From Gluconobacter sp. Gdi (GTDB lineage: Bacteria; Pseudomonadota; Alphaproteobacteria; Acetobacterales; Acetobacteraceae): a DNA stretch of 64,000 nucleotides. Location of the stretch: positions 372,001 to 436,000 of the forward strand of contig NZ_BLJQ01000001.1 in NCBI RefSeq assembly GCF_014132155.1, given 5' to 3'. This document shows, in pieces, positions 1 to 64,000 of the stretch. Every line of letters starts with the position of its first letter. Position 1 is the first letter of the stretch. The translations under genes were made by a program, and so were the position numbers. Below the pieces are notes generated by a model, which saw only the letters and a list, made by a program, of their open reading frames with translations, had not been told where the DNA came from and made no database searches.

Positions 1-44
1 GCAGTGATCTGTTCAGGCGTGAAGTTGACGGTCTGTGCGTTCAT
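1..44 (-). CDS. 5' end of an unidentified gene (partial)
   Basis: Reading the minus strand leftward from an ATG at 44-42 gives an open start, MNAQTVNFTPEQIT, that runs off the window edge. It lies 35 bp downstream of the metallo-hydrolase stop on the same strand, so the two may be co-transcribed, with GGAAAC a few bases before the ATG as a possible weak ribosome binding site. Fourteen residues are too few to assign a family. Confidence 0.4.
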   Translation of the reverse strand, partial: MNAQTVNFTPEQIT

Positions 45-79
45 GACGGTTTCCACAAGGGGGACATAGTGCCGGTAGG

Positions 80-1099
80 TTAGCGGCTTGCGGGAGGGGG
101 CGAAAGAGCCAGGGTTTCCCCGTTTTCCAGAGCTTTAAAGGGACGGGCACGGTCCTGAAAGGCCAGATGGAGGCGTGCCGCAGGCTCCAGAATAGCTTCA
201 TCAGTCAACTGGAATGTCCCGAAGTGAATGGCCATCGCCTGGGTGGGCTTGAGCGTATCAAAGGCCATAACCGCCTCTTCCGGGTTCATGTGAACGCGAC
301 GCATGAAATTGCGTGGCTCGTAGGCACCGATTGGGAGGATTGCGAGGTCAATCGTGTTCCAGCGATTATGGATCGCGTCAAAGTGACGGCCCCACGCTGT
401 GTCTCCGGCGAAGAACACGGTTTTGTCCTGGGCTTCGATCACGAAGCCACCCCAGAGTGCCTTGTTCTGGTCGAATGGAGTGCGTGCGCTGCCATGCAGG
501 GCTGGAGTTGCAGAAATACGCGCACCTTCCGCCTTTGTGCTTTCCCACCAGTCAAGTTCGACAATGCGGGGTAGGCCAGCTTTTTCCAGATGTTTGCGGT
601 TCCCAGGGAGCGTAATGCACAGCGGATCCCCCTTGCGCGCCAGAATGCGCAGGGTCGGGAGGTCCATATGGTCGTAATGGCAATGTGAAACCAGAATGAG
701 ATCGATCGGCGGCAGGTCTTTAAAACAGATGCCGGGTGGCTGAACGCGTCTGGGGCCGAAACTCCGGAACGGGGAGCAGCGTTCTGAAAACACCGGGTCC
801 GTGATGATGCGTAATGGTTCACCTCCCTGCCGGCCGAACTGAAGCAGAACGGTGGCATGGCCGATGAACGTTGCGAGACATTCACCGGGCGCGGGAGCAG
901 TCAGGGTGTGGGGTTTCTGAGGGGGCAGGGCATCAGGCCAGCGGGGACGCAGGCTGAGCTGCCACTTCAGGATATTGCGGAAGCGCTGGGCAGGGGTTCG
1001 TCCTGAAACAGCGTTATCCGGGCGCCACGAAGGTGGGTTGAAATAACGTGTTCCATCGAAGTGAGGCGGGTTGTCGTCAAGCACAAGACCGTGTTTCAC
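80..1099 (-). CDS. Metallo-beta-lactamase-fold hydrolase, NAPE-PLD/UlaG-like
   Basis: This 339-residue protein has the zinc-binding motif of the metallo-beta-lactamase fold, HCHYDH, preceded by VS. It also has an upstream GHATVLLQF strand, a FFAGDTAWG segment with the conserved Asp, and late His residues (HMNPEEA, AIHFGTF). The N-terminal stretch before the fold (FDGTRYFNP) is typical of the bacterial group related to N-acyl-phosphatidylethanolamine phospholipase D. No signal peptide is visible, so it is probably cytoplasmic. The substrate cannot be read from the sequence; a lipid phosphodiester is only a family-based guess. It is divergent from the transketolase operon. Confidence 0.8.
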   Translation of the reverse strand: MKHGLVLDDNPPHFDGTRYFNPPSWRPDNAVSGRTPAQRFRNILKWQLSLRPRWPDALPPQKPHTLTAPAPGECLATFIGHATVLLQFGRQGGEPLRIITDPVFSERCSPFRSFGPRRVQPPGICFKDLPPIDLILVSHCHYDHMDLPTLRILARKGDPLCITLPGNRKHLEKAGLPRIVELDWWESTKAEGARISATPALHGSARTPFDQNKALWGGFVIEAQDKTVFFAGDTAWGRHFDAIHNRWNTIDLAILPIGAYEPRNFMRRVHMNPEEAVMAFDTLKPTQAMAIHFGTFQLTDEAILEPAARLHLAFQDRARPFKALENGETLALSPPPASR

Positions 1100-1220
1100 A
1101 ATATGGTTTACCCATCAAGCATTGCGTCAGACGTGATATCGCGTCATGCCGTGGCTGCAGAAGGTGCGGGGGCATCATTGACCTTTCCCCCGCTCGTCAC
1201 AAGCCGGAGACCCCATACCG

Positions 1221-3278
1221 ATGAGTACGCTTCCTGAACTCGGTATCAATACCATCCGCACCCTTTCCATGGACGCCGTCGAGCGTGCGAATTCCGGGCA
1301 TCCCGGAACCGCAATGGCTCTCGCCCCGGCCATGTATGCGCTTTGGCAGCATGATCTGAACTACGATCCTGCCGATCCGCTATGGCCAGCCCGTGACCGG
1401 TTCGTCCTGTCCGTCGGACACGCCTCCATGCTCCTGTACTCGACGCTGTTCCTGACAGGCGTTCGGGACATCCAGGATGGAAAGGTCGTGGACCAGCCAG
1501 CTCTCACTGTCGAGGATCTGAAGCAGTTCCGCCAGCTGAGCTCCCGGACGCCGGGCCACCCGGAATATCGTTTCACCTCAGGCGTTGAAACAACGACAGG
1601 CCCGCTGGGTCAGGGCTGTGGCAACTCCGTGGGTATGGCCATTGCTGAAAAGTGGCTGGCTGAAACGTACAACCGCCCGGGCTTCAAGCTGTTCGACTAT
1701 CACGTCACGGTTTTCTGTGGTGATGGCGACATGATGGAAGGTGTGGCTTCGGAAGCGGCTTCAACGGCCGGTCATCTGGGCCTCGGCAACCTGACCTGGG
1801 TTTACGATTCCAATCAGATCTCTATTGAAGGCTCGACCGACCTTGCCCTGACCGAAGACGTTGGCAAGCGTTTCGAGGCCTATAAGTGGCATGTTCAGAC
1901 GCTGACGGACGGTAACGACGTTCAGGCAATCCTGAAGGCCCTTCAGGAAGCAAAGAAGGTCACGGACCGCCCGAGCATGATCGTTCTGAAGACGGTCATT
2001 GGTTACGGTGCGCCGAAGAAGGCCGGCACAGCTTCTGCTCATGGTGAACCGCTGGGCAAAGATGAAATCAAGGGCGCGAAGGCAGCTTATGGCTGGCCGG
2101 AAAATGCCGGTGATTTCTATGTTCCGGATGGTGTCCAGGAACATTTCGCTGAAGGTCTCGGCAAGCGCGGTGCAGCAGCCAGTGCCCAGTGGCGCGAACT
2201 GTTCTCGGCTTACAAGGAAGCGCATCCGAAGGAAGCCGCCGAGCTTGAAGCAATCTTCGAGCACCGTCTGCCAGAAGGCTGGGACAAGGACATTCCGGTT
2301 TATGAGGCTGATGCCAAGGGCGTTGCATCCCGCGCAAGTTCTGGCCAAGTGCTGAATGCCGTTGCCAAGAACCTGCCCTGGATGATCGGTGGGTCTGCTG
2401 ACCTGACGCCGTCCACGAAGACGGACATCAAGGGTGGTGGATCGTTCCAGCCGCCGCAGTGGGGTGGCACCTATGGTGGCCGCAACCTGCACTTCGGTGT
2501 GCGTGAACACGCGATGGGCTCGATCTGTAATGGTATCGCGCTGTCCGGCATCCGCGCCTATGGCTCCGGCTTCCTGATCTTCTCCGATTACATGAAGGCT
2601 CCGATCCGTCTGTCGGCCATCATGGAACTGCCGGTCACGTATATCTTTACGCATGACTCCATCGGCGTCGGTGAAGATGGCCCGACCCATCAGCCGATCG
2701 AGCAACTTGCTCAACTTCGCGCGACCCCAGGCATCATGACGATCCGCCCATCCGACGCCAACGAAGTGGCAGAGGCATGGCGCACGCTGATCCCGATGAC
2801 GCACAAGCCTGCTGTTCTGGCTCTAAGCCGCCAGAATCTGCCAACCATTGACCGCACGAAGTATGCAGCGGCTTCCGGTCTGGCCAAGGGCGCGTACGTT
2901 CTGGCCTCCTGTGAAGGTAAGCCGGATGTGATTCTGATGGCTTCGGGTTCTGAAGTATCGCTGGTTGTCGAAGCTTATGAAAAGCTTACGGCAGAAGGTG
3001 TGAAGGCCCGCGTGGTGTCGATCCCGAGTTTCGATCTGTTTGAAGAGCAGAGCCAGGAATACCGCGATTCCGTTCTGCCGCCTGACGTGATCGGCCGCGT
3101 AGCTGTCGAGCAGGCTGCGGCCTTCGGTTGGGACCGTTATGTCGGTCTTGGCGGCTCGATCATTGCCATGAATTCGTTTGGTGCATCGGCTCCTGCCTCT
3201 GCACTTCTGACCAAGTTCGGTTTTACGCCGGAAGCAGTTTATGGCGCCGCGAAGCGTCAGGCTGCCCGTAGCAAGTAA
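1221..3278 (+). CDS. tkt: Transketolase
   Basis: Transketolase moves two-carbon ketol units between sugar phosphates in the non-oxidative pentose phosphate pathway, using thiamine diphosphate and Mg2+. The 685-residue length is normal for a full bacterial enzyme. Visible signatures are the N-terminal SGHPGTAMALAP segment, the thiamine-binding GDGDMMEG motif, and the central pyrimidine domain with HDSIGVGEDGPTHQP. GGAG lies 12 bp before the ATG. It is the first gene of an eight-gene plus-strand run, and the fused transaldolase/isomerase begins 11 bp after its stop. This order (tkt, tal-pgi, gnd) is known from Gluconobacter, where the pentose phosphate pathway is the main cytoplasmic sugar route. 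Confidence 0.97.
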   Translation: MSTLPELGINTIRTLSMDAVERANSGHPGTAMALAPAMYALWQHDLNYDPADPLWPARDRFVLSVGHASMLLYSTLFLTGVRDIQDGKVVDQPALTVEDLKQFRQLSSRTPGHPEYRFTSGVETTTGPLGQGCGNSVGMAIAEKWLAETYNRPGFKLFDYHVTVFCGDGDMMEGVASEAASTAGHLGLGNLTWVYDSNQISIEGSTDLALTEDVGKRFEAYKWHVQTLTDGNDVQAILKALQEAKKVTDRPSMIVLKTVIGYGAPKKAGTASAHGEPLGKDEIKGAKAAYGWPENAGDFYVPDGVQEHFAEGLGKRGAAASAQWRELFSAYKEAHPKEAAELEAIFEHRLPEGWDKDIPVYEADAKGVASRASSGQVLNAVAKNLPWMIGGSADLTPSTKTDIKGGGSFQPPQWGGTYGGRNLHFGVREHAMGSICNGIALSGIRAYGSGFLIFSDYMKAPIRLSAIMELPVTYIFTHDSIGVGEDGPTHQPIEQLAQLRATPGIMTIRPSDANEVAEAWRTLIPMTHKPAVLALSRQNLPTIDRTKYAAASGLAKGAYVLASCEGKPDVILMASGSEVSLVVEAYEKLTAEGVKARVVSIPSFDLFEEQSQEYRDSVLPPDVIGRVAVEQAAAFGWDRYVGLGGSIIAMNSFGASAPASALLTKFGFTPEAVYGAAKRQAARSK

Positions 3279-3289
3279 GGAGAGAACCT

Positions 3290-6160
3290 GTGGCGGACAC
3301 AATCTCTAACACCGGCCTAGACAAAGTGGGCAGTGTCCTGCGGGATCTGGAAAAGCATGGCCAGTCCCCCTGGCTGGACTTTATCCAGCGCAGTTTTACG
3401 GAAGATGGCAGCCTCAAGAAGCTTGTCGAGGAAGACGGGCTTCGCGGGGTCACCTCCAACCCGGCCATTTTCGAGAAGGCCATCGGTAAGGGGACGGAAT
3501 ACGATCCTCAGATCCGCAAGCTTCTCGAAGGGGAAGGTCTCTCTGCTGGAGACCTTTACGAGCACCTCGCGATTGATGACATCCGCGCTGCCTGCGGTGT
3601 CCTTTATCCGGTGTTCGAAAAGACAAAGGGTCTGGACGGGTACGTCAGCCTCGAAGTCTCTCCGTATCTGGCCTTTGACGCGCACGGCACCATCACGGAA
3701 GCCCGTCGCCTGTGGAAGGCTGTCGGTCGTAAGAACCTGATGGTCAAGATTCCGGGTACGGAAGAAGGCACGGGTGCGATCCGCGAAGCGATTGCAGACG
3801 GCATCAACATCAACGTGACGCTGCTGTTCTCTCTGGATGCGTACAAGGCCGTTCTGGAAGCTTACATTTCCGGTCTTGAAGCCCGCGCAGCCCGTGGGGA
3901 AGACATTTCCCACATCTCCAGCGTTGCTTCCTTCTTCGTCAGTCGTATTGACGCAAAGATCGATGGCGAAATCGACCGCCGCGTCGCTGCGGGTGACAAG
4001 GATGCCGAAGCGCTCAAGGCTCTGCGTGGCAAGGTTGCCATCGCAAACGCCAAGGCCGCCTATCAGTATTACCTTGACGTCAAGAAGAGCCCGCGCTGGC
4101 AGGCACTTGCTGCCAAGGGTGCAAACCCGCAGCGTCTGCTCTGGGCCAGCACCGGCACGAAGGACAAGGCTTACTCTGACGTCCTGTACGTCGAAGAGCT
4201 GATTGGTCCGGAGACGGTCAACACCATTCCGCCAGCAACGTTCGATGCGTTCCGTGATCACGGTAAGCTCCGTGAGAGCCTGACGGAAAACGTTGAAGAA
4301 GCCCGTCACGTTCTGGCTGAGGCCGAGCGCCTTGGTCTGGATCTGGCCGGTGTCACGGCGAAGCTGGTGAAGGATGGCTGTGCGTCCTTCTCTGAGTCCT
4401 TCGACACTCTTCTCGGTGCGGTCGCTGAAAAGCGGGAGTCTGTGCTGGGAAAACGGTTGCTCCACGTCACAGCTGACCTTCCCTCGGATATCCGCGACGA
4501 TGTTGCTGAATCCGAGACGGCGTGGAGCAAGGAAGGTCTGGTCCGTCGCATTTGGGCGAAGGACGCCTCTGTCTGGACGAATGGTGCTGAAGCCGGTTGG
4601 CTGAACTGGCTGACCATCGTTCAGGATCGTTTGTGGCACATCGAAGAGCTGGAACTTCTGGCTCGTGATGTCCGCAGTCGTGGTTTCTCTGACATCCTGC
4701 TTCTGGGTATGGGCGGTTCGAGCCTTGGCCCAGAGGTCCTGGCCGAAACCTTCGGTCAGCAGGAAGGTTGGCCGAAGCTGCATGTTCTCGACAGCACCGA
4801 CCCGCAGCAGGTTCGGGCTTATGAGAAGGCCGTTGATCTCAAGAAGACCCTGTTCATCGTGGCCAGCAAGTCTGGCGGTACGCTGGAGCCGAACATTCTG
4901 TTCGCGCATTTCTGGACGGTTGCCGGTCAGGCTCTGGGCAAGGCTCCGGGCGATAACTTCATCGCCATCACGGACCCTGATTCCCACATGCAGAAGGTCG
5001 CTGAAGAGAACGGCTTCTGGCGCATTTTTTACGGCGATCCAAAAATCGGCGGACGGTTCTCTGTCCTGTCAAACTTTGGACTGGTGCCAGCCGCCGTCAG
5101 CGGTCTGGATGTTCGCAAGTTCTTGACCATTACCAATCTGATGGTCGAGAGCTGTGGTCCAAGCGCACCGGCACACGTTAACCCCGGTGTGACGCTGGGT
5201 CTGATCCTTGGTCATTCCGCCAAGTGCTTCGGCCGTGACAAGGTGACAATCCTTGCTTCCAAGGGCATTGCGTCCTTCGGGGCCTGGCTTGAGCAGCTTA
5301 TTGCGGAAAGCACCGGTAAGAAGGGCACAGGTCTGATCCCGATTGACGAGGAAGTGCTCGGCACGCCTGACGTCTACGGCAAGGACCGCGTTTTCGTGGA
5401 CATCCTGCTGGGCGACGACGTTCCGGATAGTCGTCTTGGAGCACTGCGTGAAGCTGGAGCTCCGGTGATTACGGTGCGTCTGGCAGACAAAAACGAGATC
5501 GGGCAGGCCTTCTTTGTCTTTGAATTTGCAACTGCTGTTGCAGGTGCGGTTCTGGGCATTGACCCGTTTGATCAGCCGGATGTCGAGTTCAGCAAGGTTG
5601 AAACCCGCAAGCTGACGAACGCCTATGCTGAAACTGGTTCACTGCCAGCAGAAGAGCCGTTCGCAATCGACGGAAAGCTGTCTTTCTACGCAGATGAAAA
5701 GAATGCGGGTGTTCTTGGGGGAGGAGACGCTGTTTCCGTTCTCAAGAAGCACTTCAGCCGTGTTGGTGCGGGCGATTATGTTGGCCTTCTGGCCTATATC
5801 GAGCGCAACCGTGAAACACGGGACTGGGCGCAGGACGTTCGGATGGAATTGCGGGATGCGCTGAAGGTTGCCACAGCAGCCGAGTTCGGCCCGCGCTTCC
5901 TTCACTCGACAGGCCAGGCCTACAAGGGCGGCCCCGACAGTGGTGTTTTCCTTCAGGTAACTGCGGCTGATGCTGCCGACGTTCCGGTTCCGGGGCATGG
6001 TTTCAGCTTCGGTGTCGTCAAGGCGGCACAGGCACGCGGTGACTTTGAAGTTCTCTCGGCCCGTGGGCGTCGTGCCCTCCGGGTGCATATCGATGGACCG
6101 TTGGAAGAGGGCCTGAAGACCCTTGCCACGGCAATCCATAAAGCGGTGGCAGGAGCATAA
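3290..6160 (+). CDS. tal-pgi: Bifunctional transaldolase / glucose-6-phosphate isomerase
   Basis: This 956-residue protein joins two enzymes. Residues 1 to about 370 are a TalB-type transaldolase: [13 protein letters not shown] lies near residue 53, and the Schiff-base lysine is K153 in [10 protein letters not shown]. Residues from about 400 to the end are a glucose-6-phosphate isomerase of the SIS fold, with [14 protein letters not shown] and [11 protein letters not shown]. The start is GTG at 3290, placed 5 bp after a strong AAGGAGAG. The fusion channels fructose-6-phosphate made by transaldolase back to glucose-6-phosphate for another turn of the oxidative pathway. The gene ends two bases before the gnd start. 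The fusion is characteristic of acetic acid bacteria and occurs in some other lineages. Confidence 0.96.
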
Positions 6161-6162
6161 AT

Positions 6163-7161
6163 ATGCGGATCGGTATCATTGGTCTGGGTCGTATGGGCGG
6201 CAATATTGCCGTCCGTCTGACCCGGCATGGACATGATGTTGTTGTGCATGACCGCACGGCTGCCGTGACGGCAGCGACTGTGGAGCGATCCGAAAAGGGT
6301 CGCGCCACAGGCGTGGACAGCGTCGAGGCGCTTGTAAAGGGTCTTGAAGGTGACACGCATCGTGTCGTCTGGGTCATGCTTCCGGCTGGTGCGATTACCG
6401 AAGCCTGCGTGAAGCAGCTCGGCACGCTTCTCGGCAAGGGAGATGTCATCATTGATGGTGGCAACAGCTACTACAAGGATGACGTCCGTCGTGCGGAAGA
6501 GCTGGCAGCGAAGGGGATTTCCTACGTTGACGTTGGCACGTCCGGCGGTGTGTGGGGCCTCGAACGTGGCTACTGCATGATGTATGGCGGGCCGAAAGAG
6601 GCTGCGGATTATATCGATCCAATTCTGGCGGCTCTGGCCCCTGGAAAGGGTGATGTTCCCGTCACGCCGAACCGGGACGCGACCAATCTCGATCCGCGTG
6701 CCGAGCAGGGTTATCTGCACTGTGGCCCATCCGGTTCCGGGCATTTTGTGAAGATGATCCACAACGGGATCGAATACGGCATGATGCAGGCCTTCGCTGA
6801 AGGCTTTGACATCATGAAGAGCAAGAACTCGCCCGTTCTGGCCGAAGGTGAACGCTTCGACTTGAACATGGCGGATATTGCAGAAGTCTGGCGTCGCGGC
6901 AGTGTCGTGTCGTCCTGGCTGCTGGATCTAACGGCGGAAGCGCTCGCGAAGTCGGGCGAACTGTCCGAGTTCTCTGGTGAAGTTGCTGACTCTGGTGAAG
7001 GTCGCTGGACGATCGAAGCCGCCATTGAAGAAAATGTGCCGGCGCCAGTGATGACGGCGGCCCTGTTTACCCGTTTCCGTTCGCGGTCGGGCAACAACTT
7101 CGCCGAGAAGATTCTTTCGGCGCAGCGTTTCGGCTTTGGCGGTCACGTCGAGCAGAAATAA
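6163..7161 (+). CDS. gnd: 6-phosphogluconate dehydrogenase, decarboxylating, short form
   Basis: This enzyme converts 6-phosphogluconate to ribulose-5-phosphate and CO2 with reduction of NAD(P)+. It is the short (332-residue) type, lacking the long helical C-terminal extension of the roughly 470-residue enzyme. The N-terminal [10 protein letters not shown] is the Rossmann nucleotide loop. The second strand ends in VVVHDR; an Asp there usually disfavours the NADP phosphate, so NAD preference is my inference. [11 protein letters not shown] and [15 protein letters not shown] are the substrate-binding and catalytic segments (Lys-x-x-His-Asn). The ATG is 2 bp after the tal-pgi stop with AGGAG just upstream, so translation is probably coupled. 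Confidence 0.96.
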
Positions 7162-7182
7162 GCCCCTCTGACGGATGGGCAA

Positions 7183-7213
7183 GGGGGAGTGGGCACAGTA
7201 TGCTCACTCCCCC
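7183..7213 (+). promoter_or_regulatory. Intergenic stem-loop between gnd and the HAD phosphatase gene
   Basis: The 13-nt arms 7183-7195 and 7201-7213 (GGGGGAGTGGGCA against TGCTCACTCCCCC) pair along their whole length with one G-U, leaving a 5-nt loop. There is no T-run after it, so it is not a standard intrinsic terminator. It could protect the 3' end of the tkt-gnd message or act as a partial terminator inside the operon. It also argues against starting the next gene upstream of it. Confidence 0.6.
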
Positions 7214-7243
7214 ATTCAATATGGCCGACCGACAGGGGCTTGT

Positions 7244-8104
7244 ATGTCCATTGACCTAGATACCATTCACGCGGAACTTCCAGCGCTTCCGGAGACGATC
7301 CGGATGGTTGTGTCCGACATGGATGGAACGCTCCTGACACCGGAAAAGACAATCGCTCCCTCTACGATGGCGATGGCAAAGGAGCTCCAGAAGCGCGGTA
7401 TTCCGCTCTGTCTGGCAAGCGCGCGGCCTCCCGCTGCGATGACAAAATACATCTCACAACTCGGTTTGAGCGGTCAGAACGCTGGGTTTAACGGCGGTAT
7501 CATCTTTTCGCCGGACGGAACACCGACAGTGAGCCGTGTCCTGTCGCGTGATGTGCTCTCCGTGGTGCATGACATGCTACATGTCCATGGGATCGAGACC
7601 TGGCTGCTGCGTCAGTCCTACTGGATGGTGCGCGACGCCGCGACGCCGTTTGTGGAGCATGAGCGCCGTATTACCGGGCTGACGCCTCATACCGTGCCGG
7701 ATCTGCGTCAGGAATTTGACGGGATCGGTAAGGTCATGGGTGTGAGCAACAATTACGATCTGCTTCAGCGTGTCGAGACGGAACTGGCTGTTATGCTTCG
7801 TGGTGAAGCAAGTGTACGCCGTTCTTCCGAGATGCTGCTCGATATTACTCCGGCGCTCGCCAACAAGGGCGAAGCTGTGCGTGAGCTGGCCCTCGCTCAC
7901 GGTGTGGCGCCGCATGAAGTGGCCTGTCTGGGTGATGCCCATAACGACCTGCCGATGTTTGCCGTCGCGGGGTTGGGCATTGCCATGGGACAGGCTGAAG
8001 ACGACGTGAGAGCCGCTGCCCAGGTTCTCACTGACACCAATGAGCGTGATGGCTGGGCCAAAGCCGTCGAGCGCTACATTCTGCCAAGGGTCAAAAACAC
8101 ATGA
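7244..8104 (+). CDS. Cof-type HAD hydrolase
   Basis: This 286-residue sugar-phosphatase-like protein belongs to the HAD superfamily, Cof (IIB cap) group. Motif I is VSDMDGTLLTP with the nucleophilic and acid/base Asp pair. Motif IV is GDAHNDLPMF, and PALANKGEAVR supplies the motif III lysine. I chose the ATG at 7244 (MSIDLDT), which has an AGGGG 8 bp upstream. An in-frame ATG at 7175 would put the 7183-7213 stem-loop inside the coding region. The gene sits in the pentose phosphate operon and ends in an ATGA overlap with pgl. A role in clearing stray phosphosugars such as erythronate- or gluconate-phosphates is plausible but not shown. Confidence 0.88.
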   Translation: MSIDLDTIHAELPALPETIRMVVSDMDGTLLTPEKTIAPSTMAMAKELQKRGIPLCLASARPPAAMTKYISQLGLSGQNAGFNGGIIFSPDGTPTVSRVLSRDVLSVVHDMLHVHGIETWLLRQSYWMVRDAATPFVEHERRITGLTPHTVPDLRQEFDGIGKVMGVSNNYDLLQRVETELAVMLRGEASVRRSSEMLLDITPALANKGEAVRELALAHGVAPHEVACLGDAHNDLPMFAVAGLGIAMGQAEDDVRAAAQVLTDTNERDGWAKAVERYILPRVKNT

Positions 8105-8841
8105 CGACCGATATCCGTACCGCCACATTGGAAACACTGCCGAGTTCTGAAGCAGTAGCCCTTCGAATGGCGGATCTTCTGGTAGATGGTGTTTTGGCCA
8201 AGACGGACGGCAAGTTCCGTGTGGCTCTGTCTGGCGGTTCGACGCCAAAGCGATTGTTCGAACTGTTGGCTGAGCCAGAGCTGGCCAAGCGTATCCCGTG
8301 GGATCGTATTGAGATTTTCTACGGGGATGAGCGCCATGTTCCCGAAGGTCATGCGGATAGCAACCATACAGTTGGTCAATCTGTTCTGATTAGTCGCGTT
8401 CCGCTTCCTGCCGAGAACGTTCACCCGATCCCGACGGGTGGGACGGTCGAAGCGGATGCGCGCGCCTATCAGAAAACTCTTGAGACTGCATACGGCGCGA
8501 CCGAGCTGGACCCGGCTCGCCCGCTGTTTGATCTCGTGATGCTTGGCCTGGGAACGGATGGACATACGGCCTCCCTGTTTCCGGGAGAGCCTGTGCTTCA
8601 GGAAAAGACGGCATGGGTGGGAACGGCAGCTCCGAAGACCGCACCTTACGAGCGTATTACGCTGACATATCCTGCCATCCATTCCAGCGCACTGGTCGTC
8701 TTTCTTGTCACCGGAGCCTCCAAGGTTGAAATGCTCCAGCGTCTTCGTGAGGGCGACAAAACTCTGCCGTCTGCAAATGTGACCAGTGAAGGCCGGATCG
8801 TCATTCTGGCAGATCGTGCCGCAACGGGAGACGCCGCATGA
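8101..8841 (+). CDS. pgl: 6-phosphogluconolactonase
   Basis: Pgl hydrolyses 6-phosphogluconolactone to 6-phosphogluconate, the second step of the oxidative pentose phosphate pathway. The 246-residue protein is of the NagB/RpiA-like fold DevB type. It has ALSGGSTPKRLFELL near residue 40, FYGDERHVP with the conserved Asp-Glu-Arg, and LGLGTDGHTASLFPG with the catalytic His. Its ATG overlaps the preceding stop by 4 bp, and its own stop overlaps the rpiA ATG in the same way, so the three genes are almost certainly translated from one message. Glucose-6-phosphate dehydrogenase, the previous step, is not in this window. Confidence 0.95.
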   Translation: MTTDIRTATLETLPSSEAVALRMADLLVDGVLAKTDGKFRVALSGGSTPKRLFELLAEPELAKRIPWDRIEIFYGDERHVPEGHADSNHTVGQSVLISRVPLPAENVHPIPTGGTVEADARAYQKTLETAYGATELDPARPLFDLVMLGLGTDGHTASLFPGEPVLQEKTAWVGTAAPKTAPYERITLTYPAIHSSALVVFLVTGASKVEMLQRLREGDKTLPSANVTSEGRIVILADRAATGDAA

Positions 8842-9530
8842 GCTCGGAGATGGAGGTGCACAAGCGTACTGCGGCCCGTCGTGCAGCCGATATGGTCAAA
8901 AGTGGCATGGTGGTTGGACTCGGCACGGGAAGCACCGCCACCTACATGATCGAGCGGCTCGGTGAGCGCGTGGCAGAAGGCCTTCACATTGTCGGGATTC
9001 CGACATCCGAAGACAGTGCCCGCAAGGCTAAAAAAGCGGGTATTCCGCTGACGAATTTTTCCGCTCATCGTCAGCTCGATATTGCCATTGATGGCGCGGA
9101 TGAGGTTCAGCGGGGGCCGTTGCACCTCATCAAGGGCCTTGGCGGAGCGCTTCTGCGCGAAAAGATCGTCGCTCAGGCTTCGAAGACATTTGTGGTGATT
9201 GTGGATGGCAGCAAGCCAGTTGATCACCTTGGGGAGCGCGCTCCTGTTCCCGTGGAAGTGATTCCTTTTGGTTGGGAATGCACGGCAGAACGGTTGTCAG
9301 CCTGCGGTGCCAAGGGCGTTAAGCCCCGGACCGACCGTGATGGGAACCTGTTCGTCAGTGACAATGGCAACATGATCCTGGACTGCACGTTCGGCCCGAT
9401 CGAGGACCCGGAAGATCTGGCGCGCCAAATAGACGCGATCGTGGGCGTGGTGGAACACGGCATGTTCCTGAACATGGCGTCTGAAGTTCTGGTTGCGACA
9501 GAACAGGGAGTGGAGCGATGGGAACCATAG
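8838..9530 (+). CDS. rpiA: Ribose-5-phosphate isomerase A
   Basis: RpiA interconverts ribulose-5-phosphate and ribose-5-phosphate. The 230-residue length fits the family. Typical motifs are VVGLGTGSTATYMIE near the N-terminus, DIAIDGADEV with the catalytic Asp, and KGLGGALLREKIV with the active-site Glu/Lys region. The start codon overlaps the pgl stop (ATGA) and the end overlaps the gluconokinase start by 13 bp. It thus sits exactly where the oxidative branch feeds transketolase and transaldolase encoded upstream. Confidence 0.96.
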   Translation: MSSEMEVHKRTAARRAADMVKSGMVVGLGTGSTATYMIERLGERVAEGLHIVGIPTSEDSARKAKKAGIPLTNFSAHRQLDIAIDGADEVQRGPLHLIKGLGGALLREKIVAQASKTFVVIVDGSKPVDHLGERAPVPVEVIPFGWECTAERLSACGAKGVKPRTDRDGNLFVSDNGNMILDCTFGPIEDPEDLARQIDAIVGVVEHGMFLNMASEVLVATEQGVERWEP

Positions 9531-10096
9531 AGACTGCGCACGTCAGTAAGGCCATAGGCGTCCGGCCGCGTTTTCTGGTCGTGATGGGTGTTTCCGGGAC
9601 AGGCAAGACAACGATCGCCACCGGCCTTGCCACCCGGCTGGGGTGGCATTTTCAGGAAGGGGATGCGCTCCATCCCCAAAGTAACGTTGACAAGATGAGC
9701 TCAGGTCAGCCGCTGACGGACGAAGACCGCAAGCCCTGGCTGGAACTCTGCCATGACTGGCTGAGCAGGGAAGTAAAAGCGGGTCACGGTGCTGTCCTGA
9801 CCTGCTCCGCCTTGAAGCGCATTTATCGCGAACAGCTACGCCGCGATCTCCCCGTTGAATTTATTCATATCCGTGTTGCTCGTGACACTCTGGCTGATCG
9901 TATGACCCATCGAAAAGGTCATTTCATGCCGCCAAGTCTGCTGCCAAGCCAGCTTTCCACATTTGAAGAGCCGGGTGACGACGAGCCGGTTATTCATGTT
10001 TGTGGTGAAGATCACCCCGATGTTGTGCTGGAGAAGCTGATCCAGCAGTTTCGTGATGAAGAAAACCAGAAGGAACTCCATGCGGCTGTTGGTTGA
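9518..10096 (+). CDS. gntK: Gluconokinase
   Basis: GntK phosphorylates gluconate to 6-phosphogluconate, giving imported or oxidatively formed gluconate an entry to the pathway encoded by the same operon. The 192-residue protein has a P-loop GVSGTGKTTIA, the family-specific FQEGDALHPQSNVDKM segment, and TCSALKRIYREQLR. The ATG at 9518 lies inside the end of rpiA and has GGAG 6 bp before it. An extra N-terminal stretch of about 17 residues precedes the core. The 3' end overlaps the next gene by 17 bp. Confidence 0.95.
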   Translation: MGTIETAHVSKAIGVRPRFLVVMGVSGTGKTTIATGLATRLGWHFQEGDALHPQSNVDKMSSGQPLTDEDRKPWLELCHDWLSREVKAGHGAVLTCSALKRIYREQLRRDLPVEFIHIRVARDTLADRMTHRKGHFMPPSLLPSQLSTFEEPGDDEPVIHVCGEDHPDVVLEKLIQQFRDEENQKELHAAVG

Positions 10097-10559
10097 TGCA
10101 GATGCCTGCCCTGTAAAGGACGAGATTTACCGTGTGGCAGGCCGTTATGGCCTCCAGACGCTGGTTGTTGCCAATCGGTGGATCAATATCCCCCAGTCGC
10201 CACTGATTGAACGTGTGGTCGTGCCGGAAGGGCCAGACGTTGCGGATGACTGGATTGCAGAGCAGGCTGTCACAGCAGACATCGTGGTCACGAACGACGT
10301 GCCATTGGCCGTGCGGTGTCTGGAAAAGGGGGCGGCCGTTCTGCGTCCCAACGGTGAAGAAATCGATGATCGGTCCGTAGGAATGGTCTCGGCCATGCGG
10401 GATCTGATGCATGACCTGCGCGAAACCGGCGTGGTGAATACGTACAATCCATCCTTTGGAAAAGCGGATCGAAGCCGGTTTCTTTCCGCTCTCGATACGC
10501 TCATCGTGCGACTCCGCAGGAAAGCTGCCCTTTCCAGAGTGATCCCCATTTCTTCATAA
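10080..10559 (+). CDS. YaiI/YqxD (DUF188, UPF0178) family protein
   Basis: This 159-residue protein opens with LLVDADACPVKDEIYRVA, the hallmark of the DUF188 family, and later has VVTNDVPLAVRCLEKGA. The acidic residues and fold suggest a PIN-like nuclease, but no activity is established that I know of. The ATG at 10080, with AAGGAA 5 bp before it, is preferred over an earlier in-frame ATG at 10053 because family members begin directly at this motif. It overlaps gntK by 17 bp and closes the operon. A role in sugar metabolism is not implied. Confidence 0.88.
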   Translation: MRLLVDADACPVKDEIYRVAGRYGLQTLVVANRWINIPQSPLIERVVVPEGPDVADDWIAEQAVTADIVVTNDVPLAVRCLEKGAAVLRPNGEEIDDRSVGMVSAMRDLMHDLRETGVVNTYNPSFGKADRSRFLSALDTLIVRLRRKAALSRVIPISS

Positions 10560-10589
10560 AACATCCACAGGGACGTCCCCGGAGATGTT
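10560..10589 (+). promoter_or_regulatory. Stem-loop at the end of the pentose phosphate operon
   Basis: AACATC (10560-10565) pairs with GATGTT (10584-10589), and the enclosed segment holds a further GGGAC/GTCCC dyad. It starts right after the last stop codon. No T-run follows, so it may be a weak or Rho-assisted terminator or a 3'-end stabiliser. Confidence 0.4.
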
Positions 10590-10634
10590 CCATGAATCTG
10601 GGGATAAGAGTCCGCTGTTGAGGAAAAATCGCCC

Positions 10635-11501
10635 ATGAATCCGTTGCGTCTTGCACAGCTGGAAATGTTCTGTGCTGTGGTCGAGACAGGAACTGTGGTG
10701 GCAGCGTCACGGAAACTGAACTGTGTGGCGTCCAACGTGACGGCGCGCTTGCGGGAACTGGAGCAGCTTCTGGGGCGGGAGCTGTTTACCCGGGAAAAGA
10801 ACCGTCTCTTTCTGACGCCGGAAGGACGATTGTTTCACCAACAGGCCAAACGCGTCGTGGAAGAGGCACGACACCTGACAGATCTCTTTTCTGAAGGTGT
10901 GCCTCGCGGGATACTGACTGTCGGGGCCTTGGACGTCGCATTGAAGGAATATTTACCCAGTCGAGTGCCGCAGTTTCTGGCGGCGGCACCGGGCGTCGAG
11001 ATCAGGATTTTGATCCGGCCGACAGATACGCTTGAGCGCATGCTGGTTGATGGTGAGATTGATCTTGCTCTGACGGATGGGCCAATCGAGCATCCCATGA
11101 TGGGCAGTGCATTTGCCTTTCGCGAGCGTCTGGCACTTATTTTGCCCGAAGGACAGAAGACACTTCAATCAGGCCAGACAGTCTTTCTGTTCAATACAGA
11201 CTGTTTGTATCGCCGGTATTTTGAGGCTTGGCTGGAACAGAAGGGCTTTGGCGGCGGCCTTATCCATACCGTTGAGTCTTATGACGTCATTATGGCCTGC
11301 GTAGAGGCGGGACTGGGCATTTCGTGTATTCCTCAGAGTGTTCTCTCAACTCTGGGGGTTGTCCGTAAGAGAGGTATTGCTGTGCAGTACCCCACAGATC
11401 TTCAGGGCAGTGATATCTATTCGGTCTGGCGGGAGCCGCGCGTGAGCGTGTTGGCCCGGCTGTTTATGGATAGTCTGGGTTCAATCTCTGAAGACTCATA
11501 A
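10635..11501 (+). CDS. LysR-family transcriptional regulator
   Basis: This 288-residue protein has an N-terminal winged helix-turn-helix (residues 5-65, with VVAASRKLNCVASNVTARLR as the helix-turn-helix) and a periplasmic-binding-protein-like effector domain from about residue 90. GAGGA lies 11 bp before the ATG. It ends 144 bp before the aldehyde dehydrogenase gene on the same strand. LysR regulators often control an adjacent gene, but usually a divergent one, so control of the dehydrogenase is only a possibility. The inducer is unknown. Confidence 0.92.
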   Translation: MNPLRLAQLEMFCAVVETGTVVAASRKLNCVASNVTARLRELEQLLGRELFTREKNRLFLTPEGRLFHQQAKRVVEEARHLTDLFSEGVPRGILTVGALDVALKEYLPSRVPQFLAAAPGVEIRILIRPTDTLERMLVDGEIDLALTDGPIEHPMMGSAFAFRERLALILPEGQKTLQSGQTVFLFNTDCLYRRYFEAWLEQKGFGGGLIHTVESYDVIMACVEAGLGISCIPQSVLSTLGVVRKRGIAVQYPTDLQGSDIYSVWREPRVSVLARLFMDSLGSISEDS

Positions 11502-11645
11502 ATAGTGAACGAAGCACTGATTTATCATCACTTTTAATAAACTGTATCTCTTGCCAGTGTCGGGTCATCGATTGAACTGGCAGCGGTCTCATGCGTCTGG
11601 AATAAAGCGGCGCAGGATGCGCTTCCTGCAAAACAGGAGCACTCA

Positions 11646-13088
11646 ATGGCTCAGAAATATGATCTCTTCATTAACGGTGAATGGGTTTCCCCGCAGACGG
11701 GAGAATGGATTCCTGTTGAAAACCCTGCCACGAAAGAAACGGTCGGCCAGGCGGCTCGGGGTGGTGAAGCCGATCTGGATAAGGCGGTAGCAGCAGCCAA
11801 AGCGGCCTTTCCCGCCTGGAGCCGAAAGACAGCGACGGAGCGCGCGGATTATGTCCATGCGTTGAAAGATCTGGTGAAGCGGGACAAGAAGGTTCTGGCC
11901 CAGATCATTACGTCCGAAATGGGTAAGCCCCTGAAAGAAGCTGAAGTCGAAATTGATTTCGCAATCGGGCTGCTGCGGTTTTCGGCTGAAAACACGCTGC
12001 GTCTTCAGGGGGAAATCATTCCCGGGAGTACCCCGGATGAGAAAATTCTGATCGATCGTGTGCCTCTTGGCGTGATTGGAGCCATTACGGCCTGGAATTT
12101 CCCCCTGGCTCTTTGCGCTCGCAAGATTGGGCCGGCCATTGCGGCGGGCAATACGATCGTTGTGAAGCCTCACGAACTGACGCCGCTTGCGTCGCTTCAT
12201 CTGGCAAAGCTGGTTGAGGAAGCGGGCATTCCCAAAGGTGTCGTTAATATCGTTACGGGTGATGGGCCGGAAGTCGGAGTTCCGCTGGTCGCGCATCCAG
12301 ATGTGAAGCTCATCACCATGACTGGCTCAACGCCAGCCGGGAAAAAGATTATGGCGGCCGCAGCGGAGACGCTGAAGGAAGTTCGGCTGGAACTTGGCGG
12401 CAAGGCGCCTTTCCTGGTGATGGAAGATGCTGATCTGGAGAAGGCTGCGGAAGCGGCTGTGCAGTCCCGCTTCATGAACACGGGGCAGGTCTGCACGTGC
12501 AATGAACGCACTTACATCCATGAAGCGGTTTACGACGACTTTGTGCAGAAGGTTCGCCAGAAGATCGGCGCTCTGAAGGTTGGTCTGCCGACTGATCCTT
12601 CAACGGACATGGGGCCCAAGGTCAGCGAAGACGAACTCAACAAAGTTCATGAGATTGTCGAAAAGGCTGTTCGACAGGGCGCTACGCTGGAGACCGGCGG
12701 AAAACGCCTGACGGGTGGTGTTTATGACAAGGGCTATTTTTACGCCCCTACACTGCTGACGGACGTCTCCCAGGACATGGACATTGTTCATAACGAGGTG
12801 TTTGGCCCCGTCATGTCGCTTATCAAGGTGGCGGATTTTGATCAGGCGCTCGCCTGGGCCAATGACTGCCGGTATGGGCTATCAGCCTATCTCTTTACGA
12901 AGGATCTCGGTCGTATTCTGCGTATGACGCGCGAACTGGAGTTTGGAGAAGTCTATGTGAACCGTCCGGGCGGTGAAGCGCCGCAAGGCTTCCATCATGG
13001 TTACAAGGAAAGTGGCCTCGGTGGAGAAGACGGTCAGCATGGTTTGGAAGCCTATGTGCAGACCAAGACGATTTACCTCAACGCCTGA
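11646..13088 (+). CDS. NAD(P)-dependent aldehyde dehydrogenase, AldA-like
   Basis: This 480-residue enzyme oxidises an aldehyde to a carboxylate. The general-base Glu is in LELGGKAPF and the catalytic Cys is in NTGQVCTCNER. The double-Cys context resembles E. coli AldA (lactaldehyde/glycolaldehyde dehydrogenase) more than betaine-aldehyde or succinate-semialdehyde enzymes. AITAWNFPLAL and FTMTGSTPAGK-like segments form the nucleotide site (TMTGSTPAG is seen). AGGAG precedes the ATG. It is followed by an intrinsic terminator. Substrate preference (glycolaldehyde, lactaldehyde or sugar-derived aldehyde) is inferred from similarity only. Confidence 0.9.
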   Translation: MAQKYDLFINGEWVSPQTGEWIPVENPATKETVGQAARGGEADLDKAVAAAKAAFPAWSRKTATERADYVHALKDLVKRDKKVLAQIITSEMGKPLKEAEVEIDFAIGLLRFSAENTLRLQGEIIPGSTPDEKILIDRVPLGVIGAITAWNFPLALCARKIGPAIAAGNTIVVKPHELTPLASLHLAKLVEEAGIPKGVVNIVTGDGPEVGVPLVAHPDVKLITMTGSTPAGKKIMAAAAETLKEVRLELGGKAPFLVMEDADLEKAAEAAVQSRFMNTGQVCTCNERTYIHEAVYDDFVQKVRQKIGALKVGLPTDPSTDMGPKVSEDELNKVHEIVEKAVRQGATLETGGKRLTGGVYDKGYFYAPTLLTDVSQDMDIVHNEVFGPVMSLIKVADFDQALAWANDCRYGLSAYLFTKDLGRILRMTRELEFGEVYVNRPGGEAPQGFHHGYKESGLGGEDGQHGLEAYVQTKTIYLNA

Positions 13089-13097
13089 TGTTCAAAA

Positions 13098-13127
13098 GGG
13101 CAGTCCGCAATCGGGCTGCCTTTTTTC
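13098..13127 (+). terminator. Intrinsic terminator after the aldehyde dehydrogenase gene
   Basis: GGCAGTCCG (13099-13107) pairs with CGGGCTGCC (13112-13120) with one G-U and a CAAT loop, followed by TTTTTTC. It lies 10 bp after the stop codon. Confidence 0.9.
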
Positions 13128-13144
13128 ATGAAAGGACCAGAAAC

Positions 13145-13672
13145 ATGGTTAAAGTTGCAGCACTCGCCACGGATGGCCTGGAAGAAATCGAACTGACGTC
13201 GCCACAGGAAGCGCTGGAAAAAGCTGGCGCGACCGTTACGGTGATCTCGTTGAAAGCTGGCGAGTTTCAGGCGGTCAACAAGGACATTTATCCGTCTCGT
13301 AAGATCAAGGCTGATCTGGGTATTGCGGATGCCAAAGCTTCGGACTTTGACGCTCTTCTGCTGCCGGGCGGGCTCGCATCCCCTGATAGCCTCCGCATGA
13401 ACCGGGATGTCGTGGCGTTCGTGAAGGAGTTTGTGAAGGCCAACAAGCCGATCGCTGCGATCTGTCACGGTGCGCAGGTCCTGATCGAAGTCAACGAACT
13501 GCGAGGCCGCACCATCACATCGTGGCCTGCGATCAAGACCGATCTTGAGAATGCCGGCGCAAGTTGGGTGGACGTGGACGTTGTGACAGATGGTCCCTAC
13601 GTTTTCTCACGATGCCCCGACGATCTCCCTGCCTTCAACAAGGCGATTATCAAGCATTTCAAGCTGGGATGA
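13145..13672 (+). CDS. DJ-1/PfpI family protein (YhbO-like)
   Basis: This 175-residue protein is of the class I glutamine amidotransferase-like fold. The nucleophilic Cys is in AAICHGAQVL, the Glu is near the N-terminus (DGLEEIELTSP), and LLLPGGLASPD precedes the elbow. Homologues such as YhbO and PfpI are linked to stress survival and to glyoxalase or deglycase activity, whose physiological meaning is debated. The ATG at 13145 with AAAGGA upstream is chosen; a longer frame from 13088 would run through the terminator. Its 3' end converges with the STN gene 9 bp away. Confidence 0.9.
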   Translation: MVKVAALATDGLEEIELTSPQEALEKAGATVTVISLKAGEFQAVNKDIYPSRKIKADLGIADAKASDFDALLLPGGLASPDSLRMNRDVVAFVKEFVKANKPIAAICHGAQVLIEVNELRGRTITSWPAIKTDLENAGASWVDVDVVTDGPYVFSRCPDDLPAFNKAIIKHFKLG

Positions 13673-13681
13673 TTGATAGCG

Positions 13682-14032
13682 TTACCAAGGTTGAACGAAA
13701 GAGTCATGGATCGGATGGTCGTCCGCTCCGCGCATCAATGTGATCCGCCAATGATCCTTGACGAAGCGGTATCTGAGCCGGCTCCCTTTCAGGGACTTCG
13801 TCAAGGCTTGCCGTGCTGTCAGCTTGCCCGAAAGGGCGGGTACTTTCAGATCCTGGAGGAGTGACGGGTCAACCTCCATGAAGCATCCGGTTTTATGCGC
13901 AAGATCCTGAAGCCGCTCGTCCATTCTCTGGATGGGTAAAGCGATAGGGAGTGCATCGTTGGTACAGGCCGCAGAAGCCATGGCCGGGTATGCAAAGACC
14001 AGAACAAGGAGGGGAAGGGAGCGAATGGACAT
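13682..14032 (-). CDS. Exported stand-alone STN-domain protein
   Basis: This 116-residue protein has a signal peptide (MSIRSLPLLVLVFA to about ASAA) followed by little except one STN (secretin and TonB N-terminus) domain, with LPIQRMDERLQDLAHKTG, VPALSGKLTARQALTKSL and LRYRFVKDHWRI. In signal-transducing TonB receptors this domain contacts the anti-sigma factor; here it is free in the periplasm. The ATG at 14032 is chosen because AGGAG lies just upstream. The nearest TonB receptor (15333-17711), on the same strand upstream, lacks its own STN domain. A terminator separates this gene from glpQ, so it has its own promoter or relies on readthrough. Confidence 0.75.
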   Translation of the reverse strand: MSIRSLPLLVLVFAYPAMASAACTNDALPIALPIQRMDERLQDLAHKTGCFMEVDPSLLQDLKVPALSGKLTARQALTKSLKGSRLRYRFVKDHWRITLMRGADDHPIHDSFVQPW

Positions 14033-14133
14033 GTCGTCTCCTGTCTTCATCATGTTGATCTGTCTGAAACGCCTTTGAGCCGTTCTGGTCGCAGAAAAGA
14101 GACAGGGCAGGGCTACTCGGGGCTTGGCTCATG

Positions 14134-14186
14134 AAAAAACGGTGCTTTGTGCTCGAGAAATCATCTGGAGGCAAAGCACCGTTTTG
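14134..14186 (-). terminator. Intrinsic terminator after glpQ
   Basis: On the minus strand AAAACGGTGCTTTG (from 14185) pairs perfectly with CAAAGCACCGTTTT, which runs into a T-stretch near 14135. The loop is 22 nt. It lies about 25 bp after the glpQ stop and separates glpQ from the STN gene. Confidence 0.88.
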
Positions 14187-14209
14187 ACAGACTGGTCAGG
14201 GCTGGAACC

Positions 14210-15322
14210 TTAGAAGGTCGTATCGACAAGGTGTCGACCAAGCGCAGGGTCATCCGTAAAGAACCCGTCGATCCCCATATCCAGATAGCGGCGAACCTCT
14301 GCGATCATGCCTTCTGGGTTCCGGGCTGCGGGGCCTGCGTCATTTCGAAGCCGGGCGGGAAGAAAGTAGTTTTCCGGGCGCGCTGTATAGGAATGAACGA
14401 GAAGGCCTGCGCGGTGAGCGTCATCCACGAGCGAGGTGGGCTCAAGCCATGCGCCCTTTGAATCGCGCGGAATGAGATCCGCGTTAGAAGGACCGATGAC
14501 GTCTGCGTAACGGCGGACGTCTTTGAGTCCATCCAGCGTCATCAGATCGCCGAAAGTGGTTGTTTTTCCTGCTGCAGCGAGATCGGGTGGGGTTTGTTTG
14601 CGTTCACCCATCAGAAGCATCAGCCGTGTCTGCGGGTTGATGGCTAGTGCCTGCTCCCGGATGCGGGCGAGGTTAGACGTCTCGAAAGACTGGATTTCGA
14701 GCGGGGCCTGACGCGTATATTCGTGCGCCGCGATGGTCTTGAGGAAGATCGCTTCCGGATCATGACCAAGACTGTGAAAATGCGTGGAATGCTTGAGTTC
14801 CGGGATCAGACCGAAGGTCTTACCGGTGGCAGCCGCCTGAGCAGCCACAACTTCAATGACTTCCTCAAACGTCGGGATTTCGAAGCGATCGTTGTAACGA
14901 GTGTTATGGACACGCAGAGTGGCCAGACGCTCACGCGCACGGAGTGTCTTGAGTTCCGCGAGGGTGAAATCTGTTGTGAACCAGCCGGTCTGCTTCTGGC
15001 CGTCAATGGTAACGGTCTTTTTGCGGTCGGCGAATTCCGGGTGATCTGAAACATCTGTTGTATCGGCGATGTTGCTTTCATGACGGACGACTAGATGGCC
15101 GTCTTTCGTCATGACGAGATCGGGCTCGATGAAATCAGCACCGTCCAGCATGGCTTTGGCATAGGCGGCGAGTGTGTGTTCAGGACGGAGAGCCGACGCG
15201 CCACGGTGGGCAAACACCAGTGGCTTTGGAGCCAGGGAAGGAGCCGCCTTTGCGGAGCGGCTCAGGTGAAGGGCAGGGAGAGCGGCGGAAAGCAGCCCCA
15301 GAGTGCGACGGCGCGTCAGCAT
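14210..15322 (-). CDS. glpQ: Periplasmic glycerophosphodiester phosphodiesterase
   Basis: GlpQ hydrolyses deacylated phospholipids (glycerophosphodiesters) to sn-glycerol-3-phosphate and an alcohol. The 370-residue protein has a twin-arginine signal (RRRTLGLLSAALPA, then a cleavage region SAKAAP), so it is probably exported folded by the Tat system. The catalytic core shows FAHRGASALRPEHTLAAY, the metal-ligand ADFIEPDLVMTKDG, and RHES. GlpQ enzymes bind Ca2+. AAGGA precedes the ATG. It lies 10 bp downstream of a TonB receptor gene and both sit behind a PHO-box array, so it is probably induced when phosphate is scarce. Confidence 0.95.
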   Translation of the reverse strand: MLTRRRTLGLLSAALPALHLSRSAKAAPSLAPKPLVFAHRGASALRPEHTLAAYAKAMLDGADFIEPDLVMTKDGHLVVRHESNIADTTDVSDHPEFADRKKTVTIDGQKQTGWFTTDFTLAELKTLRARERLATLRVHNTRYNDRFEIPTFEEVIEVVAAQAAATGKTFGLIPELKHSTHFHSLGHDPEAIFLKTIAAHEYTRQAPLEIQSFETSNLARIREQALAINPQTRLMLLMGERKQTPPDLAAAGKTTTFGDLMTLDGLKDVRRYADVIGPSNADLIPRDSKGAWLEPTSLVDDAHRAGLLVHSYTARPENYFLPARLRNDAGPAARNPEGMIAEVRRYLDMGIDGFFTDDPALGRHLVDTTF

Positions 15323-15332
15323 GGATCAGTCC

Positions 15333-17711
15333 TTACAGCGTGGCGTTCAGTGTCAGGAAGAAGCTGCGCGGGGCAACCGGAAAGGCACTGAACTGACCAG
15401 ACGTTTGGGTCGCGTTGATGGTGGACCAGGCGCGGGTGTTGGTCAGGTTTGTGATGTTACCCTGAACACGCAGGGCTGCAATGTGCGGAATGCCATGGAA
15501 TGTGTAGCCCGCGTTCATGTCGAACTGCGCGAACGGCGCGGCGTACATGTCGTTCGTGTAGGTGGCGTAGCGCTTGCCGGTGACGACACCGATGAACTGA
15601 CCATAAGCGTTGCCCCAGTTGGTGCTGAAGACGAACTTCTCAGACCAGGCAGGCATTCCCACAACGTTCTTTCCGGCAGTCCGCACGGTTGTCGTGCCGG
15701 TGCTGTAGTTATCGTTGTAGGTGGACTTGTTATAGGACAGCCCGTTGTAGAGCGAGAAATGCTCGCCGAAATGGGACGTGAAGGAGAAGTCCATACCATC
15801 GGTTGTGACGGAACCGACGTTTGCAAGCGTTGTGGCAGACCCGATGATGGAAGAGAGCGTCTGCGTGGTGGCAACAGCCAGAAGGCGGTTCGAGAAGTGC
15901 ACGTGATAGTACGACAGCTGCCCTTCGATAGACGTCAGCGGGCCAAGGTGGATCTGGCGATGCTCACGCAGACCGGTCTCGTACGTCCATGATGTTTCCG
16001 GCTTGCCGTTCTTCTTGAAGTCTTCGAACGCAGCCTGACTCGTTGCGCCCCAAGGTGTGGCGTTGCCGTAGCCTGCGTCCTGGAAGGAGCGCATATTTTC
16101 CTGAATGGTGGCGAACCACTGTTCATTCGGCGTGATGTTCCAGACGGCACCGAAGGACGGCAGGAACGGACGTTCTGCAGCAATGGTGCCACCCGGAGCC
16201 GTGACAGCGTAGGATGGGGACAGCGAACCTGCTTTCGCAGCAACAGGGAGTGTGCCGTTCGTGTAAACCAGCTCAGACTTGAAGCCGGCTGCCAGCGAGA
16301 AACTCTTGGAAATCTGCCAGTTGTCCTGCAGATGGGTTACGAACGTGTTGGTGTAGAAGTTGTTCGTATACTGGTCGATCAGCGCGTTCTGCTGGCGTTC
16401 GTATGGTGTGGTCGGGTTGTTGGCATCGAGTGGATACCAGCGACGAGCTTGTGTATTGTTGTTGCGCTCATACCAGCCACCGACTTCGATCGAATGCTTG
16501 CCGAGGTGATACCGCAACGTGGAGATCAGGCCGCCGCGGTTGTCCCAGTATTCGGTTGTACGGGTCGCATAGCCGGAGCCACCGAAAACGGTGTTAAGGT
16601 CTTGGCCCGGAAAATACGCTGCGAACAATGTCGGCAGGCCCGCGGCAGAAATGGGGCCGGCGACGACACCTTCCCCCAGATCGTGATGATAATAAATCGA
16701 GTTATCCCAGTGCAGGTTCGCATTGAAATCATGCGTCCACTTTGCATAGGCCAGGAAATCTTCCCGCTGGGCGGCAGAATAATAGTTGCGGTAATTCAGG
16801 CCCGCATTCCTGTACTCGGCTGAGTTGATATAGGATTTCGCGTAATTGAAGTTGGGATACGTGAAGGGACGGACATATGTGCCGTAGCCCTGCGGCAGGG
16901 TTACGCTGTCTTCGTTCGGTTCAACCTTTTGGGACCAGTCAAAGAAGACCGAGAAGCGGTCATGGGCGCTGTGGTGAACGAACTTGGCATTGACCTGATA
17001 GCCGCCCTGATGGCCAGCGAAATCCCACGCGCGTGCATCCTGACGAGCGAATGAGACATAGGCCGAGTTGCCATTTCCGAATTCACCCGTGTCGAGACGC
17101 GCGAAGGTGCGGAATGTGGACCAGCTCCCGAAGACCTGCTCGATCTGGGCGCCGCGCTTGCGCAGTGGATCCTGCGTCGTAAATTCGAGTGTACCGCCGA
17201 GATTGGACGTGGATGCCGTGCCCAGACCGCCTGCACCGGTGGCAATGGACGCAGACCCGATGTTTTCGCTGATGGATGCGCGCTGAGGGGAGAGGCCGTT
17301 GTAGTTACCGTAGGCCTGGTCGCCGAGGGGAATTCCATCAAGCGTATAACCGAGCTGCTCCTTGGCAAAACCATGCACATACAGTGATGAATTCTGCTCG
17401 TTGTTGCCCCAGGGGTCAGCATTGTTGAACACGACGCCCGGCAGGATCTGTAGCGCTTTGATGGGGTTGATACCCGGCATGATGCGCTGGATCTGAACGC
17501 GGCCAAGTGTTTGTTCGGAACGGGTCCGCTTTGCGGTGATGACCAGTTGTTCCGATCCGCCGGAAACGGCTGCGGCCTTGTGTGCTGCGGTGTGTTTCTT
17601 GCTGTTTGTCGACGCGGTGGCCGCTTTGGCTGAAGGCAGTGCCATGCTCACTGCCAGCGGAGAACAGAAAAGAAAGAGCAGCGCGCGGTTGCGCTGGGAT
17701 TTGGATGACAT
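15333..17711 (-). CDS. TonB-dependent outer-membrane receptor, probably Pho-regulated
   Basis: This 792-residue protein has a signal peptide ending near SAKAA, a plug domain (about residues 50-190; LDGIPLGDQAYG and SNLGGTLEF are typical), and a 22-strand-type beta-barrel with many aromatic turns. There is no STN domain. The last residues, LTLNATL, lack the usual terminal Phe/Trp, which is mildly odd for a Bam substrate. glpQ follows after 10 bp. The five-repeat PHO array begins 57 bp upstream of the start codon, so the ligand is more likely a phosphorus source, such as a glycerophosphodiester or inositol phosphate, than a siderophore. That ligand assignment is an inference from context. Confidence 0.9.
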   Translation of the reverse strand: MSSKSQRNRALLFLFCSPLAVSMALPSAKAATASTNSKKHTAAHKAAAVSGGSEQLVITAKRTRSEQTLGRVQIQRIMPGINPIKALQILPGVVFNNADPWGNNEQNSSLYVHGFAKEQLGYTLDGIPLGDQAYGNYNGLSPQRASISENIGSASIATGAGGLGTASTSNLGGTLEFTTQDPLRKRGAQIEQVFGSWSTFRTFARLDTGEFGNGNSAYVSFARQDARAWDFAGHQGGYQVNAKFVHHSAHDRFSVFFDWSQKVEPNEDSVTLPQGYGTYVRPFTYPNFNYAKSYINSAEYRNAGLNYRNYYSAAQREDFLAYAKWTHDFNANLHWDNSIYYHHDLGEGVVAGPISAAGLPTLFAAYFPGQDLNTVFGGSGYATRTTEYWDNRGGLISTLRYHLGKHSIEVGGWYERNNNTQARRWYPLDANNPTTPYERQQNALIDQYTNNFYTNTFVTHLQDNWQISKSFSLAAGFKSELVYTNGTLPVAAKAGSLSPSYAVTAPGGTIAAERPFLPSFGAVWNITPNEQWFATIQENMRSFQDAGYGNATPWGATSQAAFEDFKKNGKPETSWTYETGLREHRQIHLGPLTSIEGQLSYYHVHFSNRLLAVATTQTLSSIIGSATTLANVGSVTTDGMDFSFTSHFGEHFSLYNGLSYNKSTYNDNYSTGTTTVRTAGKNVVGMPAWSEKFVFSTNWGNAYGQFIGVVTGKRYATYTNDMYAAPFAQFDMNAGYTFHGIPHIAALRVQGNITNLTNTRAWSTINATQTSGQFSAFPVAPRSFFLTLNATL

Positions 17712-17768
17712 GGATAGCTTTCCCGTAACGAAGCGGAATCGGAACGGGCGGAAACTAGTCTCAATATC

Positions 17769-17819
17769 GTGAGGGGTGTGTGAACCTAGTGTGAAGCTGG
17801 GGTGACAGATTTATGACGC
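17769..17819 (-). promoter_or_regulatory. PHO-box array: five half-sites at 11-bp steps
   Basis: Read on the minus strand, 7-mers of form NNNTCAY occur at 17819-17813 (GCGTCAT), 17808-17802 (CTGTCAC), 17797-17791 (GCTTCAC), 17786-17780 (GGTTCAC) and 17775-17769 (CCCTCAC), each 11 bp apart. The first pair with its AAAT spacer matches the 18-bp E. coli consensus at 16 positions. PhoB binds such direct repeats as a tandem dimer. The upstream repeat lies across the end of the HerA-like gene. A CTAGTT sits about where a -10 would be, but no strong -10 is evident. Confidence 0.85.
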
Positions 17820-19256
17820 CGTTTGCCAGCCTAAGCCGACGATCGCAACGCGGCGGCCGAACGGTGTTTCCTGCAACACTATGACTTCTCTTTCTTCGAG
17901 ATATGTCAGTTGGCGGCGGGCGCGTCCCAGGGAATGGGTGCCATAGGCGCGAGCCAGAGCACTGTCATCCGGGCAGGTTTCCGAATCGAGCGCGGTGCGT
18001 GCCAGCAACAAAAAGACGCCCTGAACGTCTTCCGGCAGGGATGCTGCAACAGCTTCGGCTTTCTGCCAGTCCTCGCTCTCCGCACGCTCCCGGTCCAGAC
18101 CTGCACGGATCGTAGCGAGGATGCGCTGGAAGCGGCCCAGATCGAGGATGTTCCGTGACAGACCCTGAATACGGGCTCGAAGTTGGAAGTCCTGATAAAG
18201 GGTGGCGAGTGGCTTGTAATCGGCGCCATCTTCAGAGGCGACACCAGCAACCATGTCCCAGATCTGGGCTGGATCAATTTCAGTAATGTCGGCCGTTGCA
18301 GCAGGTTCTTCAGCGGCTTCCCGCGTTGCGCCATAGGCATCAAGCTGCGCGAGAAGATCCGGCGGCGGCGGACGTGTTTCGCGGCGGGGGCGAGGCGAAA
18401 ATTCGTGGACGGGCTCGAGAATGATGTCTCGCAGGTCCTCGGCATCCATGGGCTGCAAAGGAACGAGCACTGGTCCCGTGTTGTGGCTGGCTGTTTCAAC
18501 CGGCCCGATTGTCAGCAGCTTCGGACGACGGGAGAGAGCGGGTCCGAGCGCCATGAACTGCCCCCGGGCAAGATCACGGAAAGATTCTGCGGCCCGACGC
18601 TCCATGCCCAGAAGATCGGCGGCGCGGGCCATGTCGATGTCGAGGAAGGTCCGGCCCATCAGGAAGTTCGAGGCTTCTGCCGCGACGTTCTTGGCCAGTT
18701 TGGCCAGACGCTGTGTTGCGATGACACCGGCCAGACCACGTTTACGCCCACGACACATGAGGTTTGTCATGGCACCGAGTGAGAGGCGGCGGGCTTCATC
18801 GGATGTGTCCCCGCCCGCAACCGGTGCGAAGAGCTGGGCTTCATCCACCACAACCAGAGCCGGATACCAGTTGGCGCGTGGTGCTTCGAACATACCGTTC
18901 AGGAATGCGCCGGCTGCACGCAGCTGCATTTCGGCTTCCACCTGTTCAAGGTTCAGCACAACAGATGCACGATGCGCCCTGACACGTTCACCGGCTGCAC
19001 GCAGGCTGGCTTCGGACTGGTCTTCCACGTCAATGACCAGATGGCCATAGCGGTCTGCCAGGGTGACGAAGTCGCCTTCCGGGTCGATCATGACCTGTTG
19101 AACGAGGGTTGCGGTCTGTTCCAGCAGTCGGCGCAGAAGGTGGGATTTGCCTGAGCCGGAGTTACCCTGAACCAGCAGGCGCGTGGCCAGCAGTTCCGGC
19201 AAATCAATGCAGGTGTCTGAGCCGTCGCGGCCCTGTCCGAGAACGATGGATGTCAT
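17811..19256 (-). CDS. HerA/VirB4-like ATPase (DUF87)
   Basis: This 481-residue P-loop ATPase has Walker A GNSGSGKSHLLRRLLE near residue 31, a short MIDPEGDF strand, and Walker B ALVVVDEAQLFAP near residue 132, with a sensor-like GVIATQRLAKL after it. This order is that of the HerA/FtsK superfamily DUF87 group. The C-terminal third carries a winged-helix-like segment (LARAYGTHSLGRARRQLTYLE). No NurA nuclease, Sir2 or other known HerA partner is adjacent. It starts 4 bp after the flavoprotein stop, so the two are probably co-transcribed. Its last codons overlap the PHO array of the next operon. Confidence 0.85.
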   Translation of the reverse strand: MTSIVLGQGRDGSDTCIDLPELLATRLLVQGNSGSGKSHLLRRLLEQTATLVQQVMIDPEGDFVTLADRYGHLVIDVEDQSEASLRAAGERVRAHRASVVLNLEQVEAEMQLRAAGAFLNGMFEAPRANWYPALVVVDEAQLFAPVAGGDTSDEARRLSLGAMTNLMCRGRKRGLAGVIATQRLAKLAKNVAAEASNFLMGRTFLDIDMARAADLLGMERRAAESFRDLARGQFMALGPALSRRPKLLTIGPVETASHNTGPVLVPLQPMDAEDLRDIILEPVHEFSPRPRRETRPPPPDLLAQLDAYGATREAAEEPAATADITEIDPAQIWDMVAGVASEDGADYKPLATLYQDFQLRARIQGLSRNILDLGRFQRILATIRAGLDRERAESEDWQKAEAVAASLPEDVQGVFLLLARTALDSETCPDDSALARAYGTHSLGRARRQLTYLEEREVIVLQETPFGRRVAIVGLGWQTAS

Positions 19257-19260
19257 GGGG

Positions 19261-20484
19261 TCAGCGGATACCCGAAACTGACGATTCTAGCCACCCAAGG
19301 ACGCCCTTTGCGGCGGCAAGACCGGTGGAAAAACATCCCTGCAGAAGATAACCGCCCGTCGGGGCTTCCCAATCCAGCATTTCGCCGGCTGCAAAAACAC
19401 CGGGATGAGTCTTTAGCATGAAATTTTCGTCCAGCGCGTCCTGGCGTAATCCTCCTGCTGTCGAGATGGCGCGGTCGAGCGTGTCGGTCCCGGTCAGGGC
19501 GATGGGGAGGGCTTTCATGGCTTGAGCAAGCTGGAGAGGTGTCGCCTGTTTTGGTGTTGTCTGTCGCAGGAGTTCTCTGGAGGCGCTGTCGAGAGAAAGA
19601 GCTTTGCGGAGCCGGTTGGACTGGCTCTCTCTGGGACGCTGGGCCTGAAGGCGTTTGAGAATGGCGTCTTCGGAGAGAGTGGGACGGAGATCCAGTGACA
19701 GGGTGGCGGTGCCTGTAGAGGTAATGGCATCACGGAGAGAGGCCGAGAGGGCATAAAGGGCAGAGCCTTCCAGTCCGCGCGGCGTAATGGTGACGTCCCC
19801 ACGGGTTTCCGTCCCCTGAAACGACAGTCCGACGGAATGGAGTATCTGTCCGTCATGGCGTTGCAGGACCTCATCGGGCCAGTTGGGGATAAAGCCGCAG
19901 TTTGACGGTTTGAAAGGGGATGTTTCCGCGGGGAACAGACTGGCCCAGCGCCCGTCTGACCCGAGGCGGGACCAGCTTGCACCGCCTGTGGCCATGAGTG
20001 TGGCATCCGCAGAAAACGTGATGGGGCCTTCAGGGGCCTCAAAGCCTAGGAACGGACCCTCCCATCCTGTGAAGCGATGGCGTGTCCTGATCTGAACGCC
20101 TTGCGCCGTCAGTCGGCCTAGCCATGCGCGAAGGAGCGGAGAGGCTTTCATATTTTTGGGGAAAACACGCCCCGAGCTTCCACTAAAGCACTCCTGTCCG
20201 AGGCTTTCCGCCCAGTGACGCAGGGCGTCTGGCGGGAAGTTCAGCAAGGCTGGGGTCAGCCAGTCCTGGGCTGGTCCATAGCGTGTTATGAAAAGGTCGA
20301 GTGGCTCAGAGTGGGTCAGGTTGAGGCCACTTCGGCCTGCCATGAGCAGTTTCCGTCCCACGCTGGGCATCTGCTCAAAGACTTCGACGTGACATCCGTG
20401 GGCAGAAAGATACTCAGCGGCGAAAAGTCCGGCGGGACCTGCGCCAATGATGGCAACGACTGGCGGCGTGGGGAAAGGGCTCAT
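19261..20484 (-). CDS. FAD-dependent flavoprotein, HI0933/YhiN family
   Basis: This 407-residue protein begins with the dinucleotide-binding AIIGAGPAGLFAAEYL and has the family-specific GRKLLMAGRSGLNLTHSE and a C-terminal FAD-contact region, GVFAAGEMLDWEAPTGGYLLQGCF. It matches the TIGR03862-like subgroup of the YhiN/BaiN flavoproteins. The family includes predicted NAD(P)/FAD oxidoreductases of mostly unknown substrate. No membrane anchor is visible. It precedes the HerA-like gene by 4 bp on the same strand. Confidence 0.9.
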   Translation of the reverse strand: MSPFPTPPVVAIIGAGPAGLFAAEYLSAHGCHVEVFEQMPSVGRKLLMAGRSGLNLTHSEPLDLFITRYGPAQDWLTPALLNFPPDALRHWAESLGQECFSGSSGRVFPKNMKASPLLRAWLGRLTAQGVQIRTRHRFTGWEGPFLGFEAPEGPITFSADATLMATGGASWSRLGSDGRWASLFPAETSPFKPSNCGFIPNWPDEVLQRHDGQILHSVGLSFQGTETRGDVTITPRGLEGSALYALSASLRDAITSTGTATLSLDLRPTLSEDAILKRLQAQRPRESQSNRLRKALSLDSASRELLRQTTPKQATPLQLAQAMKALPIALTGTDTLDRAISTAGGLRQDALDENFMLKTHPGVFAAGEMLDWEAPTGGYLLQGCFSTGLAAAKGVLGWLESSVSGIR

Positions 20485-20533
20485 GGCTGTCTGATTGCCA
20501 TGAGCCGGGTCGTTTGTCAGGTTCTACGTGCGC

Positions 20534-20558
20534 CTGAGGCCGGGGTTATCAGCCTCAG
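20534..20558 (-). promoter_or_regulatory. Stem-loop after the second TonB receptor
   Basis: CTGAGGC (20534-20540) pairs with GCCTCAG (20552-20558) across an 11-nt loop, 12 bp beyond the receptor stop at 20570. There is no clear T-run on the minus strand, so termination would be inefficient or Rho-aided. Confidence 0.4.
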
Positions 20559-20569
20559 AATGCACTGTT

Positions 20570-23101
20570 TTAGAAACCAGCGCTGATGGAGCCGGTTGCT
20601 GCGAAGGGTGCTGCAATGGCGTAGGTTGGGGCGGTCCCCTTCACCGTGTTGCCGAAGATACCCTTCATTGCTGTTGCGTTCGTCTGCACGCCCAGTGGGA
20701 AGCCCAGATAGTGCTTGTTGGCGATGTTGGAGATGTTGAGCTTGATGTTCGGGCTCTGCAGGAAGCCGACATTGTGGAAGCGATATCCAACCGTCAGATT
20801 CATGCGGACATAGGACGGAACAGCCTCGTCGTTCATGAATGTGGAATACTGCTTGGCAACGTATTTCACGTTGTAAGCACCGAACAGGCTGCCGTCATCG
20901 TAATCCAGGTTGAAGCCGACCTGATACTTGGGTGTTTCAGGCGCGAACTTCCCCTTGGTTGGGAGATAATCGACAGAGCTGCTGCTGCCGCCCTTCAGGT
21001 TGCTGGTCGTGCGGGCATCGACATACTCGAACGAAACATAAGGACGCAGGTGGTAGAAGATCGGACGTGTGCCGATTTCTGCATCCACACCATTTGAAGT
21101 CTGTCCACCAGCATTGATGTTGTTGCTGAAATAGTTGGAGCAGGCATCATCCATGCACTGGCTCTGGGAGAAGAAGCGGTTTGTGAAGTCGTAGTGGAAG
21201 TAGGTGATCGAGGCCATGACGGTCGATCCGGTGTAGCGCCAGCCTGCTTCTTCCGAAATCGAGATTTCCGGGTTCAGGTTGGTGATGCCATGCGTCGCGT
21301 AGCCGCTGCCTTTGTAATAGGCGCCTGCGTCGAACAGGGAGAAGTTCGTAGGCATCCGGAAGTTGGTCGCGCCTGAGATGAAGATCTGGTTCTCAGGGTT
21401 GATCTGATACCGGATCGACGCCGTTGGCAGTGGCTCGTAATAGGTTTTCTTGATGTAAGGGCCCGTGGATGTGTTGGGCAGCATGTTGTGTGCGTCACGG
21501 GTAACGATGGCGTATTTCAGGCCGCCTTCGATCGTGAGCTTGTTGTTCAGCAGGGACAGGCTGTCACCGATGAACATCGTGTGCACGCGGGTCTGTGTGA
21601 GGTTTGAGCGATACTGATACGTTGCGCCATTATCAAAGACGTAATTCGCAGCCTGTCCCCAGACGCTCCAGGGCGTACCGTCGGTACCAATGCCTGTGGC
21701 GGGGCCGCTCTGGATCTGCTTGGAATATTCGAACCAGTAACCAACCATCAGACGGTTCACGCCTGTCGTCAGCGTCAGCTTGGTGACAGCACCAGGACGA
21801 TACGTCGTTGTGATGGACGGTTCATAGAGCAGTGTACCCTTGGCGACGGTTTTGCCTTCAAGGCTCCCGCCCATGGACGTGGCACCATAGCTGGTGGGGA
21901 CGGCATATGCGCCACCGCCGCTACCGCTGCCGTACCAGAAGTAAGGCGTTTCCGTTAGCGTCAGGTGATCCGTCAGCTTGAAGGTGGATGGCGCGCTGAC
22001 ATAGATGTTGGTGAAAGGGTTCTGGTGGAACTTGTAGTAGTCCGCGTCACTCTTCGTGCTCTTGCCCGTCGGGTCCTTGTACACGCCGTTGTAGACGGTG
22101 TTTGAGATTGTCGCGCCAGACGTGTTCTTGAATGTCGTGCCGTTCGGTCGGGTACAGGTCGCACCAGCCGAGCAGGACGATACGTACTTGTCCTTCACGC
22201 CCAGTCCGTATTCGTCCCACGATGCCATGTTCACGGAGCGGTTCAGGTAGTTGTAGAGGCGGTTACCAACGATCGCGAGAGAGACGCGGTTTCCGTCGCC
22301 CCAGTCGTTCACGATCTTGCCTTCCGCGTGCAGCTTGCGGTTCGTTGCTTCACTGTGGATAGCGTCTTCGGTTGCATAGGAACCGGAGAAATACGCACGT
22401 AGGTTCGTGTGGCCAATCTTGCCTGTGTCGAGGCGTAGGAAGCCGCGGGTGTAATCATAAGAGCCGTAAGAAACGTCAAACGCTCCGCCCGCCTTCATCT
22501 TCGGGTCAATCATGTACATGTCGACCACGCCGCCTGCGGCGCTGAGGTGGGGGCTGTCCAGATCGGCAGAACCCTGCGCCAGATTCACCTTCTGGAGGTT
22601 TTCGGAATCCACGATTTCCTGGGAGTACGTCTGGAAGGAGCCGACGTCGTTGATCGGGAAGCCTTCAAGCGTAAAGCCCATCTGCGTCTGGTCGAGGCCA
22701 CGGGAGCTCATGTGGCTTCCGGTCAGTCCGGCAGGATCTGAAGAAGAGACGTTGGCGCCGGGCAGCAGCGCAATGAGCTGCATCGGATCCTGACCTGGTG
22801 CCTGCTTTTCGATGAAGTCGCGGGAGATACTTGAGACGGATTTCGCCGCGTCCTGCTTCTGCATCAGACCGCCACCGACGTCACGGCGTGTTACACCATC
22901 AAAGTACTTGCGACGCCCGCTGACGGAGACGTGCTCTTCATGCACTTCATCTGTCGGTGCCGTATTGCCCATCATGGATGGAGCCGCAGCCTGATGACGG
23001 GCTGGCTTATGATCCGGACTGGAAGAAGATGGTGCCGCCAGTGCAGGAGCGGCCCCCAGGGCCATGAGGGCGGACGTTGATAGAAGGCGTGCAAGGCGCA
23101 T
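20570..23101 (-). CDS. TonB-dependent outer-membrane receptor
   Basis: This 843-residue protein has a signal peptide ending in ALAAP, a long Ser/His/Pro-rich spacer of about 30 residues, a plug domain (residues 75-200, with LEGFPINDVGSF and the conserved SSRGLDQTQ), and a barrel ending in the expected aromatic (SISAGF). The plug and barrel point to active transport energised by TonB/ExbB/ExbD, none of which is encoded here. The ligand cannot be inferred; no neighbouring periplasmic enzyme or ABC importer gives a clue. The barrel has a Cys pair in SCSAGATC and another in CMDDAC, which could form extracellular disulfides. Confidence 0.9.
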   Translation of the reverse strand: MRLARLLSTSALMALGAAPALAAPSSSSPDHKPARHQAAAPSMMGNTAPTDEVHEEHVSVSGRRKYFDGVTRRDVGGGLMQKQDAAKSVSSISRDFIEKQAPGQDPMQLIALLPGANVSSSDPAGLTGSHMSSRGLDQTQMGFTLEGFPINDVGSFQTYSQEIVDSENLQKVNLAQGSADLDSPHLSAAGGVVDMYMIDPKMKAGGAFDVSYGSYDYTRGFLRLDTGKIGHTNLRAYFSGSYATEDAIHSEATNRKLHAEGKIVNDWGDGNRVSLAIVGNRLYNYLNRSVNMASWDEYGLGVKDKYVSSCSAGATCTRPNGTTFKNTSGATISNTVYNGVYKDPTGKSTKSDADYYKFHQNPFTNIYVSAPSTFKLTDHLTLTETPYFWYGSGSGGGAYAVPTSYGATSMGGSLEGKTVAKGTLLYEPSITTTYRPGAVTKLTLTTGVNRLMVGYWFEYSKQIQSGPATGIGTDGTPWSVWGQAANYVFDNGATYQYRSNLTQTRVHTMFIGDSLSLLNNKLTIEGGLKYAIVTRDAHNMLPNTSTGPYIKKTYYEPLPTASIRYQINPENQIFISGATNFRMPTNFSLFDAGAYYKGSGYATHGITNLNPEISISEEAGWRYTGSTVMASITYFHYDFTNRFFSQSQCMDDACSNYFSNNINAGGQTSNGVDAEIGTRPIFYHLRPYVSFEYVDARTTSNLKGGSSSSVDYLPTKGKFAPETPKYQVGFNLDYDDGSLFGAYNVKYVAKQYSTFMNDEAVPSYVRMNLTVGYRFHNVGFLQSPNIKLNISNIANKHYLGFPLGVQTNATAMKGIFGNTVKGTAPTYAIAAPFAATGSISAGF

Positions 23102-23247
23102 CAGAAAGATGGTCTTTCTCGGATAGTGAAATAAGCGAGGAGGGAAAAACCACGCTTTGTCACACTCTTCAACAGTTTGGGATGTGAAACATTAAGACAT
23201 AAATAATCGTGATATTTCCGCAACAAAAAGTGGCGTGAAAGCTTCTT

Positions 23248-23277
23248 TTGAGTGCGGGGGCCTCTGCGCGCTATAAG
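23248..23277 (+). promoter_or_regulatory. Candidate sigma-70 promoter for ade
   Basis: TTGAGT (23248-23253) and TATAAG (23272-23277) are separated by 18 bp and lie about 30 bp before the ade ATG. The rest of the 207-bp divergent gap (23102-23308) is AT-rich and shows no riboswitch-like fold that I could recognise. Confidence 0.5.
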
Positions 23278-23308
23278 TGGTCATTGCTGACATTCGGAGG
23301 TTTCAGGC

Positions 23309-25006
23309 ATGCAGAACGCAATCCAGCGCCGGGTGGCTCAGGGGCAGGGGCGGGAACCAGCGGATCTGGTAGTTCGCAACGTCCGTCTTCTGGACCTCGT
23401 CACCGGCGAAATGGTCCCGACGGATATTGCGATCTGCGGGGACCGGATCGTGGGGACTTACGGCACCTACGAAGGCAAGCAGGAGATTGATGGACGTGGG
23501 CGGATTGCTGTCCCAGGTTTCATCGACACGCACCTTCACGTTGAGTCCTCTTTGGTCACGCCTTTTGAGTTCGATCGCTGCGTGCTGCCGCATGGCGTGA
23601 CGACCGCCATTTGTGACCCTCATGAGATGGCCAATGTCCTTGGGCGATCAGCCTTCGACTATTTCCTGGCGGCCGCTGAGCGGACGGTCATGGATCTGCG
23701 GGTCAATCTGTCGAGCTGCGTTCCTGCAACACCTATGGAAACATCCGGGGCCACACTGGATGCGGCTGATCTTGTGGCCTACCGGGACCATCCCAAGGTG
23801 ATCGGGCTGGCAGAATTCATGAATATCCCGGGTGTTCTGAACGGCGATCCGGGTTGTCTGGACAAGCTGGCCGCCTTTGCTGGCGGTCATATTGATGGTC
23901 ATGCGCCGCTGATGCGTGGCAAGGCTCTGAATGGGTATCTGGCCGCGGGCATTTCGACGGACCATGAAGCAACCGCAGCGGAAGAAGCACTGGAAAAAGT
24001 CCGCAAGGGCATGACCGTGCTGATCCGGGAAGGTTCCGTCTGCAAGGATCTGGAAGCACTGGTTCCGCTGCTGAATGTTGCAACGTCGCCATTCTTTGCT
24101 TTCTGCACAGACGACCGTAATCCGCTTGAAATTGCTCATGAAGGACATCTGGACTTCCTGATCCGCCGTGCGATCGAACTGGGGGTTGAGCCGCTGGCAG
24201 CGTATCGTGCAGCCTCACTTTCGGCTGCCAATGCCTTTGGTCTGCGGGACCGCGGGCAGATTGCTCCCGGCAAGCGTGCGGATGTTGTGCTTCTGGATAA
24301 TCTAGAGGCCTGTCTGGTGTCGGACGTCATTTCTGCCGGGCGTCTGGTCACAGAGGCCCTGTTTGCTGAAAGGGAGATTATTCCCCCCGTAGGGCTAGGC
24401 AGCGTGAAGCTCCCGGCTGCGGTTAGCGCGTCAGATATGGAGATCCAAGGCAGCGGAACAGATCGCCCGGTGATGGGGCTCATTCCGGGGCAGATCATTA
24501 CAGAATACCTGCGGCTCACATTGCCGGAAAAGAACGGGCAGGTTGTGCCAGATATTCCGAATGATGTGGCCAAGGTCTGTGTCGTGGCGCGACATGGCCA
24601 TAACGACAATATCGGCAGGGGTTTTGTGAAAGGGTTCGGCCTGAAGCACGGAGCGCTGGCGTCTTCAGTCGGGCATGACAGCCATAATATCTGCGTTGTG
24701 GGTACCAACGATGCGGATATGGCGACTGCTGTGAACCGACTGGAAGCGACGGGCGGTGGGTTTGTGGCCGTTCAGGACGGCAAGGTGCTGGCAGAATTGA
24801 AGCTACCTGTGGCTGGTCTGATGAGTGATGCCCCGTTCGAGCAGGTTCGTGACGAACTGATCGTGTTGCGGAAGGCCGCGAAGGACATGGGTGTTTCTCT
24901 GGAAGAGCCGTTTCTGCAACTGGCTTTCCTGCCTCTTCCTGTTATCCCGCATCTCAAGATCACAGATCTTGGAATGATTGATGTTCGGACAATGGAACTG
25001 GTCTGA
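23309..25006 (+). CDS. ade: Adenine deaminase
   Basis: Adenine deaminase converts adenine to hypoxanthine and ammonia for purine salvage. The 565-residue protein is the amidohydrolase-type enzyme. It has the metal motif [14 protein letters not shown], the family-specific [16 protein letters not shown], and the C-terminal domain [18 protein letters not shown] and [11 protein letters not shown]. The length is normal for the family. GAGG lies about 10 bp before the ATG. It is a single-gene unit with its own promoter and a bidirectional terminator downstream. Confidence 0.95.
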
Positions 25007-25012
25007 AACGAA

Positions 25013-25044
25013 AAAGACCCGCTCCTGTGAGGGAGCGGGTCTTT
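25013..25044. terminator. Bidirectional intrinsic terminator between ade and the small lipoprotein gene
   Basis: AAAGACCCGCTCC (25013-25025) pairs perfectly with GGAGCGGGTCTTT (25032-25044) around a 6-nt loop. The A and T runs on the two sides let it work for both converging genes. Confidence 0.92.
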
Positions 25045-25070
25045 CTTATCGAGCCTGAAGAAAAGGCTGA

Positions 25071-25271
25071 TCAGTGGGTGGAAGCACCCGTCGCATTGGC
25101 AATGCCCTGCTGTGCGCTGGTTGCAGCGTGGGACGTTGCATGACCCACGGCACTGACATCCTGGCCTGCGCCACGCGTCGTGTTGCAGGCGGACAGGGAC
25201 ACTGCCGTCCCTGTGAGCAGGGCAGAGACCAGCATCAGGCGAGCGAATGTGGATTTACGGGTCTTGGTCAT
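25071..25271 (-). CDS. Entericidin-like small lipoprotein
   Basis: This 66-residue protein has a lipoprotein signal (KSTFARLMLVSALLTGTA) and lipobox LSAC, followed by NTTRGAGQDVSAVG, the core of the entericidin EcnA/EcnB family. The rest is an Ala/Thr/His-rich tail. Entericidins are small membrane lipoproteins linked to stationary-phase or osmotic stress; in enterics EcnB is lytic and EcnA antagonises it. Only one copy is seen here, so a toxin-antidote pair is not supported. A TTGACA promoter lies about 50 bp upstream. Confidence 0.8.
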   Translation of the reverse strand: MTKTRKSTFARLMLVSALLTGTAVSLSACNTTRGAGQDVSAVGHATSHAATSAQQGIANATGASTH

Positions 25272-25317
25272 GCGGGCATGTCCTTCTGTTCTTGTGTGTC
25301 AGTTCAGGGCTAAAAGC

Positions 25318-25329
25318 CTGTCATGTCAA
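25318..25329 (-). promoter_or_regulatory. TTGACATGACAG promoter element upstream of the entericidin-like gene
   Basis: On the minus strand a perfect -35 TTGACA is followed by TGACAG. The same 12-mer occurs upstream of rpsD at 37096-37107. With a 17-bp spacer the -10 would be TGAACT, a weak match. Confidence 0.45.
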
Positions 25330-25386
25330 AAAGTTGCGTTTTTAAGTGCTGACCTGCGCGGGCAGGAACGGAAAAAGGCCTGAGAA

Positions 25387-26604
25387 GTGTTAGAGAAATT
25401 CCGTTGGGCCAAAGCGATCTCCAGAGTGTTTCGCCGTAGCTTGGGGCATTCGTCAGAAAGATCAGTCCTGATTGTGGACTGCAATTTTCCAAGGCCTCTC
25501 CATGATTCTGGCTCGATGGATCTGGATGCGATGATCCACTCTCTGCTTCGGCTGGGATGCAGGGTCAGCTTTCTGGCGCTGGGAGAATATTTTCTGTCTT
25601 CAGAGCAGCGGGATGCAAGTGCTGCTGCGGTCTATCGATCCCTGGGGGTTAGGTGCCTGACACCTGGACATGACGCAGTGTCCCCCGGGTGGGACGGAAT
25701 TGACGACGCCCTGCGGCAGATCGGACCGGATATTGATACCTGCATCCCATGTCGGGTTTGCTGTGGAGGCGCGGCATATGATCGGCTCCGCGCCGCGTTC
25801 CCCGCTGCCCGCATGATTTTCTACACGTGTGATCTGCATTTCTTGCGGGAGGAGCGGGCAGCCCGCCTGTCAGGCGATGCTGCTGCGCTCAAAGCTGCTG
25901 GAGTCACGCGGGATAATGAACTCGGGGTTATCCGCCGGGCTGATGGGACACTTGTGGTGTCCAGCTATGAGAAGGATCTTTTGAGGCAGGAACTTCCAGA
26001 GGCGCATGTGGTGCATCTGGCCTTTCCCAGACCATCCGCCGAAGGAGTACGCTGGGAGGACCGCAAGAATATCGGCTTTATCGGCAATTTTGGTCATCGG
26101 CCGAATGAAGATGCGGTGTGCTATTTCTTGGATCACGTCTGGCCGGATCTGTCTGCCAAAGTACCTGAGTGCAAGTTCCTGATTGTGGGAGCAGGTTCAC
26201 CGGATTGGCTGATAGAACGGGCGCAAGACGATGCACGTCTGGTTGTGCTTGGGCATGTGCCGGATCTGACAGACGTGTTGAAAACACTTAGGGTGACGGT
26301 AGCCCCGCTTCGGTATGGAGCAGGGACGAAAGGAAAAGTGCTGACCAGCCTGTCTCATGGCGTGCCGTGTGTCATGACATCCGTTGCGGCTGAAGGTTTT
26401 GACTTTGGGTCGCAGTTGAGAGAGCTGGCTGTTGCGGATCTTCCGCAGGATATGGCGAATGCCATTGTGGCGCTTTACACACAGGCCTCTCGATGGGAGA
26501 CGGTCGTTGGTCACGGGCGTGATCTGATATTGCAGAATCATACACCCGAGAAGCTTGATGCGGCGTTGGCTCAGTTACTGCGTCTTGATGCTGCTGGCCG
26601 CTGA
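25387..26604 (+). CDS. Glycosyltransferase, GT4-like
   Basis: This 405-residue protein ends in a typical GT-B C-terminal domain. NIGFIGNFGHRPNED starts the second Rossmann half, FLIVGAGSP follows, and VAPLRYGAGTKGKVLTSLSHGVP contains the Gly/Lys donor-phosphate loop. The N-terminal half is less conserved and begins after a short basic leader (FRWAKAISRVFRRSLG). A dense Cys cluster, CIPCRVCC at about residue 118, is unusual for the fold. The start is GTG at 25387 with AAGG upstream. There are no neighbouring polysaccharide genes, so the acceptor is unknown. It is divergent from the lipoprotein gene. Confidence 0.8.
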   Translation: MLEKFRWAKAISRVFRRSLGHSSERSVLIVDCNFPRPLHDSGSMDLDAMIHSLLRLGCRVSFLALGEYFLSSEQRDASAAAVYRSLGVRCLTPGHDAVSPGWDGIDDALRQIGPDIDTCIPCRVCCGGAAYDRLRAAFPAARMIFYTCDLHFLREERAARLSGDAAALKAAGVTRDNELGVIRRADGTLVVSSYEKDLLRQELPEAHVVHLAFPRPSAEGVRWEDRKNIGFIGNFGHRPNEDAVCYFLDHVWPDLSAKVPECKFLIVGAGSPDWLIERAQDDARLVVLGHVPDLTDVLKTLRVTVAPLRYGAGTKGKVLTSLSHGVPCVMTSVAAEGFDFGSQLRELAVADLPQDMANAIVALYTQASRWETVVGHGRDLILQNHTPEKLDAALAQLLRLDAAGR

Positions 26605-26632
26605 CCGAAGGATAAACTTACAAAGGCGTCCG

Positions 26633-27478
26633 TTACCAGGAGTCCTTCGCGCCGCCTCCGCCAGAATCGCCTCCGCCGGATTTGTAGGAGTTTCTCTTCT
26701 TGTCGCCGCCGGACGAGTTGGCGTTATTACGTGAGGCGGCTGATAGAATATTGATCAGCAGGCTCAGGATCACGTCCCAGGGAATGCTGATCAGAAACCT
26801 GTCAAAAATTGAAAGAGGCAGGCCCTGAGCTTCGCGGCGTTGAGCGCGGACGGTAAAGCCCGAGCCAAGGGCAAACAGCACCATTCCTCCGACACCGAGT
26901 GCGAGATCAAATCCGTTGATGTTGAAGTCCGTATCGGATGTGGCCTGCTCCTCGTGAACCTGCGTCTCGCTTTTGCGCAAGATGTCGGCGATGGAATCCA
27001 GCATCCCGTTCAGCGCGGCGCCATAGTGGCCGGCTTTCAGGTCCGGTTGGGCAGCATGAAGGATATTGAATGTCTGAAGGTCCGTTAGGTCGCCTTCAAA
27101 TCCGTATCCGACTTCGATGCGGGCCTGATTATCCGGAATATCCAGAACGATCAGGAGACCATTGTCCTGACCTTTTTGACCAATGCCGGAGGCATGGAAC
27201 GTTTCATTCGCATACTGGTCGATATCGTCCACATGGCCCGGAAGAACGATCAGAATGTGCGGGTGACTTGGAAGCGTTTTCCGAAGATCCGTCAGTTTCT
27301 GGACGAGCTGATCCTGTTCCTGCTCGGACAGGCTCTGATGCGGATCTGTGACGAGTTCGGTCAAGGGTGTGGTCGCGCCTGCCGCCCCCGTCAGGGACAG
27401 GCACAGCAGGGCAGTCACGGCAAGGACCAGATGCAGGGTGCGCGTTAGAAGCAGGCGGGAAACAGTCGGCACGTTCAT
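26633..27478 (-). CDS. TPM-domain protein (YgcG family), membrane-anchored
   Basis: This 281-residue protein has a signal peptide (LHLVLAVTALLCLSLTGAAG), an extracytoplasmic TPM domain (residues 40-165, with DNGLLIVLDIPDNQARIEVG and GFEGDLTD), a membrane segment near residue 195 (LALGVGGMVLFALGSGF), a second hydrophobic stretch near 230, and a Gly-rich tail ending in KDSW. TPM proteins are commonly encoded with LemA, as here: the lemA stop is 17 bp upstream. In plants a TPM protein acts in photosystem II repair; the bacterial role is unknown. Confidence 0.87.
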   Translation of the reverse strand: MNVPTVSRLLLTRTLHLVLAVTALLCLSLTGAAGATTPLTELVTDPHQSLSEQEQDQLVQKLTDLRKTLPSHPHILIVLPGHVDDIDQYANETFHASGIGQKGQDNGLLIVLDIPDNQARIEVGYGFEGDLTDLQTFNILHAAQPDLKAGHYGAALNGMLDSIADILRKSETQVHEEQATSDTDFNINGFDLALGVGGMVLFALGSGFTVRAQRREAQGLPLSIFDRFLISIPWDVILSLLINILSAASRNNANSSGGDKKRNSYKSGGGDSGGGGAKDSW

Positions 27479-27495
27479 CCGGTCCTTCGGTCAGA

Positions 27496-28089
27496 TCAAT
27501 GCTTGGAGAAGTCTACGACTGGCGGCGTCTGTGCGGCTGGGGAAGCCTCGTAGTAGACGCGCTGATGGTAGCCCATGATCCCGGCGGCGAGGTTGCCCGG
27601 GAAGTGCATGACCGTCTGGTTGTAAGCCAAAATGGCCTGCTGCAGACGCTGGCGCGCCACAGTGATGCGGTTCTGCGTGCCTTCAAGCTGAACCATCAGG
27701 CTTGTGAAGTTCTGATTGGCCTGTAGCTGCGGGGACTGCTCAGCCACAACGTTGATGGCCTTGATTTCCTGTGCGTTACGGGTCTGTGCATCCAGGATCT
27801 TCTTCTGAAGGTCTTCATCGCTGACCGAGCGGGGATCAATGCGGTTCAGGGGCGTTTCACCCGAACGTGCCGCAGCGTAATCCGTCAGGGTGTCATGCTC
27901 GTGGGTGGCATAGCCTTTGACTGTGTTGACCAGATTGGGAATCAGGTCGGTCTGGCGCTGCACTTCGTTCTGAAGCTGACCCATCTGTTCCTTGACGTTC
28001 TGGTCCGCTCCCATGAAACGGTTATAGCTTGATCCCAGCAGGGCAATAATGCCGATTACCAGAATGGCAGGAATGAGAAGTTTTCTCAT
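27496..28089 (-). CDS. lemA: LemA family protein
   Basis: This 197-residue protein starts at ATG 28089 (MRKLLIPAILVIG), with GAGG 8 bp upstream. It has one N-terminal membrane helix, then a long four-helix-type domain with the LemA signatures YNRFMGADQNVKEQ, LQNEVQRQTDLIPNLVNTVKGYA and QLEGTQNRITVARQR. The C-terminal tail is exposed, either cytoplasmic or periplasmic; reports for LemA favour an extracytoplasmic domain. It forms an operon with the TPM-domain gene. A longer frame upstream lacks a ribosome site. Confidence 0.9.
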   Translation of the reverse strand: MRKLLIPAILVIGIIALLGSSYNRFMGADQNVKEQMGQLQNEVQRQTDLIPNLVNTVKGYATHEHDTLTDYAAARSGETPLNRIDPRSVSDEDLQKKILDAQTRNAQEIKAINVVAEQSPQLQANQNFTSLMVQLEGTQNRITVARQRLQQAILAYNQTVMHFPGNLAAGIMGYHQRVYYEASPAAQTPPVVDFSKH

Positions 28090-28183
28090 CAGGGGTCCTC
28101 TTAAATCAAAAAACGGATCATCACTCCGATCGCAGAAAAAATCGTCAGTCGTGAGTGTCTGTTCTTCGCCTTTATACAACAGG

Positions 28184-28219
28184 ATGGACTGAAGGAAAAA
28201 ACGTTTCTTTTTAGTCCAT
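28184..28219. promoter_or_regulatory. 36-nt imperfect dyad in the lemA-gltX divergent gap
   Basis: ATGGACT (28184-28190) is mirrored by AGTCCAT (28213-28219), and the interior AAGGAAA/TTTCTTT extends the pairing with one G-U. The gap 28090-28381 (292 bp) is otherwise AT-rich with no gene. Whether it works as DNA operator, attenuator or transcript stem is not clear. Confidence 0.5.
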
Positions 28220-28381
28220 GTTTGTGGGGCAAGTATTCCGGTTTCCCGTTATGTTATATCGGTAGAATGGCCATGTTTTATTTGCCCGCTGGAGCGTCGA
28301 GAAACTGGAGAGTGTCGGGTGTTCTGAACACGATGCTTCATGCATCTGGCATGACGCGCAATCATGCGGCATTAAGGCGGC

Positions 28382-29716
28382 ATGAAACTGCGCTTTGCCC
28401 CATCGCCAACCGGCTATCTCCATGTTGGTAACGCCCGTCAGGCCGTCGCCAACTTCCTGTTCGCCCGCCGCCATGGCGGCAAGTTCCTCCTGCGTATCGA
28501 CGATACGGACGTCGGGCGCAGCAAGCCTGAATATGAGGACGCGATCCGTAAGGATCTGGCGTGGCTCGGTCTGGACTGGGACGAAGAGGCCCGTCAGTCC
28601 TCGCGGATGGAGCGTTATGCGGCGGCCATCGACAAGCTGAAAGCCTCTGGTCGGCTCTATCCGTGTTTTGAGACCGAATACGAACTGAACGCCAAGCGCG
28701 AGATGCGCATCCGGGCTGGCAAGGCACCGATCTATGATCGCGCCATGCTGAAGCTGACGCCGGACCAGCGGGCTCGTGCGGAAGCCAATGGCAAGACGCC
28801 GCACTGGCGCTTCAAGCTGACGGATGGCAGCCGCAAGTGGCAGGATCTCGTCATGGACGATTGCTCCGTCAAGCTGACGGCAATCTCCGATCCGGTTCTG
28901 ATCCGCGCGGATGGTACGATCCTCTACACGCTGGCGTCAGTTGTTGATGATCTGGAAATGGGCATCACGCATATCGTCCGCGGTGAAGATCACGTCACAA
29001 ATACTGGCGTTCAGATAGACATCGCCGAAGCTCTGGGTGCAAAGCCGGATCGCTTTACGTTCGCGCATCTGCCGCTGCTGCTGGATTCTGATGGCGGAAA
29101 GCTGTCCAAGCGTTTCGATGCGCTGGGCCTGAAGTCGCTTCGTCAGGATGGGATCGAGCCGATGTCCATCGTGTCTTATCTGGCACGGGTTGGGACGTCC
29201 GATGATCCGGAAGTCATGACGATGGGAGAGGCGATTGCGGCATACGAGATCTCCCACGTCTCCAAGTCTGCGGCGCGGTTCGATATGCGCCAGCTTCTGG
29301 CTTTGAACCGCAAGGCTCTGCACAATCTGCCGTTCTCGGTGGCGAAGGAACATCTTCCGGCCGAGGCGACGGAAGAATTCTGGAATGCAGTGCGTGGCAA
29401 TGTCGATCTGACGGCAGAAATCCCGCATTGGTGGGATGTGACGCAGGGCACGATTGTTCCGCCGTCACAGCCGGAAGACCGTGAATTTCTTCAGCAGGCG
29501 CTTGAAACCCTTCCTGCCGAGCCATGGGGCGAAACCACATGGCAGGACTGGACCACGGCTTTGAAGGAAAAGTCAGGTCGTAAGGGGAAGGCCCTGTTCA
29601 TGCCGCTCCGTCTGGCGCTGACGGGTGAGGATAACGGGCCGGAACTGCATGTGCTGCTGGGCCTGATGGGCCATGCGCGGACGGTGTCCCGCCTTCAGGA
29701 CGCAATCGGCGCCTGA
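28382..29716 (+). CDS. gltX: Glutamate--tRNA ligase
   Basis: GltX charges tRNA-Glu (and in many alphaproteobacteria also tRNA-Gln, later amidated by GatCAB). The 444-residue class I synthetase has the HIGH-type motif in SPTGYLHVGNAR and the KLSKR loop (GGKLSKRFDALGL). It is slightly shorter than the usual 470-490 residues. Several Acetobacteraceae carry two gltX paralogues, so this may be one of a pair. AAGG sits just before the ATG. A dyad terminator follows. Confidence 0.95.
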   Translation: MKLRFAPSPTGYLHVGNARQAVANFLFARRHGGKFLLRIDDTDVGRSKPEYEDAIRKDLAWLGLDWDEEARQSSRMERYAAAIDKLKASGRLYPCFETEYELNAKREMRIRAGKAPIYDRAMLKLTPDQRARAEANGKTPHWRFKLTDGSRKWQDLVMDDCSVKLTAISDPVLIRADGTILYTLASVVDDLEMGITHIVRGEDHVTNTGVQIDIAEALGAKPDRFTFAHLPLLLDSDGGKLSKRFDALGLKSLRQDGIEPMSIVSYLARVGTSDDPEVMTMGEAIAAYEISHVSKSAARFDMRQLLALNRKALHNLPFSVAKEHLPAEATEEFWNAVRGNVDLTAEIPHWWDVTQGTIVPPSQPEDREFLQQALETLPAEPWGETTWQDWTTALKEKSGRKGKALFMPLRLALTGEDNGPELHVLLGLMGHARTVSRLQDAIGA

Positions 29717-29722
29717 ATTATG

Positions 29723-29755
29723 ATTGGGAATGCCGGTAATCCGGGCATTCCCAAT
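29723..29755. terminator. Dyad terminator between gltX and the epimerase gene
   Basis: ATTGGGAATGCC (29723-29734) pairs with GGCATTCCCAAT (29744-29755), a perfect 12-bp stem with a 9-nt loop. The T-run is short (TTT), so it may serve both converging genes only partly. Confidence 0.7.
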
Positions 29756-29763
29756 TTGGAGCG

Positions 29764-30633
29764 TCAGACGGGTTCGACGCTCCAGAAAGCTTCCCAGCTT
29801 TCGCCGGGCTGCAAATGCAGCAGGCCTGGTTTCTCCGAAAAATCGCCAGAGAAGCCAACGGGTGTGGCATAGCCATACCAAGGTTCGATGCACAGGAAAC
29901 CCGCGCCTGGCTTGGTCCAGATCCCGAGATCTCTGAAGCCGTTCCAGCGGATGCGCAGGCCGTTTCCGTCCGGGTCTGTAAAATCGACTGCCTTGCTGTG
30001 TACATCCAGCATGATGATGGCATCAGCTTCAAACAGGCTGTCTTCCAGCGGAAGAACGCGATCTTTAATCGGGGAGGGGGCACCATCTGGCAGTAGCCCG
30101 TCTGGGCTGATGCGCCGGATCTGATCGGTTTCAACCCTCTCAAATGTCAGGCGATGACCTGCGCGCTCCGCTTCTGGCTTGAGAGGCCACATAAATGCGG
30201 GATGTGCGCCCAGAGAGGCATGAAGCGGGGCATCTTCGGACGGGTTGGTTAGAACATAACCGACATGCAGGCCGGTTTCTTCCATCCGGTAGATGAGATG
30301 CAGGCGGAAGGCAGCGGGAAAGAGTGCGCGGGTCTCGGGCGTGTCTTCCAGTTCCAGAACGCAGCCGGTTTCTGTCCGCTCAACCCAGTGGAAGGTCATG
30401 TCACGTGCGAAGCCATGTTGCTTTAGCGTGACTGGTTTGCCGTTGAGTGTCATGTTTTCCGGCGGTTTCCCGACGATGGGAAACAGAATGGGCGAGTGAC
30501 GCTTCCAGGCGGGGCCAGCGGTCCAGAGAAGGTCCTGTCCTGAAGCCGTCCGTAAAGAGGTTAGCTCTGCGCCGTGAGCGGAAACCGTTGCCGTCAGGCC
30601 GTTTTTGCCGAAGCTGTGTTGAGTATCAGACAT
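29764..30633 (-). CDS. Aldose 1-epimerase family protein
   Basis: This 289-residue protein is of the galactose mutarotase-like fold. VSAHGAELTSLRTASGQDLLW opens the domain; the substrate-contact regions are KQHGFARDM and GAHPAFMWPL, with the acidic catalytic residue probably in FLCIEPWYG. The ATG at 30633 is taken because AAAGG precedes it and the fold begins there; a longer frame to 30732 exists. The stop of the upstream channel gene overlaps this start by 8 bp. It could equilibrate sugar or sugar-phosphate anomers before oxidation. Confidence 0.87.
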   Translation of the reverse strand: MSDTQHSFGKNGLTATVSAHGAELTSLRTASGQDLLWTAGPAWKRHSPILFPIVGKPPENMTLNGKPVTLKQHGFARDMTFHWVERTETGCVLELEDTPETRALFPAAFRLHLIYRMEETGLHVGYVLTNPSEDAPLHASLGAHPAFMWPLKPEAERAGHRLTFERVETDQIRRISPDGLLPDGAPSPIKDRVLPLEDSLFEADAIIMLDVHSKAVDFTDPDGNGLRIRWNGFRDLGIWTKPGAGFLCIEPWYGYATPVGFSGDFSEKPGLLHLQPGESWEAFWSVEPV

Positions 30634-31612
30634 GGTGGGGGTGCCTTTCATGCGCTGTGGACGGATCAATTGGCTCGTGGTCGCCATGTTCAGTTGTATG
30701 GAACTGGGTGAAGTCGACCTCGACCCTGCCATCCGGGCGGTGATGGATCATGTCCGAGAAACGGTAGCCGTGTTTCACATGGCCGATCTCGTAGGCATGT
30801 CGTGCGAAGAGTGTCTGGGAGGAGATTTCGTCTGTCCCATCCATCGTGATGATGATTTCCGCATTCTGGTCAATCAGCGTGTCTGCTGACAGGCCATAAA
30901 GCGGGCTGGTCTCATCAATCATGTGTGTGGCGTTCAGGCTGATCCGAAAAATCGGCATATGTGACTGGATCAGAGCCAATCGGTCAAAGCGGCGGACAAG
31001 CCGACTATGATCGTCTGGCATCAGGCGCGTCAGGGTCATCTCGATGTTGGCCGACAGGATCAGCGTGCGCCGGCGGTTGGCGATGCGAATGGTTAATGTC
31101 GGGATCAGGTCATCATAGGACACGACGGCGACATGGCTGAACAGGATGCGGGCCCTGGGACGGGAGAAGCGTGCGAAGACAAGTCCGGTTGCCAGCGCAT
31201 TGAGCATCATCCCTGCGAGAACTTCAAAGGAAACAATGGTGTTGGTTAAGCGTCCTACGGGAGCCATCGTCCCGTATCCGACTGTTGAGATTGTCTGGAC
31301 GCTGAAGAACACGTCATCGAGAAAATCCCCGTGTGGAACACCACTGACGCTGCCGGGGATCATGTAATAGAGCGCTGCAAAGGCAACGTTGATCACCAGA
31401 TATAAAAGGAGGGACGCCCAGAAGAATGTCCCCCATGTCATGGTCATCAGGTGATGGTAGAGGTCTCCGAAGGAGCCATCTTTCAGACCGGTACGGATAA
31501 TGTCGCCCCGGCCGTTTTCTTCCAGGACGTGAGCGCGGATGCGGTTGGCCGTTTCCGCCACCAGCGCCTCAGGCCGTGGATGCATCCGGTGCCTGTGTCG
31601 CCAGTGGATCAT
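30626..31612 (-). CDS. Inward-rectifier potassium channel (KirBac type)
   Basis: This 328-residue protein has two membrane helices (GTFFWASLLLYLVINVAFAAL and the helix after the filter, FEVLAGMMLNALATGLVFARF) flanking a pore with the K+ selectivity filter STVGYGTMAP. After the pore comes an immunoglobulin-like cytoplasmic domain (FSHVAVVSYDDL, LTIRIANRRRTLILSANIEM). This is the layout of KirBac1.1/3.1. The ATG at 31612 is preferred over an in-frame ATG at 31663 that lies inside the trmJ coding region. It starts 4 bp after trmJ and overlaps the epimerase start, in one chain with cysS. A His-rich C-terminal tail (HHRPDG, HTTEHGDHE) is distinctive. Confidence 0.92.
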   Translation of the reverse strand: MIHWRHRHRMHPRPEALVAETANRIRAHVLEENGRGDIIRTGLKDGSFGDLYHHLMTMTWGTFFWASLLLYLVINVAFAALYYMIPGSVSGVPHGDFLDDVFFSVQTISTVGYGTMAPVGRLTNTIVSFEVLAGMMLNALATGLVFARFSRPRARILFSHVAVVSYDDLIPTLTIRIANRRRTLILSANIEMTLTRLMPDDHSRLVRRFDRLALIQSHMPIFRISLNATHMIDETSPLYGLSADTLIDQNAEIIITMDGTDEISSQTLFARHAYEIGHVKHGYRFSDMIHHRPDGRVEVDFTQFHTTEHGDHEPIDPSTAHERHPHHV

Positions 31613-31616
31613 GGTC

Positions 31617-32393
31617 TTACCGTCTTGCCTTTCTGGCGCTGACCAGTTCGCTGACCACGCCATGGAGCGTGCGAAGTTCCTGTTCGGTGACTTCGCCTCG
31701 TGTGAAGAAATGCCGCAGATTGCGGATCATGCCCGGTTTCTTCTGCTCGTTGCGCAGGAAGCCACAGTCATCAAGTTCCCGCAGCAGATGGGACATGAAG
31801 TTTTCCAGCTCGCCCTTGGTGGCCACATGCGTCTCATTGGTCATGAGGTCACGCGGGGGCGTCATGTCTTCGGTCAGATACCACTCATAGGCCATGACGA
31901 GCACGGCCTGTGCGAGGTTGAGAGACATGAACTTCGGATTGAGCGGGTAACGCACCAGCGTATCGGCGCGGGCCATGTCTTCGACGTCGAGGCCAGCGCG
32001 CTCCGGCCCGAACAGGATGCCGGTGCGCAGGCCGCGCGTAGAGGCCACACGGAGTTCTGCTGCCGCGCCGCGTGCGGTCATGACTGGCTTCACAACATGG
32101 CGGGGGCGGGGGCACGTGGCGAAGACGCGGTGCAGGTCAGCCACGGCCTCATCCACCGTCTCGAAAACCTGTGCGTTGTCGAGGATGCGATGGGCGCCGG
32201 AAGATGCGGGCCATGCGCGTTCCTGTGGCCAGCCGTCCCGCGGAGCCACAATGCGCAAATGGAACAGCCCGCCATTCGCCATGGCCCGAGCTGTTGTACC
32301 GATATTTTCGGCGAGCTGTGGCCGCACAAGAATGACAACGGGATCAAATTCGCCGATCGGTTCCAGATCGGCGCCACCATCACGTCCGGTCAT
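31617..32393 (-). CDS. trmJ: tRNA/rRNA 2'-O-methyltransferase of the SPOUT class, TrmJ-like
   Basis: This 258-residue enzyme has the SpoU motifs VILVRPQLAENIGTTARAMANGG, GILFGPERAGLD and MSLNLAQAVLVMAYE, the last two forming the trefoil-knot S-adenosylmethionine site. TrmJ methylates the 2'-OH of residue 32 in the anticodon loop of certain tRNAs. The assignment to TrmJ rather than another SpoU enzyme rests on the length and the C-terminal extension. ATG 32393 begins 4 bp after the cysS stop. Confidence 0.86.
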   Translation of the reverse strand: MTGRDGGADLEPIGEFDPVVILVRPQLAENIGTTARAMANGGLFHLRIVAPRDGWPQERAWPASSGAHRILDNAQVFETVDEAVADLHRVFATCPRPRHVVKPVMTARGAAAELRVASTRGLRTGILFGPERAGLDVEDMARADTLVRYPLNPKFMSLNLAQAVLVMAYEWYLTEDMTPPRDLMTNETHVATKGELENFMSHLLRELDDCGFLRNEQKKPGMIRNLRHFFTRGEVTEQELRTLHGVVSELVSARKARR

Positions 32394-32397
32394 GGGA

Positions 32398-33756
32398 TTA
32401 TGCCTTCCGCCATGTGGTGCCACCGGGGCCGTCTTCCAGCGTGATGCCGTCTGCGGCAAGCTGGTTCCGGATTTCATCCGCGCGGGCAAAGTTACGGGCT
32501 TTGCGGGCTGCCAGACGTTCCTCGATCAGCTCTTCGATGGCGGATGCATCAACGCCTGAGCGGAACCATTCAGCCGGGGAAACCTGGAACAGACCAAGCT
32601 GTTTGCCAGCGGCCAGAAGACCAGAGGCAGCTTGCTGATCGCCTTGCATGGCAGCGTCTGCCAGCGGGTGAAGGGCTGCGATGGCGAGTGGTGTGTTCAG
32701 GTCGTCGCACAGCGCGTCCAGCACGGTTGCTGGAACGTCTGCGCCCTGTTGGGCATCACCGCGCTCAAGGGCGCGATAGAGACGATCCAGAACGCGACGT
32801 GCTTCTTCCAGCTTCTCCCAGGTGAAATCCAGCGTCGAACGATAATGGGCGCCTAGATAGAGCAGGCGCAGTGGTTCAGCCGGGGATTTTTCCAGAACTT
32901 CACGGATGGTGAAGAAATTGCCCAAAGACTTGGACATCTTCTCTCCATTGGAGAGCAGCATGCCGTTATGGAGCCAGTGCGTGGCGAATTTGCTGCCCGG
33001 ATAGCAGCACAGAGACTGCGCACGTTCGTTTTCATGGTGTGGGAAAAGCAGATCGTCGCCGCCGCCATGAATGTCGAAGCTGTCTCCCAGATACCGGTGA
33101 GACATGGCGGAGCATTCGATGTGCCAGCCGGGGCGACCACGGCCATAGGGGCTGTCCCAGCCGGGCTGATCCGGGGTGGACGGCTTCCAGAGCACGAAAT
33201 CGCCGGGGTCACGTTTGTAGGGCGCTACTTCGACGCGGGCACCAGCGATCATGTCATCCAGCGAGCGGCCGGAAAGTTCGCCATAAGACGGGAAGTTCCG
33301 GACCGCGAACAGAACGTGCCCTTCGGCTTCATACGCATGCCCGTTTTCGACCAAGCGCCCGATCATTGCCAGCATCTCACCAATATGGTGGGTCGCGCGG
33401 GGTTCGATATCCGGCGGCAGAATCCCGAGTGACGCCAAATCTTCATGAAAGGCTTCAGTCGTACGGGCGGTCAGGGCAGAGATGTCCTCACCGTTCTCCT
33501 TCGCGCGTGCTGTGATCTTGTCGTCCACGTCCGTAACGTTGCGGACGTAAGTGACGCGTGGATACAGCACACGGAGCAGTCGGATCAGGATATCGGCGCC
33601 CATCATAGCGCGCAGATTGCCCAGATGCGCCCGGTCATAGACTGTGGGTCCACAGAAATAGACCCGCACATTCTGCGGATCGAGTGGTGTGAACAGTCGC
33701 TTTTCGCGCGCGTGGGTGTCGTGCAGACGGAGCACGTGAGGAACGGGATCGGCCAT
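32398..33756 (-). CDS. cysS: Cysteine--tRNA ligase
   Basis: CysS attaches cysteine to tRNA-Cys. The class I motifs are present: FCGPTVYDRAHLGNLRAMM (HIGH-type), the zinc-site Cys and His (ECSAMSHRYLG, GGGDDLLFPHHENE), and KMSKSLGNF. Length 452 is normal. I take ATG 33756 (MADPVPHVLRLHD) as start; an in-frame GTG at 33780 has no ribosome site. It is the first gene of a minus-strand chain, cysS-trmJ-channel-epimerase, with intergenic gaps of 4 bp. It is divergent from the MATE exporter. Confidence 0.94.
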   Translation of the reverse strand: MADPVPHVLRLHDTHAREKRLFTPLDPQNVRVYFCGPTVYDRAHLGNLRAMMGADILIRLLRVLYPRVTYVRNVTDVDDKITARAKENGEDISALTARTTEAFHEDLASLGILPPDIEPRATHHIGEMLAMIGRLVENGHAYEAEGHVLFAVRNFPSYGELSGRSLDDMIAGARVEVAPYKRDPGDFVLWKPSTPDQPGWDSPYGRGRPGWHIECSAMSHRYLGDSFDIHGGGDDLLFPHHENERAQSLCCYPGSKFATHWLHNGMLLSNGEKMSKSLGNFFTIREVLEKSPAEPLRLLYLGAHYRSTLDFTWEKLEEARRVLDRLYRALERGDAQQGADVPATVLDALCDDLNTPLAIAALHPLADAAMQGDQQAASGLLAAGKQLGLFQVSPAEWFRSGVDASAIEELIEERLAARKARNFARADEIRNQLAADGITLEDGPGGTTWRKA

Positions 33757-33843
33757 AGATGGGATCAATGCGCCAGCCACCGTTTTGGTGCAACAGGCTT
33801 TGTTACTCTTGTCTGTATGATCTTCACTGCGATAGTGAGGCTT

Positions 33844-35226
33844 ATGTGTAGAACCTTCAAAGATCCGACTTCCTCACGCGGGCATGCTCTTGCCCTGCTG
33901 CGCGTGGCTCTTCCGCTTGCACTTTCCCAGCTTTCCGAAATGTCCATGGGCGTGACGGACACCATTCTTTTGGGTGGTCTGGGGGTAGCTGAAGTGGCCG
34001 TCGGTGGTCTGGCCAATACTTTTTTCTTCACCACCATGGTGACCTGCCAGACCATTCTGGGCGGAGCGGGCGTTCTTCTCTCTCATGGTCGTGGGGCGGA
34101 AGATCACGGCCGGGATTCTCATGACGGTCGCAGTGTCATGAGCGCCGCGTTCGTTCTGGCGCTCCTGATCTTCATCCCCTGTGCATTGCTATTGTGGTTT
34201 GTGCAGCCATTGTTTGCGTGGCTGGCGGAACCTGGGGATGTGGTAACGCAGGGCAGCCACTTCATTCACATTCTTCTGCTGTCCCTGCTGCCGGATCTTG
34301 CCGTAATCGGCGTGCTGCGTGTGGCGCTCCCATCGCTTGGTGCGGAGACGCTTCTGCTGTGGATCATGCCTGCCATGGCGATCTGCAATGGCATCACCAA
34401 TGCGGCGCTTATTCATGGATGGTTCGGGCTGCCTGCGATGGGGATGTATGGCTCCGCCACAGCCACAACTCTGACAGGCTGGGCGATCAGTTTTGCCCTG
34501 ACCGGATTGTGTCTGATGCATCCGCGAGTGCGGGCCGTTATGAAGCCAGCCCCTGTGCGCTGGCCTATCATGAAGGAGCTGTTGAAGCTCGGTTTGCCCA
34601 TGATGATGGGAGCAGCGGCCGAAATTCTCATGTTTCAGATCACAAGCCTTCGGGCGGGGCAGCTTGGAACCCAAAGCCTTGCGGCCCATCAGGTTGCAGT
34701 GAACGTCAGTGCACTGCTGTTCATGGTGTGTCTGGCGATTGGTCAGGCCACCAATGTCCGCGTGGCGTACTGGCGTGGGTCTGGCCGGATGGATCAGAGC
34801 CGCAGGGCTGCCTGGACCGGGATCTGGGTAGTACTGGTCTGGTCCGTGCTGTCGTCAGCCTTGTTGCTGATCTGGCCGGAGAAGATCGTGAGCCTTTATT
34901 TCACGGGTCATGCCCCGGATCCGGCTACGGCTGCGCTGGTGATCACGCTGATGAAGATTGCCGGGATCTACCAGATTGTGGACGGACTTCAGGTTGTGTT
35001 TAGTGGCGCCCTGCGAGGCTGCGGTGATGCCGTGTGGCCGATGGTAATTGCTGTCACGAACTATGGCCTGATCGGCCTTGTCTTTGGCGGGTGGTTGGCC
35101 TTCCAGCAGCACTGGGGTGCGGAAGGCCTTTGGGTTGGTATGGCGGCAGCGCTCACGGTGAGCTCTGTTGCTTTGGGAGTTCGGCTTTTCAGCGTGATGC
35201 GGAAAGCCGAGCCTGTGCCATCGTAA
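33844..35226 (+). CDS. MATE family efflux transporter
   Basis: This 460-residue membrane protein shows about twelve hydrophobic segments and the MATE/NorM pattern: LPLALSQLSEMSMGVTDTILLGGLGVAEVA at the start, then a half-repeat beginning LKLGLPMMMGAAAEILMFQ. MATE proteins expel cationic drugs or metabolites in exchange for Na+ or H+. The ATG at 33844 has GAGG 3 bp before it; ATG 33817 is an alternative without a ribosome site. Its 3' end overlaps the converging MFS gene by 38 bp. Confidence 0.9.
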   Translation: MCRTFKDPTSSRGHALALLRVALPLALSQLSEMSMGVTDTILLGGLGVAEVAVGGLANTFFFTTMVTCQTILGGAGVLLSHGRGAEDHGRDSHDGRSVMSAAFVLALLIFIPCALLLWFVQPLFAWLAEPGDVVTQGSHFIHILLLSLLPDLAVIGVLRVALPSLGAETLLLWIMPAMAICNGITNAALIHGWFGLPAMGMYGSATATTLTGWAISFALTGLCLMHPRVRAVMKPAPVRWPIMKELLKLGLPMMMGAAAEILMFQITSLRAGQLGTQSLAAHQVAVNVSALLFMVCLAIGQATNVRVAYWRGSGRMDQSRRAAWTGIWVVLVWSVLSSALLLIWPEKIVSLYFTGHAPDPATAALVITLMKIAGIYQIVDGLQVVFSGALRGCGDAVWPMVIAVTNYGLIGLVFGGWLAFQQHWGAEGLWVGMAAALTVSSVALGVRLFSVMRKAEPVPS

Positions 35227-36394
35227 TCAGATAGGCCACGAACCCAGCTGCGGAGAGAAGCGCGGCGCCCCAGCCGATCGATCCCAGACCGTGCCCTGAA
35301 CTGACCAGATAGGCCCCGAGCCATGTGCCCGCGGCGTTGGCAATGTTGAAGGCCGAATTGTTCAGCGACGCCGCAAGGGTCTGTGCATCGCCCGCGACTT
35401 CCATCAGATGCGTCTGAATGGCGGGAGAAATGCCGATCAGTGTTGCCGGGATCAGGAACGTGATCAGCAGCATGGCGACAGCAGACGGCAAGAGCAGCCA
35501 GAACCCGATCATGAACACGCAGCTGGCTGCGAGGGAGAACAAGATCGTTCGGTTGATATTCCGGTCCGCCATGGCGCCACCGAATGAATTGCCAGCAACC
35601 ATGCCGAGCCCCCAGACGATCTGATAAAGCGCAACGGCCCAGTCCGGGAGATGCGTTACGTCTGACAGGGCAGTCGTGAGGAACGTGTAAACTGCGAAGA
35701 GGCCGCCAAAGCCGATAGCGCTTGTCAGAAGTGTCAGGAGCACCTGAGGCCGTTTGAAAGCGCTAAGTTCAGCCAGCGCATTTGCGTCTGGATGGGGTTT
35801 GTCGCGTGGGGCGAAGTACCAGAGTGCCAGGAAGCAGAGCAGTCCGAGCACCGATATGACGCCATAGGCCACGCGCCAGCCAAGATGATTGGCGGCGTAA
35901 GTGGATAAAGGTGATCCCACGACTGTGGAGATCATGATGCCTGAGAGAACACGCCCTACGGCCCGACCGCGCCTTGCGCGCTCAACCATGGACGCACCAA
36001 CAAGAGCCGAAACACCAAAGAAGGCACCATGAGGAAGCCCGGTGATGAAGCGCATGACTTCAATGTCGAGCAGGTTCGGCATCAGGATCGTGCCGATATT
36101 CCCCACAAGGAACAGCACAAGCATGGCCAGCAGGAGTGTGCGACGGGGGAGTTTTGCACCAGCAACCGCAATAAGGGGGGCTCCGACCACGACGCCCAGC
36201 GCATAGGCTGAAATGACGGAACTGGCGCGGGAAATGGAAATACCAAGAGAATGGGAGAATTCGGGCAGAAGGCCCATCATGGCGAATTCGCCAGTCCCAA
36301 TCGTAAATGTCGCCAGCATGAGAGCAAACATGGCTGGCTCGACACCGTGGGGTGGGCGCACCCGCTCGACATCGACTGGTTCGATTAATTCCAT
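35189..36394 (-). CDS. MFS transporter, DHA1/AraJ-like
   Basis: This 401-residue transporter has twelve predicted helices. ATFTIGTGEFAMMGLLPEFS is the characteristic first helix of the AraJ/YdhP group of the DHA1 family, which includes sugar or drug proton antiporters. The motif-A loop is GAKLPRRTLLLAMLV. The start is put at ATG 36394 (MELIEPVDVERV), but the ribosome site is weak and ATG 36331 (MFALMLATFT) is possible. Substrate is unknown. The end overlaps the MATE gene. Confidence 0.87.
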   Translation of the reverse strand: MELIEPVDVERVRPPHGVEPAMFALMLATFTIGTGEFAMMGLLPEFSHSLGISISRASSVISAYALGVVVGAPLIAVAGAKLPRRTLLLAMLVLFLVGNIGTILMPNLLDIEVMRFITGLPHGAFFGVSALVGASMVERARRGRAVGRVLSGIMISTVVGSPLSTYAANHLGWRVAYGVISVLGLLCFLALWYFAPRDKPHPDANALAELSAFKRPQVLLTLLTSAIGFGGLFAVYTFLTTALSDVTHLPDWAVALYQIVWGLGMVAGNSFGGAMADRNINRTILFSLAASCVFMIGFWLLLPSAVAMLLITFLIPATLIGISPAIQTHLMEVAGDAQTLAASLNNSAFNIANAAGTWLGAYLVSSGHGLGSIGWGAALLSAAGFVAYLITMAQARLSASR

Positions 36395-36490
36395 AAGGAA
36401 AAGGTCCGGAATAGGGGGAAACCCACCTACCATCCGGACCCTGAAAAGCTAGCCGGACACACTCACATGGAAGCGTCCGGGCCGGTCAGC

Positions 36491-36961
36491 TCAATTCTCC
36501 GTTGGCAGGCGAATTGTCTGGCCCGGATAGATGTCATCCTTGCTCGTGACAAGCGGTTGATTTGCATCAAGCAGCTCATCGCCAGAAATATCTTCCGGTA
36601 GCTTCTCAGCCACTTCATCAAGGTTCTGACTTGTCTTGATTTCGAGGAACTTCGGATCAGGCGTACCGGGGGGCACCTGGATTTCCGCTTCGACAGCAGC
36701 CACGCCTGCGACGTTGCCCGCCGTGAGGATCATCTGGTCACGGGCTTTGGCGGAATCGGCCTTGCCACGCAGATAGATCGTGCGGTCATCAATCACGAGA
36801 TGCGACATGTGCATCTGTGCGAGGCCGAATCTCTTGAAGGCGCGCTTGATGGCGCTCTCGCCTGGCTTGGGCGGGGGCGGTGAATCCAGAGACTGGATCA
36901 GCCCTTCGAGGGAACCCTCGGCAATGCGGCCAGCCTTGGGATTGAAGCGATAGATTTTCAT
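36491..36961 (-). CDS. BON and LysM domain protein, Kbp/YgaU-like
   Basis: This 156-residue protein has a BON domain in the middle (about residues 37-93, with MHMSHLVIDDRTIYLRGKAD and a following NVAGVAAVEAEIQV) and a C-terminal LysM-like motif (DISGDELLDANQPLVTS, then DDIYPGQTIRLP). This BON-LysM order matches E. coli Kbp (YgaU), a cytoplasmic K+-binding protein. No signal peptide is visible, in agreement. Start ATG 36961 (MKIYRFNPKAG); an in-frame TTG at 36973 is less likely. It could work with the KirBac-type channel found 5 kb away, but this is a guess. Confidence 0.8.
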   Translation of the reverse strand: MKIYRFNPKAGRIAEGSLEGLIQSLDSPPPPKPGESAIKRAFKRFGLAQMHMSHLVIDDRTIYLRGKADSAKARDQMILTAGNVAGVAAVEAEIQVPPGTPDPKFLEIKTSQNLDEVAEKLPEDISGDELLDANQPLVTSKDDIYPGQTIRLPTEN

Positions 36962-37095
36962 GGGCAAACTCAAAAAGACATGGCTCCCGGATTCAGGGGG
37001 AGTACCAGACCGTTAGCGCAAATCCCCAGGGAAGGGTTGCGCGCTTTATAGGCCTCCGATGTGAGAAAATAACAAGGGTCAGAATCGTCCTTTCA

Positions 37096-37308
37096 TTGAC
37101 ATGACAGAGTGAAACCTGTTAGGCGCGGGTCCACTGCCGGAAACGTGGACGTACCGGCCGGACCAATAAAGCGGGTTTCTGTACCCCGCGGGCTCCGGTT
37201 TTTGGGTGCGCGCCCGTCTTTCCCAATTCGGGGAGAGGCCTACCGGTGCAACAAAACGGCTCGCCATGCAGCATGGGGCGAGCCTGATGTATGAACAGGG
37301 GTTAACCC
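37096..37308 (+). promoter_or_regulatory. Promoter and structured leader of rpsD
   Basis: TTGACA (37096-37101) is a perfect -35; TGTTAG or TTAGGC 15-17 bp later is the best -10. About 180 nt of leader follow with several stems: GTCCAC/GTGGAC (37129-37134 with 37145-37150), GCGGG/CCCGC near 37171-37189, and GGCTCGCC/GGCGAGCC (37258-37265 with 37277-37284) enclosing ATG/CAT and ending 24 bp before the start codon. This gap (36962-37308) has no gene. The folds suggest autogenous control by S4, as known in other bacteria. Confidence 0.55.
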
Positions 37309-37926
37309 ATGTCAAAGCGTCTTGAGAGCAAGTACAAGATCAATCGCCGTCTCGGCGTAAACCTTTGGGGCCGTGCAAAGTCCCCTGTGAACCGTCGTGA
37401 ATACGGTCCGGGTCAGCATGGTCAGCGTCGTAAGCAGAAGCCTTCTGACTTCTCCATCCAGCTGATGGCCAAGCAGAAGCTCAAGGGCTACTACGGCAAC
37501 ATCAGCGAGAAGCAGTTCCGCAAGTACTACGACGAAGCCGTCCGTCGTAAGGGTGATACCTCCGAGAACCTGATCGGTCTGCTGGAGCGTCGTCTGGACG
37601 CCGTTGTGTACCGTCTGAAGTTCGCGATCACGCCGTTCGCAGCACGTCAGTTCATCAGCCATGGCCACGTTACGGTCAACGGCAAGAAGGTGAACATTCC
37701 GTCCTACCTCGTGAAGGAAGGCGACGTCATCGAAGTGCGCGAGAAGTCCAAGCACCTCGCCATCGTTCTCGACTCCGTGCAGACGGGCGAGCGCGACACG
37801 CCGGAATACGTTGAAGTCGATCACCGCCAGATGAAGGGTACGTTCCTGCGTACGCCGGTTCTCTCTGACGTGCCGTATCCGGTGCAGATGGAACCGAACC
37901 TGGTTGTCGAGTTCTACTCCCGCTAA
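37309..37926 (+). CDS. rpsD: 30S ribosomal protein S4
   Basis: S4 binds the 5' domain of 16S rRNA early in small-subunit assembly. The 205-residue length and motifs are standard: [21 protein letters not shown] in the N-terminal part and an S4 RNA-binding domain, [12 protein letters not shown] and [25 protein letters not shown] lies 8 bp before the ATG. The gene stands alone, not in an alpha operon with rpsM-rpsK-rpoA, with its own promoter and a strong terminator. S4 represses its own operon in several phyla. Confidence 0.98.
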
Positions 37927-37969
37927 TTCCGATCACGGGCTTTCGGGCCTCGATCAGAACGCGACCGGA

Positions 37970-38003
37970 AAACGCCGGATGGGTCTCCCATCCGGCGTTT
38001 TTT
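37970..38003 (+). terminator. Intrinsic terminator after rpsD
   Basis: AAACGCCGGATGGG (37970-37983) pairs with CCCATCCGGCGTTT (37987-38000) around a 3-nt loop, followed by more T residues. It lies 44 bp after the stop. Confidence 0.95.
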
Positions 38004-38060
38004 GTTTTGTGTTTCGAGAAGATTAAAGAGACTGCGCAGGATTGCGCTGTCCTGCCTTGA

Positions 38061-38078
38061 AAATGTATCAATACATTT
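38061..38078. promoter_or_regulatory. AT-rich perfect dyad, possible operator
   Basis: AAATGTAT-CA-ATACATTT is an 8-bp perfect inverted repeat with a 2-bp centre. It is strikingly AT-rich for this genome and lies 45 bp before a small possible secreted-protein ORF. The core TGTATNNATACA shape resembles half-sites of homodimeric repressors. Confidence 0.5.
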
Positions 38079-38122
38079 CTGAGTGATGCCTCGTGTATCG
38101 CGTGAAGCGGAGGCAATGGAAG

Positions 38123-38248
38123 ATGCGTGTTGGGCTCGGTGTGGTTCTGATCTGTACTGTAGTCTGCTGCCCGGCTGACGCGCGTGGGATCAACACCTTT
38201 GTGCCTCCGTCTTTTGCCATGCTCCAGTTTCAAGGCGCTATGATGTAA
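38123..38248 (+). CDS. Possible small secreted peptide
   Basis: This 41-codon ORF has an ATG with GGAGG 9 bp upstream. The first 20 residues (MRVGLGVVLICTVVCCPADA) look like a signal peptide; about 20 residues would remain (GINTFVPPSFAMLQF and end). I recognise no family. It is 14 bp before the next small ORF in another frame, so the two might be coupled genes or one gene broken by a frameshift. Coding status is uncertain. Confidence 0.35.
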   Translation: MRVGLGVVLICTVVCCPADARGINTFVPPSFAMLQFQGAMM

Positions 38249-38262
38249 CATCACGGCAAGTC

Positions 38263-38523
38263 ATGCCGGGTGCGTATATAGAAGCGCCTCAACCTCGAAT
38301 TATTGTGCCACCCGCTCTGACCTGGACGGCCAGTGGTAAGGTGTTCCAGTTTCTGAGGCGTCAGTTTTCCGGAAATGGTTCAGATCGTGCGGGCGTGGGC
38401 AGGGTTCCTGCGGTGCATGATCCCGTTTCTGGGAGTGCGATCGGACAGTTTGGGGAAGCCTATGCCCAATCCAGCCCGATGGGGACAACGGGGATTGCGC
38501 CACATGGGAATACTGTGAACTGA
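38263..38523 (+). CDS. Small hypothetical ORF
   Basis: This 86-codon ORF starts MPGAYIEAPQPRIIVPPAL. It has no recognisable domain, no signal peptide of its own, and only a weak ribosome site (GGCAAG). Its Pro/Gly/Ser-rich composition fits an exported or disordered protein. It may be the body of the secreted ORF just upstream after a frameshift. The region 38524-38730 that follows holds no gene I can support. Confidence 0.3.
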   Translation: MPGAYIEAPQPRIIVPPALTWTASGKVFQFLRRQFSGNGSDRAGVGRVPAVHDPVSGSAIGQFGEAYAQSSPMGTTGIAPHGNTVN

Positions 38524-38730
38524 TTTCCGCTTCGTAGAAGCAAAAATTCGCGGAAAAGACCCGTTAGATGAGGGAATGCTTGACGGCAAAAGCGGTCTTC
38601 TGCACATTGCGCCTCCCGATGGGTAAGGCTTCCATGAGGGCTGTCCTCTGTATTTGCTAACAGGCCATGTGTCTGTCTGGACGTCGCGAAAGCTCCAGTC
38701 CCGGATTTTTTCTACGTTGCCGGAGGCATC

Positions 38731-40278
38731 ATGTCAGAGGCGCTGAGCGCTGAAATTACCCGCGAGATCGCTCGTCGGCGTACGTTTGCCATTATTTCCC
38801 ATCCAGATGCCGGTAAGACGACCCTGACGGAACGTATCCTTCGTGCGGGTGGCGCTATCCAGCTTGCAGGTAACGTGCGTGCCAAGGGTGAGCGGCGGCG
38901 TACCAAGTCTGACTGGATGGGCATTGAACGGGACCGTGGCATTTCCGTCGTGACGTCGGTCATGACGTTTGAATACGGTGACTGCGTTTTCAACCTGCTT
39001 GATACGCCGGGTCATGAAGACTTCTCTGAAGACACCTATCGTACACTGACGGCTGTGGACTGTGCGGTCATGGTGATCGATGCCGCGAAGGGCATTGAAG
39101 ACCGGACACGCAAGCTGTTCGAGATCTGCCGCCTTCGCGATATTCCGATTATCACGTTCATCAACAAGATGGACCGTGAGGCGCAGGACTGCTTTGCGCT
39201 TCTGGACGAGATTTCCAACTCTCTTGCTTTGGACGTTTCGCCTGCTACGTGGCCAATTGGCCGTGCTGCGACGTTTATCGGCACGTTTGATATCCGCACG
39301 CGTGAAGTTCACACCAAGGATGCGGTTGATGAGACGGATCCGCGGATGGTGCAGCTCCGGGAAGATCTGGAACTGGTAGAAGCCGCTCTACCTGAATTCG
39401 ATCGTGAGTCCTTTGATGCCGGGCATTTGTCTCCGGTGTTCTTTGGTTCGGCCATGAAAGAAATCGGTGTGACCGATCTTCTGGATGCGCTTGTTGCTTA
39501 TGGCCCGGCTCCGCGTGCCCAACCGACAGAAACCCGTGAAGTTCAGGCCAGTGAACAGCAGGTGACGGCGCTGATTTTCAAGATTCAGGCCAACATGGAT
39601 CCAAACCATCGCGATCGTATGGCTTTCGCGCGTGTGTGTTCGGGACGTCTGACGCGCGGGATGCGCCTGAAGCATGTGCGGACTGGCAAACAGTTTGCCC
39701 TTCATACGCCGCAGTTCTTCTTTGCGCGTGATCGCCAGTTGGCTGAAGAAGCCTTTGGCGGAGACGTGGTTGGGATTCCGAACCATGGTACATTGCGTAT
39801 TGGCGATACGCTGAGCGAGAGCGAAGAACTGCGTTTCACGGGGGTACCACACTTCGCGCCTGAAATTCTGCGTCGTGTTCGTCTTGATGATGCCATGAAA
39901 GCCAAGAAGCTGCGTCAGGCTCTGGTGGAACTGGCTGAGGAAGGCGTCGTACAGCTTTTCCGTCCGCAGGATGGTCTGCCGCCGATCGTCGGTGTTGTGG
40001 GCACGCTACAGCTGGATGTGCTTCAGTCTCGGCTGAAAGGAGAGTACAGCGTGTCCATCGGGTTTGAGAGCACACCGTTCACATTGGCGCGCTGGATCAC
40101 GGGTAGCCGCGAGAAAATCGAGGCGTTCATGATGGTGAATCGCTCATCCATGGCGGACGATCTGGATGGGGACCCGGTTTTTCTCGCCAGTTCCTCTTTC
40201 ATGATGCGTCGCACCATCGAAATGAACCCTGATCTGGCATTTCATGACATCAAACAGATCGGTCTGGCACCGGTCTGA
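38731..40278 (+). CDS. prfC: Peptide chain release factor 3
   Basis: RF3 is a GTPase that releases RF1/RF2 from the ribosome after termination. The 515-residue protein has the G1 loop ISHPDAGKTTLTERIL, switch region RGISVVTSVM, G3 DTPGHEDFSEDTYR and G4 INKMDRE. It has the RF3-type domain II/III arrangement (VVGTLQLDVLQSRLKGEY). GGAGG is 6 bp before the ATG. The gene is monocistronic, with a terminator after it. RF3 is not universal in alphaproteobacteria, so its presence is worth noting. Confidence 0.96.
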   Translation: MSEALSAEITREIARRRTFAIISHPDAGKTTLTERILRAGGAIQLAGNVRAKGERRRTKSDWMGIERDRGISVVTSVMTFEYGDCVFNLLDTPGHEDFSEDTYRTLTAVDCAVMVIDAAKGIEDRTRKLFEICRLRDIPIITFINKMDREAQDCFALLDEISNSLALDVSPATWPIGRAATFIGTFDIRTREVHTKDAVDETDPRMVQLREDLELVEAALPEFDRESFDAGHLSPVFFGSAMKEIGVTDLLDALVAYGPAPRAQPTETREVQASEQQVTALIFKIQANMDPNHRDRMAFARVCSGRLTRGMRLKHVRTGKQFALHTPQFFFARDRQLAEEAFGGDVVGIPNHGTLRIGDTLSESEELRFTGVPHFAPEILRRVRLDDAMKAKKLRQALVELAEEGVVQLFRPQDGLPPIVGVVGTLQLDVLQSRLKGEYSVSIGFESTPFTLARWITGSREKIEAFMMVNRSSMADDLDGDPVFLASSSFMMRRTIEMNPDLAFHDIKQIGLAPV

Positions 40279-40283
40279 TTTTC

Positions 40284-40318
40284 AAACCTCGCTCCTGCAC
40301 AGGGAGCGAGGTTTTTTT
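40284..40318 (+). terminator. Intrinsic terminator after prfC
   Basis: AAACCTCGCTCC (40284-40295) pairs with GGAGCGAGGTTT (40303-40314) with a 7-nt loop, followed by TTTT. Confidence 0.94.
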
Positions 40319-40392
40319 ATCGTGATTGTCGCGCGTGGTTTCTGTGCCTACTCTCCTTGCTTAAGCAAAATGAAAAGAGTGAGGCTGCGGCC

Positions 40393-41250
40393 ATGTTGCA
40401 TGAAAATCTGTCGGATTGTTCGGGAAAATTCTCTTTTCGACAGGTTGATGTTTTTTCGTCTCGCCCCCTCAAAGGTAATCCGTTGGCTGTTGTTCTGGAG
40501 GCCGATGGCTTTCCGGAACAGAAGATGGGAGCTTTTGCCAACTGGATGAATCTGAGCGAAACGAGCTTTCTGCTTCGGCCCATAAATCCGCAGGCTGACT
40601 ATCGTGTCCGGATATTTACGCCATCTGGCGAATTGCCATTTGCAGGGCATCCAACGTTGGGGAGCTGTCATGCCTGGCTGACTTCCACCGCCCCGTCAGA
40701 AGGGCGAGATATTGTTCAGGAGTGCGGTGCGGGGCTGGTCAGGATTCGGCGAGAGAGCGGTAGACTTGCTTTCGCGGGGCCGCCCCTTATTCGAACGGGT
40801 GCCGTTGAAGAGGATGTACTGGCGCGCATCAAGTTGGGTCTTGGAGTGTCGGATGCCGATGTTGTTGCCGCGCAGTGGGTGGATAACGGCCCCGGATGGC
40901 TTGCTCTTCTTCTGAAAAGCCACACGACAGCACTGGCGCTGAAACCGGATTTTGCAATGATTGCGGGTATTCGTGTGGGTATCGTTGCGCCTGTACAGGC
41001 CGGAGATACCGACTTCGAAGTTCGAGCGTTTTCTGCCGCCGGCTTTGAAGACCCGGTCACGGGAAGCCTGAATGCTGGTATCGCGCAGTGGCTTATCAAG
41101 AGTGGAATTGCGCCGTCTTCTTATACGGCGCGGCAGGGAACGGTTTTAGGGCGGGAGGGGACGGTGTACGTCACCCAGGATGGCAATGATATCTGGATTG
41201 GCGGACATGTTGTGACCTGCATCGAAGGTCAGTTGTCTCTGGAGGAATGA
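40393..41250 (+). CDS. PhzF family isomerase-like protein
   Basis: This 285-residue protein has the diaminopimelate-epimerase-like fold of the PhzF family. FRQVDVFSSRPLKGNPLAVVL and LSETSFLL supply the conserved catalytic Glu region, and GELPFAGHPTLGSCHAW and FEDPVTGSLNAGIAQWL contain the family Gly-His-Pro and Asp-Pro-x-Thr-Gly-Ser motifs. Starting at ATG 40393 gives the fold directly, with GAGG 8 bp upstream. Most such proteins are of unknown substrate and have nothing to do with phenazines. It converges with mtnK, 3 bp apart. Confidence 0.9.
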   Translation: MLHENLSDCSGKFSFRQVDVFSSRPLKGNPLAVVLEADGFPEQKMGAFANWMNLSETSFLLRPINPQADYRVRIFTPSGELPFAGHPTLGSCHAWLTSTAPSEGRDIVQECGAGLVRIRRESGRLAFAGPPLIRTGAVEEDVLARIKLGLGVSDADVVAAQWVDNGPGWLALLLKSHTTALALKPDFAMIAGIRVGIVAPVQAGDTDFEVRAFSAAGFEDPVTGSLNAGIAQWLIKSGIAPSSYTARQGTVLGREGTVYVTQDGNDIWIGGHVVTCIEGQLSLEE

Positions 41251-41253
41251 CCC

Positions 41254-42444
41254 TTATGTAAGTTTCAGAAGGGCCAGAAGACCCTCTGGCGATGTTACGC
41301 TTGGTGCTTCACAGATGAGGCGCCGACCGGCCTGAAGAGCTTTACGACGCGCCTCCGTACGACTTTCTGGCGTGGAGCAAAGCGTATAATCCGCGACTTG
41401 AGCGAACCCGATAGTCCGGCGGATCATTTCGAGACCACAGAAACCGACTGTGTCCCGTAGAATGTTCGTCAGGAAATCTTCAAGCATCTCTTCGCGCTGA
41501 GTATCGTCTGATAACCCCCAGACGTCTCCACCGCCCGTTTTCAGCAGAGCGCGGAGTTCATTTTTAAAGCTGCCCCAGAACGCGATGATCTCGGTTCTAA
41601 TGAAATCCTGCTTGTGTGGTGCGGCGCAGGCGTGAAGGGCCAGATTGCCCAGATAAAGCCCGCAATCGAAGCCGACTGGGCCCATCGTGGCGAACTCGCC
41701 GTCAATCACGCGGACATCATCGCGATGTAACATGATGGAGCCTGTATGGAGGTCTCCATGCAAAAGGGCTTGTCTTGCCGTCAGGAAGCGATCCTGAAGT
41801 GTGCCGACTGCACGGTGAAGGAGCTTATCAGCCTGCAGGGCTTGCACATCTGGCAGAAGAGCTGCTTCGGGCTCCTGGTTGCGGGAGCAAGGGCAGAATG
41901 GGTCGGTGAGGATCAGATCGACAGTGATGCGGGTTAGGGCCGTGTTGCCCGAAAACTCCTCCAGGAGTTTTGAGCCGACTTCAAAGGGGCGACTGATCCA
42001 ACTCGTTGCATGTACGCCCCGGGCGACATACTGGCCGATGCTGGCAGAAAAACCTGGTTGCGCGTCATCGCGGATCAGGGCCGAGCGTAGGACCTCATGT
42101 GGCGTCAGGCATTCCATGACGAGCAGGAACATTTCATCATCGTAGAAATACAGCTCTGGCGCGGCTGGGCGAACCGCGTCTGCCGTCGCGCGCATATAAC
42201 GGGCTTCATACAGCGCACGTTCCAGAGGCATAGGCCATTCTGGTGCCACGCGAACATGAGGCAGAGCCTGCTTGCAGCAAAGCTGCCCATCCGGACCGGC
42301 CACAATAAAAACCGTGTTCAGATTACCGTCGCTGACTTCGCGGATCGTCCAGTCTGCCGGGTTTCCACCAAGGCGGGATGCAAGATCGGCATGCTCTGTC
42401 AGCCAGTGTCGAAGGCTGGAAGTATCGAGAGTGAAATAAGGCAT
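41254..42444 (-). CDS. mtnK: S-methyl-5-thioribose kinase
   Basis: MtnK phosphorylates 5-methylthioribose, part of the methionine salvage route that recycles methylthioadenosine from polyamine or N-acylhomoserine lactone synthesis. The 396-residue protein has an aminoglycoside-phosphotransferase-like fold. VSDGNLNTVFIV is the Gly-rich loop, CCKQALPHVRV holds the ATP lysine, and ALLHGDLHTGSIM is the catalytic loop (His-Gly-Asp), followed by VIDGEFATMGPVGFD. Its start overlaps the preceding gene's stop by one base (UGAUG), so the two are translationally coupled. No mtnA or other salvage gene is in view. Confidence 0.87.
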   Translation of the reverse strand: MPYFTLDTSSLRHWLTEHADLASRLGGNPADWTIREVSDGNLNTVFIVAGPDGQLCCKQALPHVRVAPEWPMPLERALYEARYMRATADAVRPAAPELYFYDDEMFLLVMECLTPHEVLRSALIRDDAQPGFSASIGQYVARGVHATSWISRPFEVGSKLLEEFSGNTALTRITVDLILTDPFCPCSRNQEPEAALLPDVQALQADKLLHRAVGTLQDRFLTARQALLHGDLHTGSIMLHRDDVRVIDGEFATMGPVGFDCGLYLGNLALHACAAPHKQDFIRTEIIAFWGSFKNELRALLKTGGGDVWGLSDDTQREEMLEDFLTNILRDTVGFCGLEMIRRTIGFAQVADYTLCSTPESRTEARRKALQAGRRLICEAPSVTSPEGLLALLKLT

Positions 42445-43136
42445 CAGGACAGTTCCAGCAGAGCGGCCAGGGTCGGGACCATTGGGCCTTCAGGTGTGTG
42501 GTCTGGGCGGATCAGGTGCAGTGCGCCGTATTCGGCGTTGCCCTGTTCGCAGCATCGCTTCTGAAGGTCCTCAAAAGTCAGGGAGACGTCAATGCGCATC
42601 CCGATATCCACGATATGCGATGAGGGATGCTCGCAGGCCAAAAGGGACGGTCCAACCCTGCATTCCGCTGGGACGAGCCCAAGTTCTTCTTCACATTCCG
42701 CCAGAAGCTGCATTGAGAGATCTATGGTGCTCTCCTGCGCTCGGCTTTCAACATTTCCTGCTGGAGCGCCCTGCCAGTATCCGGGAAGGTAGATCGAGGT
42801 CTCAGCGCGTCTGCCAATGACAATGCCGTCTGGCGTAAACATCAGCCCCACAACGGCTAGTGGTCGCAGGGTGTGCGGTCCATAAATGTCTGGCTCTTTC
42901 ATCTGTGCAAGAACGCGACGGTATTCGGACCAGTGGCCGTGAATGCGGGCTGGGGTGATTTCATCGGCACAGAAGACGCGGCCATTGTAGAGGTTGGGAT
43001 ACGCCGCAAGTGCCTTGGCCCAGACGCGCGAGACAGCCTCTTCCTGCTCCGTTGTCAGGGCAGGGAGAGGGCGGTCAGCCAACACCCGTACATCTGGCTG
43101 AAGTGGTGTGATGGGCCAGGATAGGGACTGCGACAT
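42444..43136 (-). CDS. Nudix-like protein with degenerate motif, coupled to mtnK
   Basis: This 230-residue protein has a Nudix-fold look. RPLAVVGLMFTPDGIVIGRRA is the first strand pair, LPGYWQGAPAGNVES approaches the Nudix loop, and LLAECEEELGLVP carries the EExxEELG-like helix. The canonical G-x5-E-x7-REUxEExGU spacing is broken by an insertion and the usual Arg is Ala, so hydrolase activity is doubtful. The ATG at 43136 has AAGG about 8 bp upstream; longer frames exist. Its stop overlaps the mtnK ATG, implying a linked function with methylthioribose or a nucleoside derivative. Confidence 0.7.
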   Translation of the reverse strand: MSQSLSWPITPLQPDVRVLADRPLPALTTEQEEAVSRVWAKALAAYPNLYNGRVFCADEITPARIHGHWSEYRRVLAQMKEPDIYGPHTLRPLAVVGLMFTPDGIVIGRRAETSIYLPGYWQGAPAGNVESRAQESTIDLSMQLLAECEEELGLVPAECRVGPSLLACEHPSSHIVDIGMRIDVSLTFEDLQKRCCEQGNAEYGALHLIRPDHTPEGPMVPTLAALLELS

Positions 43137-43224
43137 GTTGGAACCTTGAACGATGGGCGGGAAGCACATGCCTTCATGGGGCATAATTCCGTTCTGGAAA
43201 ACACTTTCCCCGATGTCGCCTCGG

Positions 43225-44088
43225 TCAAGGCAGATGCAGGCGCACCGAAACGGGGCAGTGGTCAGACAATCCTTCCGGCGCACTATCGTTTTGATAGGTC
43301 ATAACCCGTAGACTCTCCGGGACGAGCCAACTGCGGGCTTCGTTACCAAGGAGGATGTGGTCGATGAAGTACTCTCCATTCCAGCAGGGGCTGGCTTTGC
43401 CTGCTGTGGTGAGAAGAACGGGCGCATCATGCTTGATCTGCTGCATGAGTGGGTCGTGCATGGTCAGGCGGCGGTTGAAGTCACCGAGAACAGCATAGGG
43501 TTCTCCTTCGTCCTGACGCTCTGCAATCCAGTCTTCCAGGACTTGGAACTGTTGATACAGGGTCGGGCAGGAATGTTTGCGCTGAGTGAGAGGCTGATCC
43601 CAGCAGCCGGTTTTTAGATGCACAACCAGAATACGGAGATGGCTTTTCCCGTCTGATACCGTGACATCAAGTCCGGTTCTCAGATGGTGGGGCGCATCGG
43701 GAGCGGTAACATCCAGGGCTGAGAGTTCTTCATTCACCGTCACGTTCAGCGGGCGTCTGACGGCTAGGCCGACACGCTGGATAACGGGCGCGTTGGACAG
43801 AATGATCTGGTAGGTTTGGGGATCAAAAACCTGCGCGGCAGGTTCGGGGCCGTCCACTTCCTGAAAGGCAATAAGATCTGCGTTCAGATGGGTCGCGTAT
43901 TGGTGCAGCCGAATGAAGTCGCGGGGTTTACGACCGTGAACATCGTCGGGGAGTGCTGGATCTCCCGTCTGGCGAAGGGAGAGCCAGTCCAGATTCCAGG
44001 TTGAGAGCTTGATGTCTCTGGCTTGGGCTGGAAAAGCCTCGCCGCATAGAAAACATGCGGCGAGGGTCAGTGCGGAAAGAAACCTCAG
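43225..44088 (-). CDS. Exported endonuclease/exonuclease/phosphatase family protein, probable CTG start
   Basis: This protein is a member of the DNase I-like superfamily. The motifs in order are LSTWNLDW (Asn), AFQEVDG (Glu), LVVHLKTGCW, VLGDFNRR (Asp/Asn) and LSDHCPV (Asp-His). The first two lie upstream of the first in-frame GTG (43857), so a start there would remove catalytic residues. The open frame extends to 44160, with no ATG, GTG or TTG; a CTG at 44088-44086 overlaps the stop of the carbonic anhydrase gene (CTGA). Starting there gives 287 residues with a signal peptide (LRFLSALTLAACFLC to AQA). The substrate is unknown; phosphoester or nucleic acid. Confidence 0.72.
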   Translation of the reverse strand: MRFLSALTLAACFLCGEAFPAQARDIKLSTWNLDWLSLRQTGDPALPDDVHGRKPRDFIRLHQYATHLNADLIAFQEVDGPEPAAQVFDPQTYQIILSNAPVIQRVGLAVRRPLNVTVNEELSALDVTAPDAPHHLRTGLDVTVSDGKSHLRILVVHLKTGCWDQPLTQRKHSCPTLYQQFQVLEDWIAERQDEGEPYAVLGDFNRRLTMHDPLMQQIKHDAPVLLTTAGKASPCWNGEYFIDHILLGNEARSWLVPESLRVMTYQNDSAPEGLSDHCPVSVRLHLP

Positions 44089-44768
44089 ACGGCTTCTTTC
44101 TGTGTTGCGCCCATTTCCGAAAGAACGCTTTCGATGGAGCGGGTCGTGCGGGTTTTCTCATCCAGAATGAGAATTTCACCCTTCGGAATGTCGTAGAACC
44201 AGCCCTGCAGGGTCAGTGTGCCCTGAGAAAGGGCGCGAACGACCGCCGGGTGTGTTCTCAGGTGAGCAAGCTGAAGCAGGACGTTGTATTCTGCCAGCTG
44301 GCGGATGTCCGCCGGGCCGGCATCGTCTGCCTTCAGATCACCCATGGCCGCGCGTGCTGCTTCTGCGTTGCGCAGCCAGCTGCGAACGGTTGGAAGAGCG
44401 TCCAGCTTCGGCGCGTTCAGATCCAGCAGGGCGTTCATGGCGCCGCAGTTGGAGTGGCCGCAGATGACGACGTTCTTTACCTTGAGTGCCGCAACTGCAT
44501 ACTCGATGGCAGAAGAAACGCCACCCAGCATTTCACCGTAAGCCGGCACGATGTTGCCAACATTCCGGACAATGAACAGTTCACCCGGTTCAGTCTGGGT
44601 GATGAGGCTCGGGCTGATCCGACTGTCGGCGCAGGTGATGAACAGCGTGGAAGGAGACTGGCTGGAGGCCAGGCTCTCAAAAAGCTCCGCACTGTCAGGA
44701 TAGACGTCCGTCTCAAATGTACGGACACCGCTCAGCAGTTTTGCCAGAGTATCACGACCACAGGCCAT
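44085..44768 (-). CDS. can: Beta-class carbonic anhydrase
   Basis: This enzyme interconverts CO2 and bicarbonate, here probably supplying bicarbonate to carboxylases such as acetyl-CoA carboxylase, encoded at 52904. The 227-residue protein has the zinc ligands in CADSRISP (Cys and Asp-Arg dyad) and GHSNCGAM (His and Cys), typical of the beta class. AAAGGAG precedes the ATG. The stop overlaps the exonuclease-family gene by a CTGA arrangement. It follows alaS on the same strand after 116 bp that contain a nested dyad. Confidence 0.95.
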   Translation of the reverse strand: MACGRDTLAKLLSGVRTFETDVYPDSAELFESLASSQSPSTLFITCADSRISPSLITQTEPGELFIVRNVGNIVPAYGEMLGGVSSAIEYAVAALKVKNVVICGHSNCGAMNALLDLNAPKLDALPTVRSWLRNAEAARAAMGDLKADDAGPADIRQLAEYNVLLQLAHLRTHPAVVRALSQGTLTLQGWFYDIPKGEILILDEKTRTTRSIESVLSEMGATQKEAV

Positions 44769-44810
44769 GGTGTTCTCCTTTTTATAAACTAGTGAGCAGT
44801 TAGGAGGCTT

Positions 44811-44867
44811 TGTCAGGGCAGGTAAAGCAGTAAAACGGTAGTCTCATGATTTGTTACTGCCCTGACA
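44811..44867. promoter_or_regulatory. Nested dyad in the alaS-can gap
   Basis: TGTCAGGGCAG (44811-44821) is perfectly complementary to CTGCCCTGACA (44857-44867), and GCAGTAA (44827-44833) also pairs with TTACTGC (44854-44860), overlapping the first. The two pairings are mutually exclusive at the GCAG segment. No T-run follows on the minus strand. It lies about 18 bp after the alaS stop and about 45 bp before the can start. Confidence 0.5.
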
Positions 44868-44884
44868 TCTGTTGTCGTTACGGT

Positions 44885-47524
44885 TTATGACGCAGCAAGG
44901 TGCTCGCGGAGTTTTGCAAAGACTTCATCTGCATTTGCATTGGGGCCACCAGCCTGCGCCATATCTGGCCGTCCGCCGCCACCTTTTCCTCCCATGACTT
45001 CAGATGCCGCACGGACAAGCGTGACAGCATTCAGTCGGTCTTTGAGATCTGGCGTGACGGAAACCACGATGCTGCCCCGGCCATCCGCTTCCGAAATAAG
45101 AGCAACAACGCCAGATTCGATCTGCTTGGAGATGCTGTCCGCCAGGCTTTTGAGTTCCTTGGGGCTGACGTCTCCCAGATTGCGGGCTGAAAGTGTGATG
45201 CCGTTGATGGTTTCGGTTGCAGCCGTACCTTCGCCTGTGGCCAGTTTCCGCTGTAATTCTGAAATCTGGCTGTTGAGCGATTTACGCTCTTCCAGCAGAG
45301 CCGAGACCCGTGTGACGGCCTCAGAAACAGGAACCTTCAGAAGGTCGGCGATCTGCTTCAGGCGGCTTTCAGTTTCAAGTGCCAGATTTTCTGCGGCAAT
45401 TCCGCAGACCGCTTCAATACGACGAACGCCCGCAGACACACCGCTTTCTGATACGATCCGGAACGGGCCGATTTCTCCCACGCGACCAACATGCGTGCCA
45501 CCACAAAGTTCGATGGAGTAGGCGGGACGGCCTTCCTCTCCGACGCCCATGGAAACAACGCGCACTTCGTCGCCGTATTTTTCACCGAAGAGCGCCATTG
45601 CACCCTCGGCAACAGCCTGCTCCTGCGTCATGAGACGCGTTTCGACAGGCGCATTTTCGCGGATACGGGCGTTTACTTCGGCTTCAACAGCCTGAAGTTC
45701 TGCGTCCGTCAGCGGGCGAGGCTGGCTGATGTCGAAGCGTAGGCGTTCAGGGGCGTTCAGGCTGCCCTTTTGAGTAACGTGCGTGCCGATCTGGCGACGC
45801 AAAGCCTCATGCAGAAGATGCGTTGCTGAGTGATGGCCACGGACGGCCGTACGGCGACCATGGTCGATCTCTGCATGAACGGCCATGCCAGGCTTCAGTG
45901 TGCCTTCGACAACCTTGCCATAGTGGACGATCAGATCACCATTGCGCTTCTGGGTATCTGTGATTTGCACCCGCAGACCGTTCGCTGTGAGTGTGCCGTG
46001 ATCGCCAACCTGACCGCCGCTTTCGCCATAGAATGGTGTCTGGTTCAGCAGGATGGCAATGATGTCGTCACCAGCCGGCGCTTCGGCCAGTTCGTCGTTT
46101 CCACGGAAAATGCCCTGCACTTCAGCGTCGGATTTTTCTGACACATAGCCCAGGAATTCGCTGGGGCCATGCTTGTCGCGTGCGTCAAACCATACGGTTT
46201 CGGCCGCCGTATCGCCGGAGCCGACCCACGCAGCGCGAGCACGCTTGCGCTGTTCAGCCATGGCTGTTTCGAAGCCGGATTCATCGACAGTGCGACCCTG
46301 CTCCCGGAGGGCATCCTGCGTCAGATCGAGCGGGAAGCCAAAAGTGTCATACAGCTTGAAGGCAACGTCTCCCGGAAGAGCCTGCTTGTCTCCAAGATTG
46401 CTGACCTCATCGGACAGAAGGGTCAGGCCGCGTTCCAGAAGGGCTGTGAAGCGCTCTTCTTCACCCTTCATCGTTTCAGTGATGAGGGCCTGGTGCTGCA
46501 CGAGTTCCGGATAGGCTGCGCCCATTTGCTGGATCAGGGCAGGAAGCAGACGGTAGAAAACTGGTTCCTTGGCGCCCATGATGTGCAGATGGCGCATGGC
46601 GCGGCGCATGATACGACGCAGCACATAGCCCCGGCCTTCCTTGGACGGGAGAACGCCGTCAGCGATCAGGAAGGCCGTGGAGCGGAGATGATCCGCTACG
46701 ACGCGATGGCTGGACTTGAACGGTCCGTCTGCATCCTGATGCATGACGTCAGCAGAGGACTCAATGAGCGCACGCATTGTGTCTGTGTCGTAGTTGTCGC
46801 GCTTGCCCTGCATGATTGCAGCGAAACGCTCCAGGCCCATGCCGGTATCAATCGAAGGACGCGGCAGATTGTCGCGGGAACCGTCGGCCTGATCCAGAAA
46901 CTGCATGAACACGAGGTTCCAGATCTCGACGAAGCGGTCACCGTCTTCGTCCGGGGTGCCTGGAGGGCCACCAAAAACACTGTCGCCGTGATCGTAGAAG
47001 ATTTCGGAGCAGGGGCCGCACGGGCCGGTGTCGCCCATCCGCCAGAAGTTGTCGGACGTACCAATGCGGATGATGCGATCATCGCTCAGGCCGGCGACTT
47101 TTTTCCAGAGATCTGCGGCTTCTTCATCTTCAGCGTAAACCGTGGCGAGAAGCTTTTCCTTGGGGAGGCCAAAGTCTCTCGTGAGCAGGTTCCAGGCGAA
47201 CTCGATGGCTTCGGCCTTGAAATAATCACCGAAGCTGAAGTTGCCCATCATCTCGAAGAATGTGTGATGGCGCGCGGTGTAACCGACGTTGTCGAGATCG
47301 TTATGCTTGCCGCCTGCGCGGACAACCTTCTGAGCGGTTGTGGCGCGGGAGTAAGGGCGCGTTTCCTGGCCGGTAAAAACGTTCTTGAAGGGAACCATGC
47401 CAGCGTTCGTAAACAGCAGGGTGGGGTCGTTCTGCGGTACGAGGGGCGCTGAAGGAACAATGCGATGGCCGTTCGACCCGAAATATTCGAGGAAGGCTGA
47501 GCGGATGTCGTTTGTGCTGGTCAT
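44885..47524 (-). CDS. alaS: Alanine--tRNA ligase
   Basis: AlaS charges tRNA-Ala and clears mischarged Ser/Gly through its editing domain. The 879-residue length is full. Motifs seen are [15 protein letters not shown] and [19 protein letters not shown] in the class II core, [13 protein letters not shown] (editing His pair), [13 protein letters not shown] (editing Cys and His), and a C-terminal C-Ala domain ending [13 protein letters not shown]. The first ATG is taken; no strong ribosome site is visible. It lies 83 bp after the GtrA gene on the same strand. Confidence 0.97.
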
Positions 47525-47607
47525 GGGATGAAGCGTCAGATTCCGGAGAAAACGGGAAAAACCAGCGTTACTCCTAGACCATTGTGAGCAGCTTGGAAAT
47601 GTGCGCC

Positions 47608-48171
47608 TCAGGGGGCCTTGTGCTCAAAGGGTTCCATGGTTGGTTGTGGAATAGGCATTTGAGGTTCCGGGTCAGGAGAGGTCAGCCCCGCTGCCGGGAT
47701 CTCCACAGCCATCTGCATAAGTTCCATTGGTGTTTCGGGAATTTTGGCTCTGAAAACCAGACGCCTAGACAGATTGAAATTGGCCATCATGCCGCAACCC
47801 GCACCAATCGCGAGCGCCGTAACAGGATGTCGGACGGTAAAGGGTACGAAGGCGTAGAGTAGGAAGACTGCTCCGCGGTTCAGAAGGAACCCGAAGGCAT
47901 TCGCGATCAGGAACCGAAGCCACTGAAGGATCAGGTGCTGGTTATCGGCCGCCGAGGTTCGAAACGTCCAGGCGCGGTTCAGAATCCAGTTGACGGTGGC
48001 GGCAACAAAATAGGCGGCAATGGTTGCAGCGATGAGGCCAATTTCTGGCCGAAAAGCCTCCACGCTTCCCCAGTCTACGAAGAAGCCGAATGCCCCAACG
48101 ACGCCAAATCGAAGGAACTGATCAATCACCTGCGGGCGTGAACGTGGATAGAAAATTCGGGTGCGTCGCAA
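47608..48171 (-). CDS. GtrA-family membrane protein
   Basis: This 187-residue protein has four membrane helices arranged as in Gtr[21 protein letters not shown], a helix at [23 protein letters not shown], a third near [21 protein letters not shown], and the last at [14 protein letters not shown]. GtrA proteins are thought to move lipid-linked sugars across the membrane. The start is a TTG at 48171 with GGAG 8 bp before it; a downstream GTG at 48129 is the alternative. A Pro-rich tail ends the protein. No glycosyltransferase is next to it, so the substrate is unknown. Confidence 0.85.
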
Positions 48172-48245
48172 GTGAGCGTCTCCGGGTAAGCTATAGGTAT
48201 TGCTCTAGCGTGCGCAGATTTACGCTGCAAAGGCCTTAAAACAGA

Positions 48246-48299
48246 AAAAGGCGCCCCGAAGGACGCCTTTTCCAGAAACCCGGAGCCCGAAGGCTCCGG
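48246..48299 (-). terminator. Two tandem UUCG-capped hairpins after ompA
   Basis: On the minus strand CCGGAGCC-TTCG-GGCTCCGG (48299-48280) is followed by AAAAGGCGTCC-TTCG-GGGCGCCTTTT (48271-48246), and then more T residues. Both loops are the extra-stable UUCG type. The second hairpin with its T-run is a classical terminator; the first may stabilise the ompA message. Confidence 0.9.
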
Positions 48300-48317
48300 C
48301 GTCTTTTTCAAACTGAA

Positions 48318-49457
48318 TTACTTCAGGATGATTTCGACGCGACGGTTCTGCGGCTCGCGGGTGTTCGGGCCGGTCGGAACCAGTGGCTTCTGCTCACCGT
48401 AACCATGGATGTCCACAGCAGCTGCCGGAACGCCATCACGGATCAGCTCAGCCTTAACGCTCTGTGCGCGGCGGAGGGACAGACCCATGTTGTAACGCTC
48501 ACCGCGCGGGCCCGGGTGGGCTGCGGAGTTATCGGTGTAACCGTTAACTTCGATGCGTGTCGTCTGGACGTGCGTGGAAGCCTGAGCTGCCTGAGCAACG
48601 ATCTCACGAGCGCGGCCCGTCAGGTCAGACTTGTCCCAGTCGAAGAACACGAGGTACGTGCGAGCTGGCGTCGGAGCCGGCGGAACGATGACCGGAGCCG
48701 GCGGCGGCGGCGGCGGAGCCGTGTCGAACGCATAACGCAGACCCAGGATGAACTGGTGCGAGAAGCGCGGGTCGAAGTTCACGTTGCCCTTGTGAACGCC
48801 AGAGCCGTTGTAGGCTGTGGAGCGGTACGGGCCATCAGCAAACTGCTGACCGATGAAGCGGTATTCGGTCGTGACAGCAAGACCCGGAACGCCCGGAATG
48901 TCGTAAGCTGCACCGACGATACCCTGGTACGCGAAGCTGCCCTGCGTGCCACCGATACGGTTGACGGAGCCATTGGCATAGTTCGTCGTGATCGGGTTGT
49001 AGTGCTGCCACAGGTAGCCAGCGCCAACACCAACGAACGGCGTGACAGGAACGTTCAGGCCGAAGTGGGCCAGATCGATGTCATACAGGACGTTGACGAA
49101 ACCGCCATAAGCCTGGTCAGAACCGTTCGTGGAACCGTGAACGGCCGTCGGCGTGCGGTGGTTGATCTGGGAGTAGTTGTACACACCCTCCACTTCAACG
49201 CGCAGACCGTTGCCGAAGCCCCAGCCGAACGAACCGAAGCCCGTGAAGCCGTCCTTGTGGCGGAGGCGTGAGCTGCTAGCGTTGTTGCTAGACGTGCCGT
49301 CAGCCTGCGTGGTTGGTGAGAAGCGGCCGTGCTGCTGCTGAACCAGGTTGTAACCACCGCCGATGTTGACGTACGGGCCGGTGATCGTGCTGGCCATGGC
49401 AAGCGACGGTGCGGCGACCATCGACGTCATGGCAAGGAGTGCCGTGCGGAGACGCAT
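48318..49457 (-). CDS. OmpA-family outer-membrane porin
   Basis: This 379-residue protein has a signal peptide (LLAMTSMVAAPSLAMAS), an eight-strand beta-barrel (residues about 30-255, ending LGLRYAFDT), a Pro-rich linker, APPPPPPAPVIVPPAPTPA, and a C-terminal OmpA peptidoglycan-binding domain. That domain has FDWDKSDLTGRAREIV, VNGYTDNSA, YNMGLSLRRAQSVKAEL and EQKPLVPTGPNTREPQNRRVEI, with the Asp and Arg ligands of diaminopimelate visible. It links the outer membrane to the cell wall. AGGACG precedes the ATG. The leader contains a short hairpin. Confidence 0.95.
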   Translation of the reverse strand: MRLRTALLAMTSMVAAPSLAMASTITGPYVNIGGGYNLVQQQHGRFSPTTQADGTSSNNASSSRLRHKDGFTGFGSFGWGFGNGLRVEVEGVYNYSQINHRTPTAVHGSTNGSDQAYGGFVNVLYDIDLAHFGLNVPVTPFVGVGAGYLWQHYNPITTNYANGSVNRIGGTQGSFAYQGIVGAAYDIPGVPGLAVTTEYRFIGQQFADGPYRSTAYNGSGVHKGNVNFDPRFSHQFILGLRYAFDTAPPPPPPAPVIVPPAPTPARTYLVFFDWDKSDLTGRAREIVAQAAQASTHVQTTRIEVNGYTDNSAAHPGPRGERYNMGLSLRRAQSVKAELIRDGVPAAAVDIHGYGEQKPLVPTGPNTREPQNRRVEIILK

Positions 49458-49776
49458 GTTTTCGTCCTCTTAGTGACTAACGTTTCGAGCCGTTGGAAAA
49501 ACTGCTTCAACCAACGGACCCAGCGCGATGCATAAGCGCATATAGATCGGGGAGTTCCCTAGGACAAAGCCAGACAGAGCCTTCCAGACCTACTCGGGTG
49601 GAAGGAGTGACAAAAAAGTCACATTTCATTCCGCCCGCTTCACGATCTACGCCTCGCGTCCCTGCTGCCATAGCTGAACACTTGCAGGGACGCCAGCGTC
49701 TTCCGGGAATTTGTGCTGCTCAAATGCAGTTAAAAAACAAAAAGTTAGGCTAAACCATAAAGGACTGTAACGGTCC
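49458..49776. promoter_or_regulatory. ompA upstream region
   Basis: This 319-bp gap has no gene. A stem CCGTTGG/CCAACGG (49490-49496 with 49511-49517) sits in the leader about 35 bp before the ompA start. The promoter is not clear to me. Beyond about 49550 nothing recognisable occurs before the end of aroKB. Confidence 0.4.
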
Positions 49777-51459
49777 TTATGCTGTGCAGCCTTCATTTAT
49801 CAGTAAGTTACGGACGGTATCCATTGGAACGTCACGACTTGTGAATGCTTTGCCAATACCGTGCAGAAGAACAAAGGAAATTTTCCCGTCTTGCATCTTC
49901 TTGTCCCGAGTCATGTGATCGAGAAGTACCTGCGCTGAGAACGGAATATCAAACCAGTCAAAGCTGACTGGCATGCCGAGGGTGCGTAAATGTTCGTCCA
50001 GGCGAGAAAGGTCTTCCTCTGGCGCATATCCGAGCTGAACGGAAAGAGCCATTGCGAGGTGCAAACCTATTGAAACTCCTTCGCCATGCAGAAGGCGCCC
50101 GTCATAACCGAGCTCTGCCTCAAGGGCGTGACCAAAGGTGTGACCAAGGTTTAGCAGGGCGCGACCATTCAGTTTCGCCTGCTCACGTTCATCAGCGGCG
50201 ACAATAGCGGCCTTGAAAGTACAGGCACGTTGAACCGCTTCCGCAAGAGCTGCCGGGTCTCCGTCAAGAACAGATCGTCCATTGGTTTCACACCATGCGA
50301 AAAGATCCGGGTCTGCGATCAGGCCTGACTTCACAATTTCGGCATAACCCGCAACTCGCTGTCTGCGCGGTAGAGTCGCGAGTGCGGAGTTGTCTGCGAG
50401 AACGATGACGGGCTGATGGAATGCGCCGATCAGATTCTTGCCGGAGGGTGAATTGATACCGGTTTTTCCGCCGACGGAACTATCCACTTGCGCGAGAAGA
50501 GTCGTGGGAATCTGGATGAAGGGAATCCCGCGTAAAGCTGTTGCGGCTACGAAACCGGCCAGATCACCGACAACGCCGCCACCAAGGGCGACGATTGTCG
50601 TGCCACGTTCGATTCCCAGCGACAGGAGGCGCGTCATGACCTCGCCGTAGCAGTGCAGGGATTTGCTCTCCTCGCCTCCGGCCACAGAGATGACGTCTGC
50701 CTGGATGCCTGTCTCCTGGAAGGACAGAAGCAGGCGGGAGAGGTGGAGAGTGGCAACGGTGTCGTCCGTGATGACGACAACCCTCTTCTGGCGCAGATAT
50801 GGGGCAACCCAAGCTCCTGCCCGCGAAATCAGATCCGGCCCGACCAGAACATCGTAGCTGTGCTGTGCAAGAGCCACAGGCACTTTTTGAGGATGTTGGT
50901 ATTCTGCGAGGGTTTCACGGACGCGCTGCACGCCTTGCTCCACGGTTTCGTCTCCGCAATCAATAATGATGTCTGCTTCCGCATAGACAGGGTAACGAAC
51001 GCCCACCAGTCGGGTCATGACCTCTTCCGGGCTGCCTTGAGCGAGGAGGGGTCTGCCGCCGCGGCCCTGAACGCGTCTGAGCAGAACGTGCACAGGCGCG
51101 CGAAGCCAGATCGACACGGCATGCTTACGAACGAGATGGCGCGTCTGGGCGTCCATCCATGCTCCGCCACCCGTGGCGAGAATGCAGGGAGGGCCTTTGA
51201 TCAGGCGTTCGATGACCCGGCGTTCGCCAGCACGGAAATAGGCTTCTCCATGACGGGAGAAAATTTCCGGAATCGTGCAGCCTGCGGCGCGTTCGATTTC
51301 TGCATCCGCATCGACGAAGGGCAGGCGGTAGAGCTGCGCCAGACGGCGGCCTACGGTGGTTTTTCCAGCTCCCATCATGCCAACCAGAACAACAGTGCAG
51401 GTCGGGACGGGAAGAGATACCGCCGGATCGGCGGAAAGTGAGGGTGGCAGAGGTGACAT
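49777..51459 (-). CDS. aroKB: Fused shikimate kinase / 3-dehydroquinate synthase
   Basis: This 560-residue protein joins two steps of chorismate synthesis. Residues 20-180 are shikimate kinase, with P-loop VGMMGAGKTTVGRRLA, DADAEIERAAG and LATGGGAW. Residues from about 200 to the end are 3-dehydroquinate synthase, with DVISVAGGEESKSL, ALGGGVVGDLAGF, IPTTLLAQVDSSVGGKTGIN and NLGHTFGHALEAE, the metal and substrate sites. AroB acts second and AroK fifth in the pathway, so the fusion does not join consecutive reactions. It is divergent from the next gene, 62 bp away, with xerD beyond. The same neighbourhood (xerD, aroK, aroB) is common in alphaproteobacteria. Confidence 0.95.
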   Translation of the reverse strand: MSPLPPSLSADPAVSLPVPTCTVVLVGMMGAGKTTVGRRLAQLYRLPFVDADAEIERAAGCTIPEIFSRHGEAYFRAGERRVIERLIKGPPCILATGGGAWMDAQTRHLVRKHAVSIWLRAPVHVLLRRVQGRGGRPLLAQGSPEEVMTRLVGVRYPVYAEADIIIDCGDETVEQGVQRVRETLAEYQHPQKVPVALAQHSYDVLVGPDLISRAGAWVAPYLRQKRVVVITDDTVATLHLSRLLLSFQETGIQADVISVAGGEESKSLHCYGEVMTRLLSLGIERGTTIVALGGGVVGDLAGFVAATALRGIPFIQIPTTLLAQVDSSVGGKTGINSPSGKNLIGAFHQPVIVLADNSALATLPRRQRVAGYAEIVKSGLIADPDLFAWCETNGRSVLDGDPAALAEAVQRACTFKAAIVAADEREQAKLNGRALLNLGHTFGHALEAELGYDGRLLHGEGVSIGLHLAMALSVQLGYAPEEDLSRLDEHLRTLGMPVSFDWFDIPFSAQVLLDHMTRDKKMQDGKISFVLLHGIGKAFTSRDVPMDTVRNLLINEGCTA

Positions 51460-51521
51460 GCTCTGCTACCTATCATAGGAGAGGGCATCACGTCCTGCCC
51501 GCACTTTGAGACCTGAACATA

Positions 51522-51917
51522 ATGGCACAATCTGATCGTTCATCTTCCCGTTTGCCCATGATTGCTGGAGCTGGTGCTCTGGTTCTGGTGGTGGTTCTGG
51601 GCGGACTTTTCCTGCGTCTGGGGATGGGGGTTGTCCCGCCTGAGCAGACACAGGTTCACAAAGAGCTGCCAGCGGCGATGTTCGCTACGTCCGGTTCTGC
51701 TGCTGCGGCTCTCCCGGCGATGCCCCCGGTTCCGACCACTCCTGCCGCGGGGGCTGCTCAGCCTGCGCCTGTTCCGGCTCCGGTTGCTGCGGCACCCGTG
51801 GCTCCAGCCGCTCCCGCTCTGACGCCATCCACGCCGCTGCCCACAATGCCTGCACCCAAGCCTGCTCCTCTGCAGGGGGCTGCTGTTCCGGCACCTGCTG
51901 GCGTTCCCGCGCACTGA
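51522..51917 (+). CDS. Single-span Pro/Ala-rich protein
   Basis: This 131-residue protein has a short polar N-terminus, one membrane helix (MIAGAGALVLVVVLGGLFLRLGM, here cited in part), and then an extended Ala/Pro-rich periplasmic tail of about 90 residues (PAMPPVPTTPAAG, PTMPAPKPAPLQG). Such a layout resembles a membrane-anchored spacer or TonB-like linker, but there is no TonB C-terminal domain. It is followed by xerD after 17 bp, likely in the same transcript. No family was recognised. Confidence 0.6.
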   Translation: MAQSDRSSSRLPMIAGAGALVLVVVLGGLFLRLGMGVVPPEQTQVHKELPAAMFATSGSAAAALPAMPPVPTTPAAGAAQPAPVPAPVAAAPVAPAAPALTPSTPLPTMPAPKPAPLQGAAVPAPAGVPAH

Positions 51918-51934
51918 TCAGGTTGGCCTGACGC

Positions 51935-52843
51935 ATGTCAGAGGTGGCTGATCGGCATGTCGAGGCATTTCTTGAAATGCTTGCGGCAGAACGGGGCGCA
52001 GCTCTGAAAACGCGTCAGGCCTATGCCTCTGACCTCGCGGATTTTTCCCGTCATTGTGCTCCCACGTCTTTGGCGCAGGCGACGGGAGAGCAGGTCAGAA
52101 GTTACCTGACATCTCTGTCACAGGCTGGGATGGCTGCCCGTACAGCAGCGCGCAGACTGTCCTGTCTCAAGCAATTTTATCGATTCCTGATGTTGGAATC
52201 GATTCGGTCCGATGATCCAACGGATCGTCAGCAGGCTCCGAAAGTCAGTTCCTCTCTTCCTCGTCCTCTGGATGAGAAAGAAATTCGACTACTTCTGGAA
52301 GAAGGCACCAGAGGGCATGACAGTGAACGGCGTGATCTGCTGTCCCGTGCAGCTCTGGAACTTCTTTACACAACGGGCCTCCGAATTTCAGAACTCCTGT
52401 CTTTGCCTGCGACATGTGTGAAGGCAAAGGGGGCGATGCTTCTCGTGAGAGGCAAAGGCGGCCGTGAGCGGTTGGTTCCTCTGTCTCGCAGTGCGCGGCA
52501 GGCTGCTGAAGCTCTGGTTCACTATGACCGGGACTTGGGTAGCCCGTATCTTTTCCCAGGCAGGAATCCTGACAAGCCACTGACCCGGCAGGGGTTCGAC
52601 AAAATTCTGCTGGCCTGCGCACTAAAGGCGGGAATTGACCCTGAACGTATGAGCCCGCATGTGCTCAGACACTCCTTTGCCAGCCACCTTCTGGCCCATG
52701 GCGCGGATCTAAGGGCGCTTCAGATGCTGCTGGGGCATGCGGATATCGCGACGACCCAGATTTACACACAGGTCATGGCGGAACGTCTGAGGCAGCTCGT
52801 GACGGCGCATCATCCACTGGCGAAAACCCGGCCTGAAGACTGA
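51935..52843 (+). CDS. xerD: Tyrosine recombinase XerD/XerC
   Basis: This 302-residue enzyme has an N-terminal SAM-like arm-binding domain (LEMLAAERGAALKTRQAYASDL) and a catalytic domain with the Arg in TTGLRISELL, Lys near VRGKGGRERLVP, HVLRHSFASHLLAHGAD (His and Arg), LLGHADIATTQIYT (His and nucleophilic Tyr). All six catalytic positions appear intact. XerC/XerD resolve chromosome dimers at dif with FtsK. I favour XerD because of its location beside the aro genes; XerC cannot be excluded without an alignment. Confidence 0.87.
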   Translation: MSEVADRHVEAFLEMLAAERGAALKTRQAYASDLADFSRHCAPTSLAQATGEQVRSYLTSLSQAGMAARTAARRLSCLKQFYRFLMLESIRSDDPTDRQQAPKVSSSLPRPLDEKEIRLLLEEGTRGHDSERRDLLSRAALELLYTTGLRISELLSLPATCVKAKGAMLLVRGKGGRERLVPLSRSARQAAEALVHYDRDLGSPYLFPGRNPDKPLTRQGFDKILLACALKAGIDPERMSPHVLRHSFASHLLAHGADLRALQMLLGHADIATTQIYTQVMAERLRQLVTAHHPLAKTRPED

Positions 52844-52903
52844 TCTGCCCCGTAAAGATCCGGGGGGCTGTTTCCGGATGCGTTGCCGTGCTATCCGGCA
52901 GCC

Positions 52904-53878
52904 ATGCGCCAATTCCTAGATTTCGAGAAGTCGGTCGCCGAACTCGAGACCAAAATCGACGAACTCCGCCAGATGGGCAGCCAGGAGAAGGACTCCGGCA
53001 CCAGCGGCATCAACATCGATGACGAGGTTGCCCGTCTTTCTGACAAGGCGGACAAACAGCTTCGTGCAACCTATGCAAAGCTTACGCCATTGCAGAAGGT
53101 GCAGGTTGCCCGTCACGCCCAGCGCCCTAAGGCTCTGGACTATGTTCGTCTCCTGACAACAGACTTTACGCCGCTGGCCGGAGATCGTGCTTTCGGAGAC
53201 GACAAGGCCATGATTGGTGGTCTTGCCCGATTCCGTGGTGAGCCGGTTGTCGTGGTTGGGACGGAGCGTGGTCACGACACGGAAACGCGTCTGCTTCATA
53301 ATTTTGGCATGGCCCGCCCGGAAGGATATCGGAAGGCACAGCGCCTTGTGGAAATGGCCGGCCGTTTCGGGCTGCCGATTCTGAGCTTCATCGATACAGC
53401 TGGAGCGTGGCCGGGTATCGACGCCGAAGCGCGCGGCCAGGCCGAGGCTATCGCGCGCTCAATCGATATCTGCCTCAAGGCTCCTGTCCCTCTGATCGCA
53501 ACCGTGATTGGTGAGGGTGGTTCCGGTGGTGCGATTGCTATCGGCGCGGGTGATCGTGTGCTGATGCTTGAGAACTCGATCTATTCCGTTATTTCGCCTG
53601 AGGCCGCAGCGTCCATTCTTTGGCGTGATCCGAAGCTGGCTCCGGCCGCTGCTGAAGCCCTGAAGCTGACAGCGCAGGATCTTCTGGGGCTTGGTCTGAT
53701 TGACCGGATCATTCCTGAGCCCATCGGTGGGGCGCAGCGCCTTCCGGATGACGCCGTGCACGCGGTGGGTAATGTGATTGCCGAAGAGCTGCTGGAACTC
53801 CAGAAGCTGACAGGTCCGGCTCTCGTTCAGAAGCGGCGGGACAAGTTCCTGGCTATGACCCGAGGGTCTCTGAACTGA
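52904..53878 (+). CDS. accA: Acetyl-CoA carboxylase carboxyltransferase subunit alpha
   Basis: AccA with AccD transfers the carboxyl group from biotin to acetyl-CoA, the first step of fatty-acid synthesis. The 324-residue protein has the usual N-terminal coiled-coil (LDFEKSVAELETKIDELRQM), then the crotonase-like fold with RGHDTETRLLHNFGM, FIDTAGAWPGIDAEARGQAEAIA and GEGGSGGAIAIG. ATG 52904 is chosen; an in-frame GTG at 52883 is possible. It follows xerD after 60 bp and is ended by a strong terminator. Confidence 0.95.
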   Translation: MRQFLDFEKSVAELETKIDELRQMGSQEKDSGTSGINIDDEVARLSDKADKQLRATYAKLTPLQKVQVARHAQRPKALDYVRLLTTDFTPLAGDRAFGDDKAMIGGLARFRGEPVVVVGTERGHDTETRLLHNFGMARPEGYRKAQRLVEMAGRFGLPILSFIDTAGAWPGIDAEARGQAEAIARSIDICLKAPVPLIATVIGEGGSGGAIAIGAGDRVLMLENSIYSVISPEAAASILWRDPKLAPAAAEALKLTAQDLLGLGLIDRIIPEPIGGAQRLPDDAVHAVGNVIAEELLELQKLTGPALVQKRRDKFLAMTRGSLN

Positions 53879-53882
53879 TACG

Positions 53883-53918
53883 AAAAAACCGCTGCCCTTC
53901 GGAGCAGCGGTTTTTTTT
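53883..53918 (+). terminator. Intrinsic terminator after accA
   Basis: CCGCTGC (53889-53895) pairs with GCAGCGG (53904-53910) around CCTTCGGA, with A and T runs on the two sides extending the stem. It also faces the converging CinA-type gene. Confidence 0.94.
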
Positions 53919-53923
53919 GGTCT

Positions 53924-54688
53924 TTACGCCTTGTGAGGCGGATCTCCGCTGATCGGATCGCGCCCATGCGCCATGATCAGATCATGCAGGAGAGAGCCCG
54001 CATTCTTAACTGCTGACGCATCGTATCCTTTGGCGACCAGAGCTGTCCCCGTCGTGCCGTTCGTCAGGCCATACGGATATGACCCAAGATCAATTTTCGG
54101 GAACTGTTCCTGCAAATGGCGCAGATCGTCCGCGAAGTCCCCCTCCTTCAATCCCGCCGCATGCCAGCTTACGGACGTCAGGGGTGGGCCTTTTTCCATC
54201 TTGGGAACTAACGTTTCCACCATGGAGGCGAAAATGGACGGGACTCCGGCCATGACGTGCACGTTGCCAATGCTGAAGCCGGGCGCCGCCGATATAGCGT
54301 TTTCGATGGGGGTTGCGCCTTCCGGGAGCATGGCCATGCGCTGGCGGGCAGCGTTGAACTTTTCTTTCCCCATAATGGCTTCAAGCTTCTGGAATGTCGG
54401 CTCGTGACGCAGCAGCGGAACGTCCATGGCTTTGGCGATACATTCAGCCGTGATGTCGTCATGGGTAGGGCCGATGCCGCCGCATGTGAAAATTACGTCG
54501 AATCGCTCCCGACATTCTGTGACGGTTCGGATGATGTGGTCTTCGATGTCTGGAATGACACGGACTTCGAGAAGCCGGATACCCTGGGCATTCAGCGCAC
54601 GCGCCAGAACCTGTGTGTTGGCGTCCTGAGTGCGACCGGAAAGAATTTCGTTGCCTATGACGAGCAGGCAGGCGTTTTTTTGAAGCAT
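53924..54688 (-). CDS. CinA-type molybdopterin-binding domain protein
   Basis: This 254-residue protein consists of the COG1058 domain shared by MoaB/Mog and CinA. CLLVIGNEILSGRTQDANTQVLARAL starts it, FTCGGIGPTHDDITAECIAKAM is the substrate loop, and AAPGFSIGNVHVMAGVPSIF follows. It lacks the C-terminal nicotinamide-nucleotide amidase (PncC) half of full CinA. Stand-alone members of this group have been linked to ADP-ribose pyrophosphatase activity in some species. ATG 54688 with AGGA 9 bp upstream is taken rather than a frame reaching 54841. It is divergent from the SMP-30 gene. Confidence 0.88.
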   Translation of the reverse strand: MLQKNACLLVIGNEILSGRTQDANTQVLARALNAQGIRLLEVRVIPDIEDHIIRTVTECRERFDVIFTCGGIGPTHDDITAECIAKAMDVPLLRHEPTFQKLEAIMGKEKFNAARQRMAMLPEGATPIENAISAAPGFSIGNVHVMAGVPSIFASMVETLVPKMEKGPPLTSVSWHAAGLKEGDFADDLRHLQEQFPKIDLGSYPYGLTNGTTGTALVAKGYDASAVKNAGSLLHDLIMAHGRDPISGDPPHKA

Positions 54689-54789
54689 GAGTCTCGTCCT
54701 GATAGTCTGGTGGACCAAACGTAGCGCGTTGTGCTGCGTTGTCGAGCAGGGTCGGACGTCTGGCCATGCCCATTTCAAACAGGACACCC

Positions 54790-55683
54790 ATGAGCACTCT
54801 GAAGCACCATCTCCCTGAATGTATTCTCGATCTGCGTGCAACGCTGGGTGAGGGACCCGTCTGGAGTGAGGCTGAAAAGTCGCTTTATTTCGTCGATATC
54901 ATTGCCGCCAAGGTTCATCGCTTTACGCCGGAAACAGGCGATCACAAGACATGGGATGCTCCGGACCGTCTGGGTTTCCTGCTTCCTGTTGCCAACGGCA
55001 CTTTTCTTGCAGGCCTTCGTGATGGGCTGCATGGTTTTGATCCAGAAAGCGGTGACTTTGAAGCAGGTCCGGAAATTGAGCCCGAGCGGCCGGACAATCG
55101 TCTGAATGACGGTTGTGTGGATCCGTTAGGTCGTGTGTGGTTTGGTACAATGGATGATGGCGAAGAGGAACCGACGGGCTCCATCTATCGTGTGGTTCAT
55201 ACGGAAGACGGTCTTGAAATCACGCACCATAACGAGGGGTATATTGTCTCGAATGGTCCGGCTGTCTCGCCATGCGGGCGTGTCCTGTATGTTTGCCATA
55301 GCCCGAAACAGACGATCTATGCCTTCGATGTTGATGAGAACGGAGATCTCTCGAACGAGCGCGTTTTTGCCACGCTGACGAAGGGCTATCCGGATGGAAT
55401 CGTGACGGATAGTGAAGGCAATCTGTGGTGTGGCACCTGGGGAGGCGGCCGCGTCGCGCGTTTTCGTCCCGACGGCACAGAACTCCCGTCCATTGATATG
55501 CCGGTGACGAACGTGACGAAGGTCGCGTTTGGTGGGGATGATCTCAAGACGGTCTTTGTGACAACGGCGCGCAAAGGTCTGGATGACGATGTTCTTGCCA
55601 AGGAGCCGCAGGCCGGATCGCTGTTTGCGTTTCGCACCGATATTGCCGGTGTGCCGCAGAATCAGTTTCAGCTGAACGATTAA
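54790..55683 (+). CDS. SMP-30/gluconolactonase family protein
   Basis: This 297-residue six-bladed beta-propeller is of the SMP-30/regucalcin/gluconolactonase family. LGEGPVWSEAEKSLYFVDI has the metal-binding Glu, RPNRLNDG-like RPDNRLNDGCVDPLGRVWFGTMD has the Asn/Asp ligands, and GPAVSPCGRVLYVCHS and YPDGIVTDSEGNLWCGTWGG follow. It probably hydrolyses an aldonolactone such as gluconolactone made by sugar oxidation. No signal peptide is seen, so the reaction is cytoplasmic. ATG 54790 has AGGA 5 bp before it. An inverted-repeat terminator follows. Confidence 0.9.
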   Translation: MSTLKHHLPECILDLRATLGEGPVWSEAEKSLYFVDIIAAKVHRFTPETGDHKTWDAPDRLGFLLPVANGTFLAGLRDGLHGFDPESGDFEAGPEIEPERPDNRLNDGCVDPLGRVWFGTMDDGEEEPTGSIYRVVHTEDGLEITHHNEGYIVSNGPAVSPCGRVLYVCHSPKQTIYAFDVDENGDLSNERVFATLTKGYPDGIVTDSEGNLWCGTWGGGRVARFRPDGTELPSIDMPVTNVTKVAFGGDDLKTVFVTTARKGLDDDVLAKEPQAGSLFAFRTDIAGVPQNQFQLND

Positions 55684-55694
55684 TCCCCAACGGG

Positions 55695-55728
55695 CAGCCG
55701 GAATGATTAAAGCGGTTCCGGCTGTTTA
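55695..55728. terminator. Dyad terminator between the lactonase and GNAT-Nudix genes
   Basis: CAGCCGGAA (55695-55703) pairs perfectly with TTCCGGCTG (55716-55724), followed by TTTA. It is shared by two converging genes. Confidence 0.75.
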
Positions 55729-56739
55729 TCCCAGAAGTTCCTGAAGGAGTGGGATGAGTGGTAGATCCGGATCTGGCATTGGATATTTTGCCAGATCGGC
55801 TGCCTCCACCCACGCCAGTGCCTGCCCTTCCCGTGGGGCAGGAACGCCGCGCCACCGCCGCACAACATACAGTGGCATCAGAAGATGAAACGGGCCTGCA
55901 TTTTCACTGACGAAAGTGAAAGGGGCGAGGCAGGCTCCTGTCAGGTCGACATCCAGCTCCTCTTTCATTTCCCGGATGAGGGCCTGTTCCGGTGTCTCGT
56001 CCCGCTCGACCTTTCCGCCAGGAAATTCCCAAAGTCCAGCCAGACGTTTCCCTTCGGGGCGGCGGGCGAGAAGAATACGCCCCTGCGCATCCAGCAGAGC
56101 TGCTGCGACGACCAGAAGAGTCCGTGGTTTGCGTGTTGGTGCGGGAGTAGACGGTTGATCTTCCAGTGCAGCCGGAGAAGCCGTTTCAACGGGGTCCGGT
56201 ATGTCGAGTTGAAGGAAGGTTGACCGCGCCAATTCGTGCACAATGATGGGACATTCGGCCCCACGTGACACAAAGCGACGGCTTGAACGACCAGTTTCTC
56301 GAAAGCCAAGTTTGCGGAGGACGGCGGAGGATGCGGGGTTATCAACCGCGACGTCTGCCGTGAGCTTCTCAAGCTTGAGCACCTGAATGGCCCATTCCGT
56401 GACACGCCGGGCCGCAGATGTTGTCATGCCCTGTCCCCATGTGGCGGGGGACGCCCAGTAACCTAGAGAAGCAGAACGCTTGTCGTCCGACAGGACCAGC
56501 CCGACAGCTCCCAGAAGGATGCCGTCGCGCGTGATGGCAAAATGGTGAGCGATTCCCCGGGAACTGTCCTCCAGCGTGGAGGCAATCCATTTCTCAGCAA
56601 GGTCACGCGGGTAAGGGAAGGGAAGACGACTGAGCATGCGGACCACGCTCCAGTCGTTCACGAGGCGATGGACGGCTGGCGCGTCTTCCGGGCGAAGGGG
56701 ACGTAAAAGAAAATCCCCCGCTTTCAGTTCAGGTGTCAT
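55726..56739 (-). CDS. GNAT acetyltransferase fused to a Nudix (MutT-like) hydrolase
   Basis: This 337-residue protein has an N-terminal RimJ/L-type GNAT domain (residues 8-165). [20 protein letters not shown] starts it, [20 protein letters not shown] is the acetyl-CoA loop, and [13 protein letters not shown] follows. After a Pro/Thr linker comes a Nudix domain from about residue 205: [21 protein letters not shown] and the Nudix box [22 protein letters not shown]. This half resembles 8-oxo-dGTP diphosphatase. The box ends LDV rather than LGV, a mild change. Its ATG overlaps the Rieske stop by 4 bp, so both genes are co-translated. Confidence 0.9.
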
Positions 56740-57848
56740 GTCGGCCTTGTTGTATCCTGCTCCTCAGGAACACCGCAACGTGCCAACAGTCGGCGCAGCG
56801 TATTGATGACAGGGAAAACTTCCTGATTGTGGTCTCCGCCCAGTTCGTTCCAGGCAGCCTGCTCGAGTTCCACGATATCACGGTCTTCCTTAAAGATCCG
56901 TTCCGTAAAGGCGACAAGGAAAGGCCATGCCATATCCAGCACAACGCCGACTTTCGGTTTGCGCACTGAGAGGAGGCCGAAAACGCGACAGGTTTTCTCT
57001 TCTGCATCCTGCGGCACGTAGACGATCCACAGATCCATGACGGGCGGTTCGTCACCCGTGGCGATCCTCAGGGTTTGATAAGGATACTCTGTCCGGATCG
57101 TCATGACGTCGCGGTGAGCGTAGCGCTCGCTGGCGTCCCGACGTTCACCGAAGATCAGCGCTTCGCCCCAGGGTTGCTTGCCGCTTGTCCGTGCGAAGCT
57201 GTAGCGGGCCTCTACGAGGGTGGGCTCATCCTTGCCACCAAGGAAGCGGGGCTTCATCTGGCCCATCTGCTTCATGTGCATGAACTGATGGTTCATATCC
57301 ATCAGGTTCTCATGCATGAAACTGTAATGGCAGGCGACTTTTTTGCCGAAACGGCGCGTCTTGTACGCTGGATCACGAACTGAGCCGAGCGCAGGGAAGG
57401 GCGTGGTTTCTGCTTTTCCCGGATCACCTGGGAAAATGAAGATCAGGCCGCCTTCTTCCCGACAGGGATAGGTTCGCACACCGTTCGGAAGCTTGTTCTT
57501 CCCAAGATAGGGGACGTCAATGCACCGACCGGAGCGGCCATAGGCCCAGCCATGATAGCAGCACTGTACCGCTTCACCACTCACACGGCCAAGGCTGAGA
57601 GGAACCTGACGGTGTGCGCAACGGTCTTCCAGAGCAAACACACTGCCGTCCAGAGGGCGAACGAGCGCAATTGGCTGGCCAGCGTAGCGCGTGCCTATGG
57701 TTTTCCCACTTTTTAGCTCATGAGACCACGCGACAGGATACCAGTAGTCCGGGTTGGAACGGATACGACGCAGGTCCGCATTGTGTCCTTGGGGTTCTGG
57801 AGAGACGCTGCTGACAATATCAGCTTCTTCTAAGGTACTCTGCGACAT
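56736..57848 (-). CDS. Rieske [2Fe-2S] oxygenase, VanA/ring-hydroxylase-like
   Basis: This 370-residue protein has an N-terminal Rieske domain. [17 protein letters not shown] starts it, [13 protein letters not shown] supplies Cys-x-His, and CYHGWAYG supplies Cys-x-x-His. A catalytic domain follows in which [13 protein letters not shown] carries the mononuclear-iron His residues. It would need a separate reductase, none of which is adjacent. The substrate could be an aromatic, a sterol-like or a hopanoid compound; the sequence does not decide. I start at ATG 57848 ([10 protein letters not shown]); an upstream in-frame ATG at 57890 would add 14 residues. Its stop overlaps the GNAT-Nudix start. 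Confidence 0.87.
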
Positions 57849-58108
57849 GGATATCCCGATCCTGAGTAAAGACGGGCCTTCAAAAGGCATGTTTTCTAAA
57901 CGAGCCTAACAGGCAAAGGGTTCTCGCAGGAAGGGGGCAGGATGTATCAAGGGAAGTCGCGTCATTTGAGCAACATGAGGCGGGAAAAGCACAGACTAGA
58001 TGTCATGGAAACATCATCCCGGGGATCAGAGGCTTTGCCTATGAGTATTGCTTGGCTAGGACACCGCTTCCTTTCTTCTTACCCTTAGTTCCCGGAGTAT
58101 TGGCCTCA

Positions 58109-60523
58109 GTGCGCACCAAACCCCTGCTTCTGTCTTCCATTGCACTGTTGGCTATTCAATCGCAGGCACACGCTGCTGAGACGACAAAGCAGGTTGCGCC
58201 GGGTCATCGGCATGCGCCATCCCGTCATGGCGTGACGACACCGGTAGCACCCTCGAAGGTGCCTGCTCAGAAAACAGCTGTTCCAGCGAAGCACCCACAG
58301 CGGACAAATCTGGAATCCCGGTCGACAGAAAGCGTTTCGGTCACGGCGCGCCAGTTGACCGGTCGCGATGCGGAACAGGCTGTTTCGAAAGCCGTCATGC
58401 GACAGTTTGTGCCGGGAACCAGTCCTTACCGCATGCTGGACCGGATGCCGGGGGTCAGCTTCACGTCCACGGATCCATTCGGAATCGACAGCTTTGGCGC
58501 CAATCTTTACGTCCGCGGGTTCTTCATGAATCAGATGGGTGTGACGGTTGATGGCGTGCCTCTGAATGATCAGACCTATCAGTCTGTGAGTGGCATGAGC
58601 CTCGCCTCGGCCATTATCCCGGATGATATCCAGTCCATGCGGATGTCTCAGGGTGCGGGGTCCGTCGAGCTACCATCCACAAACACGCTAGGTGGAACAA
58701 TCCAGATTGGCTCGTCTGATCCGAACGACAAGCGTGGTGGCAAGATCAGTCAGTCTTTCGGCAGCTATAATTCTTATCGCACCTATGTTCGGCTGGATTC
58801 CGGCAAGCTGAACAGCTCTGGCACGAAGTTCTACACGTCCTATGCCCGTACCGACGAGGGCATGTGGATGGGCAGTGGTGACCAGTTCATGCAGCAGGTT
58901 GATGCCAAGCTCGTACAGCCCATCGGGCAGCGCAGCCGCATGTCTGCCTTCTTTAACTGGTCCAGCCTTGCTCAGTGGAACTACCCGGATACGTCCGTTG
59001 GGATTTTGAAGAATCTTGGATGGCGGACGCCGCATCTCTATCCGAATTATGGTCTGGCCTACGGCATTGCAAAAGGCACGGCAGCGCTTCCGGCTGGGTA
59101 TGGTGGCGTGCCGGGTATCGATGGCTCCGAAATCGCTATGTATGATGGTGGTCAGGCTGAAACCAACTACATGGGTGGCCTGCACTTCGATCTGGCTCTC
59201 ACGGATAACCTGACCTGGAACACAACGGTCTACGGTCACAGCCAGACCGGCTATTACAGCTACACGGACTCCGAAGACCCATCCCCAAATGGTGCGCCGT
59301 TTTCAGAAGAAGTCTGGCAGAACCGTCAGGAGCGCTACGGTCTTGATACGAGCCTTCGCTACAAGTGGGGACGCCACACGATCGAGGGCGGTGTCTGGTA
59401 CGAGAACAACAACCAGCAGGCGGGCCTGTTCAATTACCAGCAGCCGTTGCTGGGGGAGGGCGCGCCGCTCAAGGCTGTTGGTCCGTATGATGTTTACGGT
59501 CGTGCTTTTCTGCAGGGTTACAATTTCGACTGGACGACGAATGTCATGCAGTTTCACCTTCAGGACAGCATCCGCCTGACCGAAGGTTTGACGCTGCATG
59601 CCGGATTTAAATCCATGGTGGCAACGACAGCGGGCGGCGCAAACTACAACAACGCTGACTGGACCGGCTCGGATGAACTGCCGAATGGCTCGCTAACGGC
59701 GTCTCAGGCCTTCCTGCCGCATCTGAATTTGGACTGGCACATCAACAACCACCATGAGCTGTATGTGGATGTGGCCGAGAATATGCGCGCCTATGAGGTC
59801 TCGGCCTATGGCGTGGCGAACTCGGTTTATTCGGTTGAAGATCAGGCGACCTTTCAGGCGCAGAAAAAGTCCCTCGAGCCTTCCAAAGCCTGGGTCTATC
59901 TAGGCGGATACCGCTACACGTCCAAGTATCTCCAGGCGAATGCGACCGTTTATCATGCCAGCCTGATCCATCCGATCCTTGCGGCGGCTGTTGGGTCCCT
60001 GACCAATCCGGTGTCTCAGGTAATCGACTTCGGTCATATTTCCATGACGGGTGCCAATGGCGATATCACGTTGACGCCGATTGAAGGTCTGAGCATCAGC
60101 AACAACCTGAGCTACAACAAGGGGACCTACGACCGGGACGTCGATACGGCGGGTGGTTTCTACGCGCTGGCGGGCAAGAATATCGTCAATTACCCGGCGT
60201 GGATGTACAAAACGTCCGTCTCATACACCTGGAAGGGTGCGACGGCGCATTTCGACGCCAACTACTATAGCCGCCGCTACTACAGCTTCATGAATGATAC
60301 GTCTGTGGGCGGCTACTGGCTGGCGAATGCCGGGATGCAGTACCGCTTCGGCAAGCTGAGTGTGCTGAAAGACGTCACGGCGAGCTTCAACGTCTATAAT
60401 CTGTTCAACACGAAATACATCGCCATGATGGGCCAGAACGATAATCCTGCGACGGGCGATTATCAGTCCATGGAACGCGGAGCCGTTCGTGAGTTCTTTG
60501 GAACGGTCAGCGCATCGTTCTAA
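58109..60523 (+). CDS. TonB-dependent outer-membrane receptor
   Basis: This is an 804-residue receptor with signal peptide (LLLSSIALLAIQSQAHA), a His/Pro-rich spacer, a plug domain (about 65-210; VDGVPLNDQTYQ and STNTLGGTIQIG), and a barrel ending GTVSASF with the proper terminal Phe. The GTG at 58109 has GGAG 11 bp upstream; an upstream TTG at 58052 would add a poor N-terminus. It is similar in layout to the receptor at 15333. The ligand is unknown; a weak PHO-like pair upstream is not convincing. It is a single-gene unit with its own terminator. Confidence 0.9.
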   Translation: MRTKPLLLSSIALLAIQSQAHAAETTKQVAPGHRHAPSRHGVTTPVAPSKVPAQKTAVPAKHPQRTNLESRSTESVSVTARQLTGRDAEQAVSKAVMRQFVPGTSPYRMLDRMPGVSFTSTDPFGIDSFGANLYVRGFFMNQMGVTVDGVPLNDQTYQSVSGMSLASAIIPDDIQSMRMSQGAGSVELPSTNTLGGTIQIGSSDPNDKRGGKISQSFGSYNSYRTYVRLDSGKLNSSGTKFYTSYARTDEGMWMGSGDQFMQQVDAKLVQPIGQRSRMSAFFNWSSLAQWNYPDTSVGILKNLGWRTPHLYPNYGLAYGIAKGTAALPAGYGGVPGIDGSEIAMYDGGQAETNYMGGLHFDLALTDNLTWNTTVYGHSQTGYYSYTDSEDPSPNGAPFSEEVWQNRQERYGLDTSLRYKWGRHTIEGGVWYENNNQQAGLFNYQQPLLGEGAPLKAVGPYDVYGRAFLQGYNFDWTTNVMQFHLQDSIRLTEGLTLHAGFKSMVATTAGGANYNNADWTGSDELPNGSLTASQAFLPHLNLDWHINNHHELYVDVAENMRAYEVSAYGVANSVYSVEDQATFQAQKKSLEPSKAWVYLGGYRYTSKYLQANATVYHASLIHPILAAAVGSLTNPVSQVIDFGHISMTGANGDITLTPIEGLSISNNLSYNKGTYDRDVDTAGGFYALAGKNIVNYPAWMYKTSVSYTWKGATAHFDANYYSRRYYSFMNDTSVGGYWLANAGMQYRFGKLSVLKDVTASFNVYNLFNTKYIAMMGQNDNPATGDYQSMERGAVREFFGTVSASF

Positions 60524-60535
60524 GTATGTTCAGAG

Positions 60536-60565
60536 GCTGGGAGACACAGATCTCCCAGCTTTTTT
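60536..60565 (+). terminator. Intrinsic terminator after the third TonB receptor
   Basis: GCTGGGAGA (60536-60544) pairs perfectly with TCTCCCAGC (60551-60559) around CACAGA, followed by TTTTTT. The last bases overlap the stop codon of the converging beta-lactamase gene. Confidence 0.95.
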
Positions 60566-61451
60566 AATGCCGCCGTAGCCAGTTGGGGTCTGTTGCACGA
60601 TGAGCGATATCGGCAAACCAGCCCTCTTTCTCTGATTGAGGAATGGAATATCCTGCTGCATAGGCGGCTACGAGAACGGGCTTGCCTGTAGGAGGAAGCA
60701 GGATCGCCACATCGCCGGACGCTGCCCGTTCCACAGCTGGATTGTAGCCGGGCTTAACCGTCCATGTTCCGGTCTTGTGACCGATGCGCCATCCTTCTCT
60801 CAATCCGGCAGGCATACGTTTTGGACCGGTTGTGGTGGCCAGGAGCCATTTGAGAAGCTGAGCCTGAGAGGCCGAACTCAAATTATTGCCATAGAGCGTG
60901 TTCTGAAGGTTCGAGACCATGGCGCGTGGCGTGGTGGTGTCTCGCAGATCCCCCATCGGAACACGGTTCAGCGCCGTTTCATAACGATCCACTCTTGTCA
61001 CTGGGTCATGATGATCGCGCAGCCAGTGTGTGAGGGCCGCCGGGCCGCCAAGCCTCTTCAGAAGGAGGTTTGCGGCGGTGCTGTCGCTCAGTGAAACCGT
61101 TGCAGCGCAAAGCTCTCCAACAGACAGACTGGCGTGCGCTGTTTTTGAAGCCGCGAGAGCGTCTTTGACCGCCGGGGACGCGGCAATGAGATCCTTGCGG
61201 CTGAAGGCAATTTCTCGACCCAGGTGTTCACGGCCATAGTCCGTTCGTGACAAGGTGGCGGCAGTCAGCAGCCATTTGAATGTCGAGCACATGGGCAGGT
61301 GCATGTCTGGGTTTTCACCGAGTGTTCTGTTCGTTTCCAGATCCAGTGCCCACCATCCGGATTGCTCCTGCTCGCGGGGTTCTGCTGACGCAATGTGTGG
61401 GAACGTAGTGAAGGCGCAGGTGGCCCCTGCGAGAAAAGAACGGCGTTTCAT
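60564..61451 (-). CDS. Class A beta-lactamase, Tat-exported
   Basis: This 295-residue serine beta-lactamase hydrolyses penicillins and possibly cephalosporins. The signal MKRRSFLAG has a twin-arginine motif. Active-site motifs are CSTFK (nucleophile at residue 56 and Lys 59; Ambler 70/73), SDS at residues 122-124 where SDN is usual, RYETALN (Glu 158, Asn 162; Ambler 166/170), and HKTGT (Lys 226). All catalytic residues are present; the Asn-to-Ser change may alter the spectrum. It overlaps the DUF815 stop by 4 bp and is expressed after it. There is no AmpR-like regulator nearby. Confidence 0.93.
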   Translation of the reverse strand: MKRRSFLAGATCAFTTFPHIASAEPREQEQSGWWALDLETNRTLGENPDMHLPMCSTFKWLLTAATLSRTDYGREHLGREIAFSRKDLIAASPAVKDALAASKTAHASLSVGELCAATVSLSDSTAANLLLKRLGGPAALTHWLRDHHDPVTRVDRYETALNRVPMGDLRDTTTPRAMVSNLQNTLYGNNLSSASQAQLLKWLLATTTGPKRMPAGLREGWRIGHKTGTWTVKPGYNPAVERAASGDVAILLPPTGKPVLVAAYAAGYSIPQSEKEGWFADIAHRATDPNWLRRH

Positions 61452-62317
61452 GAGTTTGGAATGCCGAGGTCTGCGCTCAGGTCATCAATGAACTGCGCCG
61501 CGACACGTCCAGAACGACTGCCACGCGTGAGAGCCCACTGAAGCGCTTTGCGGCGAAGGTCTTCTGGCGAAACGGGAAGCTTGCGGGCTGCGGCATAGGT
61601 CTGAACGATATCCAGATATTCGTCCTGGCTGGCACCATACAGGCCGATCCAGAGACCAAAACGGTCTGACAGGGAGACTTTTTCTTCAATAGCCTCCGAT
61701 GGATTAATGGCGCTTCCGGTTTCGTTCTCGATCATGTCACGCGGCATAAGATGGCGGCGGTTCGAGGTTGCATAGACCAGAACATTGTCCGGACGTCCGC
61801 CGATACCGCCATCCAGAACGGATTTGAGAGACTTGTAGTCGGCGTCCTGGCTTTCGAACGACAGATCATCGCAGAAGAGGATGCAGCGGCGATCGGTTGT
61901 GCGAAGAACGGCCAGAAGTTTCGGCAGGGTGGAAAGCTCGTCACGCTGGATTTCGATGAGCGCGAGCGTCGGCTGTCCCTTGGCGCGCTGCTCGGCGTTC
62001 ACTGTGGCAATCGCAGCCTTCACCAGCGAGGATTTGCCCATGCCGCGAGCGCCCCAGAGCATCACGTTATTGGCCGTGAAGCCTTCTGCGAAATGACGTG
62101 TGTTCGTCATGACCTGTGAAATCTGTCGCTCAATCCCCCGAAGCAGTGAAAGGGTAACGCCGGAAACCTTCTCAACTGGAGCAAGCGTTCCCATCGCGGC
62201 CTGCCAGATAAAGGCATCATGGTGCTTCAGAATATCAGCACTTGGCGGTTTGGGGCTCATGCGTTCGAGGCTGTCTGCAATACGTTCAAGGACGTTGAGC
62301 AGGGCGTGATCGGTCAT
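61448..62317 (-). CDS. DUF815 AAA+ ATPase
   Basis: This 289-residue protein is a DUF815 (COG2607) P-loop ATPase. Walker A is GARGMGKSSLVKAAIATVN, Walker B is RCILFCDDLSFE, and the sensor/second region is NVLVYATSNRRHLMP, with a lid near DRFGLWIGLYG. No signal peptide or membrane segment is seen. Its function is unknown; DUF815 proteins are widespread in alphaproteobacteria. ATG 62317 leaves a normal divergent promoter gap to yajC; a longer GTG frame to 62404 would leave only 17 bp. The beta-lactamase is translationally coupled downstream. Confidence 0.88.
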   Translation of the reverse strand: MTDHALLNVLERIADSLERMSPKPPSADILKHHDAFIWQAAMGTLAPVEKVSGVTLSLLRGIERQISQVMTNTRHFAEGFTANNVMLWGARGMGKSSLVKAAIATVNAEQRAKGQPTLALIEIQRDELSTLPKLLAVLRTTDRRCILFCDDLSFESQDADYKSLKSVLDGGIGGRPDNVLVYATSNRRHLMPRDMIENETGSAINPSEAIEEKVSLSDRFGLWIGLYGASQDEYLDIVQTYAAARKLPVSPEDLRRKALQWALTRGSRSGRVAAQFIDDLSADLGIPNS

Positions 62318-62421
62318 GGAATTCGCTTTGTGCCAGTGATGAAGGAAGCGCCCGTCCTTGACGGGGAAACTCCGGACGATATGGTCCCCGCACGTTTCAC
62401 TCAAGACTGGACCAATATTCC

Positions 62422-62766
62422 ATGAGCAGTCTGTTCATTTCTTCCGCACAGGCCGCCGATGGCGGCGGGCTCCTCGCGAACCCGACGGTGCTTCAGTTCG
62501 CCCCGATGATTTTCATCTTCGTTGTTTTCTACTTCCTGCTGATCCGTCCGCAGCAGCAGCGTCAGCGCAAGCTCCGTGAAGAGCAGGGTGGTCTGCGCCG
62601 TGGTGACAAGGTTGTGACGGCCGGAGGTATCGTTGGCATCGTGCAGGCAACCCGTGACGGTAGCGACGAAGTTGATGTCGAAATCGCTCAGGGCGTCCGT
62701 GTGAAGATCGTTCGCACCACGATCACGAACATCGTGTCTCGCGACAAGGCTGCAAACGACTCCTGA
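62422..62766 (+). CDS. yajC: Sec translocon accessory subunit YajC
   Basis: YajC is a small membrane protein of the SecDF-YajC complex that helps protein export. The 114-residue protein has a short N-terminal segment, one membrane helix (APMIFIFVVFYFLLIRP), the conserved PQQQRQRKLREEQ after it, and the cytoplasmic domain GDKVVTAGGIVGIV. The genes secD and secF, often next, are absent here; a bidirectional terminator follows immediately. Confidence 0.95.
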   Translation: MSSLFISSAQAADGGGLLANPTVLQFAPMIFIFVVFYFLLIRPQQQRQRKLREEQGGLRRGDKVVTAGGIVGIVQATRDGSDEVDVEIAQGVRVKIVRTTITNIVSRDKAANDS

Positions 62767-62786
62767 TCGGGTCGTAGCGCGCCAAG

Positions 62787-62822
62787 AAAAACGCCCCGCC
62801 GGGAGACCGGTCGGGGCGTTTT
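62787..62822. terminator. Bidirectional terminator between yajC and sodB
   Basis: CGCCCCG (62792-62798) pairs with CGGGGCG (62812-62818), flanked by AAAAA and TTTT so that it can serve both converging genes. Confidence 0.92.
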
Positions 62823-62846
62823 CCGTCTTCAGACTGTCTGAAAGAT

Positions 62847-63455
62847 TCAGGCAGACTTCAGTTCAGCTTCTGCGAACTCATAATTCGCCAACTTGTCCAG
62901 ATAGTTGGTGATGTAATCCGGACGGCGGTTGCGGAAGTCGAGGTAGTAGGCGTGCTCCCAGACGTCGAGGCCGAGAAGGGCCTTGCCCCGGCCTTCGGCG
63001 AGCGGGTTGGAGCCATTGGCCGTCTTCGTCACGGCCAGCTTGCCGGACTTGTCGAGCACGAGCCAGGCCCAGCCAGAGCCGAACTGCGTTGTGGCAGCCT
63101 GCTTGAATGCGGTCTTGAAAGCATCCACGGAGCCGAAGTCTTCCGTGATCTTCTTTTCAAGCGATGTCGGCAGCTTGCCACCCGTCGGGGACAGGTTCTT
63201 CCAGAACAGGATATGGTTCCAGTGCTGGCCGGCATTGTTGAAAACCGGGGCAATGTCAGACTTGCCATGAGAGAACGCGATGATCTCTTCAAGGGACTTG
63301 CCAGCCAGTTCCGGCTTGCTTTCGACGAAGCCGTTCAGGGCTGTGACATAGGCCTGATGATGCTTGCCGTGGTGAAGTTCCAGGGTCTCCTGGCACATGC
63401 CAGCGCCTGCGAGCGCGTTGGCGGCGTAGGGCAGTGAGGGCAGTTCGAAGGCCAT
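62847..63455 (-). CDS. sodB: Superoxide dismutase, Fe/Mn type
   Basis: This enzyme dismutates superoxide to hydrogen peroxide and oxygen. The 202-residue protein starts at ATG 63455 (MAFELPSLPY) with AAGGAG upstream. Metal ligands are His in LELHHGKHHQAYV, His in NNAGQHWNHILFW, and Asp and His in LGLDVWEHAYYLDF. The GQ in FNNAGQHWNH at the N-terminal side, with the metal-adjacent pattern, favours an iron enzyme, but Mn cannot be ruled out. It would matter in an organism with strong periplasmic oxidation. Confidence 0.95.
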   Translation of the reverse strand: MAFELPSLPYAANALAGAGMCQETLELHHGKHHQAYVTALNGFVESKPELAGKSLEEIIAFSHGKSDIAPVFNNAGQHWNHILFWKNLSPTGGKLPTSLEKKITEDFGSVDAFKTAFKQAATTQFGSGWAWLVLDKSGKLAVTKTANGSNPLAEGRGKALLGLDVWEHAYYLDFRNRRPDYITNYLDKLANYEFAEAELKSA

Positions 63456-63526
63456 GATGTTACTCCTTGGCAAAATGAAGAAGTCACTCCCTCAGGGATG
63501 AGGGGTGACCACTGTCATAATCGATC

Positions 63527-64000
63527 TCATTTATGAGGCGTGTTGGCAACGCTGTGTTCCATCGCGCCGATGAGAGCTGAGTAGTCCTCGTCAGCGTGCT
63601 GGCGGTTGGAAAGGCCCAGAGCCTGATCGGCTATGGCCATGGCAGGCATGAAGGCACCCACTTTACGTCCCGCATCAATCAGAAGGCCCATGTCCTTGGA
63701 CATCAGACGCGTCGGGAACTGGGATGGGAAGGACTTGTCCTGACCCATTTTCAGTTTGCGCTTGTGATGGGGGCTGACAACGGCGACCTGCTGGAGTGTA
63801 TCGAACAGGACATCGCGGTCGATCCCCGCTTTCAGGCCGTAGCTTACACCTTCGGCAATGACGTTGAGCGTGGCACCCATGACGCCATTCACGACGAGTT
63901 TAAGCCGCGCGGCAGAGCCAGCAGGCCCGGCGTGGATTGTCAGCTTTCCAACGACGTCCAGAATCGGCTTGGCGCGTTCGACAGTCTCGGCATCCCCACC
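63527..64000 (-). CDS. Beta-hydroxyacid dehydrogenase (3-hydroxyisobutyrate dehydrogenase family), partial
   Basis: The frame runs off the right edge; 157 codons of the C-terminal part are visible. LTIHAGPAGSAARLKLVVNGVMGA contains the GxAGxxxxxKLxxN helix with the catalytic Lys and Asn, and NVIAEGVSYGLKAGID and FPTRLMSKDMGLLIDAG are the all-helical C-terminal domain. The family includes 3-hydroxyisobutyrate, tartronate-semialdehyde and succinic-semialdehyde reductases. The N-terminal Rossmann domain lies outside the window, so cofactor choice cannot be judged. Confidence 0.88.
   Translation of the reverse strand, partial: GGDAETVERAKPILDVVGKLTIHAGPAGSAARLKLVVNGVMGATLNVIAEGVSYGLKAGIDRDVLFDTLQQVAVVSPHHKRKLKMGQDKSFPSQFPTRLMSKDMGLLIDAGRKVGAFMPAMAIADQALGLSNRQHADEDYSALIGAMEHSVANTPHK

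Follow-up and report, generated by a model that had tools for sequence, protein, structure and literature searches.

The minus-strand array running from position 17819 to 17769 of the window (the whole 64,000 nt stretch of Gluconobacter DNA that was analysed) was interpreted as a PhoB operator of tandem PHO boxes, which would serve the promoter of a gene unit for a TonB-dependent receptor (TBDT) and a glpQ-like phosphodiesterase and turn it on in low phosphate. We give this reading a probability of about 87%, with the binding, induction, co-transcription and substrate as predictions from sequence. It draws on the recurrence of the array in 19 of 26 Gluconobacter genomes against none in the reversed control, the four-slot scores of all 27 Gluconobacter, Brytella and Asaia loci, the register of the repeats, the boxes before the pst genes and the recognition helix of PhoB. 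The proposal of the first-pass annotation, a PHO-box array before a TBDT gene and glpQ, is well supported by the orthologous promoters, the pst boxes, the PhoB helix and arrays found elsewhere before phosphate genes. The switch is of a known kind; less ordinary is a small receptor family with one branch apparently linked to GlpQ and the other to PhoD. The host is placed within Gluconobacter near G. cerinus NBRC 3267, the nearest named relative (locus L011), with 97% identity for the receptor, 97% for GlpQ and 98% for the HerA-like protein.

The array consists of five 7-mers ending in TCAY with starts exactly 11 bp apart, at the positions and on the strand where they had first been described (Table 1). 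PHO boxes have been defined as 7-nt direct repeats with 4-nt spacers, an 11-bp period and CTGTCAT-like half-sites (PMC4415409). Direct repeats of 7 nt, the 11-bp period and CTGTCAT-like half-sites were all found in the array. Its first 18 bases matched CTGTCATAAATCTGTCAC, which we take to be one form of the E. coli PHO consensus, at 16 of 18 positions with mismatches at positions 1 and 2, and the 16-of-18 agreement claimed for the first two repeats is right for this form. The overlap with the 3' end of the HerA-like gene was also as claimed, with half-site 1 overlapping the last codons and the stop of the ORF, while in several Gluconobacter loci (e.g., L004) the array lies entirely past the HerA stop. 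The description as a five-repeat site stood in part: five TCAY repeats are present but the conserved unit is four, with the fifth repeat scoring 2.6 bits against 7.9 to 10.5 bits for the remaining four on the same matrix and occurring in 2 of 20 loci. High-level induction, which had been read from the number of repeats, does not follow from it.

Table 1. Coordinates of the array, the adjoining genes and the related phoD box. Bit scores of half-sites are from a matrix built on 20 distinct four-repeat cores, the core of the window included; TCAY counts refer to 20 Gluconobacter loci, window included, anchored on TTCAC, 22 nt and TAG, which every locus had.
Feature	Position	Strand	Remarks
PHO half-site 1, GCGTCAT	17813..17819	-	7.9 bits; TCAY in 19/20 loci; overlaps 3' end of HerA-like ORF
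PHO half-site 2, CTGTCAC	17802..17808	-	10.5 bits; TCAY in 19/20 loci
PHO half-site 3, GCTTCAC	17791..17797	-	9.2 bits; TCAY in 20/20 loci
PHO half-site 4, GGTTCAC	17780..17786	-	8.6 bits; TCAY in 20/20 loci (its TTCAC is also the anchor of the count)
Weak fifth half-site, CCCTCAC	17769..17775	-	2.6 bits; TCAY in 2/20 loci and in Brytella
Proposed -10 element, TAGTTT	17752..17757	-	Predicted; 22 nt past half-site 4
TonB-dependent receptor, 792 aa	15333..17711	-	Pfam TonB_dep_Rec_b-barrel 94.7 bits and Plug 30.2 bits, both over cut-off
glpQ-like glycerophosphodiester phosphodiesterase, 370 aa	14210..15322	-	Pfam GDPD 147.9 bits (cut-off 23.6)
HerA-like ATPase	17811..19256	-	Pfam DUF87/HerA central domain 35.8 bits; upstream
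phoD/ECF box, TTCATGAAACTGTCA[CT]	L157:4780-5010 (own genome, contig C5 near 129390)		Also in L063-L072, L079 and L080

The glpQ-like gene begins 10 bp downstream of the receptor gene, and the HerA-like gene is left outside the regulated unit in this reading. The best solved-structure match of the GlpQ-like protein was 1ydy, a glycerophosphoryl diester phosphodiesterase. Its score with NCBIfam NF008354 (E. coli-type periplasmic GlpQ) was 172.7 bits, under the curated cut-off of 254, and the product is classed as a GDPD-family, GlpQ-like protein and not as a scored equivalog. By our reading, the N-terminus MLTRRRTLG is a twin-arginine-like signal. A GlpT orthologue, considered as an entry route for the glycerol 3-phosphate set free, was absent from the genome (best match 28.5 bits, cut-off 632.55). 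The receptor is assigned to the TBDTs, which have a plug and a 22-strand barrel, on its Pfam plug and barrel domains; the domain search gave no STN match and no NCBIfam name over cut-off was seen for the receptor family. An alignment of 22 family members had 174 invariant columns out of 947. The structural model was barrel-like with a mean pLDDT of 62.9, and plug residues 88-147 were below 50. General TBDTs were the nearest structures in the fold search, and since the plug was poorly modelled and the matches were of this general kind, the structure was not used to assign a pocket or substrate.

Receptor and glpQ were found side by side in 51 of the 62 orthologous loci (L001-L062); one exception (L058) lies at the end of a contig, and glpQ does not follow the receptor in 10 loci that have downstream DNA. 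The pair was also present in L074 and L077, out of a further 18 loci. Among 398 Pseudomonadota genomes, the receptor family was present at E ≤ 1e-150 in six, own genome counted, and the five non-own loci taken, either over 900 bits or sharing the length of the family, included glpQ at L239 and at L240, the latter outside the class. No glpQ was found in the available DNA of L241, L242 and L243, nor of the weaker L245. In Zymomonas mobilis AN0101, a related receptor is split across two ORFs before glpQ (L056:4034-6433) and no PHO box stood out there, and in Nitrospirillum amazonense a gene for a phosphonate-binding ABC protein (L073, 7262-8146) near a receptor relative gives another link with phosphorus. 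The window itself has a further TBDT gene about 31% identical to the receptor of the array (58052-60523) and another that weakly resembles haem receptors, with a score under the family cut-off (20570-23101). It also holds single ORFs that join a transaldolase domain to a phosphoglucose isomerase domain (3290-6160) and a GNAT acetyltransferase domain to a NUDIX domain (55726-56739).

The alternative that survives best, which we nevertheless consider unlikely, is that PhoB binds the array while the receptor takes up a metal or siderophore, so that phosphate control would be cross-talk and glpQ a mere neighbour. Both the closest solved folds and the weak family matches of the receptor were mostly siderophore receptors, and PhoB control of iron uptake is described for Synechocystis (PMC11126600). 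However, the fold result is unspecific given the poorly modelled plug, the order of receptor then glpQ recurs in the orthologous loci and in L240 outside the class, and the paralogue of the receptor adjoins phoD in all 12 loci. The most likely substrate would be a phosphodiester, for instance a glycerophosphodiester, with cleavage in the periplasm.

The motif is repeated before the phosphate genes of the same genome, the comparison that had been suggested at first. The pstS gene is preceded by the PHO-like box CTGTCATGAAACTATCAT, a form present in 25 of 26 Gluconobacter loci (the exception, L232, may be the wrong place), and the unit pstC-pstA-pstB-phoU-phoB-phoR by the PHO-like box GTGACATAAATCTTTCAT. 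PstC, PstA, PstB and PhoU of this unit scored over an NCBIfam cut-off. PhoB (285.3, cut-off 296.2) and PhoR (233.7, cut-off 334.2) were below theirs, with PhoB and PhoR still the best families. E. coli PhoB structures were the best match for the C-terminal domain of PhoB, with the recognition helix RT-DVHIRRLRKA in common. A third PHO-like box (Table 1) lies between phoD and a divergent set of ECF sigma, FecR and TBDT genes in the own genome and in 12 of 12 relatives, the domains of the divergent set being checked on L063 only. The TBDT of this locus is the nearest paralogue of the receptor of the array (56% identical).

Similar arrays were also found in other genera. The four-repeat pattern gave 36 matches in 31 of 200 Acetobacteraceae genomes (reversed control, 5 in 3), of which 15 were chosen by eye after setting aside tandem-repeat-like and near-duplicate matches, the window, Brytella and, on no firm ground, a few others; the choice is biased. 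In L194, L195 and L196 the gene nearest to the array encoded a PstB that scored over cut-off, followed, also over cut-off, by PhoB in L194 and PhoU in L195; in L200 and L202 it encoded a PstS, again over cut-off. Two of these arrays run into an ORF call, those of L202 and L196, the latter into the PstB ORF itself, whose start looks over-long. An orthologous receptor with glpQ was next to the array in L199 and a receptor relative of 35% identity in L205. Other neighbours were a UgpB-like protein (L197; 393.4 bits, cut-off 411), an ABC permease at 1.6 kb (L198), Porin_O_P at 510 bp past a short ORF (L193) and at 1565 bp (L203), an acid phosphatase at 758 bp (L204) and a product with no Pfam match (L206); the link to phosphate is ambiguous in L203, L204 and L206. 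No phosphate gene was beside the other two of the 15 chosen arrays, L201 (within an ORF) and L207. The five-repeat pattern gave 14 matches in nine of 385 alphaproteobacterial genomes (reversed control, 5 in 2). Simple tandem repeats seem to account for seven of the nine; the other two are the present array and that of an alphaproteobacterium of another family (G300), in which six TCAY half-sites at 11 bp end 52 bp before a GDPD gene (L180, contig C97 near 15290).

These neighbourhoods bear on a second alternative, that the array is a real operator mainly used by another response regulator of the OmpR/PhoB family whose direct repeat of TCAC is similar. Ten Trans_reg_C domains over cut-off were counted in the genome, and related regulators do read similar repeats, for example GTTCACC in Streptomyces (PMC4415409). 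It is nonetheless improbable, as the motif also precedes pstS and the pst-phoUBR unit, arrays of this type in other genera lie before PstB/PhoU/PhoB and PstS genes, and the best PhoB candidate, the only one whose helix was compared, has the PhoB recognition helix.

The frequency of the repeats was compared with chance expectation. When periods of 8 to 15 were compared in the window, TCAY triples occurred at period 11 only, as three overlapping triples all within the array. In the own genome (3,546,407 bases), four triples were found, three of them at the array, and none in the reversed control. Assuming independence, the number expected per genome was 4.7 for triples, 0.04 for four-fold and 0.00035 for five-fold arrays, so that the triples alone are not above the estimate while the four- or five-fold array is, and the array was the sole site with at least four consecutive repeats in the 3.55-Mb genome.

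A search for PHO boxes over window and genome had also been suggested at first. The window gave six two-repeat matches at two mismatches where 4.59 ± 2.13 were expected, which is not significant alone, while the genome gave 70 matches at one mismatch against 23 in the reversed control. Of these 70, 46 were inside ORFs (crude ORF call) and a phosphate gene was identified beside four of the 24 others (the receptor unit, pstS, pstC and phoD/ECF), the only four whose neighbours were searched for products; the list was rejected as a regulon prediction on these counts. Many intragenic PhoB binding sites without an effect on transcription are reported in E. coli (PMC10294691), which calls for caution with any list of PHO sites. 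One PHO-like box of the window, CCGTCACAACCTTGTCAC at 62603-62620, lies within a short ORF call, some 200 bp ahead of a DUF815 gene (61448-62404), and is probably due to chance.

Conservation of the array was strongest in the nearest genera. The exact four-repeat pattern gave 21 matches in the 26 Gluconobacter genomes, all between the HerA-like and receptor genes, and was absent from seven of them. In the orthologous receptor loci with upstream DNA (60), the four-slot score was 26.0 or more in every Gluconobacter, Brytella and Asaia locus, with a background maximum of 25.5 in 3706 stretches. Of the remaining 33 loci, one (L042, at a different distance) topped the background maximum and five further ones (L044, L051, L052, L058 and L059) had a four-slot p below 0.01. 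The two-repeat box had a p of 0.005 or less in four of 14 loci of Komagataeibacter, Novacetimonas and Gluconacetobacter, and a p below 0.03 in a further two. Among the loci of the Acetobacter group, p was 0.006 or less in five of 12 loci and 0.015 in one more, and two-repeat scores were weak or absent (p above 0.02) in the other six. The box did not stand out in any of three Neokomagataea loci (p above 0.02). Eight of nine loci of outer relatives (Zymomonas, Endobacter, Nitrospirillum and others) also had a two-repeat p above 0.02, and no PHO box is therefore claimed for them.

The sequence TAG[GT] followed slot 4 at a distance of 22 nt in each of the 31 loci compared (20 Gluconobacter, the window among them, one Brytella, seven Asaia and three Neokomagataea), in a count whose anchor demanded TTCAC, 22 nt and TAG. 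The -10 motif reported for G. oxydans is lax (nAtnnn, PMC5756330), which makes TAGTTT a plausible candidate -10 element. Spacing between box and -10-like element was not uniform among the receptor unit, pstS and pstC, as we read the sequences; at pstS (L208-L233), about 33-34 nt separate the box from the TTACTA or CTAGTA element that follows it, compared with 22 nt for the receptor gene. The HerA-like gene is missing beside the array in Brytella and Asaia, where the array is retained. From the conservation of the slots, the constant 22 nt and this persistence without HerA, the conserved object is, as far as sequence comparison goes, an operator of four repeats followed at a fixed distance by a -10-like element, and the fifth repeat is a weak addition adjoining the element. 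Chance repeats in the end of a coding sequence and a spacer, a reading that the overlap of half-site 1 with the HerA-like ORF and the non-significant window search might have favoured, are already contradicted by the four-slot scores, the pattern count with zero control matches in 26 genomes, the slot register, the uniqueness of the four-repeat array per genome and its retention where the HerA-like gene is missing.

When phosphate is scarce, PhoB is phosphorylated by PhoR, binds its repeats head-to-tail and recruits RNA polymerase. With the array as a PhoB operator, phosphorylated PhoB would bind as two head-to-tail dimers that fill the four good half-sites and, in the host species, perhaps also occupy the weak fifth half-site adjoining the TAGTTT element. 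Recruitment of RNA polymerase would then switch on the outer-membrane receptor and the GlpQ-type phosphodiesterase together. The receptor would carry a phosphorus compound over the outer membrane and GlpQ would cleave phosphodiesters in the periplasm, after which phosphate might be freed by a phosphatase and imported by PstSCAB, a step that is conjecture. More tentatively, and slightly short of even odds in our judgement, the receptors may form a small, very conserved family of dedicated outer-membrane phosphodiester importers, with a GlpQ branch under a multi-repeat PhoB operator and a PhoD branch under PhoB and ECF sigma/FecR. A classical TBDT of Proteobacteria with specificity for organophosphates would, to our knowledge, be new, and such a family, if real, would add a substrate class to the TBDT fold.

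The literature search found no paper on Pho control of the receptor-glpQ unit in acetic acid bacteria. The analysis predicts a part of their Pho regulon, in which phosphate sensing is tied to two receptors of the same family and to GlpQ and PhoD. In G. oxydans, deletion of pstS improved rare-earth bioleaching and disruption of phoB is among those reported to raise it (PMC12041372; see also PMC8602642), so knowledge of the regulon may be of practical use. The array also offers a ready promoter for measuring the effect of repeat number on PhoB activation.

Compared with known systems, the phoD/ECF/FecR/TBDT locus of the own genome resembles Vre/PUMA3 of Pseudomonas aeruginosa, where the operon for the ECF sigma and anti-sigma factors carries a pho box and depends on PhoB (PMC4971064). 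The receptor unit of the array differs from it by having no sigma or anti-sigma genes and a receptor without an STN match. In Flavobacterium, the phosphate utilisation systems (PUS) combine TBDT/SusCD and periplasmic phosphodiesterases in one cluster induced by phosphate depletion (PMC8115612). TBDT and phosphodiesterase genes are likewise together here, with induction shown there and predicted here; PUS have a SusCD pair and belong to Bacteroidetes, whereas the present receptor is alphaproteobacterial and was noted without a SusD partner. The PhoB regulon of Caulobacter crescentus includes several TBDTs and glycerophosphodiester phosphodiesterases (PMC11208175), a likeness at the level of gene kinds. 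Unlike minimal PHO boxes of two half-sites, the array has four conserved ones, of which half-sites 3 and 4 are of the NNTTCAC type, and the distance from box to -10-like element varies among units of the own genome. It shares with the PHO boxes of bacterial Pho regulons the repeat length, the spacer, the period and the CTGTCAT-like half-sites, and the same motif precedes the pst genes of its own genome.
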